DNA of 41,288 bases from a virus: IMG/VR virus record IMGVR_UViG_3300032081_000176, positions 1-41,288 of that record; one strand, written 5' to 3'. The translations under genes and the position numbers were made by a program. The notes beneath the pieces are model-generated. The model was not told where the DNA came from, did no database searches, and saw nothing but the letters and a program-made list of their open reading frames with translations. This document shows positions 1 through 41,288 of the stretch, one piece after another (position 1 is the first letter of the stretch; every line of letters begins with the position of its first letter).

Positions 1-107
1 ATTTTGCTTCTCTACCTACATGGTTTTCTACGTTATGGATCCTTGTAGTTGGATCAATTTTTGGTATAAAGGGTACACAAATATTTAAAAACGGCGGTAA
101 AAAATAA
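1..107 (+). CDS. C-terminal end of holin-like membrane protein (partial)
   Basis: An open frame enters from the left edge (first full codon at position 3) and stops at TAA 105-107. The visible 34 residues include a hydrophobic stretch (WFSTLWILVVGSIFGI) followed by a short basic tail ending NGGKK. This is what the last transmembrane segment of a small phage holin (three-TM, gene-transfer-release type) looks like, but too little is present to assign a family firmly. The stop overlaps the next start (TAATG), so the two genes are translationally coupled. The start is outside the window. Confidence 0.5.
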   Translation, partial: FASLPTWFSTLWILVVGSIFGIKGTQIFKNGGKK

Positions 108-508
108 TGAGCAAAAAATCTAGAAGACGAAATAAAAAAATTCTTGGAGCATTAGGTGCTTTAGGTGCACTTACAATGTTAGGTAACAGAAAACCAAAAC
201 AATCTTCGGTATCTGCAGACAGTGGCCGTGGAAGCGGTTTAAGACCTACTGTTGATGACATAGCCGTTAAAGAAAAGGTTGTTGTTATTCCTAAAAAGAA
301 ACCTGTGAAAAGAGGTTCTATTCTTGCTAATCCTGTAATAAATAAAATGGATTTATCTGAAGTAGATTTAGATTATACGGCACCCGACATGTCTCAATAT
401 AGAAACATGGATATGGGTTTAGAAGGCTACTACAAAAAAGGTGGTCGTGTAGGCTGCGGTAAAGCAAAACGTGGGTTCGGAAGAGCTCTTAAAAAAGGGA
501 GAAAATAA
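107..508 (+). CDS. Basic virion-region protein with C-terminal KKGGRVG motif
   Basis: A 133-residue Lys/Arg-rich protein of unknown function. The N-terminus is a run of basic residues (MSKKSRRRNKK) followed by an Ala/Leu/Gly stretch (residues about 12-26) that could be a weak hydrophobic helix. The C-terminal 25 residues are basic and Gly-rich and contain YYKKGGRVG, a motif that returns in the next gene and in three proteins encoded 18-21 kb away. The start overlaps the upstream stop and only one base separates its stop from the next ATG, placing it in the same operon. Plausible roles are DNA binding or virion packaging, but nothing in the sequence proves either. Confidence 0.75.
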   Translation: MSKKSRRRNKKILGALGALGALTMLGNRKPKQSSVSADSGRGSGLRPTVDDIAVKEKVVVIPKKKPVKRGSILANPVINKMDLSEVDLDYTAPDMSQYRNMDMGLEGYYKKGGRVGCGKAKRGFGRALKKGRK

Positions 509-509
509 T

Positions 510-815
510 ATGTCAAATAGAAACTATAATACACAAACAAACCCCAACAGACAAAAGTTAATGAATGGTGGGAGAGCTAAAAAAAACATGGGTGGTTCTA
601 TGAATCCATCTATAGCTAGACAAGATATGGCTTCTGGTTACTATCCTTCAGACATGGGTATGTCTGGTGGAGCTATGTACAAAAAAGGTGGCCGAGTTAA
701 AAAAAAGAAAAGTAAATTTCCAGATCATTCAGGTGATGGTAAAATTACTAAAAAAGATATTTTAATGGCTAAAGGCGTTATTCCTAAAAAGAAAATGAAA
801 AAGAAAAATGCTTAA
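510..815 (+). CDS. Basic virion-region protein with NGGRA and KKGGRV motifs
   Basis: A 101-residue protein. I start it at ATG 510 rather than the upstream in-frame GTG (471), because GGGAG lies about eight bases before the ATG and the GTG start would run 38 bases into the previous gene. It contains NGGRAKK near residue 20 and YKKGGRVKKKK near residue 65, so it resembles its upstream neighbour and may share its role. The section after the second motif (DHSGDGKITKKDILMAKG) has a DxDGxIT layout like an EF-hand loop or dockerin half-repeat (D-x-S-G-D-G-K-I-T), a possible calcium site. The C-terminus is almost all Lys. Function unknown. Confidence 0.75.
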   Translation: MSNRNYNTQTNPNRQKLMNGGRAKKNMGGSMNPSIARQDMASGYYPSDMGMSGGAMYKKGGRVKKKKSKFPDHSGDGKITKKDILMAKGVIPKKKMKKKNA

Positions 816-945
816 AAAACTTATTGAAAAACTTTTTGGTAAAAGATGTGCATGCAATGTTAAAGCTGCATGTGATCATGCTAATAATGTGTCTAAAAAA
901 GTTAAATACTGTTTAGATTGTAAGTTAATAATAAACGAAAACTAA
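808..945 (+). CDS. Cysteine-containing microprotein (45 aa)
   Basis: ATG 808 lies inside the last codons of the preceding gene (stop 813-815) and the frame runs to TAA 943-945. The product starts MLKKLIEKLFGKRCACN and holds five Cys, arranged CxC, then C, then CxxC near the end, which could bind a metal. The first eleven residues are an amphipathic Leu/Lys helix. The stop/start overlap is the same layout seen throughout this genome and supports real translation. I do not recognise the family. Confidence 0.6.
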   Translation: MLKKLIEKLFGKRCACNVKAACDHANNVSKKVKYCLDCKLIINEN

Positions 946-957
946 AAGGACAATACA

Positions 958-1119
958 ATGGCAAAACGTGGTCTATACGCAAACATTCACGCTAAAAAAA
1001 AGAGAATCGCCGCTGGTTCAGGTGAGAAGATGAGAAAACCTGGAACTAAAGGTGCACCAACTGCTGCTAATTTTAAAAGAGCAGCTAAGACAGCTAAGAA
1101 ACCTAAAAAGAAAAAATAA
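958..1119 (+). CDS. Lysine-rich small protein, MAKRGLYANIHAK family
   Basis: A 53-residue, extremely basic protein starting MAKRGLYANIHAKKKR and ending in a Lys/Pro tail. The N-terminal wording is one I recognise from many marine phages (usually in front of a DUF6321-like protein, as here); its function is not known. AAAGGA about eight bases upstream of ATG 958 is a good ribosome binding site, and the stop overlaps the next ATG (TAATG at 1117). High charge and the absence of a hydrophobic core suggest nucleic-acid binding or a disordered virion component. Confidence 0.7.
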   Translation: MAKRGLYANIHAKKKRIAAGSGEKMRKPGTKGAPTAANFKRAAKTAKKPKKKK

Positions 1120-1358
1120 TGGCTAGCGCAGCTTGGACAAGAAAAGCAGGTAAGTCACCTTCCGGTGGACTTAATGCTAAAGGTCGTGCCAGTTATAAAA
1201 AAGGTACACTTAAAGCACCTACAAAATCTAAAACAAGTTCACGTCGTAAATCATTTTGTGCACGTATGGGCGGAATGAAAAAGAAGTTAACTTCTGCTAA
1301 AACTGCAAGAGATCCAAATTCAAGAATTAATAAATCGTTGAGGAAGTGGGACTGTTAA
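1119..1358 (+). CDS. DUF6321-like basic protein
   Basis: A 79-residue protein with the layout AWTRKAGKSP...GGLNAKGRASY...RRKSFCARMGGMKKK...TARDPNSRINKSLRKWDC. The C-terminal half, from SFCARM to the end, is a block conserved in many marine phages and annotated as DUF6321; no function is established. Two Cys flank this block (in FCARM and at the very C-terminus). It is strongly basic. The start overlaps the upstream stop and the next gene starts directly after its stop, so it is part of the small-protein operon ahead of the head genes. Confidence 0.8.
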   Translation: MASAAWTRKAGKSPSGGLNAKGRASYKKGTLKAPTKSKTSSRRKSFCARMGGMKKKLTSAKTARDPNSRINKSLRKWDC

Positions 1359-1574
1359 ATGAAAACAGCAATACTTGACGCTCTTGAAGCTAGATACGAA
1401 GCACAGATAGCTGAAGCAGACGCAACAATAAAAATATACCTAGAAAATTCTGTAGGTATTGGTGAGCACCCACAACACATTGATGAAATAGATAAACAGT
1501 TTCAAAAAATTGCTGATGCTCAAGAAAAGTTAAAAGCAATATCTGATTTTAGGGAGCCAAGGGTTGCCCTTTAA
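1359..1574 (+). CDS. Small helical protein (71 aa)
   Basis: A 71-residue protein beginning directly after the previous stop. Composition is acidic to neutral and helix-rich, with heptad-like spacing in residues 8-30 and 42-62, suggesting two helices of a coiled-coil hairpin. It differs from its very basic neighbours and might be an assembly partner. The last ten bases overlap the next frame, whose start is TTG 1564. Function unknown. Confidence 0.65.
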   Translation: MKTAILDALEARYEAQIAEADATIKIYLENSVGIGEHPQHIDEIDKQFQKIADAQEKLKAISDFREPRVAL

Positions 1575-1686
1575 ATCTGAAAAACAACGTAAGTATTTAT
1601 TTGCAAAAGAACCTGCCATTGCAAAGAAATGGACAAAAAAATACGGCAGCAAAATAAGTAAACAAAAGAAAAGGAAAAAGAAATAA
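1564..1686 (+). CDS. SEKQRKYLFA small protein, TTG start
   Basis: A 40-residue protein. The start is TTG 1564, giving (M)PFKSEKQRKYLFAKEPAIAKKW and a Lys-rich tail. I chose it because AGGGAG lies eight bases upstream and because the opening matches a small phage protein pattern (MPF-SEKQRRY) that normally begins with that Met-Pro-Phe. The stop overlaps the next ATG (TAATG at 1684). It is one of two probable TTG-started genes in the window. Function unknown; the charge suits a DNA- or virion-associated role. Confidence 0.65.
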   Translation: MPFKSEKQRKYLFAKEPAIAKKWTKKYGSKISKQKKRKKK

Positions 1687-1922
1687 TGGAAGAAATGACA
1701 TTTATCGACAAAATAAAAAAAATAATAAAAATGAGACATGATGATATTGTGTCTTCACTGGCTTCTGGTGGTGTTGACAATATGGAAAAATATCAGTATA
1801 TGTTAGGACAGATACGAACGTATCAGTATTTAAATCAGGAAATATCCACCCTGCTAAATAAAAAGGAGCAAAATGAACAAGACGGAACAATTATCAACAT
1901 CAACTCAAAACCCAAAAATTGA
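1686..1922 (+). CDS. Small helical hypothetical protein (78 aa)
   Basis: A 78-residue protein, mainly helical, with MEEMTFIDKIKKIIKMRHDD at the front and a Tyr/Gln-rich middle. The last 50 bases overlap the start of the GroES-like gene in another frame, and a strong promoter-like sequence (1774-1802) lies within it. It starts on the upstream stop (TAATG). I recognise the general type (a small protein between DUF6321 and head genes in marine phages) but no function. Confidence 0.65.
   Translation: MEEMTFIDKIKKIIKMRHDDIVSSLASGGVDNMEKYQYMLGQIRTYQYLNQEISTLLNKKEQNEQDGTIININSKPKN
1774..1802 (+). promoter_or_regulatory. Sigma-70-type promoter ahead of the head-gene block
   Basis: TTGACA at 1774-1779, exactly 17 bases of spacer, then TATATG at 1797-1802. 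The -35 is perfect and the -10 matches four of six. The predicted start (about 1809) is some 64 bases before the GroES-like gene. The same pattern (TTGACA, 17 bases, TATATA or TATATG) appears at 29986, 30018 (minus) and 40564. It sits inside a coding region, so only the shared pattern and the position support it. Confidence 0.5.
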
Positions 1923-2310
1923 GTTACCGAACAAGAAACTAGTAGGTGTCAAACCTACAGAAAAAAAAGAAGAAGTTTCAACAAAATTACCTAAACCTAC
2001 GGGTTGGAGAATTTTAGTTTTACCTTTTAAACAAAAAGAAAAAACTAAAGGCGGAATCATATTAGCAGACGACACAGTAGAACGATCACAAGTAGCATCA
2101 ACTTGCGGCTTAGTATTAGACATGGGACCACACTGCTATGACAAAGAACGTTTCCCAGAAGGTCCTTGGGCCAAGAAAGGTGATTGGATTATCTTTGCAA
2201 GATATGCCGGATCACGAATTAAAATAGATGGGGGTGAGATAAGACTTCTCAATGATGATGAAGTTTTAGCGACCGTGGAAAACCCTGAAGATATATTCCA
2301 CGAATTTTAA
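1873..2310 (+). CDS. GroES-like co-chaperonin
   Basis: A 145-residue protein whose residues about 43-130 follow the GroES fold: a first strand (GWRILVLPF), a mobile-loop region (KEKTKGGIILAD, residues 54-66), a central GLVLDMGP segment and a late segment resembling the usual KxGDxVxFxxYAG (KKGDWIIFARYAG). GroES caps host GroEL and its mobile loop contacts GroEL; phage versions such as T4 gp31 help fold the capsid protein. The first 40 residues are a charged extension absent from bacterial GroES. AAGGAG five bases before the ATG fixes the start. No GroEL gene is present, so it would work with the host chaperonin, and it lies next to the scaffold and capsid genes. Confidence 0.85.
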   Translation: MNKTEQLSTSTQNPKIELPNKKLVGVKPTEKKEEVSTKLPKPTGWRILVLPFKQKEKTKGGIILADDTVERSQVASTCGLVLDMGPHCYDKERFPEGPWAKKGDWIIFARYAGSRIKIDGGEIRLLNDDEVLATVENPEDIFHEF

Positions 2311-2327
2311 CAATCATAGGAGGAACT

Positions 2328-3374
2328 ATGCCAGAAACAGAAAACGACAAAACAGTTGAACTTGATACATCCGGACCGGGTGCAAGAGTTGATCTGCCAG
2401 AAACAGAAAACGAGAATGATAAAACATATGAGAACGAGGTAAAGAAAAATGAAGCAAATGTTGTATACGATGATCAGCCCGATAATACACCTGAGAAATC
2501 TGTTGAGCAGTCTAATGTTCGAGATCAAAAGAACGAAGGCGGAGAAGTTGAACAAAAAACTTCTGAAGATGGGGGTGATCAACAACAAGGTAACGAAAAA
2601 GCAGTTGAAGAGTATTCTGAAGGAGTTAAGAAAAGGATAGCTAAACTTACTAAGAAAATGCGTGAAGCGGAAAGACAAAAAGAAGAAGCTTTACGATACG
2701 CTCACAATGTTAAAAGAGAAAGAGATCAATATGAAAGTGCAGCAACAAATTTAGATAAAAACTATGCCGTAGAAATGGAAGGCAGAATTTCATCTTCTAT
2801 TGCAGCGGCTCAAGCAAAACTTGCAGCAGCTAGACAAAATGAAGATTCTAAAGCTGAAGTAGAAGCACTAACTCAAATATCTCAATTAGGTTATGAACAA
2901 GGTAAACTTGCTGAATTAAAAACTCAGCACCAGATGCAGGAAACTGCAGCTAAAGAACAGCCGGTTCAACAACAGCCAGTACAAAGACAAGTACAACAAG
3001 CACCTGCCAGAGACCCAAAAGCAGAAGCTTGGGCGGACCAAAATGAGTGGTTTGGCAAGGATAATGCCATGACTTACACAGCATTCGATCTACATAGGAA
3101 ACTTACCGAAGAAGAAGGTATGGATCCTCAGTCTGATGATTATTATAGGGAAGTTGATAGAAGAATAAGACTTGAATTCCCCCATAAATTTGATAGACCA
3201 GTAGAAGAAAAACAGACTACTAAACCTACACAGAACGTTGCCTCTGCAACGCGTAGTACAAAGAGTGGTCGCAAACAAGTGAGACTCACATCTTCTCAAG
3301 TCGCAATAGCGAAAAAATTAGGTGTGCCACTAGAAGAGTATGCGAAACAACTTATAAACACGAAGGAGGTATAG
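2328..3374 (+). CDS. Putative capsid scaffold protein
   Basis: A 348-residue protein preceded by AGGAGG. Residues 1-95 are acidic, low-complexity and contain an imperfect internal repeat (PETEND and LPETENEND). Residues about 103-215 are charged and strongly helical, consistent with a long coiled coil, followed by a Gln/Pro/Val-rich linker and a more ordered C-terminal part (DQNEWFGKDNAM...LHRKLTEEEG...RIRLEFPHKF). An acidic coiled-coil protein just ahead of the head and capsid genes is the usual sign of a scaffold, and this layout is typical of marine podophages. The basic tail could contact the capsid protein. The function is inferred from position and composition. Confidence 0.7.
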   Translation: MPETENDKTVELDTSGPGARVDLPETENENDKTYENEVKKNEANVVYDDQPDNTPEKSVEQSNVRDQKNEGGEVEQKTSEDGGDQQQGNEKAVEEYSEGVKKRIAKLTKKMREAERQKEEALRYAHNVKRERDQYESAATNLDKNYAVEMEGRISSSIAAAQAKLAAARQNEDSKAEVEALTQISQLGYEQGKLAELKTQHQMQETAAKEQPVQQQPVQRQVQQAPARDPKAEAWADQNEWFGKDNAMTYTAFDLHRKLTEEEGMDPQSDDYYREVDRRIRLEFPHKFDRPVEEKQTTKPTQNVASATRSTKSGRKQVRLTSSQVAIAKKLGVPLEEYAKQLINTKEV

Positions 3375-3378
3375 GCAT

Positions 3379-3870
3379 ATGACAAACAATAAACCAACTC
3401 GTGCGAGTCAGACTAAAAGTGATTCTACAAAAGTACAATCACAAGCTAAAACGGTTGCGCCACAAGCAAGACCAAAAGTTTGGACTCCACCATCGTATTT
3501 AGATACGCCCAACGCGCCAGACGGATTCAGACACAGATGGGTCAGGATAGAAGTCTTAGGATTTGTTGACACGAAAAACATACAAGGACGCTTAAGGTCC
3601 GGGTATGAGTTAGTAAGGGCAGACGAATATCCTCAAGAGGACTTTCCAGCAATTTCAGACGGCAAATACGCAGGGGTTATCGGACACGGCGGCCTAGTGC
3701 TGACTAGGGTACCGGAAGAGATCGCAAGGTCAAGACAAGAGTATTTTGAGCGACAAGCTCAGGATCAACAGACCGCAATCGACAACGATCTTATGAAGGA
3801 ACAGCATAGGGGAATGCCTATCGACATCGATATGCAAACTCGTACAACCTTCGGTGGCAAGAAAAGTTAA
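3379..3870 (+). CDS. Conserved marine-phage head-region protein
   Basis: A 163-residue protein with a disordered Thr/Lys/Gln-rich N-terminus (1-35), then a compact region: PDGFRHRWVR, GFVDTKNIQGRLRSGYELVRADEYP, a Gly/His strand (GVIGHGGLVLTRVP), and a helical ending with GMPIDIDMQTRTTFGGKK. I recognise it as a type found between scaffold and capsid genes of marine phages, with no known function. GGAGG ten bases before ATG 3379 lies inside the end of the scaffold gene. A minor head or capsid-associated role is inferred from position only. Confidence 0.7.
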   Translation: MTNNKPTRASQTKSDSTKVQSQAKTVAPQARPKVWTPPSYLDTPNAPDGFRHRWVRIEVLGFVDTKNIQGRLRSGYELVRADEYPQEDFPAISDGKYAGVIGHGGLVLTRVPEEIARSRQEYFERQAQDQQTAIDNDLMKEQHRGMPIDIDMQTRTTFGGKKS

Positions 3871-3907
3871 AAATTTTAACGTATCGAACCGTCGAGTAAA
3901 TTAAACC

Positions 3908-3934
3908 GAACTGGAGGCCCTTCGGGGCAGGTTC
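3908..3934 (+). promoter_or_regulatory. TTCG-capped stem-loop before the 190-aa head gene
   Basis: Stem GCCC (3917-3920) and GGGC (3925-3928) closed by the stable TTCG tetraloop, with an outer GAAC (3908-3911)/GTTC (3931-3934) helix and a small internal loop. No T-run follows, so it is not a standard terminator; the ribosome binding site (AAGGAG) starts four bases later. It could act in mRNA processing or stability, or in tuning translation of the next gene. Confidence 0.55.
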
Positions 3935-3950
3935 ATAAGGAGAAAATAAT

Positions 3951-4523
3951 ATGGCTAATGCTTCAACAACTGGGTTTGGTTTCAGACCCATAAAAAAAGT
4001 TGGTCAAAATTATAATAACGACGGTCTTAGTGAATGGAACGTAGCAGCTTCTTCAGCTTTAATTTCGCACGGAGCAATGGTGCAATTAACAGCTGATGGT
4101 GTAGTGCTATCTTCTGGTAACACAGATGCTAATAATCTGGGTGTGCTAAACGGTGTTTTTTATACTGACGCAACTACAAACAAACCAACATGGTCTAACT
4201 ATTCGCCTGCAAGTAATACTGCAACGGATATTACGGCTTTAATAACTGACGATCCAAAGCAAATGTACGAAATTATGTCTGCCGACACAGCTTATAACAA
4301 TAATGAGACTGGTGGGTGTGCTGATCAAGTTTTTGCTAACGGTAGTTCGCCGTTGTACATATCTGCAAGTAAGATATCTGCAACTACGTCTGCATCGATC
4401 GCTCAACTAAAAATAATAGGTGTTTCAAGAGATCCTGATCATTCTGATATAACTGCTGAGGGCTTTGCTCTTAGAGTTATGATTAATGAGCATATCTTAG
4501 GAAACAACGTAGCAGGTATATAA
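3951..4523 (+). CDS. Head protein, probable decoration or capsid-associated protein
   Basis: A 190-residue protein rich in Ala, Ser, Thr and Asn, of mixed strand character (GFGFRPIKKVGQ...GAMVQLTADGVVLSSGN...GVLNGVFYTD). The early strands followed by a small Gly-turn region resemble the small beta-rich proteins that stabilise capsids. It is preceded by AAGGAG and the 3908 stem-loop, and is followed within 11 bases by the major capsid gene. Co-expression with capsid suggests high copy number. The role is inferred from neighbours. Confidence 0.65.
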   Translation: MANASTTGFGFRPIKKVGQNYNNDGLSEWNVAASSALISHGAMVQLTADGVVLSSGNTDANNLGVLNGVFYTDATTNKPTWSNYSPASNTATDITALITDDPKQMYEIMSADTAYNNNETGGCADQVFANGSSPLYISASKISATTSASIAQLKIIGVSRDPDHSDITAEGFALRVMINEHILGNNVAGI

Positions 4524-4534
4524 GGAGATTAATT

Positions 4535-5443
4535 ATGGCTATATCACGAAATCAACTAGTAAAAGAACTAGAGCCAGGATTGAATGCTTTATTCGGCCTG
4601 GAATACAAACAGTATGAAAATCAGTCAGCTGAAATTTATACTACTGAGTCATCTGACAGAGCTTTTGAAGAAGAAGTAATGTTAAGTGGATTCGCTCAAG
4701 CACAAGTAAAACCAGAAGGTTCAGGTGTTACATACGATAACGCTCAAGAAACTTTCACAGCTAGATACACTAACGAAACAATTGCGTTAGCGTTTGCTAT
4801 CACTGAGGAAGCTATTGAAGATAATTTGTATGACAGACTTGCTTCTAGATATACAAAAGCTTTAGCAAGATCTATGGCTCAAACTAAACAAGTAAAAGCA
4901 GTTAACCCACTAAATAATGGAATGCCTGGCGGTACTTTCACTTCTGGTGATGGTGTAACTCTTTTCAACACAGCTCACCCAACACTTGCTGGAACTTTCA
5001 GTAACACGTTGGCAACTGCTGCTGACTTAAACGAAACTTCATTAGAACAATCAATGATTGACATTGCTGGACTTACTGATGAAAGAGGTTTAAAGATTGC
5101 TGCAAAAGCTGTTAAGATGATCATCCCATCTGCACTACAATTCACAGCTGAAAGACTTATGGCTTCTGCTGGTAGAGTTGGAACTGCTGATAATGATATC
5201 AACGCAATCAGATCTATGGGGATGATTCCTCAAGGTTACTCTGTTAATAATTTCTTAACAGACACTGATGCGTTTATGATTATCACAGACGTGCCTAATG
5301 GTATGAAACATTTCGAAAGATCTCCATTGACTACTAAAATGGAAGGTGACTTCGATACTGGTAATGTTAGATACAAAGCTAGAGAAAGATACGTATTTGG
5401 TGTATCTGACCCTAGAGGTATCTTTGGTTCTCCAGGAGCTTAA
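4535..5443 (+). CDS. Major capsid protein, Mu gpT-like family
   Basis: A 302-residue protein. It contains the block ESSDRAFEEEVMLSGF, followed by a TNETIALAFAITEEAIEDN region and YTKALARSMAQTKQ, and near the end ITDVPNGMKHFERSPL and ARERYVFGVSDPRG. This is the pattern of marine-phage major head subunits annotated as Mu gpT-like and expected to adopt the HK97 fold. The length (about 300 residues) is normal for the family. No N-terminal delta-domain is visible, in keeping with the separate scaffold gene upstream. AAGGAG precedes the ATG and a strong hairpin follows the stop. Confidence 0.88.
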   Translation: MAISRNQLVKELEPGLNALFGLEYKQYENQSAEIYTTESSDRAFEEEVMLSGFAQAQVKPEGSGVTYDNAQETFTARYTNETIALAFAITEEAIEDNLYDRLASRYTKALARSMAQTKQVKAVNPLNNGMPGGTFTSGDGVTLFNTAHPTLAGTFSNTLATAADLNETSLEQSMIDIAGLTDERGLKIAAKAVKMIIPSALQFTAERLMASAGRVGTADNDINAIRSMGMIPQGYSVNNFLTDTDAFMIITDVPNGMKHFERSPLTTKMEGDFDTGNVRYKARERYVFGVSDPRGIFGSPGA

Positions 5444-5455
5444 TACTTCATTTTT

Positions 5456-5480
5456 TGTGGCGGGACATAGTCTCGCCACA
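5456..5480 (+). terminator. Ten-base-pair hairpin after the capsid gene
   Basis: Arms 5456-5465 (TGTGGCGGGA) and 5471-5480 (TCTCGCCACA) pair over ten positions with one G-U pair and a five-base loop (CATAG), 13 bases after the capsid stop. Only TTT follows, so termination would be partial; such a hairpin may also protect the 3' end of capsid mRNA. Confidence 0.6.
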
Positions 5481-5504
5481 TTTAACATATAGAAAGACAA
5501 AACC

Positions 5505-5759
5505 ATGAAAAAATTCCTAATAAACATATATGCTTACGACCATCACGGTAGATTCGAGGTAGAATCTAAAGATGATGCTATTTCTTTAGAGCAATCAATA
5601 GTTGACAAGCTAGGAGAAAATAGTATAGTTTGGGAAAAATCGGGAATGTTTAGAAACTTTCCTTATCGAATAACTTATGAAGAGGTTATAAATGATACAA
5701 GACCTATACAAAGCAAAAAGGTCCTTGGAGTTGAAGTGGGAACAGGAGCATCTGTCTAA
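5505..5759 (+). CDS. Small conserved hypothetical protein (84 aa)
   Basis: An 84-residue protein (MKKFLINIYAYDHHGRFEVE...) with alternating hydrophobic residues in the first 40 positions and a FRNFPYRITYEEV strand later, suggesting a small alpha/beta fold. It follows the capsid hairpin with an AGAAAGACA stretch as a weak ribosome binding site. Its last 68 bases are shared with the next gene in another frame. Function unknown. Confidence 0.6.
   Translation: MKKFLINIYAYDHHGRFEVESKDDAISLEQSIVDKLGENSIVWEKSGMFRNFPYRITYEEVINDTRPIQSKKVLGVEVGTGASV
5602..5629 (+). promoter_or_regulatory. Possible internal promoter
   Basis: TTGACA (5602-5607), 16-base spacer, TATAGT (5624-5629, five of six to consensus). 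It lies in the 84-aa gene, about 63 bases ahead of the start at 5692, and downstream of the capsid hairpin, where a restart of transcription would make sense. Being inside coding sequence, it could be chance. Confidence 0.35.
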
Positions 5760-5901
5760 TAACAGATACACTCTTGAGATGGTTAGAATTGACGATAAAG
5801 TCAAACAGATCATCACAGATATCAAGCTTGAAGAAGCTAGGATTGCTCACTTACAGAACAACGTAGAAGGTTCTGCTCCACAAGTTTCTGTAGCTACTTA
5901 A
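5692..5901 (+). CDS. Small coiled-coil protein (69 aa)
   Basis: A 69-residue, helix-forming protein (KRSLELKWEQEHLSNNRYTLEMVRIDD and onward) that reads as one long charged helix with a short Ser/Pro/Val tail. GAAGAGG lies six bases before ATG 5692, which supports this start even though it means a 68-base overlap with the previous gene; a later in-frame ATG lacks such a site. Function unknown. Confidence 0.55.
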   Translation: MIQDLYKAKRSLELKWEQEHLSNNRYTLEMVRIDDKVKQIITDIKLEEARIAHLQNNVEGSAPQVSVAT

Positions 5902-5948
5902 TCAAAAGCTACATCGTTGAATAAATTCAATTCACATTACAGGCTCGC

Positions 5949-5977
5949 TTGCGCTCTACCTAAAAGTGTTGTATAAA
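5949..5977 (+). promoter_or_regulatory. Candidate promoter in the gap before the 272-aa gene
   Basis: The 155-base gap 5902-6056 has no convincing gene. It holds TTGCGC (5949-5954), 17 bases, then TATAAA (5972-5977). The -10 matches five of six and the -35 three of six. Further on are a short inverted repeat, GTTATC/GATAAC (about 6010-6035), and an AGGAGG ribosome binding site just ahead of ATG 6057. Confidence 0.35.
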
Positions 5978-6056
5978 AAACACACTAAGATTTAATAGAA
6001 CATAAATTGGTTATCTTTGCTTAGTAGGATAACTGGCGCTAGGAGGCGCTGATTAT

Positions 6057-6875
6057 ATGACAACACATTTTAAAAATGGAGTAACTAACGTAGTAGGAAA
6101 AGATGGAGGTTCTTCTGTATTTAGTGGAATCAAACAACCCCTTATTACAGGTGGATACGAACAAGAACAAGCATATCAAAACGACTGGCAGATTTACAAT
6201 GCAAGTGATTGGACAGCTACATCAACTGGTGGATCTGACTTTCAACTAGCAGAATATGCTGGTGGATGGTTAAGACAAGGAGATAATGCTCCTGCCGCTG
6301 GTGAGATTCAAGGTATTGCAGGACCAGAAGTTTGGCAATACAATCAAAATCAAAAATGGTGGTTTGAAACTAGCATTGCAATCACTGACGTAAGTGAATT
6401 AAATACTTGGGTAGGATTTGCTCAAGATGGTTATGCTGATTCTGATACTTTACCAACTGATGGTATTGGATTCTCTCACCTACAAGATACAACTACAATA
6501 CAATTCATTTCTAGAAAAAATGGAGCAGGTGTATCTTTTGATATGTTAGACACAGCTGGTGGATCTACTTTCACTATGTTAGATTCTACTATCGCTACAC
6601 AAACAGCTACAGTACAGGCAATCCCAGCTAACTCAGTTAGACTAGGATTCCAATACCAACCAGCTGGAAGTGAAGTAGGTGTTACTGCGAACCAATTTAA
6701 ATTATATTTAAATGGTAATCCAATAGGAACTCAAGCGGCTACGACTGTGCCGGATGATATTGCATTAGAAATGAATATCATGTGTGCACATAAAGGAACA
6801 GTTGCTAATCACTTAGTAGTTGACTACTTTAATACGTTCCAATCTAGAGTGGCTGGAACAGGCGTAAGCGCGTAA
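6057..6875 (+). CDS. Lectin-like / jelly-roll virion protein
   Basis: A 272-residue protein rich in Gly, Thr and aromatic residues with predicted beta structure throughout. The alternating pattern (WWFETSIAITDVSELNTWVGFAQ, then GIGFSHL, then VRLGFQYQ and NQFKLYLNG) is what concanavalin-like lectin sandwiches show, with a late FKLYLNGN strand and an EMNIMCAH strand. It sits behind the AGGAGG site and ahead of a GC-rich hairpin. I read it as a surface decoration or sugar-binding capsid protein; the lectin reading is by pattern, not by a defined motif. Confidence 0.6.
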   Translation: MTTHFKNGVTNVVGKDGGSSVFSGIKQPLITGGYEQEQAYQNDWQIYNASDWTATSTGGSDFQLAEYAGGWLRQGDNAPAAGEIQGIAGPEVWQYNQNQKWWFETSIAITDVSELNTWVGFAQDGYADSDTLPTDGIGFSHLQDTTTIQFISRKNGAGVSFDMLDTAGGSTFTMLDSTIATQTATVQAIPANSVRLGFQYQPAGSEVGVTANQFKLYLNGNPIGTQAATTVPDDIALEMNIMCAHKGTVANHLVVDYFNTFQSRVAGTGVSA

Positions 6876-6888
6876 TACAAATAATTAG

Positions 6889-6908
6889 TGTGGGCCTCCG
6901 GGCCCACA
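6889..6908 (+). terminator. GC-rich hairpin with TCCG loop
   Basis: Perfect eight-base-pair stem, TGTGGGCC (6889-6896) and GGCCCACA (6901-6908), with a four-base TCCG loop, 13 bases after the 272-aa gene. No T-run follows (TAAAATAT), so it may be an mRNA-stability element or weak terminator. It is the third such hairpin in the head block. Confidence 0.55.
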
Positions 6909-6929
6909 TAAAATATAAGGAGAAAAATT

Positions 6930-7259
6930 ATGTCAATAGGCGGCGGAGGATCATTTTCAAGTGATCAAACAACATTACAAAAAGATACTGGTGCTATATC
7001 TCTTTTAAGAGCAGGTAGGGCTAGAGTTACTTCTATTCAAGGTAGAGGTGAAGCAGGTTCTGTTTTACTTTTACATGATAGTGCTACAACAGGTGGTGCA
7101 GGTGCAGGTAACTTAATGGCAACTTTTAAATATGATACTGAAGGTTTAGCAGTTTATGTTCCTGGTTCTGGAATCCTTTTTAAGGATGGAATTTGCGCAA
7201 CTTTAACACAAACTGGTGGAACTGACGGGAGCGTTACAGTAACTATTACAGGAGCGTAG
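6930..7259 (+). CDS. Small Gly-rich head/decoration protein
   Basis: A 109-residue beta-rich protein (SIGGGGSFSSDQTTLQKDTG, then VTSIQGRGEAGSVLLLHDS, GNLMATFKYDTEGL, a Gly-rich turn, and CATLTQTGGTDGSVTVTITGA). The ending VTVTITGA is a typical last strand of small phage decoration proteins. AAGGAG precedes the ATG and the next gene starts one base after the stop. A capsid-surface or head-tail role is inferred from composition and neighbours. Confidence 0.6.
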   Translation: MSIGGGGSFSSDQTTLQKDTGAISLLRAGRARVTSIQGRGEAGSVLLLHDSATTGGAGAGNLMATFKYDTEGLAVYVPGSGILFKDGICATLTQTGGTDGSVTVTITGA

Positions 7260-7260
7260 T

Positions 7261-8202
7261 ATGGCTAACACTACCTCTGGTTCTTATGTTTTTGATAAGA
7301 ACCTAGGCATTGACGAGATTATAGAAGATGCATACGAACGTATTGGTATGCAGGGTGTTTCTGGTTATCAGTTAAAAACTGCTAAAAGATCTTTAAACAT
7401 TTTATTTTCAGAATGGGGAAATAGAGGTTTACATTTTTGGGAAGTAAAAAATCAAAGTGTAACTCTTGTAAACGGTCAAGCTGTTTATACTTTTTTTAGA
7501 TCTCCTGCGGACGGTACTTCCGATGGTATCAGTACAACTCTTTCTGCTGGAATAAATGCTACAGCTACAACTGTCCCAGTTGCTTCTGTTACAGGAATGC
7601 CTACAGTAGGTGGAACTCTTACAATTGGAACTGAACAAATTTCATATACAGGAGTGTCTTCATTAAATCTTACAGGATGTACTAGAGGAATTAATGGTAG
7701 CGCTGCAGCAACCCACAATTCTGGAGATGCTGTTTTACAATTTCCTAATGGTATGACTGATATTCAAGAATTAAATTTTAGAAATTCTTCTACAAATGTT
7801 GATACACCCATGACTAAAATTAGTAGATCGCAGTATCAAGCATTTTCAAACAAAACAGATCTAGGTTTACCGACTCAGTATTGGGTCCAAAGATTTATAG
7901 ATAAAACTACAGTTACTTTGTATTTAACACCTGGAAGCACGCAGGCTGGAAATTTTATAAATTTTTATTATACAAAAAGAATTGATGATGTAGGAGCTTA
8001 TACAAATGCAACAGATATTCCTTACAGATTTATACCGTGTATGATTGCAGGATTAGCTTATTATTTATCAATTAAGTATGCTCCTCAAAGAGTACAATCA
8101 TTAAAAATGTTATACGAAGATGAGTTATTGAGAGCAGAAGATGAAGATGGTTCTTCTAATTCTACTTATATCTCACCTAAAATTTATTACCCAGGAGTCT
8201 AA
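7261..8202 (+). CDS. Head-to-tail adaptor / neck protein with inserted beta module
   Basis: A 313-residue protein. Residues 15-65 contain IDEIIEDAYERIG...SLNILFSEWGNRGLHFWEVKN, the helical opening seen in the P22 gp4 / T7 gp11 type of adaptor that joins portal to tail in short-tailed phages. Residues about 91-160 are a separate strand-rich module (GTLTIGTEQISYTG...TRGINGSAAATH) that recurs in the 8202 and 15713 genes. Residues 165-313 resume the adaptor (YWVQRFIDKTTVTLYLTP, then IPCMIAGLAYYLSIKYAP). Start and stop overlap or abut the neighbours. The family call is by pattern, so moderate. Confidence 0.65.
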   Translation: MANTTSGSYVFDKNLGIDEIIEDAYERIGMQGVSGYQLKTAKRSLNILFSEWGNRGLHFWEVKNQSVTLVNGQAVYTFFRSPADGTSDGISTTLSAGINATATTVPVASVTGMPTVGGTLTIGTEQISYTGVSSLNLTGCTRGINGSAAATHNSGDAVLQFPNGMTDIQELNFRNSSTNVDTPMTKISRSQYQAFSNKTDLGLPTQYWVQRFIDKTTVTLYLTPGSTQAGNFINFYYTKRIDDVGAYTNATDIPYRFIPCMIAGLAYYLSIKYAPQRVQSLKMLYEDELLRAEDEDGSSNSTYISPKIYYPGV

Positions 8203-9071
8203 TGAGTAGTTTCGCACAAGGTAAATTCGCTTTAGCAATTTCTGATAGATCAGGTATGGCTTTTCCATATAATGAAATGGTTAGAGAATGGAATGGTGCT
8301 TTTGTGCACATATCTGAATATGAACCGAAACAACCACAACTAGATCCTAAACCAACTAATGCAGACCCACAAGCTTTGGTTAGAGCAAGACCTGCAAGAA
8401 CAGAATTTCCAACAGAAGATTTTTTACCTAACAATCCTTTTGAACTTAGTTCTACTTATCTCGTTCCTACACAAACAGCACTTAGTGTTAATGCAGCTAA
8501 TAGTGGTTTAGTAAATGGAGATCACGTTAGATTTAGAAATATTAAAACTCCTTTACTTACTGATGACGGAACTGTTTATTATAAAGCAATAGAATTAGAA
8601 CTAGCCACAACTTTAACTAATGCAATAAATGCAACTGATACAACAATTACTTTAGATGATATGCCGAATGTTGTTACATTAGGTAGTACATGGCCTTCTT
8701 CAGGTTTTATGATGATTGAAAAAGTTAATAGTGTGACAGGTATGTTTGAAAACGAAGTAATTGAATATACTGGAGGAAACAGAACTGATAATATTTTTAA
8801 TGTGGTTTCAAGAGGCACTTCAGCTCCTTATAGAGGAGTTAGTCCTGAAAAAACAACAGCAGGTTCTCATCCAATAGGAGCTAAAGTATTTGGTTCTAGA
8901 CCTGTTACAATGGTACAAACTACTTCCGTTAATGACGCTAATACAACTGTTACAGAAGAAAATAGTTATTTAGTTCCAGCTCTTGCTATACCTTTGGATT
9001 TTGTAGCTGGCACATATTTAGCAGGTGGTGGTTTGCAGTGTACATACGGCCCAATAAATGATAGGGCTTAA
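8202..9071 (+). CDS. Conserved marine-phage virion protein
   Basis: A 289-residue protein opening SSFAQGKFALAISDRSGMAF, then MVREWNGAFVHISEYEPK and a Pro-rich linker, a highly recognisable opening in marine podophages and myophages that has no settled function. Residues about 134-230 look like a diverged copy of the beta module found in the 7261 gene (ATTLTNAINATDTTITLDD ... EVIEYTGGNRT ... SRGTSAPYRG). It starts on the previous stop and ends two bases from the next gene. Likely part of the neck or tail. The position suggests a structural role. Confidence 0.6.
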   Translation: MSSFAQGKFALAISDRSGMAFPYNEMVREWNGAFVHISEYEPKQPQLDPKPTNADPQALVRARPARTEFPTEDFLPNNPFELSSTYLVPTQTALSVNAANSGLVNGDHVRFRNIKTPLLTDDGTVYYKAIELELATTLTNAINATDTTITLDDMPNVVTLGSTWPSSGFMMIEKVNSVTGMFENEVIEYTGGNRTDNIFNVVSRGTSAPYRGVSPEKTTAGSHPIGAKVFGSRPVTMVQTTSVNDANTTVTEENSYLVPALAIPLDFVAGTYLAGGGLQCTYGPINDRA

Positions 9072-9073
9072 TT

Positions 9074-9838
9074 ATGGCTGGAATTTCTAAATATACATAC
9101 ACAACATTAAAACAAGCTATTTTAGATTACACTGAAGTAGAGGACACTGTTTTTACAACCACTATTTTAGATGGTATTATTATGTCTGCGGAGTTTAGAA
9201 TTAATCAAGATCTTCCTACGGATTCTGATAGGTTTGTTCAAGAGGGTACTCTAGCTGCAAACGATAATACAATTAATGCTCCCGCTGGAACTTTGTTTGT
9301 TAGAGGAGTTGAGGTATTTAATTCTACAGCTAACACGGAAGGTAACGGAAGTTGGTTAGAGAAAAAAGATCAAAGTTATTTATCTGAACTTACTGATAGA
9401 AAATTTGGACCTTCTGGTGAGATACAAGCACCCACCGATACTACTAATTCTGTTACAGGTTTTCCTAAATACTACGCTATGTTTGGTGGCGCTACTAATA
9501 CTACAGATACTACTTCTGGAGGTATTTATCTTGCACCAACACCTGATGCTAACTACAAATTTAGAATATATTACAACAAAATGCCTACTGGTTTAGGTTC
9601 TGGAGCCACTGGTAGTGCAGAAACATATTTAAGTACATATTTTCCACAAGGACTACTATACGCTTGTTTAGTAGAAGCTTTTGCTTTTTTAAAAGGTCCA
9701 ATGGAGATGTTGACACTATATGAAAATAAGTATAAAAGTTCTATACAACAGTTTGCAGGGATGCAACTTGGAAGACGAAGAAGAGACGATTACACTGACG
9801 GAACTGTTAGAATACCTGTCAAATCACCGTCTCCATAA
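9074..9838 (+). CDS. Phage adaptor / tail-tube-like protein
   Basis: A 254-residue protein. The N-terminal helix (LKQAILDYTEVED), AEFRINQDLPTDSDRF and LFVRGVEVF are followed by a Gly/Thr linker, then FRIYYNKMP, a PQGLLYACLVEAFAFLKGP helix and a MLTLYENKYKSSIQQF helix. This matches adaptor proteins in which helices that pack on the portal flank a beta-rich middle (SU10-type adaptors, T7 gp11-like). The final residues are basic and Pro-rich. With the 7261 gene it gives two adaptor-like proteins, as expected for the neck of a short tail. Family by pattern only. Confidence 0.6.
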   Translation: MAGISKYTYTTLKQAILDYTEVEDTVFTTTILDGIIMSAEFRINQDLPTDSDRFVQEGTLAANDNTINAPAGTLFVRGVEVFNSTANTEGNGSWLEKKDQSYLSELTDRKFGPSGEIQAPTDTTNSVTGFPKYYAMFGGATNTTDTTSGGIYLAPTPDANYKFRIYYNKMPTGLGSGATGSAETYLSTYFPQGLLYACLVEAFAFLKGPMEMLTLYENKYKSSIQQFAGMQLGRRRRDDYTDGTVRIPVKSPSP

Positions 9839-9855
9839 ATTAAGGAGAAAAAATT

Positions 9856-10296
9856 ATGGCAATATCATCGGCAATATGTAATAGTTTCAAAGTAGAAATT
9901 TTAAAAGCGGTTCATAACTTTACTGCATCATCTGGAAATACTTTTAATATAGCTCTATATACTAGTTCAGCATCTTTAGGTGCAGGTACAACAGCATATA
10001 GTTCATCAAACGAGATTGCAAACACTTCGGGTTCAGCTTATTCTGCAAAAGGAAAAGCTCTTACAAGTGTAACTCCAGTTTTAGATAGTAGCACAGCAGT
10101 TTGTGATTTTTCTGACATATCTTGGACATCAGCTTCATTTACAGCTAACGGATGTTTAATTTTTAATGATTCAGCTTCTGGTGATCCTGCAGTTTGTGCA
10201 GTAGCGTTTGGATCAGATAAAACAGTTTCTAATGGAACTTTCACAGTTCAATTTCCAGCAGCAGACGCAAGTAACGCTATAGTTCGAATAGCATAG
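9856..10296 (+). CDS. Small beta-rich virion protein
   Basis: A 146-residue protein starting AISSAICNSFKVEILKAVHNF, a helical opening common in marine phages, then strands (TFNIALYTSSASL, AVCDFSDISWTSASFTANGCLIFND, TFTVQFPAADASNAIVRIA). The opening with ALYTSSA and a closing run of strands is frequent in phages next to tail fibres. Four Cys are present. AAGGAG precedes the ATG. A tail or fibre-associated role is inferred from position. Confidence 0.6.
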   Translation: MAISSAICNSFKVEILKAVHNFTASSGNTFNIALYTSSASLGAGTTAYSSSNEIANTSGSAYSAKGKALTSVTPVLDSSTAVCDFSDISWTSASFTANGCLIFNDSASGDPAVCAVAFGSDKTVSNGTFTVQFPAADASNAIVRIA

Positions 10297-10308
10297 GGGT
10301 AAATCCTT

Positions 10309-11187
10309 ATGGCTAATACTTGGAACCAATCCGGTACTACCTGGGGTCAAAACTTATGGGGTGAGCAAGCAGACCTTACTCTAACCCTTACAGCACCATC
10401 AGCACTAACATCTTCAGTCGGAGCAATATCTCCAACAGAAATGTCCATTGGTTTAACAGGCCAGTCAGCGACATCTAGTGTAGGTTCAGTTGTAGTTGAA
10501 AGAGCTTTTGTTTTAACAGCGCCATCCGCAGCAACTTCTTCTGTAGGTTCTTTGACAGTTACCGATATGTCTATCGGTTTAACAGGACAATCAGCAACAT
10601 CTAGTGTTGGATCAGTTGTAGTTGAAAGAGCTTTTGTTTTAACAGCGCCAAATGCTGCAACAACAGGCGTTGGTGATCTTACAATTAATAATTCTGAAAT
10701 ACAGATACCACAAGGTTCTCAAGCAGACGTTTCAGTAGGTTCTATATCTCCCGCTGATGTAATGGGATTAACAGGAGTATCATCAACAGCAAGTGTTGGC
10801 TCAATATCTCCCGCTGATGTAATGGGATTAACGGGAGTATCGTCGACAGCAAGTGTTGGTGAATTAAATCCTGCAGATGTAATGGGTGTAGTAGGGGTTT
10901 CAGCAACATCTAGTGTCGGTTCTGTGGTTACAGAAGTAGCTTATCCATTAACAGCACCTAGTGCTTTAACTTCTTCAACAGGCTCAATAAATCCTGCAGA
11001 TGTAATGGGATTAACAGGAATTCAAGCAGATATTTCTGTTGGAAATGTGTCACCTTTATCGTATCAAGATGTTGATATTGAAGGCAATACAAGTTATAGT
11101 GCAGTCAATAAAACAGATAGCGCAAGTTATTCTGAGGTTGACGTAACAGGAAATACGTCTTATACAGATGTAACTCACGCAGCTTAG
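10309..11187 (+). CDS. Repeat-rich virion protein (LTG-SSVGS repeats)
   Basis: A 292-residue protein of about a dozen imperfect repeats of about 20-22 residues with the core LTxxSAxTSSVGS followed by a variable strand (for example ISPADVMG or VVVERAFV). The N-terminus (NTWNQSGTTWGQNLWGEQ) is Trp-rich, and the last 45 residues switch to a Tyr/Asp/Val pattern (GNTSYTDV) with three short repeats. It reads as an elongated beta structure, perhaps a fibre shaft or adhesin. Codons are repetitive but the frame is unbroken. Location between adaptors and the large fibre fits a tail appendage. No domain was recognised. Confidence 0.6.
   Translation: MANTWNQSGTTWGQNLWGEQADLTLTLTAPSALTSSVGAISPTEMSIGLTGQSATSSVGSVVVERAFVLTAPSAATSSVGSLTVTDMSIGLTGQSATSSVGSVVVERAFVLTAPNAATTGVGDLTINNSEIQIPQGSQADVSVGSISPADVMGLTGVSSTASVGSISPADVMGLTGVSSTASVGELNPADVMGVVGVSATSSVGSVVTEVAYPLTAPSALTSSTGSINPADVMGLTGIQADISVGNVSPLSYQDVDIEGNTSYSAVNKTDSASYSEVDVTGNTSYTDVTHAA
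10741..10860 (+). repeat. 60-bp tandem duplication in the repeat protein gene
   Basis: Positions 10741-10800 and 10801-10860 are two adjacent copies of 60 bases with five differences (55 of 60 identical). Both encode the peptide SISPADVMGLTGVSSTASVG, so all differences are synonymous. Neighbouring repeats are more diverged, so this copy looks recent. Confidence 0.85.
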
Positions 11188-11199
11188 GAGAAAAAATTT

Positions 11200-14100
11200 A
11201 TGGCATCAACTTATACACCTCTTGGCGTAGAACTAATGGCTACCGGCGAAAACGCTGGGACTTGGGGTACAAAGACTAATACAAACTTACAAATATTTGA
11301 ACAAATTTCTGGTGGTTACTTAGAAGTAGCTATTGGAGGCGGTGCAGGAACTACGACTCTTACAGAAAGTGATGGTGCTACAGGTTCAGCAGTTGCTACA
11401 AGAATTTTAAAATTTACAGGAACAATTACTGGTAACAGAATTGTAACTATGCCGGTTGGCGTAGAAAATTTTTACATAATTAATAACAATACTTCCGGTG
11501 CTTACACAGTACAATTAAAAGCGGCTTCCGGTTCAGGGGCCACGGTTACTTGGGCAACTGATGATAAAGGTTGGAAGTTTGTTTACTTTGATGGCGTTGC
11601 AACTAACACAGGTGTTTTTGCTATTGGTCAAGATTTAAGTGATTTAGTTGTTAACGATCTAACTGTTAACGGCGAACTTCAAGCATTAGGCACAATCAAA
11701 CTAGATGGTAATTATCCTACAGGAACAGATAACGTAGCATTAGGTGACCAAGCATTATCAAGTGGAAGTTTATCTGGTGCTAGCAATACAGCTGTAGGTT
11801 CTCTATCTTTGCTTTCAAATACATCAGGTGCAGATAACACAGCAATGGGTTTATGCTCATTAAGATTAAATACTACAGGTGGTCAAAATACTGCTATCGG
11901 TAGAAAAGCCATGAGTAATAATATTTCAGGTGCTAATAATACTGCTATTGGTAGACAGGCAATGGTTGCAAATACTACAGCATCAAACAATACAGCAGTC
12001 GGAGCACAAGCTTTAGAGAATAACACAACAGGAACTAAAAATACAGCAGTTGGTATGAGTTCTTTAACAGCGAACACAGAGGGTTCTCAAAATGTATCCT
12101 TAGGTTCTTGTTCTATGCTTGCTAACACAACAGGTTCAAACAATACAGCAATTGGTCATATAGCTTTGTGTGCTAACACAACAGGTACTTGTAACGTTGC
12201 TATAGGTAGAGATTCTTTAGATAGTAATACGACAGGTTCATCTAATATTGGTATTGGTACAGATGCTTTACAAGGTAATACAACAGCTAGTAATAACATA
12301 GCAATTGGAGATGATTCTCAAAAAACTACTAGTACAGGTTGTTGTAATGTATCTATAGGTACTGCTTCTTTGTGTACAAACTCAACAGGAGATAATAATA
12401 CGGCTGTTGGTCCATTAGCTTTATCGGCTAATACAACAGCAGATAACAATACAGCAGTTGGTACTTCAGCTTTAGCAGCTAACACAACAGGTGCATGTAA
12501 TACAGCAGTAGGAAAACAAGCATTATCAAGCAACACCACAGCATCACAAAACACAGCAATAGGTTTTTGTTCAGGGTTCAGCACTACGACAGGTAATTGT
12601 AATACCTCTGTTGGAAGTCAAACTTTAAGAGATAATACAACAGGTTATTGTAATTCTGCATTTGGTTGTGGCTCTATGGCAAATAATGAAACAGGTCATT
12701 GCAATACAGGTTTAGGCATTAGAACGTTAGTAACAAATACAACAGGTTGTTGCAATACAGCTGTTGGAACTGATGCTCTATTGTTAAACACAACAGGTAA
12801 TAATAATACAGCAGTGGGATTAAGTGCTTTAACAACCAACACAACAGCAAGTAACAATGTAGCAGTTGGTTTTAATTCTTTACGTGCTAACACAACAGGT
12901 GCTTCTAGTGTAGCAGTTGGTAATAATGCTTTATTTGCTAACACAACAGCAAATAACAATGTAGCAATAGGTATGTGTGCTATGCATGCAACTACAACAG
13001 GAGCAAACAACACAGCAGTAGGATTTTCAGCACTTGATACTAATACAACAGGTTGTGAAAATGTTGCAGTTGGTAGAGATACTATGTTTACAAGTACAAC
13101 AGGTTGTCGAAGTGTAGCAGTAGGTTACAGAGCATTAAAAGCTAACACAACAGCAGATAATAACGTAGCAGTAGGTTATCAATCTTTATGTGCTAATACG
13201 ACAGGAGAAGTTAATACAGCTGTTGGTTCTTGTTCTATGAAAACAAACACCACAGGTTTTGGAAACACAGCTCTTGGTAAAAATTCATTATACACAAACA
13301 ATGGTAATAATAACACTGCTGTTGGACATGAGGCATTGGAACTAAATACTTCAGGTGATGGAAATGTAGCAGTAGGGAGACAAGCATTAGAAGCTAACAC
13401 AACAGCAGACAATAATACAGGAGTAGGTTCTTTTGCTTTATGTAAAAACACAGAAGGTTTTTCTAATACTGCAGTTGGTCATTGTGCTATATTTACTAAT
13501 ACTACTGGAGATAAAAATACTGGAGTAGGTGTTGGTGCATTATTAGTTTCTACCACAGCATCTAGCAACACAGCAGTTGGTTACCTTTCTTTAGCAGCTA
13601 ACACAACAGCTATTGATAATACAGCAGTTGGATCTAGTGCTGTAACAAGTAACACAACAGGTGGTAGAAATGTAGGAGTAGGTACGTTTGCTCTATATAC
13701 AAATACAACAGGTTGTTGCATTGTAGCTGTTGGAAGACAAGCATTATATTACAGCACAACAGCATCTAGCAACACAGCAGTTGGTAATAATGCTTTATTT
13801 ACTAATACAACAGGAACACAAAACGTAGCAGTAGGAAGTGGTGCTTTAGATGTTACTACAACAGGTAGTGAAAATGTTGCAGTAGGTCACTCAGCTTTAG
13901 GTGCAAACACAACAGGTTATAATAATAGTGCAGTAGGTAGATGTAGTTTAGCAAGTAGCTCAACAGGATTTGGTAATTCAGCATTAGGTTTAAATGCTGG
14001 ATTTGATGTAACAACAGGAGATAATAATGTTTTATTAGGACATAATGCTGGTCGTTCATCTTCTCCTTTTCAAGTAACATCTGAAGATGGTAGAATGGTT

Positions 14101-14472
14101 TTAGGAAATAATACTATTACTAATGCTTATATTAAAGTTGCACTTACAGTTACTTCTGACCAAAGAGATAAAACTAATTTTGGTATAGTTCCACATGGGT
14201 TAGATTTTGTTAATAAATTAGAACCTGTTTCATTTCAATTTAAAAAATCAAGAGAAGATGACACTCCTATTGGTTTTAAAAAATATGGATTTAAAGCACA
14301 GGATATTCTTGAACTTGAGGGTGATAATAATGTTATTATTGATAATGAAAAACCAGAACTATTAAAAATGACTAATTCTCATTTAATCCCAGTATTAGTC
14401 AATGCAATAAAAGAATTATCAGAAACAAATAAAGACTTGAAATCTAGAATAAAAGAGTTAGAAGATAAGTAA
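11200..14472 (+). CDS. Tail fibre with 17-residue repeats and S74 chaperone domain
   Basis: A 1090-residue protein. Residues 1-176 are an attachment region beginning ASTYTPLGVELMATGENAGTWGTKTN, a common opening in marine-phage fibres. Residues about 177-951 are about 45 copies of a 17-residue unit with consensus NNTAVGxxALxxNTTGx, expected to stack as a trimeric beta-roll or helix as in YadA-type heads. Residues about 980-1090 are an S74 intramolecular chaperone (SDQRDK at 986-991, the usual SDxRxK, then a helical ending); in this family the domain drives trimer folding and cuts itself off just before the Ser. AGGAGA precedes the ATG. The fibre most likely binds the host receptor. Confidence 0.85.
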   Translation: MASTYTPLGVELMATGENAGTWGTKTNTNLQIFEQISGGYLEVAIGGGAGTTTLTESDGATGSAVATRILKFTGTITGNRIVTMPVGVENFYIINNNTSGAYTVQLKAASGSGATVTWATDDKGWKFVYFDGVATNTGVFAIGQDLSDLVVNDLTVNGELQALGTIKLDGNYPTGTDNVALGDQALSSGSLSGASNTAVGSLSLLSNTSGADNTAMGLCSLRLNTTGGQNTAIGRKAMSNNISGANNTAIGRQAMVANTTASNNTAVGAQALENNTTGTKNTAVGMSSLTANTEGSQNVSLGSCSMLANTTGSNNTAIGHIALCANTTGTCNVAIGRDSLDSNTTGSSNIGIGTDALQGNTTASNNIAIGDDSQKTTSTGCCNVSIGTASLCTNSTGDNNTAVGPLALSANTTADNNTAVGTSALAANTTGACNTAVGKQALSSNTTASQNTAIGFCSGFSTTTGNCNTSVGSQTLRDNTTGYCNSAFGCGSMANNETGHCNTGLGIRTLVTNTTGCCNTAVGTDALLLNTTGNNNTAVGLSALTTNTTASNNVAVGFNSLRANTTGASSVAVGNNALFANTTANNNVAIGMCAMHATTTGANNTAVGFSALDTNTTGCENVAVGRDTMFTSTTGCRSVAVGYRALKANTTADNNVAVGYQSLCANTTGEVNTAVGSCSMKTNTTGFGNTALGKNSLYTNNGNNNTAVGHEALELNTSGDGNVAVGRQALEANTTADNNTGVGSFALCKNTEGFSNTAVGHCAIFTNTTGDKNTGVGVGALLVSTTASSNTAVGYLSLAANTTAIDNTAVGSSAVTSNTTGGRNVGVGTFALYTNTTGCCIVAVGRQALYYSTTASSNTAVGNNALFTNTTGTQNVAVGSGALDVTTTGSENVAVGHSALGANTTGYNNSAVGRCSLASSSTGFGNSALGLNAGFDVTTGDNNVLLGHNAGRSSSPFQVTSEDGRMVLGNNTITNAYIKVALTVTSDQRDKTNFGIVPHGLDFVNKLEPVSFQFKKSREDDTPIGFKKYGFKAQDILELEGDNNVIIDNEKPELLKMTNSHLIPVLVNAIKELSETNKDLKSRIKELEDK
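11728..14052 (+). repeat. 51-bp coding repeat array in the fibre gene
   Basis: About 45 units of 51 bases encode the 17-residue repeat. All stay in register except for a first unit of 18 residues and one irregular unit near 13300. DNA identity between units is low, while the AVG, NTT and TG positions are retained, so selection is at the protein level. The same periodicity produces long open frames on the opposite strand. Confidence 0.9.
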
Positions 14473-14492
14473 TAACAAACGAAAGGAATATA

Positions 14493-15374
14493 ATGCTTAA
14501 TACGTACGTCGTAGAAGGTGGTGTTGGTAAATGTACAGCATTTACTGCTTTACTACCTAAATTAAAAAAGAAATCAGAGGTGCAAATTTATACACCTTAC
14601 ATAGATTGTTTCGCTGGTAATCCAGATGTAAAACTAGCACTAGAGCAAACTATACCGTTACAAGATCCAAGGATCATGGCATCTGATAATATATTTTATT
14701 GCGAGCCATACAAATCAAATTTTCAATTTGGTAAACAACATATTATTGAAAGTTATTGTGAACACCACGGTGTAGATTTTAATAGATCTATGACCGGTAA
14801 ATTATATACCGACAACCACAAAGTTGCTGTTACTAAATGGTTAGCTGATAATGAAATTGGTAAATATATAATGATCCAGTTCTCAGGTGGTCAACCTAAA
14901 TGGAATTATGGAGACAATGTTCAGTACACGAATATTAATCCAAATAGAAACTATCAACCTTATCTTGCACAACAAGTAGTTAATATGTTACAAGAAGAAT
15001 ATCCTGATACAACTATTATTAACTGTGTTTTACCTAATGAACCGCATTATCAAGGTACAATTAGATGTGATTTACACTGGGCCCAGATTCATGAAATGTT
15101 AAAAGGTGCTGAAGGGTTCGTTAGTATAGATAGTTGTCTACAACACTTTTCACCATCAGCTAAAGCTTATGGAGTAGTTATTTGGGGTAGTACACGTTGG
15201 ACACAATTTGGTTATTCTCACAATAAAAACCTACATTTTCATATGAAAGATGAGTGGGATGAGTCTAAATTTAATGATAGTGACCCAAGGAATAATATGG
15301 TAGAACCTCAAATAATTATTGATAATTTTAAAAAACTTGATAAAACTAAAACTGTTGCTTGCGCAACAATATAA
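14493..15374 (+). CDS. GT9-like (heptosyltransferase-type) glycosyltransferase
   Basis: A 293-residue protein. The N-terminus (TYVVEGGVGKCTAFTALLPKL) resembles the first Rossmann half of GT-B enzymes with a Gly-rich loop. Residues about 205-255 (GAEGFVSIDSCLQHFSPSAKAYG followed by VVIWGSTRWTQFGY) match the donor-binding part of GT9 family enzymes, where xxxDSxxxHxAxAxGxP is usual. It would add a sugar from a nucleotide donor. Placement just after the fibre gene suggests fibre or host-surface glycan modification, but this is inference. AAAGGA precedes the ATG. The fold is fairly clear; the substrate is not. Confidence 0.7.
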   Translation: MLNTYVVEGGVGKCTAFTALLPKLKKKSEVQIYTPYIDCFAGNPDVKLALEQTIPLQDPRIMASDNIFYCEPYKSNFQFGKQHIIESYCEHHGVDFNRSMTGKLYTDNHKVAVTKWLADNEIGKYIMIQFSGGQPKWNYGDNVQYTNINPNRNYQPYLAQQVVNMLQEEYPDTTIINCVLPNEPHYQGTIRCDLHWAQIHEMLKGAEGFVSIDSCLQHFSPSAKAYGVVIWGSTRWTQFGYSHNKNLHFHMKDEWDESKFNDSDPRNNMVEPQIIIDNFKKLDKTKTVACATI

Positions 15375-15386
15375 GGAGAAAATATT

Positions 15387-15641
15387 ATGAGCGAAGAAGT
15401 TATTAAAACAGCAGAAGAAATTGCACAAGATTACACAGCTATGGGTCATTCTGTAGATCTAATCAATGGTATCATTGATGGATCTAAAATGAGTGATGAA
15501 GAAGCAGCTGATAGACAAAGTGCAGTTGACAGAAATGTTGAACATTTAGAACTTATGGTTGCTAAAGATTACTGGACTACAGAAGATATGGCTGCAGTTA
15601 ATGCGGCTATCGCTGCTGGTAAAGCTCACACAGCATCGTAG
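15387..15641 (+). CDS. Small acidic helical protein (84 aa)
   Basis: An 84-residue acidic, helical protein (EEVIKTAEEIAQDYTAMGHSVDLINGIIDG..., then DRNVEHLELMVAKDYWTTEDMAAVNAAIAAG). It follows the glycosyltransferase by 12 bases with AAGGAG ahead of its ATG. I know this type from marine phages at the same place (after fibre-associated genes), with no known function. A small chaperone or assembly factor for the fibre would fit but is unproven. Confidence 0.6.
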   Translation: MSEEVIKTAEEIAQDYTAMGHSVDLINGIIDGSKMSDEEAADRQSAVDRNVEHLELMVAKDYWTTEDMAAVNAAIAAGKAHTAS

Positions 15642-15666
15642 TTTAATTTTCTACCTATAACATATG

Positions 15667-15695
15667 TTGATATAACTAGGGTTCTAGTATATTTT
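15667..15695 (+). promoter_or_regulatory. Candidate promoter with CTAG dyad before the nozzle-like gene
   Basis: TTGATA (15667-15672), 17 bases, TATTTT (15690-15695); an alternative -10 is TATATT at 15688. The spacer contains the perfect dyad ACTAG-GGTT-CTAGT (15675-15688), and AACTAGG recurs just downstream (about 15697), so a DNA-binding protein could act here. This is a 71-base gap with no gene. Confidence 0.35.
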
Positions 15696-15712
15696 AAACT
15701 AGGAATTAATTT

Positions 15713-17884
15713 ATGCTACAAAAACTAGGTTTTGCACCAGGATTTAATAAACAAGTCACAGAGACCGGGGCCGAGGGGCAATGGTTTGATGGAGACAATG
15801 TACGTTTTAGATATGGTTCTCCTGAAAAAATCGGTGGTTGGGATCAACTAGGTTCTGATAAATTAACAGGTGCCGCAAGAGCAATTCATAATTGGGATGA
15901 TAATGTTGGCATAAAATATTCTGCAATTGGTACTAATAGAATTCTTTATGTTTTTTCTGAAGGCGCTTATTACGATATTCACCCAATAGAAAAAACTGTT
16001 TCAGGCGCAACATTTACAAGTACATCAAGTTCAAACGTTATAACAGTAACAGTCTCTACGTCTGTACCGCTAGATGATGACGACATCGTAATGTTTGAAA
16101 ATGTTACAGGACTATCTGGTTCTACTTTTACCAACGCAACATTTGAAGGTAAAAAGTTTATGGTGACTTCTGTTCCGAACAATACAACTTTTACTTTAAC
16201 AATGGCAACTACAGAAACAGGAACACCTTTATCAGGTGCAGGGTCTGCTGATGCATTATATTACTACAGTGTTGGACCTGCAAAACAACAGTCTGGTTTT
16301 GGTTGGGGTACAGGTTTATTCGGTGGTGTAGTTAATGGTGCTGCAACAACAACTCTTGCAACTGCTTTAACAAATACAACAGGAACAACAGTTGTCTTAA
16401 CAAGTTCTGCCGCGTTCCCGGCAACAGGGACAATACAAATAGGAACAGAATTTATTACCTACACAGCAAATGATACGGGAACAGGGACCTTAACTGGTGG
16501 TGCAAGAGGTGCTAATGGTAGTACAGCTGCAACACATAGTGCGGGTGCTGCTGTTACCAATGTTACAAATTACAATGGATGGGGTCAAGCTTCATCTTCT
16601 ACACAGTTTACATTAAATCCTGGTCTATGGGTTTTAGATAATTATGGTACAAAATTAATTGCACTTATTTATAACAACGAATGTTTTGAATGGGATGCGT
16701 CAGCACCAAATGCTGTAGCTAATAGAGCAACTATTATTACCGGTGCACCAACTGCATCGCGTCATGTATTGGTGTCAACTCCAGATCGACACTTAGTTTT
16801 CTTGGGAACAGAAACAACAATTGGAGACAAGACTACACAAGATGATATGTTCATAAGATTTTCAGACCAAGAAGATATTAACAATTATACTATTACTGCA
16901 AACAATACTGCAGGTTCACAAAGACTTGCCGCAGGTTCTAAAATTATGTCTGCAATTAAAGGTAGGGATGCCATATATATTTGGACAGATACATCACTGT
17001 TCTTAATGCAGTTTGTTGGATCACCATTTACTTTTGCCTTTGCACAAGCAGGAACTAACTGCGGATTGATTGGTAAAAATGCTGCGGTTGAAGTCGATGG
17101 TTCTGCTTATTGGATGTCGGAAAATGGTTTTTTTAACTATGATGGTCAACTAAGATCTATGCCATGTTTAGTTGAAGATTTTGTTTACGATAGTTTAAAC
17201 TCAGTACCTAGAGATTTAATTAATGCAGGGGTCAATAACCTTTTTGGAGAAATTAACTGGTTCTATTGTTCAGCTAATGCCTTTACAGTTGATAGGGTAG
17301 TTACTTACAACTATCTAGACTCTACAACTCAAAGACCTATATGGACTACAGGAACATTAAACAGATCTGCTTGGGAAGATTCTGCTGTATACGATAAACC
17401 CCATGCAACACTTTATGACCCTAATGATAACGCTTCATATGATGTTACTGGCAATGTGGATGGAAGTAGTATATACTATCAGCACGAAACAGGGACGGAT
17501 CAAGAAAATGCAGGTGGTGTAATTACTGCAGTTACAGCTAACATTGTTTCAGGAGATTTTGATATTACACAAAAAAGAAGTAATACAGGTCAAGCGGTAG
17601 GGACTCCTGATATTAGAGGTGATGGTGAATATATTATGAGAATTATGAGATTTATTCCAGATTTTATAGATCAAACGGGTGATACACAAATTAGTTTTAC
17701 AACAAGAAACTATCCAAACAGCACTCCTACTACTACAAATTTTACAGCAACAACTTCTACAACTTTTAAAAGTACAAGACTTAGAGCTAGATCAATTGCA
17801 TTAAAAGTATCTAATACAGGAACCGGTCAAGACTGGAAAATCGGTACATTTAGATTAGATATTGCACCAGGAGGAATGAGATAA
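15713..17884 (+). CDS. Tail nozzle-like protein (P22 gp10 / T7 gp12 type)
   Basis: A 723-residue beta-rich protein. It opens LQKLGFAPGFNKQVTETGAEGQW then DGDNVRFRYGSPEKIGGW, the opening of large tail proteins in short-tailed marine phages that I place with the nozzle group (P22 gp10, T7 gp12). Residues about 210-284 carry the beta module also found in the 7261 and 8202 genes (GTIQIGTEFITYT...GARGANGSTAATH). Then come propeller-like segments (HLVFLGTETT, RDAIYIWTDTSLFLMQF, GSAYWMSENGFFNYDG). The last 60 residues are strands. It overlaps the next gene by TAATG. Function by pattern and position. Confidence 0.7.
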   Translation: MLQKLGFAPGFNKQVTETGAEGQWFDGDNVRFRYGSPEKIGGWDQLGSDKLTGAARAIHNWDDNVGIKYSAIGTNRILYVFSEGAYYDIHPIEKTVSGATFTSTSSSNVITVTVSTSVPLDDDDIVMFENVTGLSGSTFTNATFEGKKFMVTSVPNNTTFTLTMATTETGTPLSGAGSADALYYYSVGPAKQQSGFGWGTGLFGGVVNGAATTTLATALTNTTGTTVVLTSSAAFPATGTIQIGTEFITYTANDTGTGTLTGGARGANGSTAATHSAGAAVTNVTNYNGWGQASSSTQFTLNPGLWVLDNYGTKLIALIYNNECFEWDASAPNAVANRATIITGAPTASRHVLVSTPDRHLVFLGTETTIGDKTTQDDMFIRFSDQEDINNYTITANNTAGSQRLAAGSKIMSAIKGRDAIYIWTDTSLFLMQFVGSPFTFAFAQAGTNCGLIGKNAAVEVDGSAYWMSENGFFNYDGQLRSMPCLVEDFVYDSLNSVPRDLINAGVNNLFGEINWFYCSANAFTVDRVVTYNYLDSTTQRPIWTTGTLNRSAWEDSAVYDKPHATLYDPNDNASYDVTGNVDGSSIYYQHETGTDQENAGGVITAVTANIVSGDFDITQKRSNTGQAVGTPDIRGDGEYIMRIMRFIPDFIDQTGDTQISFTTRNYPNSTPTTTNFTATTSTTFKSTRLRARSIALKVSNTGTGQDWKIGTFRLDIAPGGMR

Positions 17885-19068
17885 TGGCTGATTTTTACAA
17901 CCTAGCAGATCAAAAATTATTTAAAGATTATCAATTCCTTCCTCAAGAAAAATATAGATTAGGTCTCAATCTTCCAACAGATGCAACTGAAGATGAAGTT
18001 GTAACAGATCAAGGTATTGTAAATACAGATGCTTTTGCAAACACTGGTGGTGGCGGTGATTTTAATCCGGCAGGAAATATGTTTGGAGAAGGAACTGCAG
18101 TTAGTCCTGTTTATGGAAACACTTATATAGATACAGTTAGAAGAGAAGGTCCAGAATCTCGACAAGCAGTAGAAGCTTTAATTAATGCGGGTGGAACTTA
18201 TCCAGCTGGTTTACAAAGTGCTGAAGGTGGTTTTGAATATACTTCAGATTTTGGAGATAATTTAGATTATTCTAAAGGTGCTTTTGATAGCCTTGAATCA
18301 GAAGACGAAAAACAAAATTTTTTATCTAAAATGTTTAACAGAGTTGGTCAAATAAAAGAAAAACTTCCTGGTTGGGCACAAGCTGCTGTAACAGCTTTAA
18401 ATCCTTTTTCAGTTATTCCTAGTATACTAAGTGGTTTTGGAGGAGATGGACCTACGTATGGTATTGCCGGTTTAACAGATCAACAAAAAGCAATGTATGA
18501 TTCTTTAGCTTCACAAGGAATGTTGTTTGATGATCAAGGTATTTTCAAAACTTTAACAGGTAAAAATCTTATGGGTACAGGCTATCTTGAAGGGCAGCAA
18601 GACATCTATAATGATCTAAAAAATCAAGGTTATGATGTTGATGATGACGGTAATATTACTTTAAATGATGAACTATTAGATGATAATTATTTTGATAATA
18701 AAAATTATCTTAAAAATAAAATTAAAGAAGCATTTACAGTTGGAAAAGGGAAAACTATAAAAGATACAACCATTACACCTGAATTAATTAATGAGTTTGT
18801 TTTTGAAAATAAAAAAGATAAAGACGATAGTACTACTGACGATAGTACTACTACTGACAACAACACGACAGATAATACTGGTACAACTACTGATGACTAT
18901 CAGTCAGGAGTACATGATTATGGTAATAATGATAATAATAATAATAATAATAATAATGATGGTGGAAACTGGGGAAACGATCCAGGAACACCTGGAGGAT
19001 GGGGTCCGGGGGCTAAAAAAGACGGTGGAAGAGTAGGTTTAAGATATGGGGGCATCGCAAGTTTATAA
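17884..19068 (+). CDS. Gly/Asn-rich virion protein with C-terminal KDGGRVG motif
   Basis: A 394-residue protein. The N-terminal half includes QKLFKDYQFLPQEKYRLGL and DFNPAGNMFGEG; the middle has AVTALNPFSVIPSILSGFG, a possible membrane-active helix, and GIAGLTDQQKAMYDSLASQG. Residues about 315-365 are low-complexity Asp/Thr then Asn, encoded partly by an AAT run. The C-terminus is KKDGGRVGLRYGGIASL, the peptide motif shared with four other proteins here. I take it as an ejection-associated or tail protein because it sits between the nozzle and ejection genes. Function unknown. Confidence 0.65.
   Translation: MADFYNLADQKLFKDYQFLPQEKYRLGLNLPTDATEDEVVTDQGIVNTDAFANTGGGGDFNPAGNMFGEGTAVSPVYGNTYIDTVRREGPESRQAVEALINAGGTYPAGLQSAEGGFEYTSDFGDNLDYSKGAFDSLESEDEKQNFLSKMFNRVGQIKEKLPGWAQAAVTALNPFSVIPSILSGFGGDGPTYGIAGLTDQQKAMYDSLASQGMLFDDQGIFKTLTGKNLMGTGYLEGQQDIYNDLKNQGYDVDDDGNITLNDELLDDNYFDNKNYLKNKIKEAFTVGKGKTIKDTTITPELINEFVFENKKDKDDSTTDDSTTTDNNTTDNTGTTTDDYQSGVHDYGNNDNNNNNNNNDGGNWGNDPGTPGGWGPGAKKDGGRVGLRYGGIASL
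18924..18960 (+). repeat. AAT trinucleotide run coding for poly-Asn
   Basis: A run of AAT units with GAT interruptions codes for nine or so Asn with Asp. Such a run is prone to slippage; because the unit is a codon, gains and losses keep the frame. Confidence 0.9.
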
Positions 19069-19232
19069 TGGCTAAAATTGTACAATCATTAACTAGAGCT
19101 TCACCTGAATATACACAGAGAAATTTACAATCACTTGTCAGGGATCTTGATAGTGTAATTACAAAATTAAATACTTCTTTTCAAGAAGAAGTAAAACAAG
19201 AGATAGAAGCTAAAAGTTTCTTTTTAGAATAA
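19068..19232 (+). CDS. Helical microprotein (54 aa)
   Basis: ATG 19068 overlaps the preceding stop and TAA 19230-19232 overlaps the next ATG. The product (MAKIVQSLTRASPEYTQRNL followed by a long charged helix) reads as one coiled-coil helix of about 35 residues ending FFLE. Coupling on both sides strongly supports translation. I recognise the opening from marine phages, with no function; a virion assembly partner is a guess. Confidence 0.65.
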   Translation: MAKIVQSLTRASPEYTQRNLQSLVRDLDSVITKLNTSFQEEVKQEIEAKSFFLE

Positions 19233-19603
19233 TGGCAGTAGTAAATCAGTATAAATTTTTTGGACTAACTGGACAGGATGCATCTAGTGCAGGTAAAAAA
19301 ATGTTTGGTACAACTATAGTACCGCCGGTTACTGGTGATACAAAACAAAACCCATTAATTAATGAAACGTATATTGTTAAGTCTATTCTAATTACAACTA
19401 CAGCAACACCTGTTATTAGTGTAACAAACAATGGTGTAACAATTATTAAAACGATTGCTTTTACAGCAAATGTATCTCAAGAATTATTGACTCAACCTTT
19501 GATAGTAGAAGGTACAACAGAGCTAGTGGTAATATCAAGCACTTCAGATGCAATCGATATTGGTGTTAGTTACTTAAATATATTAAAGGAAAAATTAGAT
19601 TAA
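19232..19603 (+). CDS. Small beta-rich virion-region protein (123 aa)
   Basis: A 123-residue protein. After NQYKFFGLTGQDASSAGKKM it turns strand-rich (IVKSILITTTATPVISVTNNG, TIIKTIAFTANVS, ELVVISSTSDAIDIGVSYLNI), consistent with a small beta sandwich. It is coupled to the genes on either side through TAATG. It resembles small tail or head completion proteins but has no clear motif. Function unknown. Confidence 0.6.
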   Translation: MAVVNQYKFFGLTGQDASSAGKKMFGTTIVPPVTGDTKQNPLINETYIVKSILITTTATPVISVTNNGVTIIKTIAFTANVSQELLTQPLIVEGTTELVVISSTSDAIDIGVSYLNILKEKLD

Positions 19604-19770
19604 TGAAATTATTAAACGCAAAAGTAGAGGAAACTTATAGACACCTTAAAACCGGTGAGATTTTTAAAGAAAAAAAAGACTGGGAAGATAAGGGTTATAA
19701 GCCAGAAGAGATGGCACAGGATGTAAAAGTTATCATGCCGCCTCTTGATTTACTAAGCAAAACCAAGTAA
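19603..19770 (+). CDS. Small hypothetical protein (55 aa)
   Basis: ATG 19603 overlaps the previous stop; the frame ends at TAA 19768-19770. The product is MKLLNAKVEETYRHLKTGEI then EKKDWEDKGYKPEEMAQDV and a Pro/Leu-rich end. The HLKTGEIFKEKKDWEDKG segment has a strand-turn-helix look. Small, charged, soluble and not recognised; coupling to its neighbour supports expression. Confidence 0.6.
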   Translation: MKLLNAKVEETYRHLKTGEIFKEKKDWEDKGYKPEEMAQDVKVIMPPLDLLSKTK

Positions 19771-19792
19771 ACATAAGAATTAAGGTAAAATT

Positions 19793-21355
19793 ATGGCAAT
19801 ATCTAACATGCAACAACCACAACAAATACAGGGCGGCCTAGGTTCTTTACAGGATCCTAGACAAGGTTATTTCTTAGGTAAACTTGTTAAGAAAGCTAAA
19901 CGTGCTGTAAAGAAAGTTACTAAAAGTCCTATAGGTAAAATAGCTTTATTAGCTGCAGGTGCAAATTTTGCGCCAATGTTATTTGGTAAACAAACTTTAA
20001 TGTCTCAAGCAGGTGGCTTAGGCGGTTTACTAGGAAAACTTAAAGGTGGTGAAGGGTTTTTAGGTGGACTTGGAAACATGTTTAGATATGATCCTAGTTT
20101 AGGGACAGGTTCTAAATTTAGTATGGGAAAAATGTTAATGGGTGGCCTAGGTGCAGCAGCAGTTGCAGCTCCATTTATGATGGGTGGCGGTGACGATGAA
20201 GTTGAAGAAGAAGTAGATATGCAAGATCCAGCAGCTCAAGTTCAAAGAGCAAGAAATTATTACAGCGGTCAAGGTGACGGCGGTGCTGGTTTAGATTTTA
20301 TGCCACAAAAAAAATATGTTATGTCAAATTTTTATGCAGCTGATGGTGGCCGTGCAGGTTATGCCGGTGGTATGTTAGTTGACGAAGACGATGAAGAAGA
20401 AGAATTTAATAGATCAAATGCAGGTATGTCTAGAAGACTAAACCCTGCTTTTTTAAACATGGGTGGTAGTGCAGGACAAGCGCAAGCTGAACAAATGTTA
20501 ATGATGGAATATGTTAAATACAAAAACAAAGGTGGGGATTTATCTTTTGAACAATTTGTAAAGGCAGTAATGCAACAATCTGCACCAGAAGGTGCAGGCA
20601 TGGAACAACCACAACCTGTTATGATGGCAGCAAATGGTGGTTTAATGACTCAAGTACCAGGGTACGGGAAAGAACCTGGCACAAATCAATTTGACTATCC
20701 TAGTGGTGGTGAAGAAGTTAGAGTAGGTTACGCAGGCGGACAACTAGTCGGTCCAAGTGGTGATGGTTCAAGACCTGGTTATGCAGGTAAAACTGTTTTT
20801 GGAGACATAGCAGAAATAGATGTAGGAGAACAATTAAAAGGCACCGGTCAAAGTATTTTAGATCTTCCAGGAAATGTTATGGATATTTTAAGCCAATTAC
20901 CTGAAAGTTTTAAACAACTTTATTTTAGTTTAAAATCAAACTCTGAAAGAGAAAATTTATTAAAAACAATAATGGGTGAAGCAAAAGCTAATGGCGGAAG
21001 AATAGGTAAACAAGAAGGCGGAATCATGGAAACAGAAGTTGCAGAAGAAACAATGCCAATGTTAGACATGGGTGGTATGGAAAAAGATTTTAGAAACGAA
21101 GGTGGTTTTGTAGCAATGGGTGGCAAAGAAAGAGCTGACGATGTACCTGCTAGATTAAGTAAGAATGAGTTTGTATTTACAGCAGATGCTGTTAGAAATG
21201 CAGGGGGTGGAGATATAGATGCTGGTGCTGAAGTTATGGAAAATTTAATGAATAACTTAGAGCAAGGTGGAGAAATATCTGAAGAGTCACAAGGTTTACA
21301 AGGTGCACAAGCAATGTATGATCAACAACAAATGTTACAGTCGAGGATAGTATAA
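19793..21355 (+). CDS. Gly-rich ejection-region protein with several GGR motifs
   Basis: A 520-residue protein. Residues 25-60 are basic (KLVKKAKRAVKKVTKSPIG) followed by Ala/Gly/Met-rich hydrophobic stretches (to about residue 140). The middle and end hold ADGGRAGYAGGM (near 185), ANGGLM (near 280), VGYAGGQL (near 310), GSRPGYAG and ANGGRIGKQEGG (near 400). Near residue 443 is KERADDVPARLSKNEFVFTA, a motif I know from the C-termini of many phage virion proteins (xDDVPAxLSxGEFV). It is followed directly by the Gln-rich protein. A role as internal virion or ejection protein fits the hydrophobic and repeat content. Confidence 0.65.
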   Translation: MAISNMQQPQQIQGGLGSLQDPRQGYFLGKLVKKAKRAVKKVTKSPIGKIALLAAGANFAPMLFGKQTLMSQAGGLGGLLGKLKGGEGFLGGLGNMFRYDPSLGTGSKFSMGKMLMGGLGAAAVAAPFMMGGGDDEVEEEVDMQDPAAQVQRARNYYSGQGDGGAGLDFMPQKKYVMSNFYAADGGRAGYAGGMLVDEDDEEEEFNRSNAGMSRRLNPAFLNMGGSAGQAQAEQMLMMEYVKYKNKGGDLSFEQFVKAVMQQSAPEGAGMEQPQPVMMAANGGLMTQVPGYGKEPGTNQFDYPSGGEEVRVGYAGGQLVGPSGDGSRPGYAGKTVFGDIAEIDVGEQLKGTGQSILDLPGNVMDILSQLPESFKQLYFSLKSNSERENLLKTIMGEAKANGGRIGKQEGGIMETEVAEETMPMLDMGGMEKDFRNEGGFVAMGGKERADDVPARLSKNEFVFTADAVRNAGGGDIDAGAEVMENLMNNLEQGGEISEESQGLQGAQAMYDQQQMLQSRIV

Positions 21356-22638
21356 TGGCGATACCAGATTATTTAGAAAATACCGTAAAAGATTATGCTG
21401 ATCAGGCAAAAGCTGCATATTCAGCACCTATAAATACATCTACATTTACCGGTAGCCAATTTGTTGCTGGTGAAGATCCATTACAAACACAAGCTATTAA
21501 CATGGCACAACAAGGTGTTGGTTCTTATTCACCATACTTACAAGCAGCACAAGCTGCACAACAACAAGGTGCCGGGCAACTGGGATTAGCTGGTCAAACT
21601 TTAGGTGGTGCTTATGGTGCTCTTGGTCAAGCAGGATCTGCGTTAGGTGGTGTTGGCGGAACTATTAATCAAGCAGGATCTACTTTAGGTCAAGCTGGAT
21701 CTGCGTTAGGTCAAGCAGGATCTGCTTATGGTGGTATGGGTCAATTTCAAGCTGCTGGTGCTGGAGCAGCACAAGGTGCAGCAAACATAGCAGGTAGTGC
21801 AGCAGGTATGACAGGACCAAATGCATATCAACAATTTATGTCTCCGTATCAACAACAAGTTATTGATGCAACGTTATCTGAATTTGATAAACAAAGAGTA
21901 GCTGGACAACAACAAATTAAAAATGCTGCAATTAGTTCAGGAAATTTTGGTGGTGGTAGAGAGGGTGCACAACTCGGTCAATACCAAGCAGACTCATTAG
22001 CAGATAGATCTGCACTACAGGCTTCAATGTTACAACAAGGTTTTGGTCAAGCAAATCAATTAGCGCAACAAAACTTTGCTAATCAAGGAGATTTATTTGG
22101 TATGCAACAAGGGTTAGGTGGCATGGCATCAAACCTATTTAGTCAACAAGGTCAAATGGGTCAAGCTCAACAAGGGTTAGCAGGTGCACAACAATCTTTA
22201 GCTAACGCACAACTAAATAGAGGAACAGCAATGCAAAATTTAGCACAATCTCAATTAGGTCAAGCAGGAGCTATACAAGGTTTATCTGCAGCTCAACAAG
22301 GATTAGCGGGTGCATATGGAAACCAAATTAATCAACAGTTTGGTTTATCAGATTTCCAAAGACAAGGTATGGGTCAAGATATTTCTGCACTAGGGTCTAT
22401 GGGTGCAATACGTCAAGGTCTAAATCAAGCTCAATTAACTGCTAATCAACAAGCAGCTAGAACAGGTGCTTATGAACCTTACGGAAGATTAACACAATTT
22501 GGTAATGTACTAACTGGTTTAGGTGGTGGATATGCTGGACAACAGTATCAAGATCCCGGATCAGGCGGCAGTCCTTTCCAGGCAGCATTAGGAACGGCTA
22601 CAGGTCTTGCTGGATTGTACGGAAAAATATTCGGGTAA
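21355..22638 (+). CDS. Gln/Ala/Gly-rich internal virion (ejection) protein
   Basis: A 427-residue protein dominated by Gln, Ala and Gly, with repeats of the form QAGSxLGQAGSALG (residues about 85-130) and a better ordered segment at about 160-210 (NAYQQFMSPYQQQVIDATL, then GQQQIKNAAISSGNFGGGREG). This resembles the smaller ejection proteins of podophages, which are Ala/Gln-rich and helical, and the family that precedes large internal virion proteins in marine phages. It starts on the preceding stop (TAATG) and leads into the 22645 gene after six bases. The role comes from composition and order. Confidence 0.65.
   Translation: MAIPDYLENTVKDYADQAKAAYSAPINTSTFTGSQFVAGEDPLQTQAINMAQQGVGSYSPYLQAAQAAQQQGAGQLGLAGQTLGGAYGALGQAGSALGGVGGTINQAGSTLGQAGSALGQAGSAYGGMGQFQAAGAGAAQGAANIAGSAAGMTGPNAYQQFMSPYQQQVIDATLSEFDKQRVAGQQQIKNAAISSGNFGGGREGAQLGQYQADSLADRSALQASMLQQGFGQANQLAQQNFANQGDLFGMQQGLGGMASNLFSQQGQMGQAQQGLAGAQQSLANAQLNRGTAMQNLAQSQLGQAGAIQGLSAAQQGLAGAYGNQINQQFGLSDFQRQGMGQDISALGSMGAIRQGLNQAQLTANQQAARTGAYEPYGRLTQFGNVLTGLGGGYAGQQYQDPGSGGSPFQAALGTATGLAGLYGKIFG
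21622..21735 (+). repeat. Short direct repeats coding GQAGS-LG
   Basis: About five imperfect copies of a unit near 21 bases beginning TCAAGCAGGATCTGCGTTAG encode repeated QAGSALG peptides. Some copies match over more than 15 bases, so slippage or recombination could change the number. Confidence 0.7.
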
Positions 22639-22644
22639 TTAATT

Positions 22645-23946
22645 ATGAGAACTTTAAATAGACCAATGTTTAGATACGGCGGCCCTATCAAAGAGGGTGT
22701 CATGTCCGGGATCCGGGAACCGAAAAAAGATGGTGGGTCTATGAATGAACCGCAAGCTATCAATACTGTTGGTAGTCCACTTGCACCACAAGGAAGTGAT
22801 GGAAGACAACAATATGCATTTCCTTTATTATATGGAGCAGGTATGGCTGCATTAAGATTTTTACCAGCAGCTTACAGAGGATTTAAAGCAGCGAGAGCTT
22901 ACGCTCCTTTATCACAGAAGTTAGGTGCTGCAGGAAGATTAAAAAATATAGTTACACCTAAAGGTGGTTTAAAAATTACTGGTGGTAAAGCTGGAGAAGG
23001 AGCAGGTTTTAGGGTCGGTTCTTTTTTAAGACAGAACCCGATTACCACAGCATCACTTTTACCACAAGCAAGTGTTGGGGCTTACAAAGTAGGTAAAGCA
23101 GGTATTGAAGCAGTTCCAGGATTAGCTAAAGGATATATTGATGCGCTAGTGCCTGGAGAATCTATATTTAGAGAAAAAGATGGTTCACCTAAAACAGATG
23201 CATCTAGTGTTTCAAATATAAATAAAACTAAAAGAGCTATTGGCATGCCAGAAAATTTAACATTGCGTGAAAGCAAATATGAACAAGACCCGCAACTATC
23301 TACAAAATCTACAGAAGAACTTAGAAAAGATCGTGTACAAAGATACAGAGATATCATGGACATTAAAGGTATGAATAAAAATGCTGCATACAATTCTTTA
23401 ATTGCAGCTAGTCAATTAATAAATCAAGAGGGTGATTTTAAAGGTAGTATAAAAGATGGTAGTTTAATTAGTAAAATTATTGGAGCAACTAGTAAAGCGT
23501 TTGATAAACCATCTCAAACTAAAGATGCTATTGATACATTAATATTAAAAGGTGAGATTGAAAAAGATATTAAAGCTTCAGATCCAGCTGCAAAACTTGC
23601 AGCAGAGCTTACAGATAAAAAAATAAAATTAGCTGAAAAACAATTAGCAGGTGATAGTCTTCAAGATACCATTAATGCTATTTATGCAAAAACAGGTGCG
23701 TTTCCTTCTGGATCTAATCTTGCAGGTGTGGCACGTACTAAAGGTATTGACGTTAAAGATGTTGCTAAATCAGAAGACATTAATAATTTTTTAAAATCAA
23801 ATCCTGGTAAAGATGAAGTTGACTTTATAGAGTCACAAGTACAAATAACTATAGAGAAAGGAAAACCTATTACGCCAGGAGCTTATGTAGTTAAAGACAG
23901 AATAATTGTAATAGATTCAGAAGGCAACGTAAGTCCATATTTGTAG
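22645..23946 (+). CDS. Ejection-region protein with MFRYGG opening
   Basis: A 433-residue protein opening MRTLNRPMFRYGGPIKEGV, then a KKDGGSMNEP segment that echoes the KDGGR motif of its neighbours. Residues about 50-75 (LLYGAGMAALRFLPAAYRGF) are a possible membrane-active helix, and residues 80-150 are Ala/Gly/Lys-rich. The C-terminal half is charged and helical (ENLTLRESKYEQDPQ..., then KAFDKPSQTKDAIDTLILKG) and ends with a strand pair (ITPGAYVVKDRIIVIDSEG). It precedes the giant internal virion gene. I think it is part of the ejection complex; no enzymatic motif is visible. Confidence 0.6.
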   Translation: MRTLNRPMFRYGGPIKEGVMSGIREPKKDGGSMNEPQAINTVGSPLAPQGSDGRQQYAFPLLYGAGMAALRFLPAAYRGFKAARAYAPLSQKLGAAGRLKNIVTPKGGLKITGGKAGEGAGFRVGSFLRQNPITTASLLPQASVGAYKVGKAGIEAVPGLAKGYIDALVPGESIFREKDGSPKTDASSVSNINKTKRAIGMPENLTLRESKYEQDPQLSTKSTEELRKDRVQRYRDIMDIKGMNKNAAYNSLIAASQLINQEGDFKGSIKDGSLISKIIGATSKAFDKPSQTKDAIDTLILKGEIEKDIKASDPAAKLAAELTDKKIKLAEKQLAGDSLQDTINAIYAKTGAFPSGSNLAGVARTKGIDVKDVAKSEDINNFLKSNPGKDEVDFIESQVQITIEKGKPITPGAYVVKDRIIVIDSEGNVSPYL

Positions 23947-23954
23947 GAGTATAA

Positions 23955-26900
23955 ATGTCTATATTTGATACAGGCAATTACGAACCAAAAAGCAACATAG
24001 GTACAATAGAGTCTATGCTATCAGGCGTAGCATCAGGTTTAATCGCTATACCAAAAGGTTTTTTTTCACTAGGTGCAAGTCTTATGGATCTTGGTGTCAA
24101 CAGCGGTAAAGCTGCTAGAGTTGAGCAATGGTTTGACGACCTTACAGAATTTGATGAGAAAGCAGAGGCAACAGCTGCAGGTAAAATTACAGAAGCATTA
24201 GTTAACATTGGTATACCCGGTGGTATTGCATTTAAAAGTGCTAGTGGTTTAGCAAAAGCTTCTATGCTTGCAGGCAGAAATAATAAATATGTAAAATTAA
24301 ATAATAAAAGTCTTGTTGGTGCAGCAGATGAAGCATTAGAACTAACAGCTAAAGGTAAAGGCAGACAATTTGTAGCCGGTGCGTTAGGTGGTGGTGTAGC
24401 AGAAGGTGTATTTGTAGGTGATGCAGAAAAGATAGGTACGTTTGGTGATCTGTTAGGTGGACCCACAGCAATAGATAGAAGTGAAACAGATCCAGATGCA
24501 ACAAGAGAAATATTAAACAGAATTAAATTTGGTACAGAGGGTGCATTATTTACAGGTATCTTAAGTGGTACAGGTAAGGTTATTAAAAAAATAACAAACA
24601 GGAACAAGGGATTAGACACAGCTAACTCACAGTTAGATAGATGGATTGATACTGTTGCCTCAAAATTTAGAGCACGTAGTGGTAAGACACAAGAATTTTT
24701 TGACATAGAAAGACAATCTATTGGAGCACAAGCAGCTGATGCAAACGTTGCAAGAAACTTATCTCAAGATTTGGATGTAGATATTGATAAATTATTTCCA
24801 CCTATGCGTACAGTATTTAACAAACAATCTGCAAAAGAAAGATCTGCATTTTTAGGAGATGTAAACGATGCATTATTATCTGGTGAAGCAAGACTAGGTG
24901 ATGATGGTGTTGCAGCTTTTGGAGAAATAGATAATGCAGCTAAACAAAGAGTCATTGAAGGAATAAGAAAATTTGCACCAACTAAAGAAGCTGCTGAAGA
25001 ATTAGAAAAATCTATTCTTGGTGGTCTATCTGTTATGAGAAGTAAGTGGTCTGATTTGTTTTCTAAACTTGGTGGATCATTAGACGCTGCAGATATACAA
25101 ACATTCAAACAATTGTTTGGTGGTAAGTTTAAAAACTATCTTGGTTCTACTTATGACATATTTCAAGATAGAAGTATTCTACCATGGATGAGATATAAAC
25201 CAGCAGCGCAAGCAATCGATAATGCTAAAGATTTATTTAAAGCAAGTGCTAGAGAAGGTGGGAAAGATTTAACAGATTTAGAGGCTGAACAAATTGTAAA
25301 TAATGTATTAAAAACTTCTGGATTACCTAAAGGTTTAAGAATGGATAAACCTTCTGATGCATTATTTAATATACCGGACTTCTTTGTAAACAGAACTGCA
25401 CTAGATGATGCAGTCAAACGTGGTGGAGTTGCTAGAATATCTATTAAAGATGTAGCATCTGAGGCAGATCAAAAAGTGTTTAATGATTTGTTTGGTAAAC
25501 AAAAAAATCCTATGCAAACTATGATAGGTGGTATGGCCAAACTATCTTTAATTACACGACGTAATTTATTCTACGATGATTTAATTAAAAAAAATGATGA
25601 AGTAAGTGAAGTATTTAGAAATGCTACAGATAAAAATTCTGTGGCTCAACCCATGTTTGCTAGATCAGAAGCAGAAGCAAGAGCTTTTTTTGGTGATGAT
25701 TTTCAAAGAATTGCGGTCATTGACCCTGCACAAACTTTAAACGTAAACATTGCATCAGGTGCAAGTAACCCTTTTGGCGATGTTGCAAAACCTATGTTTG
25801 CTAGAAAAGGTGTAGCAGAAGCTTTAGAGAAAACTTCTTTGACTACACAGAGTCCTGGCATACTTGGTAGACTATATGAAAGTTTAGTATTATATCCTAA
25901 AGCTACATCACAAATAGCTAAAACAATTTTATCACCAGTAACACACTTACGTAACTTTGTAAGTGCTGGAGCTTTTGCTGCAGCAAATGGTATCTTACCA
26001 GCAGCAGATCCTGCTGCAATCAAACAAGCATACCAAGCTTTACAAACAGGACTAAAAGGTACAAGACAACAAAATGATTTATATCAAGAATTACTAGAGC
26101 TTGGTGTTGTAAACTCTAACGTAAGACTTGGAGATCTTTCCAGACTATTACAGGATGTGAACTTTGGTGAGACCATGACGTCTGACAAAGGCATGAGACT
26201 ATTATTAAAACCATTATCAAAATTAAAATCTGTATCACAAGATTTATACACAGCTGAAGATGACTTCTGGAAAATATATTCTTGGGCCGTAGAAAAATCT
26301 AGATTAGAAAAAGCATATGAAAAAATTGGTGTAACAAGAGGACAATTCTTTAAACGTAATGGTGTTGATGTAAGACTTGATGAACAATTTTTAAAAGAAG
26401 AAGCAGCTGATATTGTAAGAAACAATATACCTAACTACGATTATGTATCAGACTTTGTAAAAGGTTTAAGAAAATTACCTATCGGTAACTTCGTATCATT
26501 CCCTGCAGAGATTGCTAGAACAGGAACAAACATTGTAAGACGTGCGTTAAGAGAGATTAATGAAACTATAACTTTACCTGATGGTAGAGTTGTAAAACCT
26601 ATGGAAGGTATTGGTTATACTAGATTATTTGGTTTTACTACTACAGTTGCAGCGGTACCTATGGCTACATCAGCAGCGTTTCAAGCTCTATATGATGTTA
26701 CAGATGAAGAAAGAGAAGCTATTAGAAGATTTGCAGCACAGTGGTCTAAAAATTCTACACTACTACCAATTAAAAACGAAGACGGTAGTTTTAAATACGT
26801 AGACTTCAGTCATGCTAATGCATACGACACATTAATTAGACCATTACAATCAGTTGTTAACGCTGTTCAAGACGGTAGAACAGATCAAGATGGTATGATG

Positions 26901-27851
26901 GATGACTTTGCAAGAGGTTTATTTACAGCTACATCAGAATTTGGTCAGCCATTTATATCAGAATCTATTTGGACAGAAGCTGCATTAGATATTATAGCTA
27001 GAGGTGGTAGAACTAGAGATGGTGCTCAAATATACAGTGAACAGGATACAGCTGGAGATCGTAATAGTAAAATATTTGCACACCTAGTAAAAGCACAAAT
27101 GCCTTTTTCATTAGATCAATTAAAGAGATTAGATAGGTCTATAAAATCTGTTGATGTAATTACTAAAGGTAAGTTTGATGAATATGGTCAAGAGTTTGAA
27201 TTTGGTGATGAGTTTGGTGGACTATTTGGTTTTAGAGCAGTTAATGTAAATCCTGACAGAGCCATGAATTTTAAAGTTGCTAATTATCAAAGAGGTGTAA
27301 GGGATTCAAGATCATTATTTACTAGAGTTGCACTTAAAGGTGGGCCAATTGAACCAAGAGAAATTGTAGACGCATACATAAATGCTAATCGTGCATTGTT
27401 TGGTGTTAAAAAAGAATTAAAAAATGATATGGATGCTGCTAGATTATTAAATATTTCGGACGAAGGTTTTAGAGGAGCTCTTGATAGAGTTTCTAACATC
27501 GAAGTAAACTCTATTGACCAAAATATTTTTAGACCTTACTCGTTATCACTAGAAGTTAGAAGAGCTTTACAAGAAAATGCAGATTCAATTGGTGTAACAA
27601 ATCCTTTAGATTCAGCTAACGATGCTATTGCTGATTTACAAGCACAGTTTTCTGAAGTTAATTTAAGTCTTCCAGAGTTCCCTGTATTTCAAAACCCTTT
27701 ACAACCTATCATGCAGGACACACCAATGGGTCCTACAACACTTAACATGCCTAACATTAATGCAGAACTTGTGTCATCACAGGTACAAGGCGGTAATTAT
27801 AATAACATGACAACACAACAAAAATTAGATATACTTTTTGGTAGAGGATAA
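23955..27851 (+). CDS. Large internal virion / ejection protein
   Basis: A 1298-residue protein, the longest in the window. AGGAG precedes the ATG. Residues about 20-45 (MLSGVASGLIAIPKGFFSLG) and later Ala/Gly-rich stretches (near 660-690 and 900-920) are weakly hydrophobic helices of the kind that could insert in the host envelope. The remainder is helical and charged. The end is Pro/Met/Asn-rich. A single very large protein placed last in the virion block, after two Gly/Ala-rich proteins, matches the position of T7 gp16-type ejection proteins in podophages, but I see no lysozyme motif at the N-terminus. Function by position, length and composition. Confidence 0.7.
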   Translation: MSIFDTGNYEPKSNIGTIESMLSGVASGLIAIPKGFFSLGASLMDLGVNSGKAARVEQWFDDLTEFDEKAEATAAGKITEALVNIGIPGGIAFKSASGLAKASMLAGRNNKYVKLNNKSLVGAADEALELTAKGKGRQFVAGALGGGVAEGVFVGDAEKIGTFGDLLGGPTAIDRSETDPDATREILNRIKFGTEGALFTGILSGTGKVIKKITNRNKGLDTANSQLDRWIDTVASKFRARSGKTQEFFDIERQSIGAQAADANVARNLSQDLDVDIDKLFPPMRTVFNKQSAKERSAFLGDVNDALLSGEARLGDDGVAAFGEIDNAAKQRVIEGIRKFAPTKEAAEELEKSILGGLSVMRSKWSDLFSKLGGSLDAADIQTFKQLFGGKFKNYLGSTYDIFQDRSILPWMRYKPAAQAIDNAKDLFKASAREGGKDLTDLEAEQIVNNVLKTSGLPKGLRMDKPSDALFNIPDFFVNRTALDDAVKRGGVARISIKDVASEADQKVFNDLFGKQKNPMQTMIGGMAKLSLITRRNLFYDDLIKKNDEVSEVFRNATDKNSVAQPMFARSEAEARAFFGDDFQRIAVIDPAQTLNVNIASGASNPFGDVAKPMFARKGVAEALEKTSLTTQSPGILGRLYESLVLYPKATSQIAKTILSPVTHLRNFVSAGAFAAANGILPAADPAAIKQAYQALQTGLKGTRQQNDLYQELLELGVVNSNVRLGDLSRLLQDVNFGETMTSDKGMRLLLKPLSKLKSVSQDLYTAEDDFWKIYSWAVEKSRLEKAYEKIGVTRGQFFKRNGVDVRLDEQFLKEEAADIVRNNIPNYDYVSDFVKGLRKLPIGNFVSFPAEIARTGTNIVRRALREINETITLPDGRVVKPMEGIGYTRLFGFTTTVAAVPMATSAAFQALYDVTDEEREAIRRFAAQWSKNSTLLPIKNEDGSFKYVDFSHANAYDTLIRPLQSVVNAVQDGRTDQDGMMDDFARGLFTATSEFGQPFISESIWTEAALDIIARGGRTRDGAQIYSEQDTAGDRNSKIFAHLVKAQMPFSLDQLKRLDRSIKSVDVITKGKFDEYGQEFEFGDEFGGLFGFRAVNVNPDRAMNFKVANYQRGVRDSRSLFTRVALKGGPIEPREIVDAYINANRALFGVKKELKNDMDAARLLNISDEGFRGALDRVSNIEVNSIDQNIFRPYSLSLEVRRALQENADSIGVTNPLDSANDAIADLQAQFSEVNLSLPEFPVFQNPLQPIMQDTPMGPTTLNMPNINAELVSSQVQGGNYNNMTTQQKLDILFGRG

Positions 27852-27852
27852 C

Positions 27853-28041
27853 ATGGCAAAAAACGCGATACAAAAAATAGAAGAGCATGAAAAGCTTTGC
27901 AGAATAATGCAGAAGCAAACTCATGATAAAATACACAAGCTTGAACACCAAATTAACCGTGTGGAAAGTATATTATTAGTGTCTACTGGAGCGTTGATCT
28001 CAGGTATGGCCTATGTTATATTTGCTTTAATTATTAAATAA
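27853..28041 (+). CDS. Coiled-coil plus C-terminal membrane protein (XhlA-like, lysis)
   Basis: A 62-residue protein. I take ATG 27853, with AGAGGA four bases upstream, rather than TTG 27838, which lies inside the preceding gene. Residues 5-38 form a charged amphipathic helix (KIEEHEKLCRIMQKQTHDKI) and residues 41-61 a transmembrane segment (ILLVSTGALISGMAYVIFAL). This layout matches XhlA-type holin accessory proteins, and it sits eight bases before the peptidoglycan hydrolase, so I place it in a lysis cassette. Confidence 0.65.
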   Translation: MAKNAIQKIEEHEKLCRIMQKQTHDKIHKLEHQINRVESILLVSTGALISGMAYVIFALIIK

Positions 28042-28048
28042 AAAAATC

Positions 28049-28534
28049 ATGCAATTATCGAAACATTTTACTCTTGAAGAGATGACACGTTCCATGGTGG
28101 CTGCCCGTAAAGGAATTGACAACACACCAGGGTCCGGGGAGATTAAAAATTTAGGAAACCTCTGTTACGAGGTCTTAGAGCCTGTTAGAGCACACTTTGA
28201 TAAACCTATAAGCATTAGCTCAGGATACCGCTCAGAAGCGCTGTGTGAGGCTATAGGGAGCAAAAAAACGAGTCAGCATGCTCTTGGTTGTGCGGCGGAC
28301 TTCGAAATACATGGAATTCCAAATATTCAGGTAGCTTATTGGTTGACTAACAATGTTGACTTTGATCAATGCATTCTCGAGTTCTACAAACCCGATGACG
28401 GAGCTGCAGGATGGATCCATGCATCATATAATGAACAAGGTTCTAACAGAAAACAAATTTTAACCTTTGATGGTAAAAAATATTCTGAAGGTTTACCAGA
28501 AATGAAATGGTCTGGTGGTAAAGTCGTAGTTTAA
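28049..28534 (+). CDS. M15-family peptidoglycan peptidase (endolysin)
   Basis: A 161-residue protein of the Peptidase_M15_3 type, which cuts peptide bonds in peptidoglycan. The zinc-site pattern is visible: SQHALGCAADF (His77, Asp84) and WIHAS (His124), with SSGYRSEAL (58-65) ahead of it as in other M15 enzymes. The length is normal for phage endolysins of this type. There is no signal peptide, so release needs a holin (perhaps the partial gene at 1-107). Its stop (28532-28534) overlaps the stop of the convergent helicase gene, so no terminator separates them. Confidence 0.85.
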   Translation: MQLSKHFTLEEMTRSMVAARKGIDNTPGSGEIKNLGNLCYEVLEPVRAHFDKPISISSGYRSEALCEAIGSKKTSQHALGCAADFEIHGIPNIQVAYWLTNNVDFDQCILEFYKPDDGAAGWIHASYNEQGSNRKQILTFDGKKYSEGLPEMKWSGGKVVV

Positions 28535-29964
28535 ATCCAGTCTTTTAATTCTTCACCCATAATCTGACTAGCAATATTAACTTTCTTTTTAAGAGCCTTA
28601 ACAATTCTAGCATCAACAGTATCTTCACAATAAATATCTATGTAAGTCATGGGATATTTTTGACCAATACGATCTATCCTTGCTTCTGATTGTTGTCTTT
28701 TCTCCAGGTCATAACCATTAGAATAATAGATCATTGTACTAGCTGCAGTTAATGTAATACCATAGCCACCAGTTTGAGTAGTACCTACAAAAAATCTAAC
28801 CGGAGAGTCTGGATCTTGGAATTTTTTTATATTTTCTTGACGCTCAGACATTGGAGTTGGACCGTAGTAATCTACAAAACTATTTTCGCCATACTTTTTA
28901 GTTATCTCCCGGATTATCCTATTAACATCTCTTTGCCAATGGGCCCAAATAACAATCTTACCTTCTACTTCTTCTAGTAAGTTCATTAACTCTGATAATC
29001 TATTAGAATCTAAATCTTTTATAGTCCCATCATCAGCAGTAAAGTGACCACAAGTTATTTGTTGTAGTCTCATAAGCTGAGTCATGACTGTAGCAGTAGT
29101 CATCATCTTGCCGTCCATTTGTGCAAGCGCTAAATTTTTCATCTGTAGGTATAATTTTTTTTGCTCTGGTGTAAGTGTAACCAAACGTTTAATAAATGTT
29201 TTTTCTGGCAGATCTAAACAATCATCTTTTAATACACGATAAGAGAAAGGTTTTAGTTTTTCTGACAGTTCTGGTAAGTGTTGATAGCCTGTTATTATTT
29301 GTACAGACCTACCTCCAAAGTTTGCTGTTTTCATTACAGCATATCTAGTTCTAAAAGTATAATAAGAGACATGTCCTAATAATTCTTTTTTAAGAAACTC
29401 GCATTGTTTGAATAAATCTAATGGAGACTTAGTTACTGGTGAACCTGTTAGTATTCTTTTGTATCCTGCATACTCACCTAATGTACAAATATGTTTAGTA
29501 CGTTTTGCATCAGGGTTTTTAATTGTAGTAGACTCATCAATAGCCATCATAGTTCTATGACAACGTAAAAATTTAGCTGCAAACTCTACACCTTTTTTAG
29601 TAGAGAAAGCTTCTACATTCATAATTAAAATATGTAAATCTTCTCCAGGTTGGAAAAGTTTATCTAATTCTTTTTGTTGTTTTTGATTTATCATTGCTTG
29701 CCACAAAACTGATGTGTGTTCTACATGATCTGGTAAGTGTGTAGGAATTTCTCCGTCGTGCCAATTTTTATAAACACCTTTAGGTGCAATAATTAAAACA
29801 CCATTTATTTTTCCGGCATCATATAACATTGCAATGTTATCAATTAATACTTTTGATTTACCTGTACCCATTTCCATGAAGTAGGCAAAGTAAGGTTTTT
29901 CCCATGACAACTCTAATGCTTTTAATTGATGAGCATAAGGCTTCGTTTTAAATTTATAATTCAT
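28531..29964 (-). CDS. SNF2-family helicase / ATPase
   Basis: A 477-residue protein, the only convincing minus-strand gene. Motifs in order: Q-like AHQLKALE (11-18), Walker A EMGTGKS (31-37), motif Ia IIAPKG (58-63), Walker B DEST (143-146), motif III TGSP (173-176), motif V GGYGITLTAA (399-408) and motif VI QSEARIDRIGQ (425-435), which is typical of SNF2 enzymes. Such phage proteins probably remodel DNA or strip proteins and are common in marine phages next to replication genes. Its promoter (30018-29995) overlaps the rightward one. The start codon follows a GAAAGAAGAAAA stretch as a weak ribosome binding site. Confidence 0.85.
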   Translation of the reverse strand: MNYKFKTKPYAHQLKALELSWEKPYFAYFMEMGTGKSKVLIDNIAMLYDAGKINGVLIIAPKGVYKNWHDGEIPTHLPDHVEHTSVLWQAMINQKQQKELDKLFQPGEDLHILIMNVEAFSTKKGVEFAAKFLRCHRTMMAIDESTTIKNPDAKRTKHICTLGEYAGYKRILTGSPVTKSPLDLFKQCEFLKKELLGHVSYYTFRTRYAVMKTANFGGRSVQIITGYQHLPELSEKLKPFSYRVLKDDCLDLPEKTFIKRLVTLTPEQKKLYLQMKNLALAQMDGKMMTTATVMTQLMRLQQITCGHFTADDGTIKDLDSNRLSELMNLLEEVEGKIVIWAHWQRDVNRIIREITKKYGENSFVDYYGPTPMSERQENIKKFQDPDSPVRFFVGTTQTGGYGITLTAASTMIYYSNGYDLEKRQQSEARIDRIGQKYPMTYIDIYCEDTVDARIVKALKKKVNIASQIMGEELKDWI

Positions 29965-29985
29965 AATTTATTTTCTTCTTTCTAG

Positions 29986-30014
29986 TTGACATCTTATATA
30001 GAACATCCTATATG
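29986..30014 (+). promoter_or_regulatory. Rightward promoter of the replication block
   Basis: TTGACA (29986-29991), 17-base spacer, TATATG (30009-30014). Transcription would start near 30021, a few bases before ATG 30023, so the first gene would be leaderless or nearly so. It is completely interleaved with the leftward promoter on the other strand. Confidence 0.6.
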
Positions 30015-30023
30015 TGTTGTCAA
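29995..30023 (-). promoter_or_regulatory. Leftward promoter for the SNF2-type helicase
   Basis: On the minus strand, TTGACA (30018-30023), 17-base spacer, TATATA (29995-30000). Transcription would start near 29988, giving a leader of about 24 bases before the helicase ATG (29964). It is interleaved with the rightward promoter to form a 38-base imperfect dyad in which 14 of 19 position pairs are symmetric. Confidence 0.55.
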
Positions 30024-30388
30024 TGACAGAAAGAAAAAATATAGTATACGTAATTCAGGAATTACCAGGCACAAAAGCGAATGCTCCTAGAATAAATATT
30101 ATGAGTGCAAAAGAATATGGGGACTTTAAATTTTTGCTCCCAGAATTTTCACAAATAATATTTTCACCAGGACCATTAGTTTTTAAACTAAGAAAGTTAT
30201 TAAAAGATTATACTGAGAACGACCATTTGTTGTTAACAGGTGATCCTGCGATAATTGGAATTGCATGTTCTATTGTTTCTGATATTACAAACGGCAGATT
30301 TAATTTGCTAAAATGGGATAGACAAGAAAGAATGTATTACCCAATTAAAATAAACTTACACGAGAAAGGAGAAATCAATGTCGATTGA
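30023..30388 (+). CDS. Conserved marine-phage early protein (121 aa)
   Basis: A 121-residue protein. I start at ATG 30023 (MTERKNIVYVIQELPG); an in-frame GTG at 30014 lies in the -10 element. Features are NIVYVIQE, KEYGDFKFLLPE, SQIIFSPGPLVFKLRKLL, HLLLTGDPAIIGIACSIV and FNLLKWDRQERMYYPI. This YxxxFxFLLPE...GDPxxI...LKWDRQExxYYP layout is one I recognise from many marine phages, where it is a small protein of unknown function near replication genes. There is no ribosome binding site because of the adjacent promoter. Its last bases overlap the next gene. Confidence 0.7.
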   Translation: MTERKNIVYVIQELPGTKANAPRINIMSAKEYGDFKFLLPEFSQIIFSPGPLVFKLRKLLKDYTENDHLLLTGDPAIIGIACSIVSDITNGRFNLLKWDRQERMYYPIKINLHEKGEINVD

Positions 30389-30929
30389 CTTTGAACAAGA
30401 AAAACGAGAGGAGTTGGATGGTGTTAACGATGCCAAAAAATTATCTGATCAAGTAGTTAAATTACAAGAACTAGAAGAAATTCTTTTAGTTAAAGAACAA
30501 GAATATAAAGAGATAAAAAGAAAAGTAGAACTAGTATCATCAGAGGTAATACCTACGATGATGCAGGAAATGAATATCTCTACATTAAAATTATCAGACG
30601 GGACTTCGGTTGAAGTTAAACCTGTCTATGGTGCTTCTATACCTGCAGATAAAAAGGAAGAAGCATACAAATGGCTTCGTGAGAACGGACTGGGTGACCT
30701 TATCAAAAATGAGGTAACCGTTGCTTTTGGACGTTCCGAAGATAACAAGGCACAGCAATATGCTGTCCTTGCGCAAGGTCAAGGGTTTGAACCTGTCCAG
30801 AAATTAAAGGTTGAACCAATGACACTTAAAGCACTAGTCAGAGAGCGTGTTGAGGCTGGACTCGATATGCCTTCTGACTTATTTAACCTGTTCACAAGCA
30901 ACAGAACAAAAATAACAAGGAACAAATAA
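30378..30929 (+). CDS. Helical replication-region protein (183 aa)
   Basis: A 183-residue protein with AAAGGAG ahead of ATG 30378, which overlaps the preceding gene by 11 bases. Residues 15-60 form a charged coiled coil (QVVKLQELEEILLVKEQEYK); the remainder (LKLSDGTSVEVKPVYGASI, EEAYKWLRENGLGDLIKNEV, then PMTLKALVRERVEAG) reads as a folded domain. The pattern (coiled coil, then a -K-x-x-Y-A-S-I-P strand, then -ALxRERVExG) is known to me from marine phages beside SSB-like genes. It may be a recombination or replication accessory factor; function not established. Confidence 0.6.
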   Translation: MSIDFEQEKREELDGVNDAKKLSDQVVKLQELEEILLVKEQEYKEIKRKVELVSSEVIPTMMQEMNISTLKLSDGTSVEVKPVYGASIPADKKEEAYKWLRENGLGDLIKNEVTVAFGRSEDNKAQQYAVLAQGQGFEPVQKLKVEPMTLKALVRERVEAGLDMPSDLFNLFTSNRTKITRNK

Positions 30930-30931
30930 TC

Positions 30932-31690
30932 ATGAATGAAGTAACAGAAAAAAAGTCTGCTCCTCTTCCAACAAATATGTTTGAAGAAGACGCAGCAAAA
31001 GGTTTAGGAGATATAGGTCAACAAGATCTTGCCTTACCTTTTCTTAAAATCCTAGGACAATTATCACCAGAAGTAAATAAGCGGGATGGTAAATATGTTG
31101 AAGGAGCAGAACCTGGAATGATTTTCAATTCAGTAACCGGTGATTTATACGATGGAGTAAAAGGCATAGATGTCATTCCTGCATTTTATAAATTAGAGTA
31201 TGTTGAATGGAAAGATAGAGGAGAAGGACCTGGTGCACCAGTAGCGGTGTATGATTCTTCGTCTGATATTATGTCAACAACAAAACCAGATGCTAACTAC
31301 AAAGATAGATTACCTAATGGTAATTATATTGAGAAGACTGCATCACATTTTGTTATCATAACAGGGGACAGTCCAACGACTGCGTTGATTTCTATGAAAT
31401 CTACTCAATTAAAAATTAGTAGAAAATGGAATTCGATGATGTCTGGCATAAAACTAAAAGGTAAAAACGGTTTATATACACCGGCATCTTTTAGCCACAT
31501 TTACAAATTAAAGACTACTCAAATGTCTAACGACAAAGGCACTTGGTTTGGTTGGGAAGTTAGTAAAGTTGGTCCAATATCTGAGGCAAGTACTTATCAG
31601 CAAGCTAAAGCATTTTCAGAGAGTATCTCTAAAGGTGCAATAAAAGCAAAGCATGGTGAGGACAAACCAAAAGAAAGCAGCATTATATAA
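30932..31690 (+). CDS. Possible single-stranded DNA-binding protein
   Basis: A 252-residue protein. The disordered N-terminus (KKSAPLPTNMFEEDAAKGLG) leads to DLALPFLKILGQLSPEV, GMIFNSVTGDLYDG, IDVIPAFYKLEYVEWKDRG, a variable loop, FVIITGDSPTTALISMKST, and HIYKLKTTQMSNDKGTWFGW before a charged C-terminal tail (SKGAIKAKHGEDKPKE). A central beta-rich core with Trp/Tyr and an acidic-basic tail resembles phage single-stranded DNA-binding proteins, and the location among replication genes fits. I see no decisive motif, so the call is tentative. The stop (TAA 31688-31690) is followed by an in-frame 18-codon open stretch inside a GC-rich hairpin region. Confidence 0.45.
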   Translation: MNEVTEKKSAPLPTNMFEEDAAKGLGDIGQQDLALPFLKILGQLSPEVNKRDGKYVEGAEPGMIFNSVTGDLYDGVKGIDVIPAFYKLEYVEWKDRGEGPGAPVAVYDSSSDIMSTTKPDANYKDRLPNGNYIEKTASHFVIITGDSPTTALISMKSTQLKISRKWNSMMSGIKLKGKNGLYTPASFSHIYKLKTTQMSNDKGTWFGWEVSKVGPISEASTYQQAKAFSESISKGAIKAKHGEDKPKESSII

Positions 31691-31747
31691 TCCCTTCGGG
31701 GTATGTGCACAGCGTGGGCCAATCGGGAGACTGAGTGGCCTGCGTAG
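31691..31747 (+). promoter_or_regulatory. GC-rich structured leader with possible 14-residue peptide
   Basis: The 68-base gap before the primase is about 57% G+C, far above the rest. It contains CCC-TTCG-GGG (31692-31701) and a nine-base-pair stem (31713-31721 with 31736-31744, two G-U/U-G pairs, 14-base loop). ATG 31703 opens a short frame (MCTAWANRETEWPA) ending at TAG 31745-31747; read from 31691 it is in frame with the preceding gene, so it could also be a stop-readthrough extension. This could be a leader peptide, a readthrough signal, or a structured RNA. Which is true is undecided. Confidence 0.4.
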
Positions 31748-31758
31748 ACAGGATAATT

Positions 31759-33384
31759 ATGCAAGAATTTATAAAGATATTTAATGGCTATCGGCATGCA
31801 TATGGAATTGCAGACTGGACTAACGCTGTCATTGATCCGGAGAATGGTAAAAAGAAACCTGTGTACAGGTGGAACTATGAAGAATTTACAGACACAATAT
31901 ATCAAGAACATTTAAAAGGAAACATATCGGTTGGCATACAACCTACTAATGAGAAAGGTAGCGCTATCTTTGGTGTTATAGATGTCGACCCAAAACAATA
32001 TGAAGACTTCGATAAAAAATTTTATTTAGAAACTATACAACAATACAAACTACCCTTAGTACCGGTAGAGTCTAAGAGTGGTGGGTTACATTTATATTTA
32101 TTTATGAATGAGTTTGTACAATCAACAGTCATTGTATCATTCTTAAGTAATCTTTTACCTTTATTTAATCTTAAACCAGACTGTGAAATATTTCCAAAGC
32201 AAACACAGCTAACAAAGGATCCGGAAACAGGGATCTTGAAACCGGGACAATTTATAAACCTACCTTACTATGGCGGAGAAAGAAAAGCTGTTAATATTGA
32301 TGGTACGTTCTTTACACTAGAACAATTTGTACAAGTTGTTGATGCAAACATAACCACAAAAGATGAATTAAAAACCATTACAGAAGACATGGAAAAACAA
32401 TCTATGGAAGGTGTAGATGAAGATTTTTTAGATGGACCGCCTTGTCTTGCTTTGATTTCTAAGATATCTAACCAGGAAACTTTTGATGGTAAGGATAGAT
32501 TTATGTATAATTATCATGTGTTTGTGAAGATGAAGTATGCAGATAACTGGGAACAAAAAGTAAAGAATGCACCCGTAAAATATTTTGCAAGAGAACACGC
32601 TAATGCGTGGGATGATAATAAATTAAAACAAAAAACAAGGTCATGGAACAGATCAGAAAAAGGTTATACTTGTAATCAAAGTCCTATAAGTGATTTTTGT
32701 AAAAAAGGTATTTGTGTTAAAAAGAAGTTTGGAATACTAGCAGGATCAAAAGGACAGTATCCTGTATTAACAAACTTAAGAAAGATAGACATAGAACCAG
32801 ATCCGGAATATGAATTTGATGTAACTAAACCAGATGGTATTGGTAAAGCAACTGTACACTGCAGAACTATTGAGCATGTAACAGACCAACGTAAACGTAG
32901 AAACTCGATAGCAAAAGCTGCAGGGTTTCCACCACCAATTATAAAAGCACCAGAAGATCAAACAGTATTAGAAGCATTATTCCAAACACAGAAAGTAATT
33001 AACCCACCAGTCGGTACATCACCAAAAGAAAAACTACATGATGTATTACATGCAAAAATAAATGGACCTAAAGCTATGAACGATGCATCATTTAAATCTG
33101 GTACAGTATTAATAGAAGATGGTTATGCATACTTTAAGTTTGATAAATTTTACGACAAATTAAAATCTAAAAACTGGAAACATGGTGAAGACAAGACAGG
33201 TGTTATGATGAAGACTAACTACAAGAGTTGTGACATAGATTTCTTAGATCAAAAAAGATTTCCAACAAAAGAAAAAGGTAAATATAATACACCTACTAAG
33301 AATGTGGTGTCAATAAACATAGAACAATTTGAAGATGTTAAAATTAATCACACTAAACTAAAACACAACACGGAGATAATGTAA
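31759..33384 (+). CDS. Archaeo-eukaryotic-type primase (AEP, TOTE-like)
   Basis: A 541-residue protein. I start at ATG 31759 (AGGATAATT upstream) because an upstream in-frame start lacks a ribosome site and reads through the structured leader. The catalytic layout is seen: YGIAD and SVGIQPT, then VIDVD (Asp75, Asp77), SGGLH (107-111), FPKQ (145-148) and GQFINLPYY (163-171), as in AEP primases of the TOTE group, which make primers or extend DNA. Residues about 230-400 are a less clear helical part with a KKGICVKKKFG segment and several Cys. The C-terminus is Lys-rich. It heads the replication operon. Confidence 0.75.
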   Translation: MQEFIKIFNGYRHAYGIADWTNAVIDPENGKKKPVYRWNYEEFTDTIYQEHLKGNISVGIQPTNEKGSAIFGVIDVDPKQYEDFDKKFYLETIQQYKLPLVPVESKSGGLHLYLFMNEFVQSTVIVSFLSNLLPLFNLKPDCEIFPKQTQLTKDPETGILKPGQFINLPYYGGERKAVNIDGTFFTLEQFVQVVDANITTKDELKTITEDMEKQSMEGVDEDFLDGPPCLALISKISNQETFDGKDRFMYNYHVFVKMKYADNWEQKVKNAPVKYFAREHANAWDDNKLKQKTRSWNRSEKGYTCNQSPISDFCKKGICVKKKFGILAGSKGQYPVLTNLRKIDIEPDPEYEFDVTKPDGIGKATVHCRTIEHVTDQRKRRNSIAKAAGFPPPIIKAPEDQTVLEALFQTQKVINPPVGTSPKEKLHDVLHAKINGPKAMNDASFKSGTVLIEDGYAYFKFDKFYDKLKSKNWKHGEDKTGVMMKTNYKSCDIDFLDQKRFPTKEKGKYNTPTKNVVSINIEQFEDVKINHTKLKHNTEIM

Positions 33385-34055
33385 TGAAAGCAAAACAAAT
33401 AATAGTGGAAGGAATACATTTTAGAAGTAAATTAGAAGCAAGGTGGTATTTATTTTTTAAAAAATTAGGTTGGAACGTTGTTTATGAACCAGAAATCGAA
33501 GGTCTTACAGGTTGGTTACCAGATTTTTTAATTATAGGTAAAGGATTTAAAACATTAGTTGACGTCAAACCTATTGATTCAGAAGAAGAGTGGGAAGATA
33601 GTGATTGGAACTACGAAGAGGACCTTCCAAAAAAAATAATACATAAGGCTCATAAAGATTATGATAAAATAATGAACTCCGGTATAAAAAATTTATCAGA
33701 ATATGAATTACTTATTTTAGGTACTAACCTAAGATTAGATGGACGTAATGGTTTTGGTGTTTTGTTCGAAAGAATGATTGATCATGATTACGATGAAGAG
33801 ACAAAAAAACATGTTGGAACAGATATGAAAGATATCCATAAAGTTTCGGAGTGTATGTTTGTAGAAAGTAAAGATGAAATAGGATTTTTTAGTAGCGAAC
33901 AAAGTTGGAGTTGTAAGATAACTGGAGACCACGGTAAATTATACAAATTTAGAGAAGACATTGCAGATCAACCATTTTTTAAAAAGATAGATACTATGTG
34001 GAATGAATCTTGGTCTGAACTTAGATGGAAGGGTAAGGAGGTCAATGAGCGTTAG
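33384..34055 (+). CDS. PD-(D/E)XK nuclease
   Basis: A 223-residue protein. The N-terminal 70 residues carry the nuclease pattern: FRSKLEARWYLFFKKLGW (Glu18 in a helix), YEPEIEGLTGWLPDF (Asp47) and LVDVKPI (Asp60, Lys62). This is the order E...PD...D-x-K of PD-(D/E)XK enzymes, and the segment resembles marine-phage relatives of T7 endonuclease I type proteins. The rest is charged with repeated Glu/Asp. It starts on the preceding stop (TAATG) and overlaps the helicase start by 11 bases. It may process branched or recombining DNA. Confidence 0.75.
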   Translation: MKAKQIIVEGIHFRSKLEARWYLFFKKLGWNVVYEPEIEGLTGWLPDFLIIGKGFKTLVDVKPIDSEEEWEDSDWNYEEDLPKKIIHKAHKDYDKIMNSGIKNLSEYELLILGTNLRLDGRNGFGVLFERMIDHDYDEETKKHVGTDMKDIHKVSECMFVESKDEIGFFSSEQSWSCKITGDHGKLYKFREDIADQPFFKKIDTMWNESWSELRWKGKEVNER

Positions 34056-35535
34056 AAAAATATTAGGTCCTCCAGGTACCGGTAAAACAACTAGACTTAT
34101 TAAGTATGTAAAAACATTTGTTAAACTAGGTACACCTATTGACAAGATTGGTTACTTTGCATTTACCACTAAAGCAGCAGATGAAGCAGTAGATAGAATG
34201 TTAGATGCATATCCTAAACTACAGAAAAAAAATTTAAAATATTTTAGAACTTTACATTCACTAGCATTTAAAAGACTTGGATTAAAAAAATCTCAAGTCA
34301 TGCAAGAGGAGCATTACGAAGATATTGGTAGACAGCTTGGAATAGAAGTTACAGTTTACTCTAACGGTCAGGAAAAAACTGGGTTTGTAGATTCTGACAG
34401 TGAGTATTTTAACATAATCAATGCAGCAAGAATTAAAAATTTAACTATTGAAGAAGAGTACAACACGGACATGTACTCAGAAGACATAGATAAACATATG
34501 TTGCAGATACTAAAAGACGAAGTAGATAATTATAAGTATTCTTACAAACTCGTAGACTTCACTGACATGATTGAAAAATTTAATGTGGCAGAATTGTGTC
34601 CGAAATATGATGTAATATTTGTAGATGAAGCGCAGGATTTATCGCCAATACAGTGGAAAATGTACGATATACTTAAGAAAAACTCTAGACATGTTATCTT
34701 AGCCGGTGATGATGATCAAGCTATTTATGGTTGGGCTGGTGCAGATGTGCAAAGGTTTCAAGAGGAGCCGGCAAAAGACATAGTCTTGCCACAATCTTAC
34801 AGGGTGCCTCAAGCAGTGCAACAGATCGCTGATCAAATATTAAATCGTATACCTGATGATAGAAGAATTAAAAAACAATGGGCACCGCGTCCGGAAACAG
34901 GGAACGTGGATCATATAACATCTATAGAAGATGCACCACTACATCAAAGTGACTGGTTAATATTAGCTAGAACTAATGACAAATTAATTAAATTAAAATC
35001 TATCTTAAGGGACATGCCTATTTACTTTGAAATAAAGGGTAGGAAAAGTTATAAAACAAGATTGTATACAGCAATAAAAAATTACACAAGATGGACTAAG
35101 GGGGACAAACTTTCTTTGTCTGAATGTAAAGATTTGTTTGAATATTTAGAACTAGATCAAGAGTTAAAAGAAGAAAGAATGTATGACTTGCAAGAGTTTG
35201 GTTATAAAACTACTGATGAGTGGTACGAAGTTTTTAAATCTGATCCAGAAGAATGTTTATACATTAGAGAAATGTTAAGGTCGGGAGAAAAACTAGATAG
35301 TCCAGCACGAGTTAAGTTATCAACAATACATGCAGCCAAAGGTGGTGAAGCTACAAATGTTTTAATTATTTTAGATAACACAAAAAAGATAAGAGAGGCC
35401 CTTGACAAAAGTGAAGACAAGCAAGATGAAGAACACAGAGTTTGGTATGTAGGAGTTACACGTACAAAACAAAATTTATTTATAATGACAGCTAAACAGG
35501 AGGACAGAGGTTATGACATCGAAAGCATTACATAA
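34045..35535 (+). CDS. UvrD/Rep-like SF1 helicase
   Basis: A 496-residue protein. ATG 34045 has AAGGAGG (34035-34041) just upstream, which decides the start over ATG 34003. Motifs: Walker A GPPGTGKT (8-15), motif Ia region FAFTTKAADEAVDRM (38-52), Walker B DEAQD (194-198), motif III GDDDQAIYGWAGA (221-233), QSYR (250-253), STIHAAKG (about 425) and WYVGVTR (about 466). These are the seven SF1A helicase motifs. It is shorter than bacterial UvrD (about 720) because the inserted subdomains are small, as in phage Dda-type proteins. It may be the main replication helicase here since no DnaB-type gene is seen. Confidence 0.88.
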   Translation: MSVRKILGPPGTGKTTRLIKYVKTFVKLGTPIDKIGYFAFTTKAADEAVDRMLDAYPKLQKKNLKYFRTLHSLAFKRLGLKKSQVMQEEHYEDIGRQLGIEVTVYSNGQEKTGFVDSDSEYFNIINAARIKNLTIEEEYNTDMYSEDIDKHMLQILKDEVDNYKYSYKLVDFTDMIEKFNVAELCPKYDVIFVDEAQDLSPIQWKMYDILKKNSRHVILAGDDDQAIYGWAGADVQRFQEEPAKDIVLPQSYRVPQAVQQIADQILNRIPDDRRIKKQWAPRPETGNVDHITSIEDAPLHQSDWLILARTNDKLIKLKSILRDMPIYFEIKGRKSYKTRLYTAIKNYTRWTKGDKLSLSECKDLFEYLELDQELKEERMYDLQEFGYKTTDEWYEVFKSDPEECLYIREMLRSGEKLDSPARVKLSTIHAAKGGEATNVLIILDNTKKIREALDKSEDKQDEEHRVWYVGVTRTKQNLFIMTAKQEDRGYDIESIT

Positions 35536-35731
35536 ACAAGTTTCGGGGACACATTATTTGTATATGGAAATACAGCCCGCAGATTTTATAAACAAGAACA
35601 AATTGCTTTTTGCAGAGGGCAATGCTATAAAATACATATGCAGGCACTCAAAGAAAGGCGGAGTAGAAGACATCGATAAAGCAATACATTATTTAGAAAT
35701 GATTAAAGAAAGAGACTATGGAACCAAATAA
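35513..35731 (+). CDS. DUF3310 protein
   Basis: A 72-residue protein matching the DUF3310 pattern: HYLYMEIQPADFINKN, LLFAEGNAIKYICRH, then KGGVEDIDKAIHYLEMI. Phage DUF3310 proteins are often named nucleotide kinase, but no Walker motif is present, so I keep the domain name. The start overlaps the end of the helicase by 23 bases; it is followed immediately by a microprotein whose ATG (35718) lies inside its last codons. Probably part of the replication or nucleotide-metabolism set. Confidence 0.75.
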   Translation: MTSKALHKQVSGTHYLYMEIQPADFINKNKLLFAEGNAIKYICRHSKKGGVEDIDKAIHYLEMIKERDYGTK

Positions 35732-35798
35732 TCACATACCTTTTTACATGGGTCTATTTACTTGCATATTAGTTCTTTGTTATTTGGTGGCATCATGA
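35718..35798 (+). CDS. 26-residue membrane microprotein
   Basis: ATG 35718 lies inside the DUF3310 gene and TGA (35796-35798) overlaps the ATG of the LexA-type gene (ATGA). The peptide is MEPNNHIPFYMGLFTCILVL then CYLVAS: a polar head and one transmembrane segment. Both ends being coupled to neighbours suggests it is translated. Too short to assign a function; it could be a small membrane-active protein. Confidence 0.5.
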   Translation: MEPNNHIPFYMGLFTCILVLCYLVAS

Positions 35799-36040
35799 AA
35801 AGGTTTAATATTACTAAAAAACAAATGGATCTTTTTAATTTTATTAAAAAATATGTTGATGAAAATAATATGGCGCCTTCTTACGAAGAGATGAAAGTAG
35901 GTACAGGAGTATCTAGTAAGTGTTTAATTTTTGTGAAAATTAATCAGTTACAAGAAAGAGGATGGATAACAAGGTTACCTGGAAAAAATAGAAGCATAAC
36001 AATAATAAAAAGGGATTTAAATGAAGATACCAGTATTTAG
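35795..36040 (+). CDS. LexA-type winged-helix DNA-binding protein
   Basis: An 81-residue protein from ATG 35795. It matches the LexA N-terminal domain: TKKQMDLFNFIKKYVDENNM, APSYEEMKVGTGVSSKCLIFVKINQLQERG and a wing WITRLPGKNRSITI. There is no LexA peptidase part (no self-cleavage site or Ser/Lys dyad), so it is a lone DNA-binding domain. It may repress or activate phage promoters, perhaps the divergent one at 29986-30023, or bind host LexA boxes; neither is shown. The following Pol A gene overlaps its end by 20 bases. Confidence 0.75.
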   Translation: MKRFNITKKQMDLFNFIKKYVDENNMAPSYEEMKVGTGVSSKCLIFVKINQLQERGWITRLPGKNRSITIIKRDLNEDTSI

Positions 36041-37877
36041 TGCACAAACAGAATGGGTAATACCTACAGAATTTCCAGACCTTAGACAGGTTGATGAAAT
36101 TGCAATTGACTTAGAGACAAGAGACCCAGACTTAATTAAAAAAGGATCTGGTGCAATTATTGGTAATGGAGAAGTTATAGGAATAGCTGTAGCAACTGCA
36201 CATTACAAAGGATATTTTCCTATAGCTCACCACGGTGGCGGTAACATGGATCGTAAAAAAGTTTTAGAATGGTTTAAAGATATTTTAAATGCTACCTCTA
36301 CAAAAATATTTCACAATGCAATGTATGATGTGTGTTGGATTAGGGCTATGGGTTTTAAAATTAATGGCAGAATTGTAGATACAATGATAGCGGCAGCTGT
36401 GACTGATGAAAATAGATTTAGATATGATCTTAATAGTTTGTCATGGAAGTATCTAGGTTTTGGTAAAAACGAAGCTGCACTTGCAGAAGCAGCAGCGGAA
36501 TGGGGCATCGATCCTAAATCAGAAATGTATAAATTACCATCATTAAATGTTGGTACATATGCAGAGAGAGATGCAGAAGCTACATTTGGTTTGTGGCAAG
36601 AAATGAAAAAAGAAATTATATCGCAAGACTTAGAATCTATATTTGATTTAGAAACAGATTTATTTCCTTGTCTAGTTGACATGAGATTTAAGGGCGTAAG
36701 AGTTGACGTAGAAGCAGCACATAATCTTAAGAAAACTTTAATAAAAGAAGAGCAAGATATATTAACTGCGATAGAAAAAGAAACTAATGTACGGCCACAA
36801 ATATGGGCGGCAAGTAGTATAGCAGAAGTATTTGAAAATTTAAAAATAGAGTTTGAACGAACCGAAAAGACACAAGCACCTAGTTTTACAAAAAACTTTT
36901 TACAAGAACACGAGCATCCTGTTGTCAATATGATTGCAAAGGCAAGAGAAGTTAACAAAGCACACACAACTTTTATAGATTCTATTCTACGTTACGAACA
37001 CAAAGGTAGAATACATGCAGAGATAAATCAGTTACGTAATGCAGGGGGTGGTACAGTTACAGGAAGGTTCTCTTATCAGAATCCTAACCTACAACAGATT
37101 CCAGCACGTAACAAAGATTTAGGGCCTAAGATCAGGTCATTATTTATACCAGAAGAAGGTTGTAAATGGGGTTGCTTTGATTACTCACAGCAAGAACCGC
37201 GTCTTGTTGTACACTACGCTGCATTATATAAACTACCATCAGTGTATGATGTAATAGATTCTTATCAAAATGATTCTGGTGCAGACTTTCACCAGACTGT
37301 AGCAGACATGGCAGAGATACCTAGAACACAAGCTAAAACAATTAACCTTGGTTTGTTTTATGGTATGGGCAAAGCTAAACTGCAAGCAGAACTTGGTGTA
37401 TCAAAAGAAAAAGCTAATGAATTATTTAACACGTATCACGCAAGGGTACCTTTTGTTAAACAACTTATGGACAAAGCATCTAACAGAGCACAGGATAGAG
37501 GACAGATTAGAACTTTACTTGGAAGACTATGTAGGTTTCATTTATGGGAACCAAACAGTTTCGGTATGCACAAGGCGATGAGCCACGAAGATGCACTCCA
37601 GGAACATGGACCGGGGATCAAGAGAGCTTACACATACAAATCTTTAAATAAATTAATACAAGGATCAGCTGCTGACATGACAAAAAAATCTATGTTAGAT
37701 TTATATAAAGAAGGGATTGTAGCGCATATACAGATACACGACGAGCTTTGTGTATCAATAGAAAGTGACGCACAGGCAAAAAAGGTTGTTGAAATTATGG
37801 AGCAAGCCGTTACTCTAGAAGTACCAAACAAAGTAGATTACGAACACGGGGTTAACTGGGGGAGTATAAACGACTAA
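36021..37877 (+). CDS. polA: DNA polymerase I family A, Leu762 type
   Basis: A 618-residue protein with 3'-5' exonuclease and polymerase domains but no 5' nuclease domain (Klenow-like). Exonuclease motifs: AIDLE (Asp30, Glu32), HNAMYD (98-103), and YAERDAEATF (Tyr180, Asp184). Polymerase motifs: A DYSQQEPR (387-394), B RTQAKTINLGLFYG (435-448) and C HDE (573-575). In motif B the residue four after Lys439 is Leu443, at the position of E. coli Phe762. It is the replicative polymerase of the phage. The gene overlaps the LexA-type gene and the next gene by TAATG. Confidence 0.92.
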   Translation: MKIPVFSAQTEWVIPTEFPDLRQVDEIAIDLETRDPDLIKKGSGAIIGNGEVIGIAVATAHYKGYFPIAHHGGGNMDRKKVLEWFKDILNATSTKIFHNAMYDVCWIRAMGFKINGRIVDTMIAAAVTDENRFRYDLNSLSWKYLGFGKNEAALAEAAAEWGIDPKSEMYKLPSLNVGTYAERDAEATFGLWQEMKKEIISQDLESIFDLETDLFPCLVDMRFKGVRVDVEAAHNLKKTLIKEEQDILTAIEKETNVRPQIWAASSIAEVFENLKIEFERTEKTQAPSFTKNFLQEHEHPVVNMIAKAREVNKAHTTFIDSILRYEHKGRIHAEINQLRNAGGGTVTGRFSYQNPNLQQIPARNKDLGPKIRSLFIPEEGCKWGCFDYSQQEPRLVVHYAALYKLPSVYDVIDSYQNDSGADFHQTVADMAEIPRTQAKTINLGLFYGMGKAKLQAELGVSKEKANELFNTYHARVPFVKQLMDKASNRAQDRGQIRTLLGRLCRFHLWEPNSFGMHKAMSHEDALQEHGPGIKRAYTYKSLNKLIQGSAADMTKKSMLDLYKEGIVAHIQIHDELCVSIESDAQAKKVVEIMEQAVTLEVPNKVDYEHGVNWGSIND

Positions 37878-38536
37878 TGGCTTATCTTAATGCAAATATA
37901 CCTGTAATAGAATGTTACGTTAGAGGTAATTATTTAAGAGATCAAAAAGATTCACATGATAAATATTTTGAGGTAGGGGTGTTTGGTTTTAGTTCTATAC
38001 CAAACAGAGTGCCTCTGTTTCATTTCTTAATGGAAGATGGTGGTCTATGGTGGAGAGCACCTATCACAGCATTTTGTACAAAACCTGGAGTAAAAGAGTT
38101 ACCATTAGATGAAGTAGTAATGTGGGACAGCTTTAGCTACAATGTAAGTGTTACAACTTTCTATGAGTTGGCTGGTGCAACAATGCAATACACATCAAGA
38201 CGTAAAGTAAAACGTAAAGGTAAGTATTTATTTACAATTGATTGGTGTGCAGGAGACTTTAATGAATTAAATTTTGGTTACGCAGAAAAACCAGATCAGC
38301 ATAAATGTGGTCACGTTCTTGAATTAGAGGACGGAAACTTTGCAATACAGCCCAATAACAGGCTTAAAATGTTTGATGCATCAATGGGTGTAGACCCAAA
38401 CAAAAACTTGATTAACAGACTTGTTACAAGTAAGATATACTCCGTGGAAAATTCAGCTAAATGGATCACAGACGAGCATGAAGAAGGCAGTTATGATTAT
38501 AAGCTGAAAAACTTGGAGGAAGACGATGATAAATAA
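37877..38536 (+). CDS. Conserved marine-phage hypothetical protein (219 aa)
   Basis: A 219-residue protein coupled to Pol A (TAATG). Visible segments: PVIECYVRGNYLRDQKDSH, GVFGFSSIPNRVPLFHFLME, GLWWRAPITAFCTKPGV, MWDSFSYNVSVTTFYELAGA and MQYTSRRKVKRKGKYLFTID. It looks soluble with mixed fold and aromatic-rich strands, and the FxFLMEDGGLWWRxPI stretch is one I know from marine phages after polA. No nucleotide-binding or catalytic motif recognised. The C-terminus is acidic. Function unknown. Confidence 0.65.
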   Translation: MAYLNANIPVIECYVRGNYLRDQKDSHDKYFEVGVFGFSSIPNRVPLFHFLMEDGGLWWRAPITAFCTKPGVKELPLDEVVMWDSFSYNVSVTTFYELAGATMQYTSRRKVKRKGKYLFTIDWCAGDFNELNFGYAEKPDQHKCGHVLELEDGNFAIQPNNRLKMFDASMGVDPNKNLINRLVTSKIYSVENSAKWITDEHEEGSYDYKLKNLEEDDDK

Positions 38537-38630
38537 ATACAAAGATAAATTTATGGTTTGGCAATTACATCATAGAACAGAAATTATAATTGCTTCTGTT
38601 GCATTTGTGTTAGGAGCTATAATCTTTTAA
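38526..38630 (+). CDS. 34-residue membrane microprotein
   Basis: ATG 38526 overlaps the last codons of the preceding gene and is served by GGAGGA five bases upstream. The frame reads MINKYKDKFMVWQLHHRTEI, then a hydrophobic segment (IIIASVAFVLGAIIF) to TAA 38628-38630: a basic head plus one C-terminal transmembrane helix. The clear ribosome binding site makes translation likely. Family unknown. Confidence 0.6.
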   Translation: MINKYKDKFMVWQLHHRTEIIIASVAFVLGAIIF

Positions 38631-38648
38631 TAAAGGACGTTATGCCAT

Positions 38649-38948
38649 ATGAATTTAGCAGATCTGTTAAAGAAAAATATAGTAATGGTGCCTGTGGTTG
38701 CGTCTGTATTAGTCGGAACTTTTACAGGTGTCCGTTATATTGTTAATCTTACAGACACTATCAATTCAAATCAGCAAGAAATTGTAGATCTAACAAAAGA
38801 TCTTAAACAAGCACAAAAAAATATTACAGACCAGAATACAAGACTATCTTCTGCTGAAGCGACATGGCAGATGGCAGAAAATTTATATAGACAACTTGCA
38901 GATCAAGTAAGAGAACACGATTACGATATCAAGGATTTAAATAGGTAA
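38649..38948 (+). CDS. Membrane-anchored coiled-coil protein (99 aa)
   Basis: A 99-residue protein with one transmembrane segment at residues about 11-32 (IVMVPVVASVLVGTFTGVRY) followed by an extended coiled coil (INSNQQEIVDLTKDLKQAQK and onward). Its layout is the reverse of the 27853 protein. AAAGGA is rather far (about 11 bases) from the ATG. Such membrane plus coiled-coil proteins are common at this place in marine phages; a role in envelope interaction or lysis is possible but not shown. Confidence 0.6.
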   Translation: MNLADLLKKNIVMVPVVASVLVGTFTGVRYIVNLTDTINSNQQEIVDLTKDLKQAQKNITDQNTRLSSAEATWQMAENLYRQLADQVREHDYDIKDLNR

Positions 38949-38966
38949 TGTATGGAGGTTCTCAGG

Positions 38967-39488
38967 ATGAATTATTATTTCACAGGCATACTAATTATTT
39001 TATTTGTTCTGTTATCTTTTATGGAACCTGCGTATCCTAGAAATGAGTATCTCAATGACGGTACTAATACTTGTAGCACTGGTGACGTTAGCTTATCAAT
39101 CCAACAAAGAGACTCGGAAAATAGGTATCGACACTATGATTCTACTAATAATTATAATAGCCCTTCTGATGATAAGTCGTTAAGTTTAACCTGGAGGCAC
39201 TATTTAGGTTCAGCTTGCACAAAAGAATTTAGAGCAGTTCAAACAGAAAATGCACAATTAAAGCAACAACTAGAACTGATGAAAATGTGTGGGAAAGTCA
39301 ACAATAACCCCACAATTGCACGTAATCCTAACTTCCAATTGCTAGTATCAAAATGCTCTGGTATAATCATTCCTGAAAACAAAAAACCTAAAGGAAGTCT
39401 TTGGGATGATTTAAAAGATGATTATAAAAAAGAAAATCCTGACATCAAACTTATGGGTGATAAATTTATAGGACCAAAAAATGATTGA
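38967..39488 (+). CDS. Secreted protein with signal peptide (173 aa)
   Basis: I start at ATG 38967, eight bases after GGAGG, rather than at ATG 38952, whose upstream context is poor. Residues 1-22 (MNYYFTGILIILFVLLSFME) form a signal peptide with an AYP end. The mature part is polar (STGDVSLSIQQRDSENRYRH, then WRHYLGSACTKEF), with a coiled-coil segment (EFRAVQTENAQLKQQLELMK), four Cys after the signal (paired as C..C and C..C) and an acidic tail. It should be exported to the periplasm. The type is known from marine phages, perhaps as a spanin-like protein, but the function is uncertain. Confidence 0.6.
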   Translation: MNYYFTGILIILFVLLSFMEPAYPRNEYLNDGTNTCSTGDVSLSIQQRDSENRYRHYDSTNNYNSPSDDKSLSLTWRHYLGSACTKEFRAVQTENAQLKQQLELMKMCGKVNNNPTIARNPNFQLLVSKCSGIIIPENKKPKGSLWDDLKDDYKKENPDIKLMGDKFIGPKND

Positions 39489-39588
39489 TAAATATATTAT
39501 AAAATTTTGTATCTTTTTAGATAAACTAGCTGCGCCTATAGAAAGAATCTTTGAAGATAAGAAAAAGAAAAAGACAAAGAAAAAATGA
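39481..39588 (+). CDS. Basic microprotein (35 aa)
   Basis: ATG 39481 overlaps the previous stop and TGA 39586-39588 overlaps the next start (ATGA). The peptide MIDKYIIKFCIFLDKLAAPI has an amphipathic hydrophobic front and an IERIFEDKKKKKTKKK tail of lysines, as in membrane-binding or toxin-like helices. Both ends are coupled to genes on either side. Function unknown. Confidence 0.55.
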   Translation: MIDKYIIKFCIFLDKLAAPIERIFEDKKKKKTKKK

Positions 39589-40007
39589 GCAATAAACCAC
39601 TACATATCGGAGAAGAGGCAGCCGTGCAGATGCCAATGAAGACGGTTGTTAGTTTGATCATAATCGTAGCACTTGGCACGATGGGTTACTTTCAAATTGT
39701 AGAACGTCTAAACATAGCTGACACTAGACTTCAGTTAATGGAAAAAGATTTAACAGAGAACACAGACTTTAGAATAAAATGGCCACGTGGACAATTAGGT
39801 TCATTGCCCGCGGATTCTGAGCAATTCATGTTGATCGAAGATTTATATAAACAAGTAGAAAAGCTACAACAAAATATTGAAATGAACATGAGTAATAAAT
39901 TAAAAATAGAATTTATGGAAGGTCAGATCAATAAATTATTAACTGACGTAGAACAATTAAAAGATAAAAACAGAGAAATAGTATATAAAAACGGTAATGG
40001 CCAATGA
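39585..40007 (+). CDS. Membrane-anchored coiled-coil protein (140 aa)
   Basis: A 140-residue protein. Residues about 18-38 (MKTVVSLIIIVALGTMGYFQ) form a transmembrane helix, followed by a possible short coiled coil (NIADTRLQLMEKDLTENTDF), then KWPRGQLGSLPADSEQFML and a C-terminal coiled coil (IEFMEGQINKLLTDVEQLKD). This is typical of the late region of marine phages, of unknown function. It overlaps the previous and next genes (ATGA, ATGATC). Confidence 0.6.
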   Translation: MSNKPLHIGEEAAVQMPMKTVVSLIIIVALGTMGYFQIVERLNIADTRLQLMEKDLTENTDFRIKWPRGQLGSLPADSEQFMLIEDLYKQVEKLQQNIEMNMSNKLKIEFMEGQINKLLTDVEQLKDKNREIVYKNGNGQ

Positions 40008-40222
40008 TCTTAGAAACTGTAGTAGCACTTCTTATGTTAGTAAATAATGAGATCAAGGAACACAGAATACAAATAGATGGTATGGCTCAATGTTTACGTG
40101 GTAAACGTAAAGCGGAAAGACAGTATCAAGAAAATGTACAATATCAATGTATAAAATCTAAAGCAGAACTTGAGAAAAATATTGATGGATCTTTGTCGAT
40201 AAAAAAGTTAATATTGGAGTAA
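40004..40222 (+). CDS. Small protein with hydrophobic N-terminus (72 aa)
   Basis: A 72-residue protein with a hydrophobic front (MILETVVALLMLVNNEIKEH) that could be a short membrane anchor or signal sequence, then a charged helix (RGKRKAERQYQENVQYQC). Two Cys are present. It is coupled to both neighbours (start overlaps by four bases; TAATG at the stop). Function unknown. Confidence 0.55.
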   Translation: MILETVVALLMLVNNEIKEHRIQIDGMAQCLRGKRKAERQYQENVQYQCIKSKAELEKNIDGSLSIKKLILE

Positions 40223-40431
40223 TGGTAAAGATACAGGCAGAAATAGTTAATGGTAAATGTCCGACATGTGATGAGTTAACAATGTTAGTTGGTCTTACAA
40301 ATGAATTATATAGATGTATGAACTGCGGTGCAGACTTACATCAACACGTCAATGGCAAAATAACTTATCTTCCCGTCATAACCATACCAGGAGATGGGGC
40401 TACACCTTTTGTAAAGGAGTGGAAAGAGTAA
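40222..40431 (+). CDS. Zinc-ribbon protein (69 aa)
   Basis: A 69-residue protein. CPTC (residues 13-16) and CMNC (residues 32-35) form the two knuckles of a zinc ribbon, with a strand between (LVGLTNELYR) and another after (HVNGKITYLPVITI). Zinc ribbons of this size bind DNA, RNA or RNA polymerase subunits. The family is not identified. Its start is on the preceding stop (TAATG). Confidence 0.65.
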   Translation: MVKIQAEIVNGKCPTCDELTMLVGLTNELYRCMNCGADLHQHVNGKITYLPVITIPGDGATPFVKEWKE

Positions 40432-40432
40432 C

Positions 40433-40567
40433 TTGGCCAAACAAAAATTTACACACTTCATACCTCGTGATAAGCCTAAGAAAAGAGGACCTCGTCAACA
40501 CAAAAAAAATTTAAATAAACAAGAAAAGCGCCAAAAATCACAAAAAAGATATAAGGGGCAGGGTTGA
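40433..40567 (+). CDS. Basic 44-aa protein, TTG start
   Basis: TTG 40433 begins (M)AKQKFTHFIPRDKPKKRGPR and ends KRYKGQG at TGA 40565-40567. This matches a small Lys/Arg-rich protein I know from marine phages (KxTHFIPRxxPKKRPxxHKKxLNKxEKR...GQG), which supports the TTG start. The GGAAAGAG upstream is a usable ribosome binding site. The stop overlaps the TTGACA of the promoter at 40564. Function unknown; nucleic-acid binding is likely from composition. Confidence 0.65.
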   Translation: MAKQKFTHFIPRDKPKKRGPRQHKKNLNKQEKRQKSQKRYKGQG

Positions 40568-40592
40568 CAAATCTAACATAATATCCTATATA
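40564..40592 (+). promoter_or_regulatory. Sigma-70-type promoter for the last genes
   Basis: TTGACA (40564-40569), 17-base spacer, TATATA (40587-40592). The spacer end and -10 (ATCCTATAT) are the same nine bases as in the promoter at 29986. Transcription would start near 40599, giving a leader of about 24 bases with AAGGAG (40611-40616) before ATG 40623. Confidence 0.65.
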
Positions 40593-40622
40593 TAAGACAT
40601 GAAAGAAATAAAGGAGAAAAAA

Positions 40623-40871
40623 ATGAGAAGACCAAGAAGAGATAAAGAACACATGGCAATACGTAGAAAAAATAAATTCGAAGATCGTTATGCTAAAGGC
40701 ATACACTTTGACATAAGGGGGAAAGGGTGTTGCTTTGTAACAATGCAGACCCATGCAGGTCCATTAGAAGTTTATATAGACTCTATGGATGGTTTAGACG
40801 ATGCACCAATGGTAATTGCAACAATAGCAGGAAGAGGTGGAAAAGAAATATTTTTGAAAGGAGTTATATAA
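40623..40871 (+). CDS. Small conserved hypothetical protein (82 aa)
   Basis: An 82-residue protein. ATG 40623 is set by AAGGAG six bases upstream; the in-frame ATG at 40599 lies at the predicted transcription start and has no ribosome site. The N-terminal 20 residues are basic (MRRPRRDKEHMAIRRKNK), then strands (GIHFDIRGKGCCFVTMQTHAG, then VYIDSMDG and MVIATIAGRGGKEIFLKGVI). It is the first gene behind the 40564 promoter. No function known. Confidence 0.65.
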   Translation: MRRPRRDKEHMAIRRKNKFEDRYAKGIHFDIRGKGCCFVTMQTHAGPLEVYIDSMDGLDDAPMVIATIAGRGGKEIFLKGVI

Positions 40872-41047
40872 TGAAAAAACTTACACTGACAGCAGATAAT
40901 ATTAGCAAAAAGCAATGGTCTAATCTTATTTTAGAATTAAACATTATGAAGAAAGCATGGAAACCTTATGCAGATATCGAGATCCAGGGAACAGGGATCA
41001 AGAAAATTATAGCATTTGGTACACGTGTAGGAAATGAAGAGAAATAA
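40871..41047 (+). CDS. Small conserved protein (58 aa)
   Basis: A 58-residue protein (MKKLTLTADNISKKQWSNLI, then MKKAWKPYADIEIQGTGIKK and IIAFGTRV). The layout LTxDNIxKxQWSNLxLELNxMKKAWKPYA...IQGxGIKKIIAxGTRV is one I recognise from marine phages. Its start follows the previous stop by overlap (TAATG) and its stop overlaps the next start. It is likely soluble with alpha/beta fold. Function unknown. Confidence 0.7.
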   Translation: MKKLTLTADNISKKQWSNLILELNIMKKAWKPYADIEIQGTGIKKIIAFGTRVGNEEK

Positions 41048-41241
41048 TGGATCTAATAATATTACAGGATGGTTTATATTATCTAGTGCCGATAACAGTA
41101 GATCTGTTAATCGGAGAAGTTTGGAAAGATTGTTTTGATTTGTGTAATATTGTAAGAAAAAAAATTGCTTTGCATGATTTTCAAATAAACATGCATGTTA
41201 TAAAAGATGGTACATTCTTTTTTGGATGTATCTGTAAATAG
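41047..41241 (+). CDS. Small hypothetical protein (64 aa)
   Basis: A 64-residue protein coupled to the previous gene (TAATG). It begins MDLIILQDGLYYLVPITVDL and continues with a short helix (LCNIVRKKIALHDFQINMHV). Three Cys and many aromatic residues are present. Not recognised; the coupling supports its expression. Confidence 0.5.
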   Translation: MDLIILQDGLYYLVPITVDLLIGEVWKDCFDLCNIVRKKIALHDFQINMHVIKDGTFFFGCICK

Positions 41242-41288
41242 AATTTGGCCCATTGGTCTTTGTAGCTCTTAGGAGATAGGCGCAGTAA
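41242..41288. other. Right-edge remnant without a gene
   Basis: The last 47 bases hold a possible ribosome site (AGGAG near 41270) followed by AGGCGCAGTAA, which may lead into a gene beyond the window. I see no hairpin or promoter here. Confidence 0.4.

Follow-up and report, generated by a model that had tools for sequence, protein, structure and literature searches.

A hairpin conserved by shape between the SSB-like and primase genes of pelagiphages, a candidate cis-acting RNA element

Introduction

Between an SSB-like gene and a primase gene of a viral DNA of 41,288 nucleotides (the whole stretch analysed, here termed the window) lies a short G+C-rich segment in which the frame of the upstream gene stays open beyond its stop codon. 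A preliminary description of this DNA offered three readings of the segment: readthrough of the stop codon, which would add a Trp-containing tail to the SSB-like protein; a short leader peptide controlling the primase; or a structured RNA in which the open frame is fortuitous. The question is which of these holds, and what such a segment might do. The comparison of homologous loci reported here shows that the segment, as judged by its covariation, folds as a sense-strand RNA that is conserved by shape, and that the peptide is not conserved.

The window is a virus record that carries head, lysis and replication genes, as revealed by Pfam and PHROG matches. Its capsid protein shares 83% identity with that of Pelagibacter phage HTVC027P and 75% with that of HTVC023P, its primase shares 40% identity with the HTVC027P primase, and a relative of its SSB-like protein (85% identity) is encoded on a contig of the Pelagibacteraceae genome record AG-422-I02. 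Together, these matches point to SAR11 as the likely host. SAR11 are the most abundant bacteria of the sea, and the HTVC023P-type pelagiphages that infect them are described as widespread. The window also encodes (11200-14472) a 1090-aa protein with many short NTAVG/NTTG-type repeats and a C-terminal end resembling a tail-fibre chaperone domain.

Results

Folding of the segment in the window

The features of the locus are collected in Table 1. The G+C content of the gap is 57%, as against 36% upstream, in agreement with the high G+C reported before. Behind the TAA the same frame does stay open for 18 codons (SLRGMCTAWANRETEWPA), and ATG 31703 is present. The TTCG hairpin described right behind the stop was also found (CCC-UUCG-GGG, 31692-31701), but it is weak, with 3-4 bp and about -2.8 kcal/mol. 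The later stem, previously counted as nine base pairs, is present with 10 bp including wobbles, 31712-31721 pairing with 31736-31745. Above this outer stem, hairpin 2 has an A.G mismatch, 4 bp and a GAGA tetraloop (31727-31730), and its apex carries a G.U wobble and a G-C closing pair. Hairpin 2 has a folding energy of -21.7 kcal/mol (z = -4.5), which none of 200 shuffles equalled, and is the most stable local fold in the whole window: among all stretches folded along the 41-kb sequence, the lowest energy was that of the 40-nt stretch at 31709 (z = -6.3). The two Trp codons of the open frame stem from the GUGGGCC/GGCCCAC pairing.

Table 1. Features of the SSB-like/primase locus (positions in the window)
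Feature	Position	Strand	Remarks
SSB-like gene (PF23977 Pam3_Gp34, phrog_2402)	30932..31690	+	Pfam E 1.8e-70, PHROG E 2.7e-67; stop TAA 31688-31690
Intergenic gap, 68 nt	31691-31758	+	Between SSB-like gene and AEP-TOTE primase gene
Hairpin 1, UCCC-UUC-GGGG or CCC-UUCG-GGG	31691..31702	+	Short stem-loop directly 3' of stop codon
Self-complementary linker TGTGCACA	31704..31711	+	
Hairpin 2, conserved element	31712..31745	+	Folding energy, covariance model, covariation
13-nt spacer before primase start	31746..31758	+	Weak Shine-Dalgarno-like AGGA
Primase gene (PF22548 AEP-TOTE, phrog_21866)	31759..33384	+	Pfam E 1.1e-12, PHROG E 4.6e-109

Collection of related loci

BLASTN of the DNA against named phages gave only one partial match, and relatives were therefore sought through the protein, which yielded loci with directly readable gaps. 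A DNA pattern derived from the hairpin of the window matched 79 further viral loci. The match adjoins a primase homologue in 78 of them, and it also lies 3' of an SSB-like gene where the locus is long enough; by our own estimate, about one chance match is expected in a collection of such size. The sole match outside the slot (L086), in a G+C-rich locus with no SSB or primase homologue nearby, was discarded. Three further protein scans led to 405 loci with both genes, which contain 227 distinct gaps.

A common architecture was observed in 188 of the 227 distinct gaps: a variable stem, a 3+3-nt internal loop, a G.U wobble, a G-C or C-G pair and a GAGA loop. The apical core was present in 350 of the 405 loci, and HTVC027P carries the element with a different stem, GGCGC/GCGCC. 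Most of the remaining gaps contain a plain strong hairpin (mean z -4.3), and about half have the GNRA loops GCAA, GUAA or GAAA. Many relatives have a counterpart of hairpin 1 with other letters (TTCTCTAAGAGAA, TTTAATCGATTAGTCGATTAAA and others), and in others it is absent. In the cultured phage HTVC023P the SSB-like and primase genes are 5 nt apart (locus L203, 1355-1361) and no hairpin is present; at least one lineage can therefore do without the element.

Two HTVC027P-like loci (L341 and L357) have UAGC in place of GAGA (GCUAGCGU), a non-GNRA exception within an otherwise intact apical module. In another locus (L161) the gap is 217 nt long, perhaps through an insertion beside the element, and the motif is still present (covariance model match at 6678-6709 on the minus strand of the locus, 40.5 bits). 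Close relatives of the phage gene were also found on contigs of metagenome-assembled genomes labelled as archaeal, Flavobacteriaceae or Woesebacteria (L456, L460, L461, L462 and L466), which are probably phage contigs that were binned wrongly.

Covariation of the stem and conservation of the apex

The stem has 7-10 bp, and its letters change freely among the 188 distinct gaps. It supports an apical module made of a 3x3 purine-rich internal loop, a near-invariant G.U wobble, a pair that swaps between G-C and C-G, and GAGA; in the window the internal loop is reduced to the A.G mismatch and two pairs. The wobble beside the closing pair was present in 186 of the 188 gaps, which is more than base pairing alone demands, and the GAGA tetraloop likewise in 186 of 188. 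The GNRA alternatives observed are GAGA, GCGA and GAAA in class A, and GCAA, GUAA and GAAA in the simpler hairpins.

The aligned rows were picked by a lenient stem score (3 of 9), which somewhat favours pairing, but not to the degree observed: in 76 distinct ungapped rows, 95.5% of the cells were paired, compared with 62.3% in shuffles and 29-44% in slid registers. Double-sided changes were detected in these rows at 10 of the 11 pairs. Across 127 distinct sequences, the seven core pairs of the stem comprised 845 Watson-Crick pairs, 44 G.U, no A.C and no other combination. That G.U is tolerated and A.C is absent over these 889 cells points to an RNA of the sense strand.

When the changes were placed on the tree of the SSB-like protein, the swaps between supported clades were compensated in 6/6, 2/2, 2/2, 3/3 and 3/3 cases at five stem pairs, that is, in all 16 purine/pyrimidine swaps. 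An independent-pairs test of the closing pair gave 9/9 compensated, a value that is partly circular because a complementary closing pair was a criterion for including rows; a direct search for gaps with the apical core and a mismatched closing pair found none. A covariance model built from 76 relatives matched the window at 31713-31744 with 31 bits, and a search for a second copy, both in the window and in HTVC027P, gave nothing beyond sub-threshold matches on the minus strand. Rfam 15 gave no match in the window at the gathering score, and at E up to 10 only two sub-threshold matches in 31500-31950, both off the hairpin. The comparison of homologous loci proposed in the preliminary description thus revealed compensatory changes, and this pair-by-pair covariation in hundreds of relatives supports the third of its readings, a structured RNA with a frame that is open by chance.

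The linker palindrome

Relatives often have other palindromes in place of the linker of the window (TCATGCATGA, GTTGCAAC, CTTGCAAG, TCCTAGGA, TTGTTATAACAA and TGTGTACACA). A palindrome of at least 6 nt was found in 72 of 95 distinct linkers, against 13.9 expected from shuffles, but a control stretch in the primase gene scored as high, owing to the shared ancestry of the related sequences. The kept self-complementarity could serve the formation of RNA dimers or the binding of a dimeric protein to DNA.

Hairpins in comparable slots

A hairpin that ranks within the top ~1% of local stretches by stability was found 3' of the SSB-like gene in 12 of 13 named phages, whether the next gene was a primase, a helicase or of unknown function. 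A stable hairpin behind the stop codon, whatever the downstream gene, is the pattern of a 3'-stabilising hairpin. The distant phages that carry one, and share only the SSB-like gene, are phages of Pseudomonas, Xanthomonas, Vibrio, Luteibacter, Alteromonas, Dinoroseobacter and cyanobacteria. T35, JSF39, FoX7 and ZP6 have a terminator-like hairpin with a T-run in this slot.

The window has a very stable hairpin without a T-run (5454-5478) directly 3' of the major capsid gene (4535-5443), and another (6888-6907) 3' of the gene at 6057-6875. HTVC027P shows the same pattern at 34957 and 36109, and the core of the capsid-slot hairpin is identical in both phages (GTGGCGGGACATAGTCTCGCCAC); homology between their second hairpin-bearing structural genes was not shown by comparison. 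In psg01, HTVC023P and DSL-LC04 the capsid slot is occupied by a T-run terminator. We infer that both slots, SSB-like and capsid, lie behind genes with products required in large amounts. Because the hairpins are kept whatever gene comes next, have T-runs in some phages and also occur in the capsid slot, they point to the upstream gene.

The C-terminal tip of the SSB-like protein is hydrophobic or aromatic: each of the 300 relatives counted ends in one of the residues I, F, V, Y, L and M. In this it resembles the C-terminal tip of SSB. A structure model of the protein (pLDDT 76) gave no Foldseek hit at E <= 0.001, and several of the top non-significant hits were OB-fold ssDNA-binding chains (MCM N-terminal domain, RPA, CST and PrgE). 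A sequence search of the PDB with the family gave no match.

Discussion

The reading that we favour, and to which we give an even chance, is that the hairpin is an intercistronic cis-acting RNA element of the pelagiphage replication operon that would make the expression of its flanking genes unequal. Once the operon transcript is cut or decays, hairpin 2, together with hairpin 1 where it is present, would protect the SSB-like cistron from exonucleases by capping its 3' end. The end of the stem, 6-16 nt before the primase AUG and in place of a strong Shine-Dalgarno sequence, would keep primase translation low. The SSB-like protein, required in bulk, would then outlive and outnumber the primase, required in few copies. 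The apical module (3x3 internal loop, G.U, S-S pair and GAGA) would be recognised by a specific binder of host or phage origin.

The distance from the stem to the ATG has a median of 12 nt and is 6-16 nt in most relatives. The Shine-Dalgarno energy of the primase gene has a median of -3.0 in relatives, while the genes of the window as a whole give -6.3, and the window primase ranks 30 of 42 genes by anti-SD pairing. The weak primase Shine-Dalgarno sequence could be a coincidence. Taken together with the hairpin slots, it favours an element that shields the end of the SSB-like message while damping primase expression. A generic 3' cap needs no GAGA/G.U/internal-loop module, and capping thus leaves the strongest conservation unexplained; the module is too well kept for a bare cap, and a specific binder probably recognises it.

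Intercistronic 3'-stabilising hairpins of the REP type are known from the puf and malEF operons. The element resembles them in being a stable stem-loop behind the stop of an abundantly needed operon gene, with stable tetraloops and no T-run, but it differs in that it is present in one copy per genome and in one slot, with a conserved apical module, rather than being repeated. A bolder reading, possible but already on the unlikely side, is that the hairpins form an undescribed phage RNA family, a protein-binding operator or a processing site, maybe dimerising through the changing palindrome beside it, which would couple the supply of SSB and primase in many of the abundant HTVC023P-type pelagiphages.

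While intercistronic hairpins as a kind are well known, the consensus reported here is undescribed. No mention of the element was found in the open-licence literature searched, which included the Pelagibacter structured-RNA and HTVC023P-type genome papers. The candidate structured RNAs of Pelagibacter (PMC2704228) are likewise marine and were found by covariation, but they are motifs of the host, and the text names no phage, primase or GNRA tetraloop. The HTVC027P transcriptome paper reports gene-expression clusters and deposited reads, and the passages of it that were examined do not mention the SSB-like/primase gap (PMC12753301). Few clear post-transcriptional controls are known in HTVC023P-type pelagiphages, and a cis-acting RNA that is absent from Rfam and retains its shape across hundreds of their genomes would be one of them. 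The element is present in cultured HTVC027P (host Pelagibacter HTCC1062), for which RNA-seq reads of the infection are public (BioProject PRJNA1253180), and the idea can therefore be tested now.

The apical module could also be a translational operator, where the SSB-like protein, the primase or a host RNA-binding protein would bind and block ribosomes at the primase start. An apex that is kept (G.U and GAGA, 186/188 each) on a stem whose letters change is typical of a recognised site, and in most relatives 6-16 nt separate the stem from the AUG. For gp32 of T4 and RB69 it is established that a phage Ssb controls its own synthesis through operators that have diverged, the T4 protein binding the leader of its own gene and repressing translation of its own mRNA (PMC535899). 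The gene 32 operator is similarly a structured RNA that is tied to the gene of a phage ssDNA-binding protein and diverges in sequence between phages, but the structure described here follows the SSB-like gene and precedes the primase gene, and its binder is only putative (PMC535899). In relatives the same slot holds plain GCAA, GUAA or GAAA hairpins or terminators without the apical module, and the same kind of hairpin is found 3' of the capsid gene, which argues against an operator and makes it, in our judgement, somewhat unlikely.

An attenuator, or a worn-down terminator, behind the SSB-like gene would lower transcription of the primase operon, and we regard it as doubtful. T7 T-phi, behind gene 10, is an example of an intrinsic (partial) terminator behind a phage capsid gene, and the terminators of related phages occupy the same slots as the hairpins: those of T35, JSF39, FoX7 and ZP6 behind the SSB-like gene, and those of psg01, HTVC023P and DSL-LC04 behind the capsid gene. 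Hairpin 2 differs from them in having no T-run, neither in the window (tail AGACAGGATAATT), where a scan of the + strand found no intrinsic terminator at this site, nor in most class A relatives, and the GAGA/G.U/internal-loop module is superfluous for a terminator.

That the element acts as DNA, as a cruciform or single-stranded hairpin serving as a replication origin or primase loading site, is very unlikely. The adjoining primase gene and the palindrome beside the hairpin would fit such a role. However, if both DNA strands mattered, 44 G.T against 0 A.C would not be expected in the core stem; GNRA and UUCG are RNA loops; and the hairpin is found 3' of the SSB-like gene even where the next gene is not a primase. 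An RNase III site of the T7 type, which has a long duplex of about 20 bp, was rejected, the stem here having only 7-10 bp plus 2-4 bp.

Neither peptide reading was borne out by the related loci: these differ in frame, length and start codon, and no clear purifying selection on the leader codons was detected. The lengths of the gaps are spread over the three frames (72/65/51), and the open stretch behind the stop varies from 0 to 24 codons. A frame is open across hairpin 2 in 51% of the related gaps, which are not independent sequences, versus 35% of shuffles, and a single open frame therefore means little.

Control of the primase by the leader peptide MCTAWANRETEWPA, starting at ATG 31703, is hardly credible. 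Its frame is open in the window and in near relatives, but in many relatives the start codon is absent or in another frame, most lack the frame or have it in a different register, and any ATG frame across hairpin 2 is found in only 43% of relatives, against 28% of shuffles. In the 18 distinct sequences that keep the 14-codon frame its pN/pS is 0.90, while in the same loci the final 60 codons of the SSB-like gene give 0.61, and the codons of the frame are variable over the internal loop and fixed over the stem and tetraloop. Readthrough can be dismissed almost entirely: against the 18 open codons in the window stand a tail whose length, frame and sequence are not kept among relatives and whose frame often closes at once, stops that are either TAA or TAG, the constant type of terminal residue of the SSB-like protein (300/300), and two loci (L079 and L080) with an immediate second stop.
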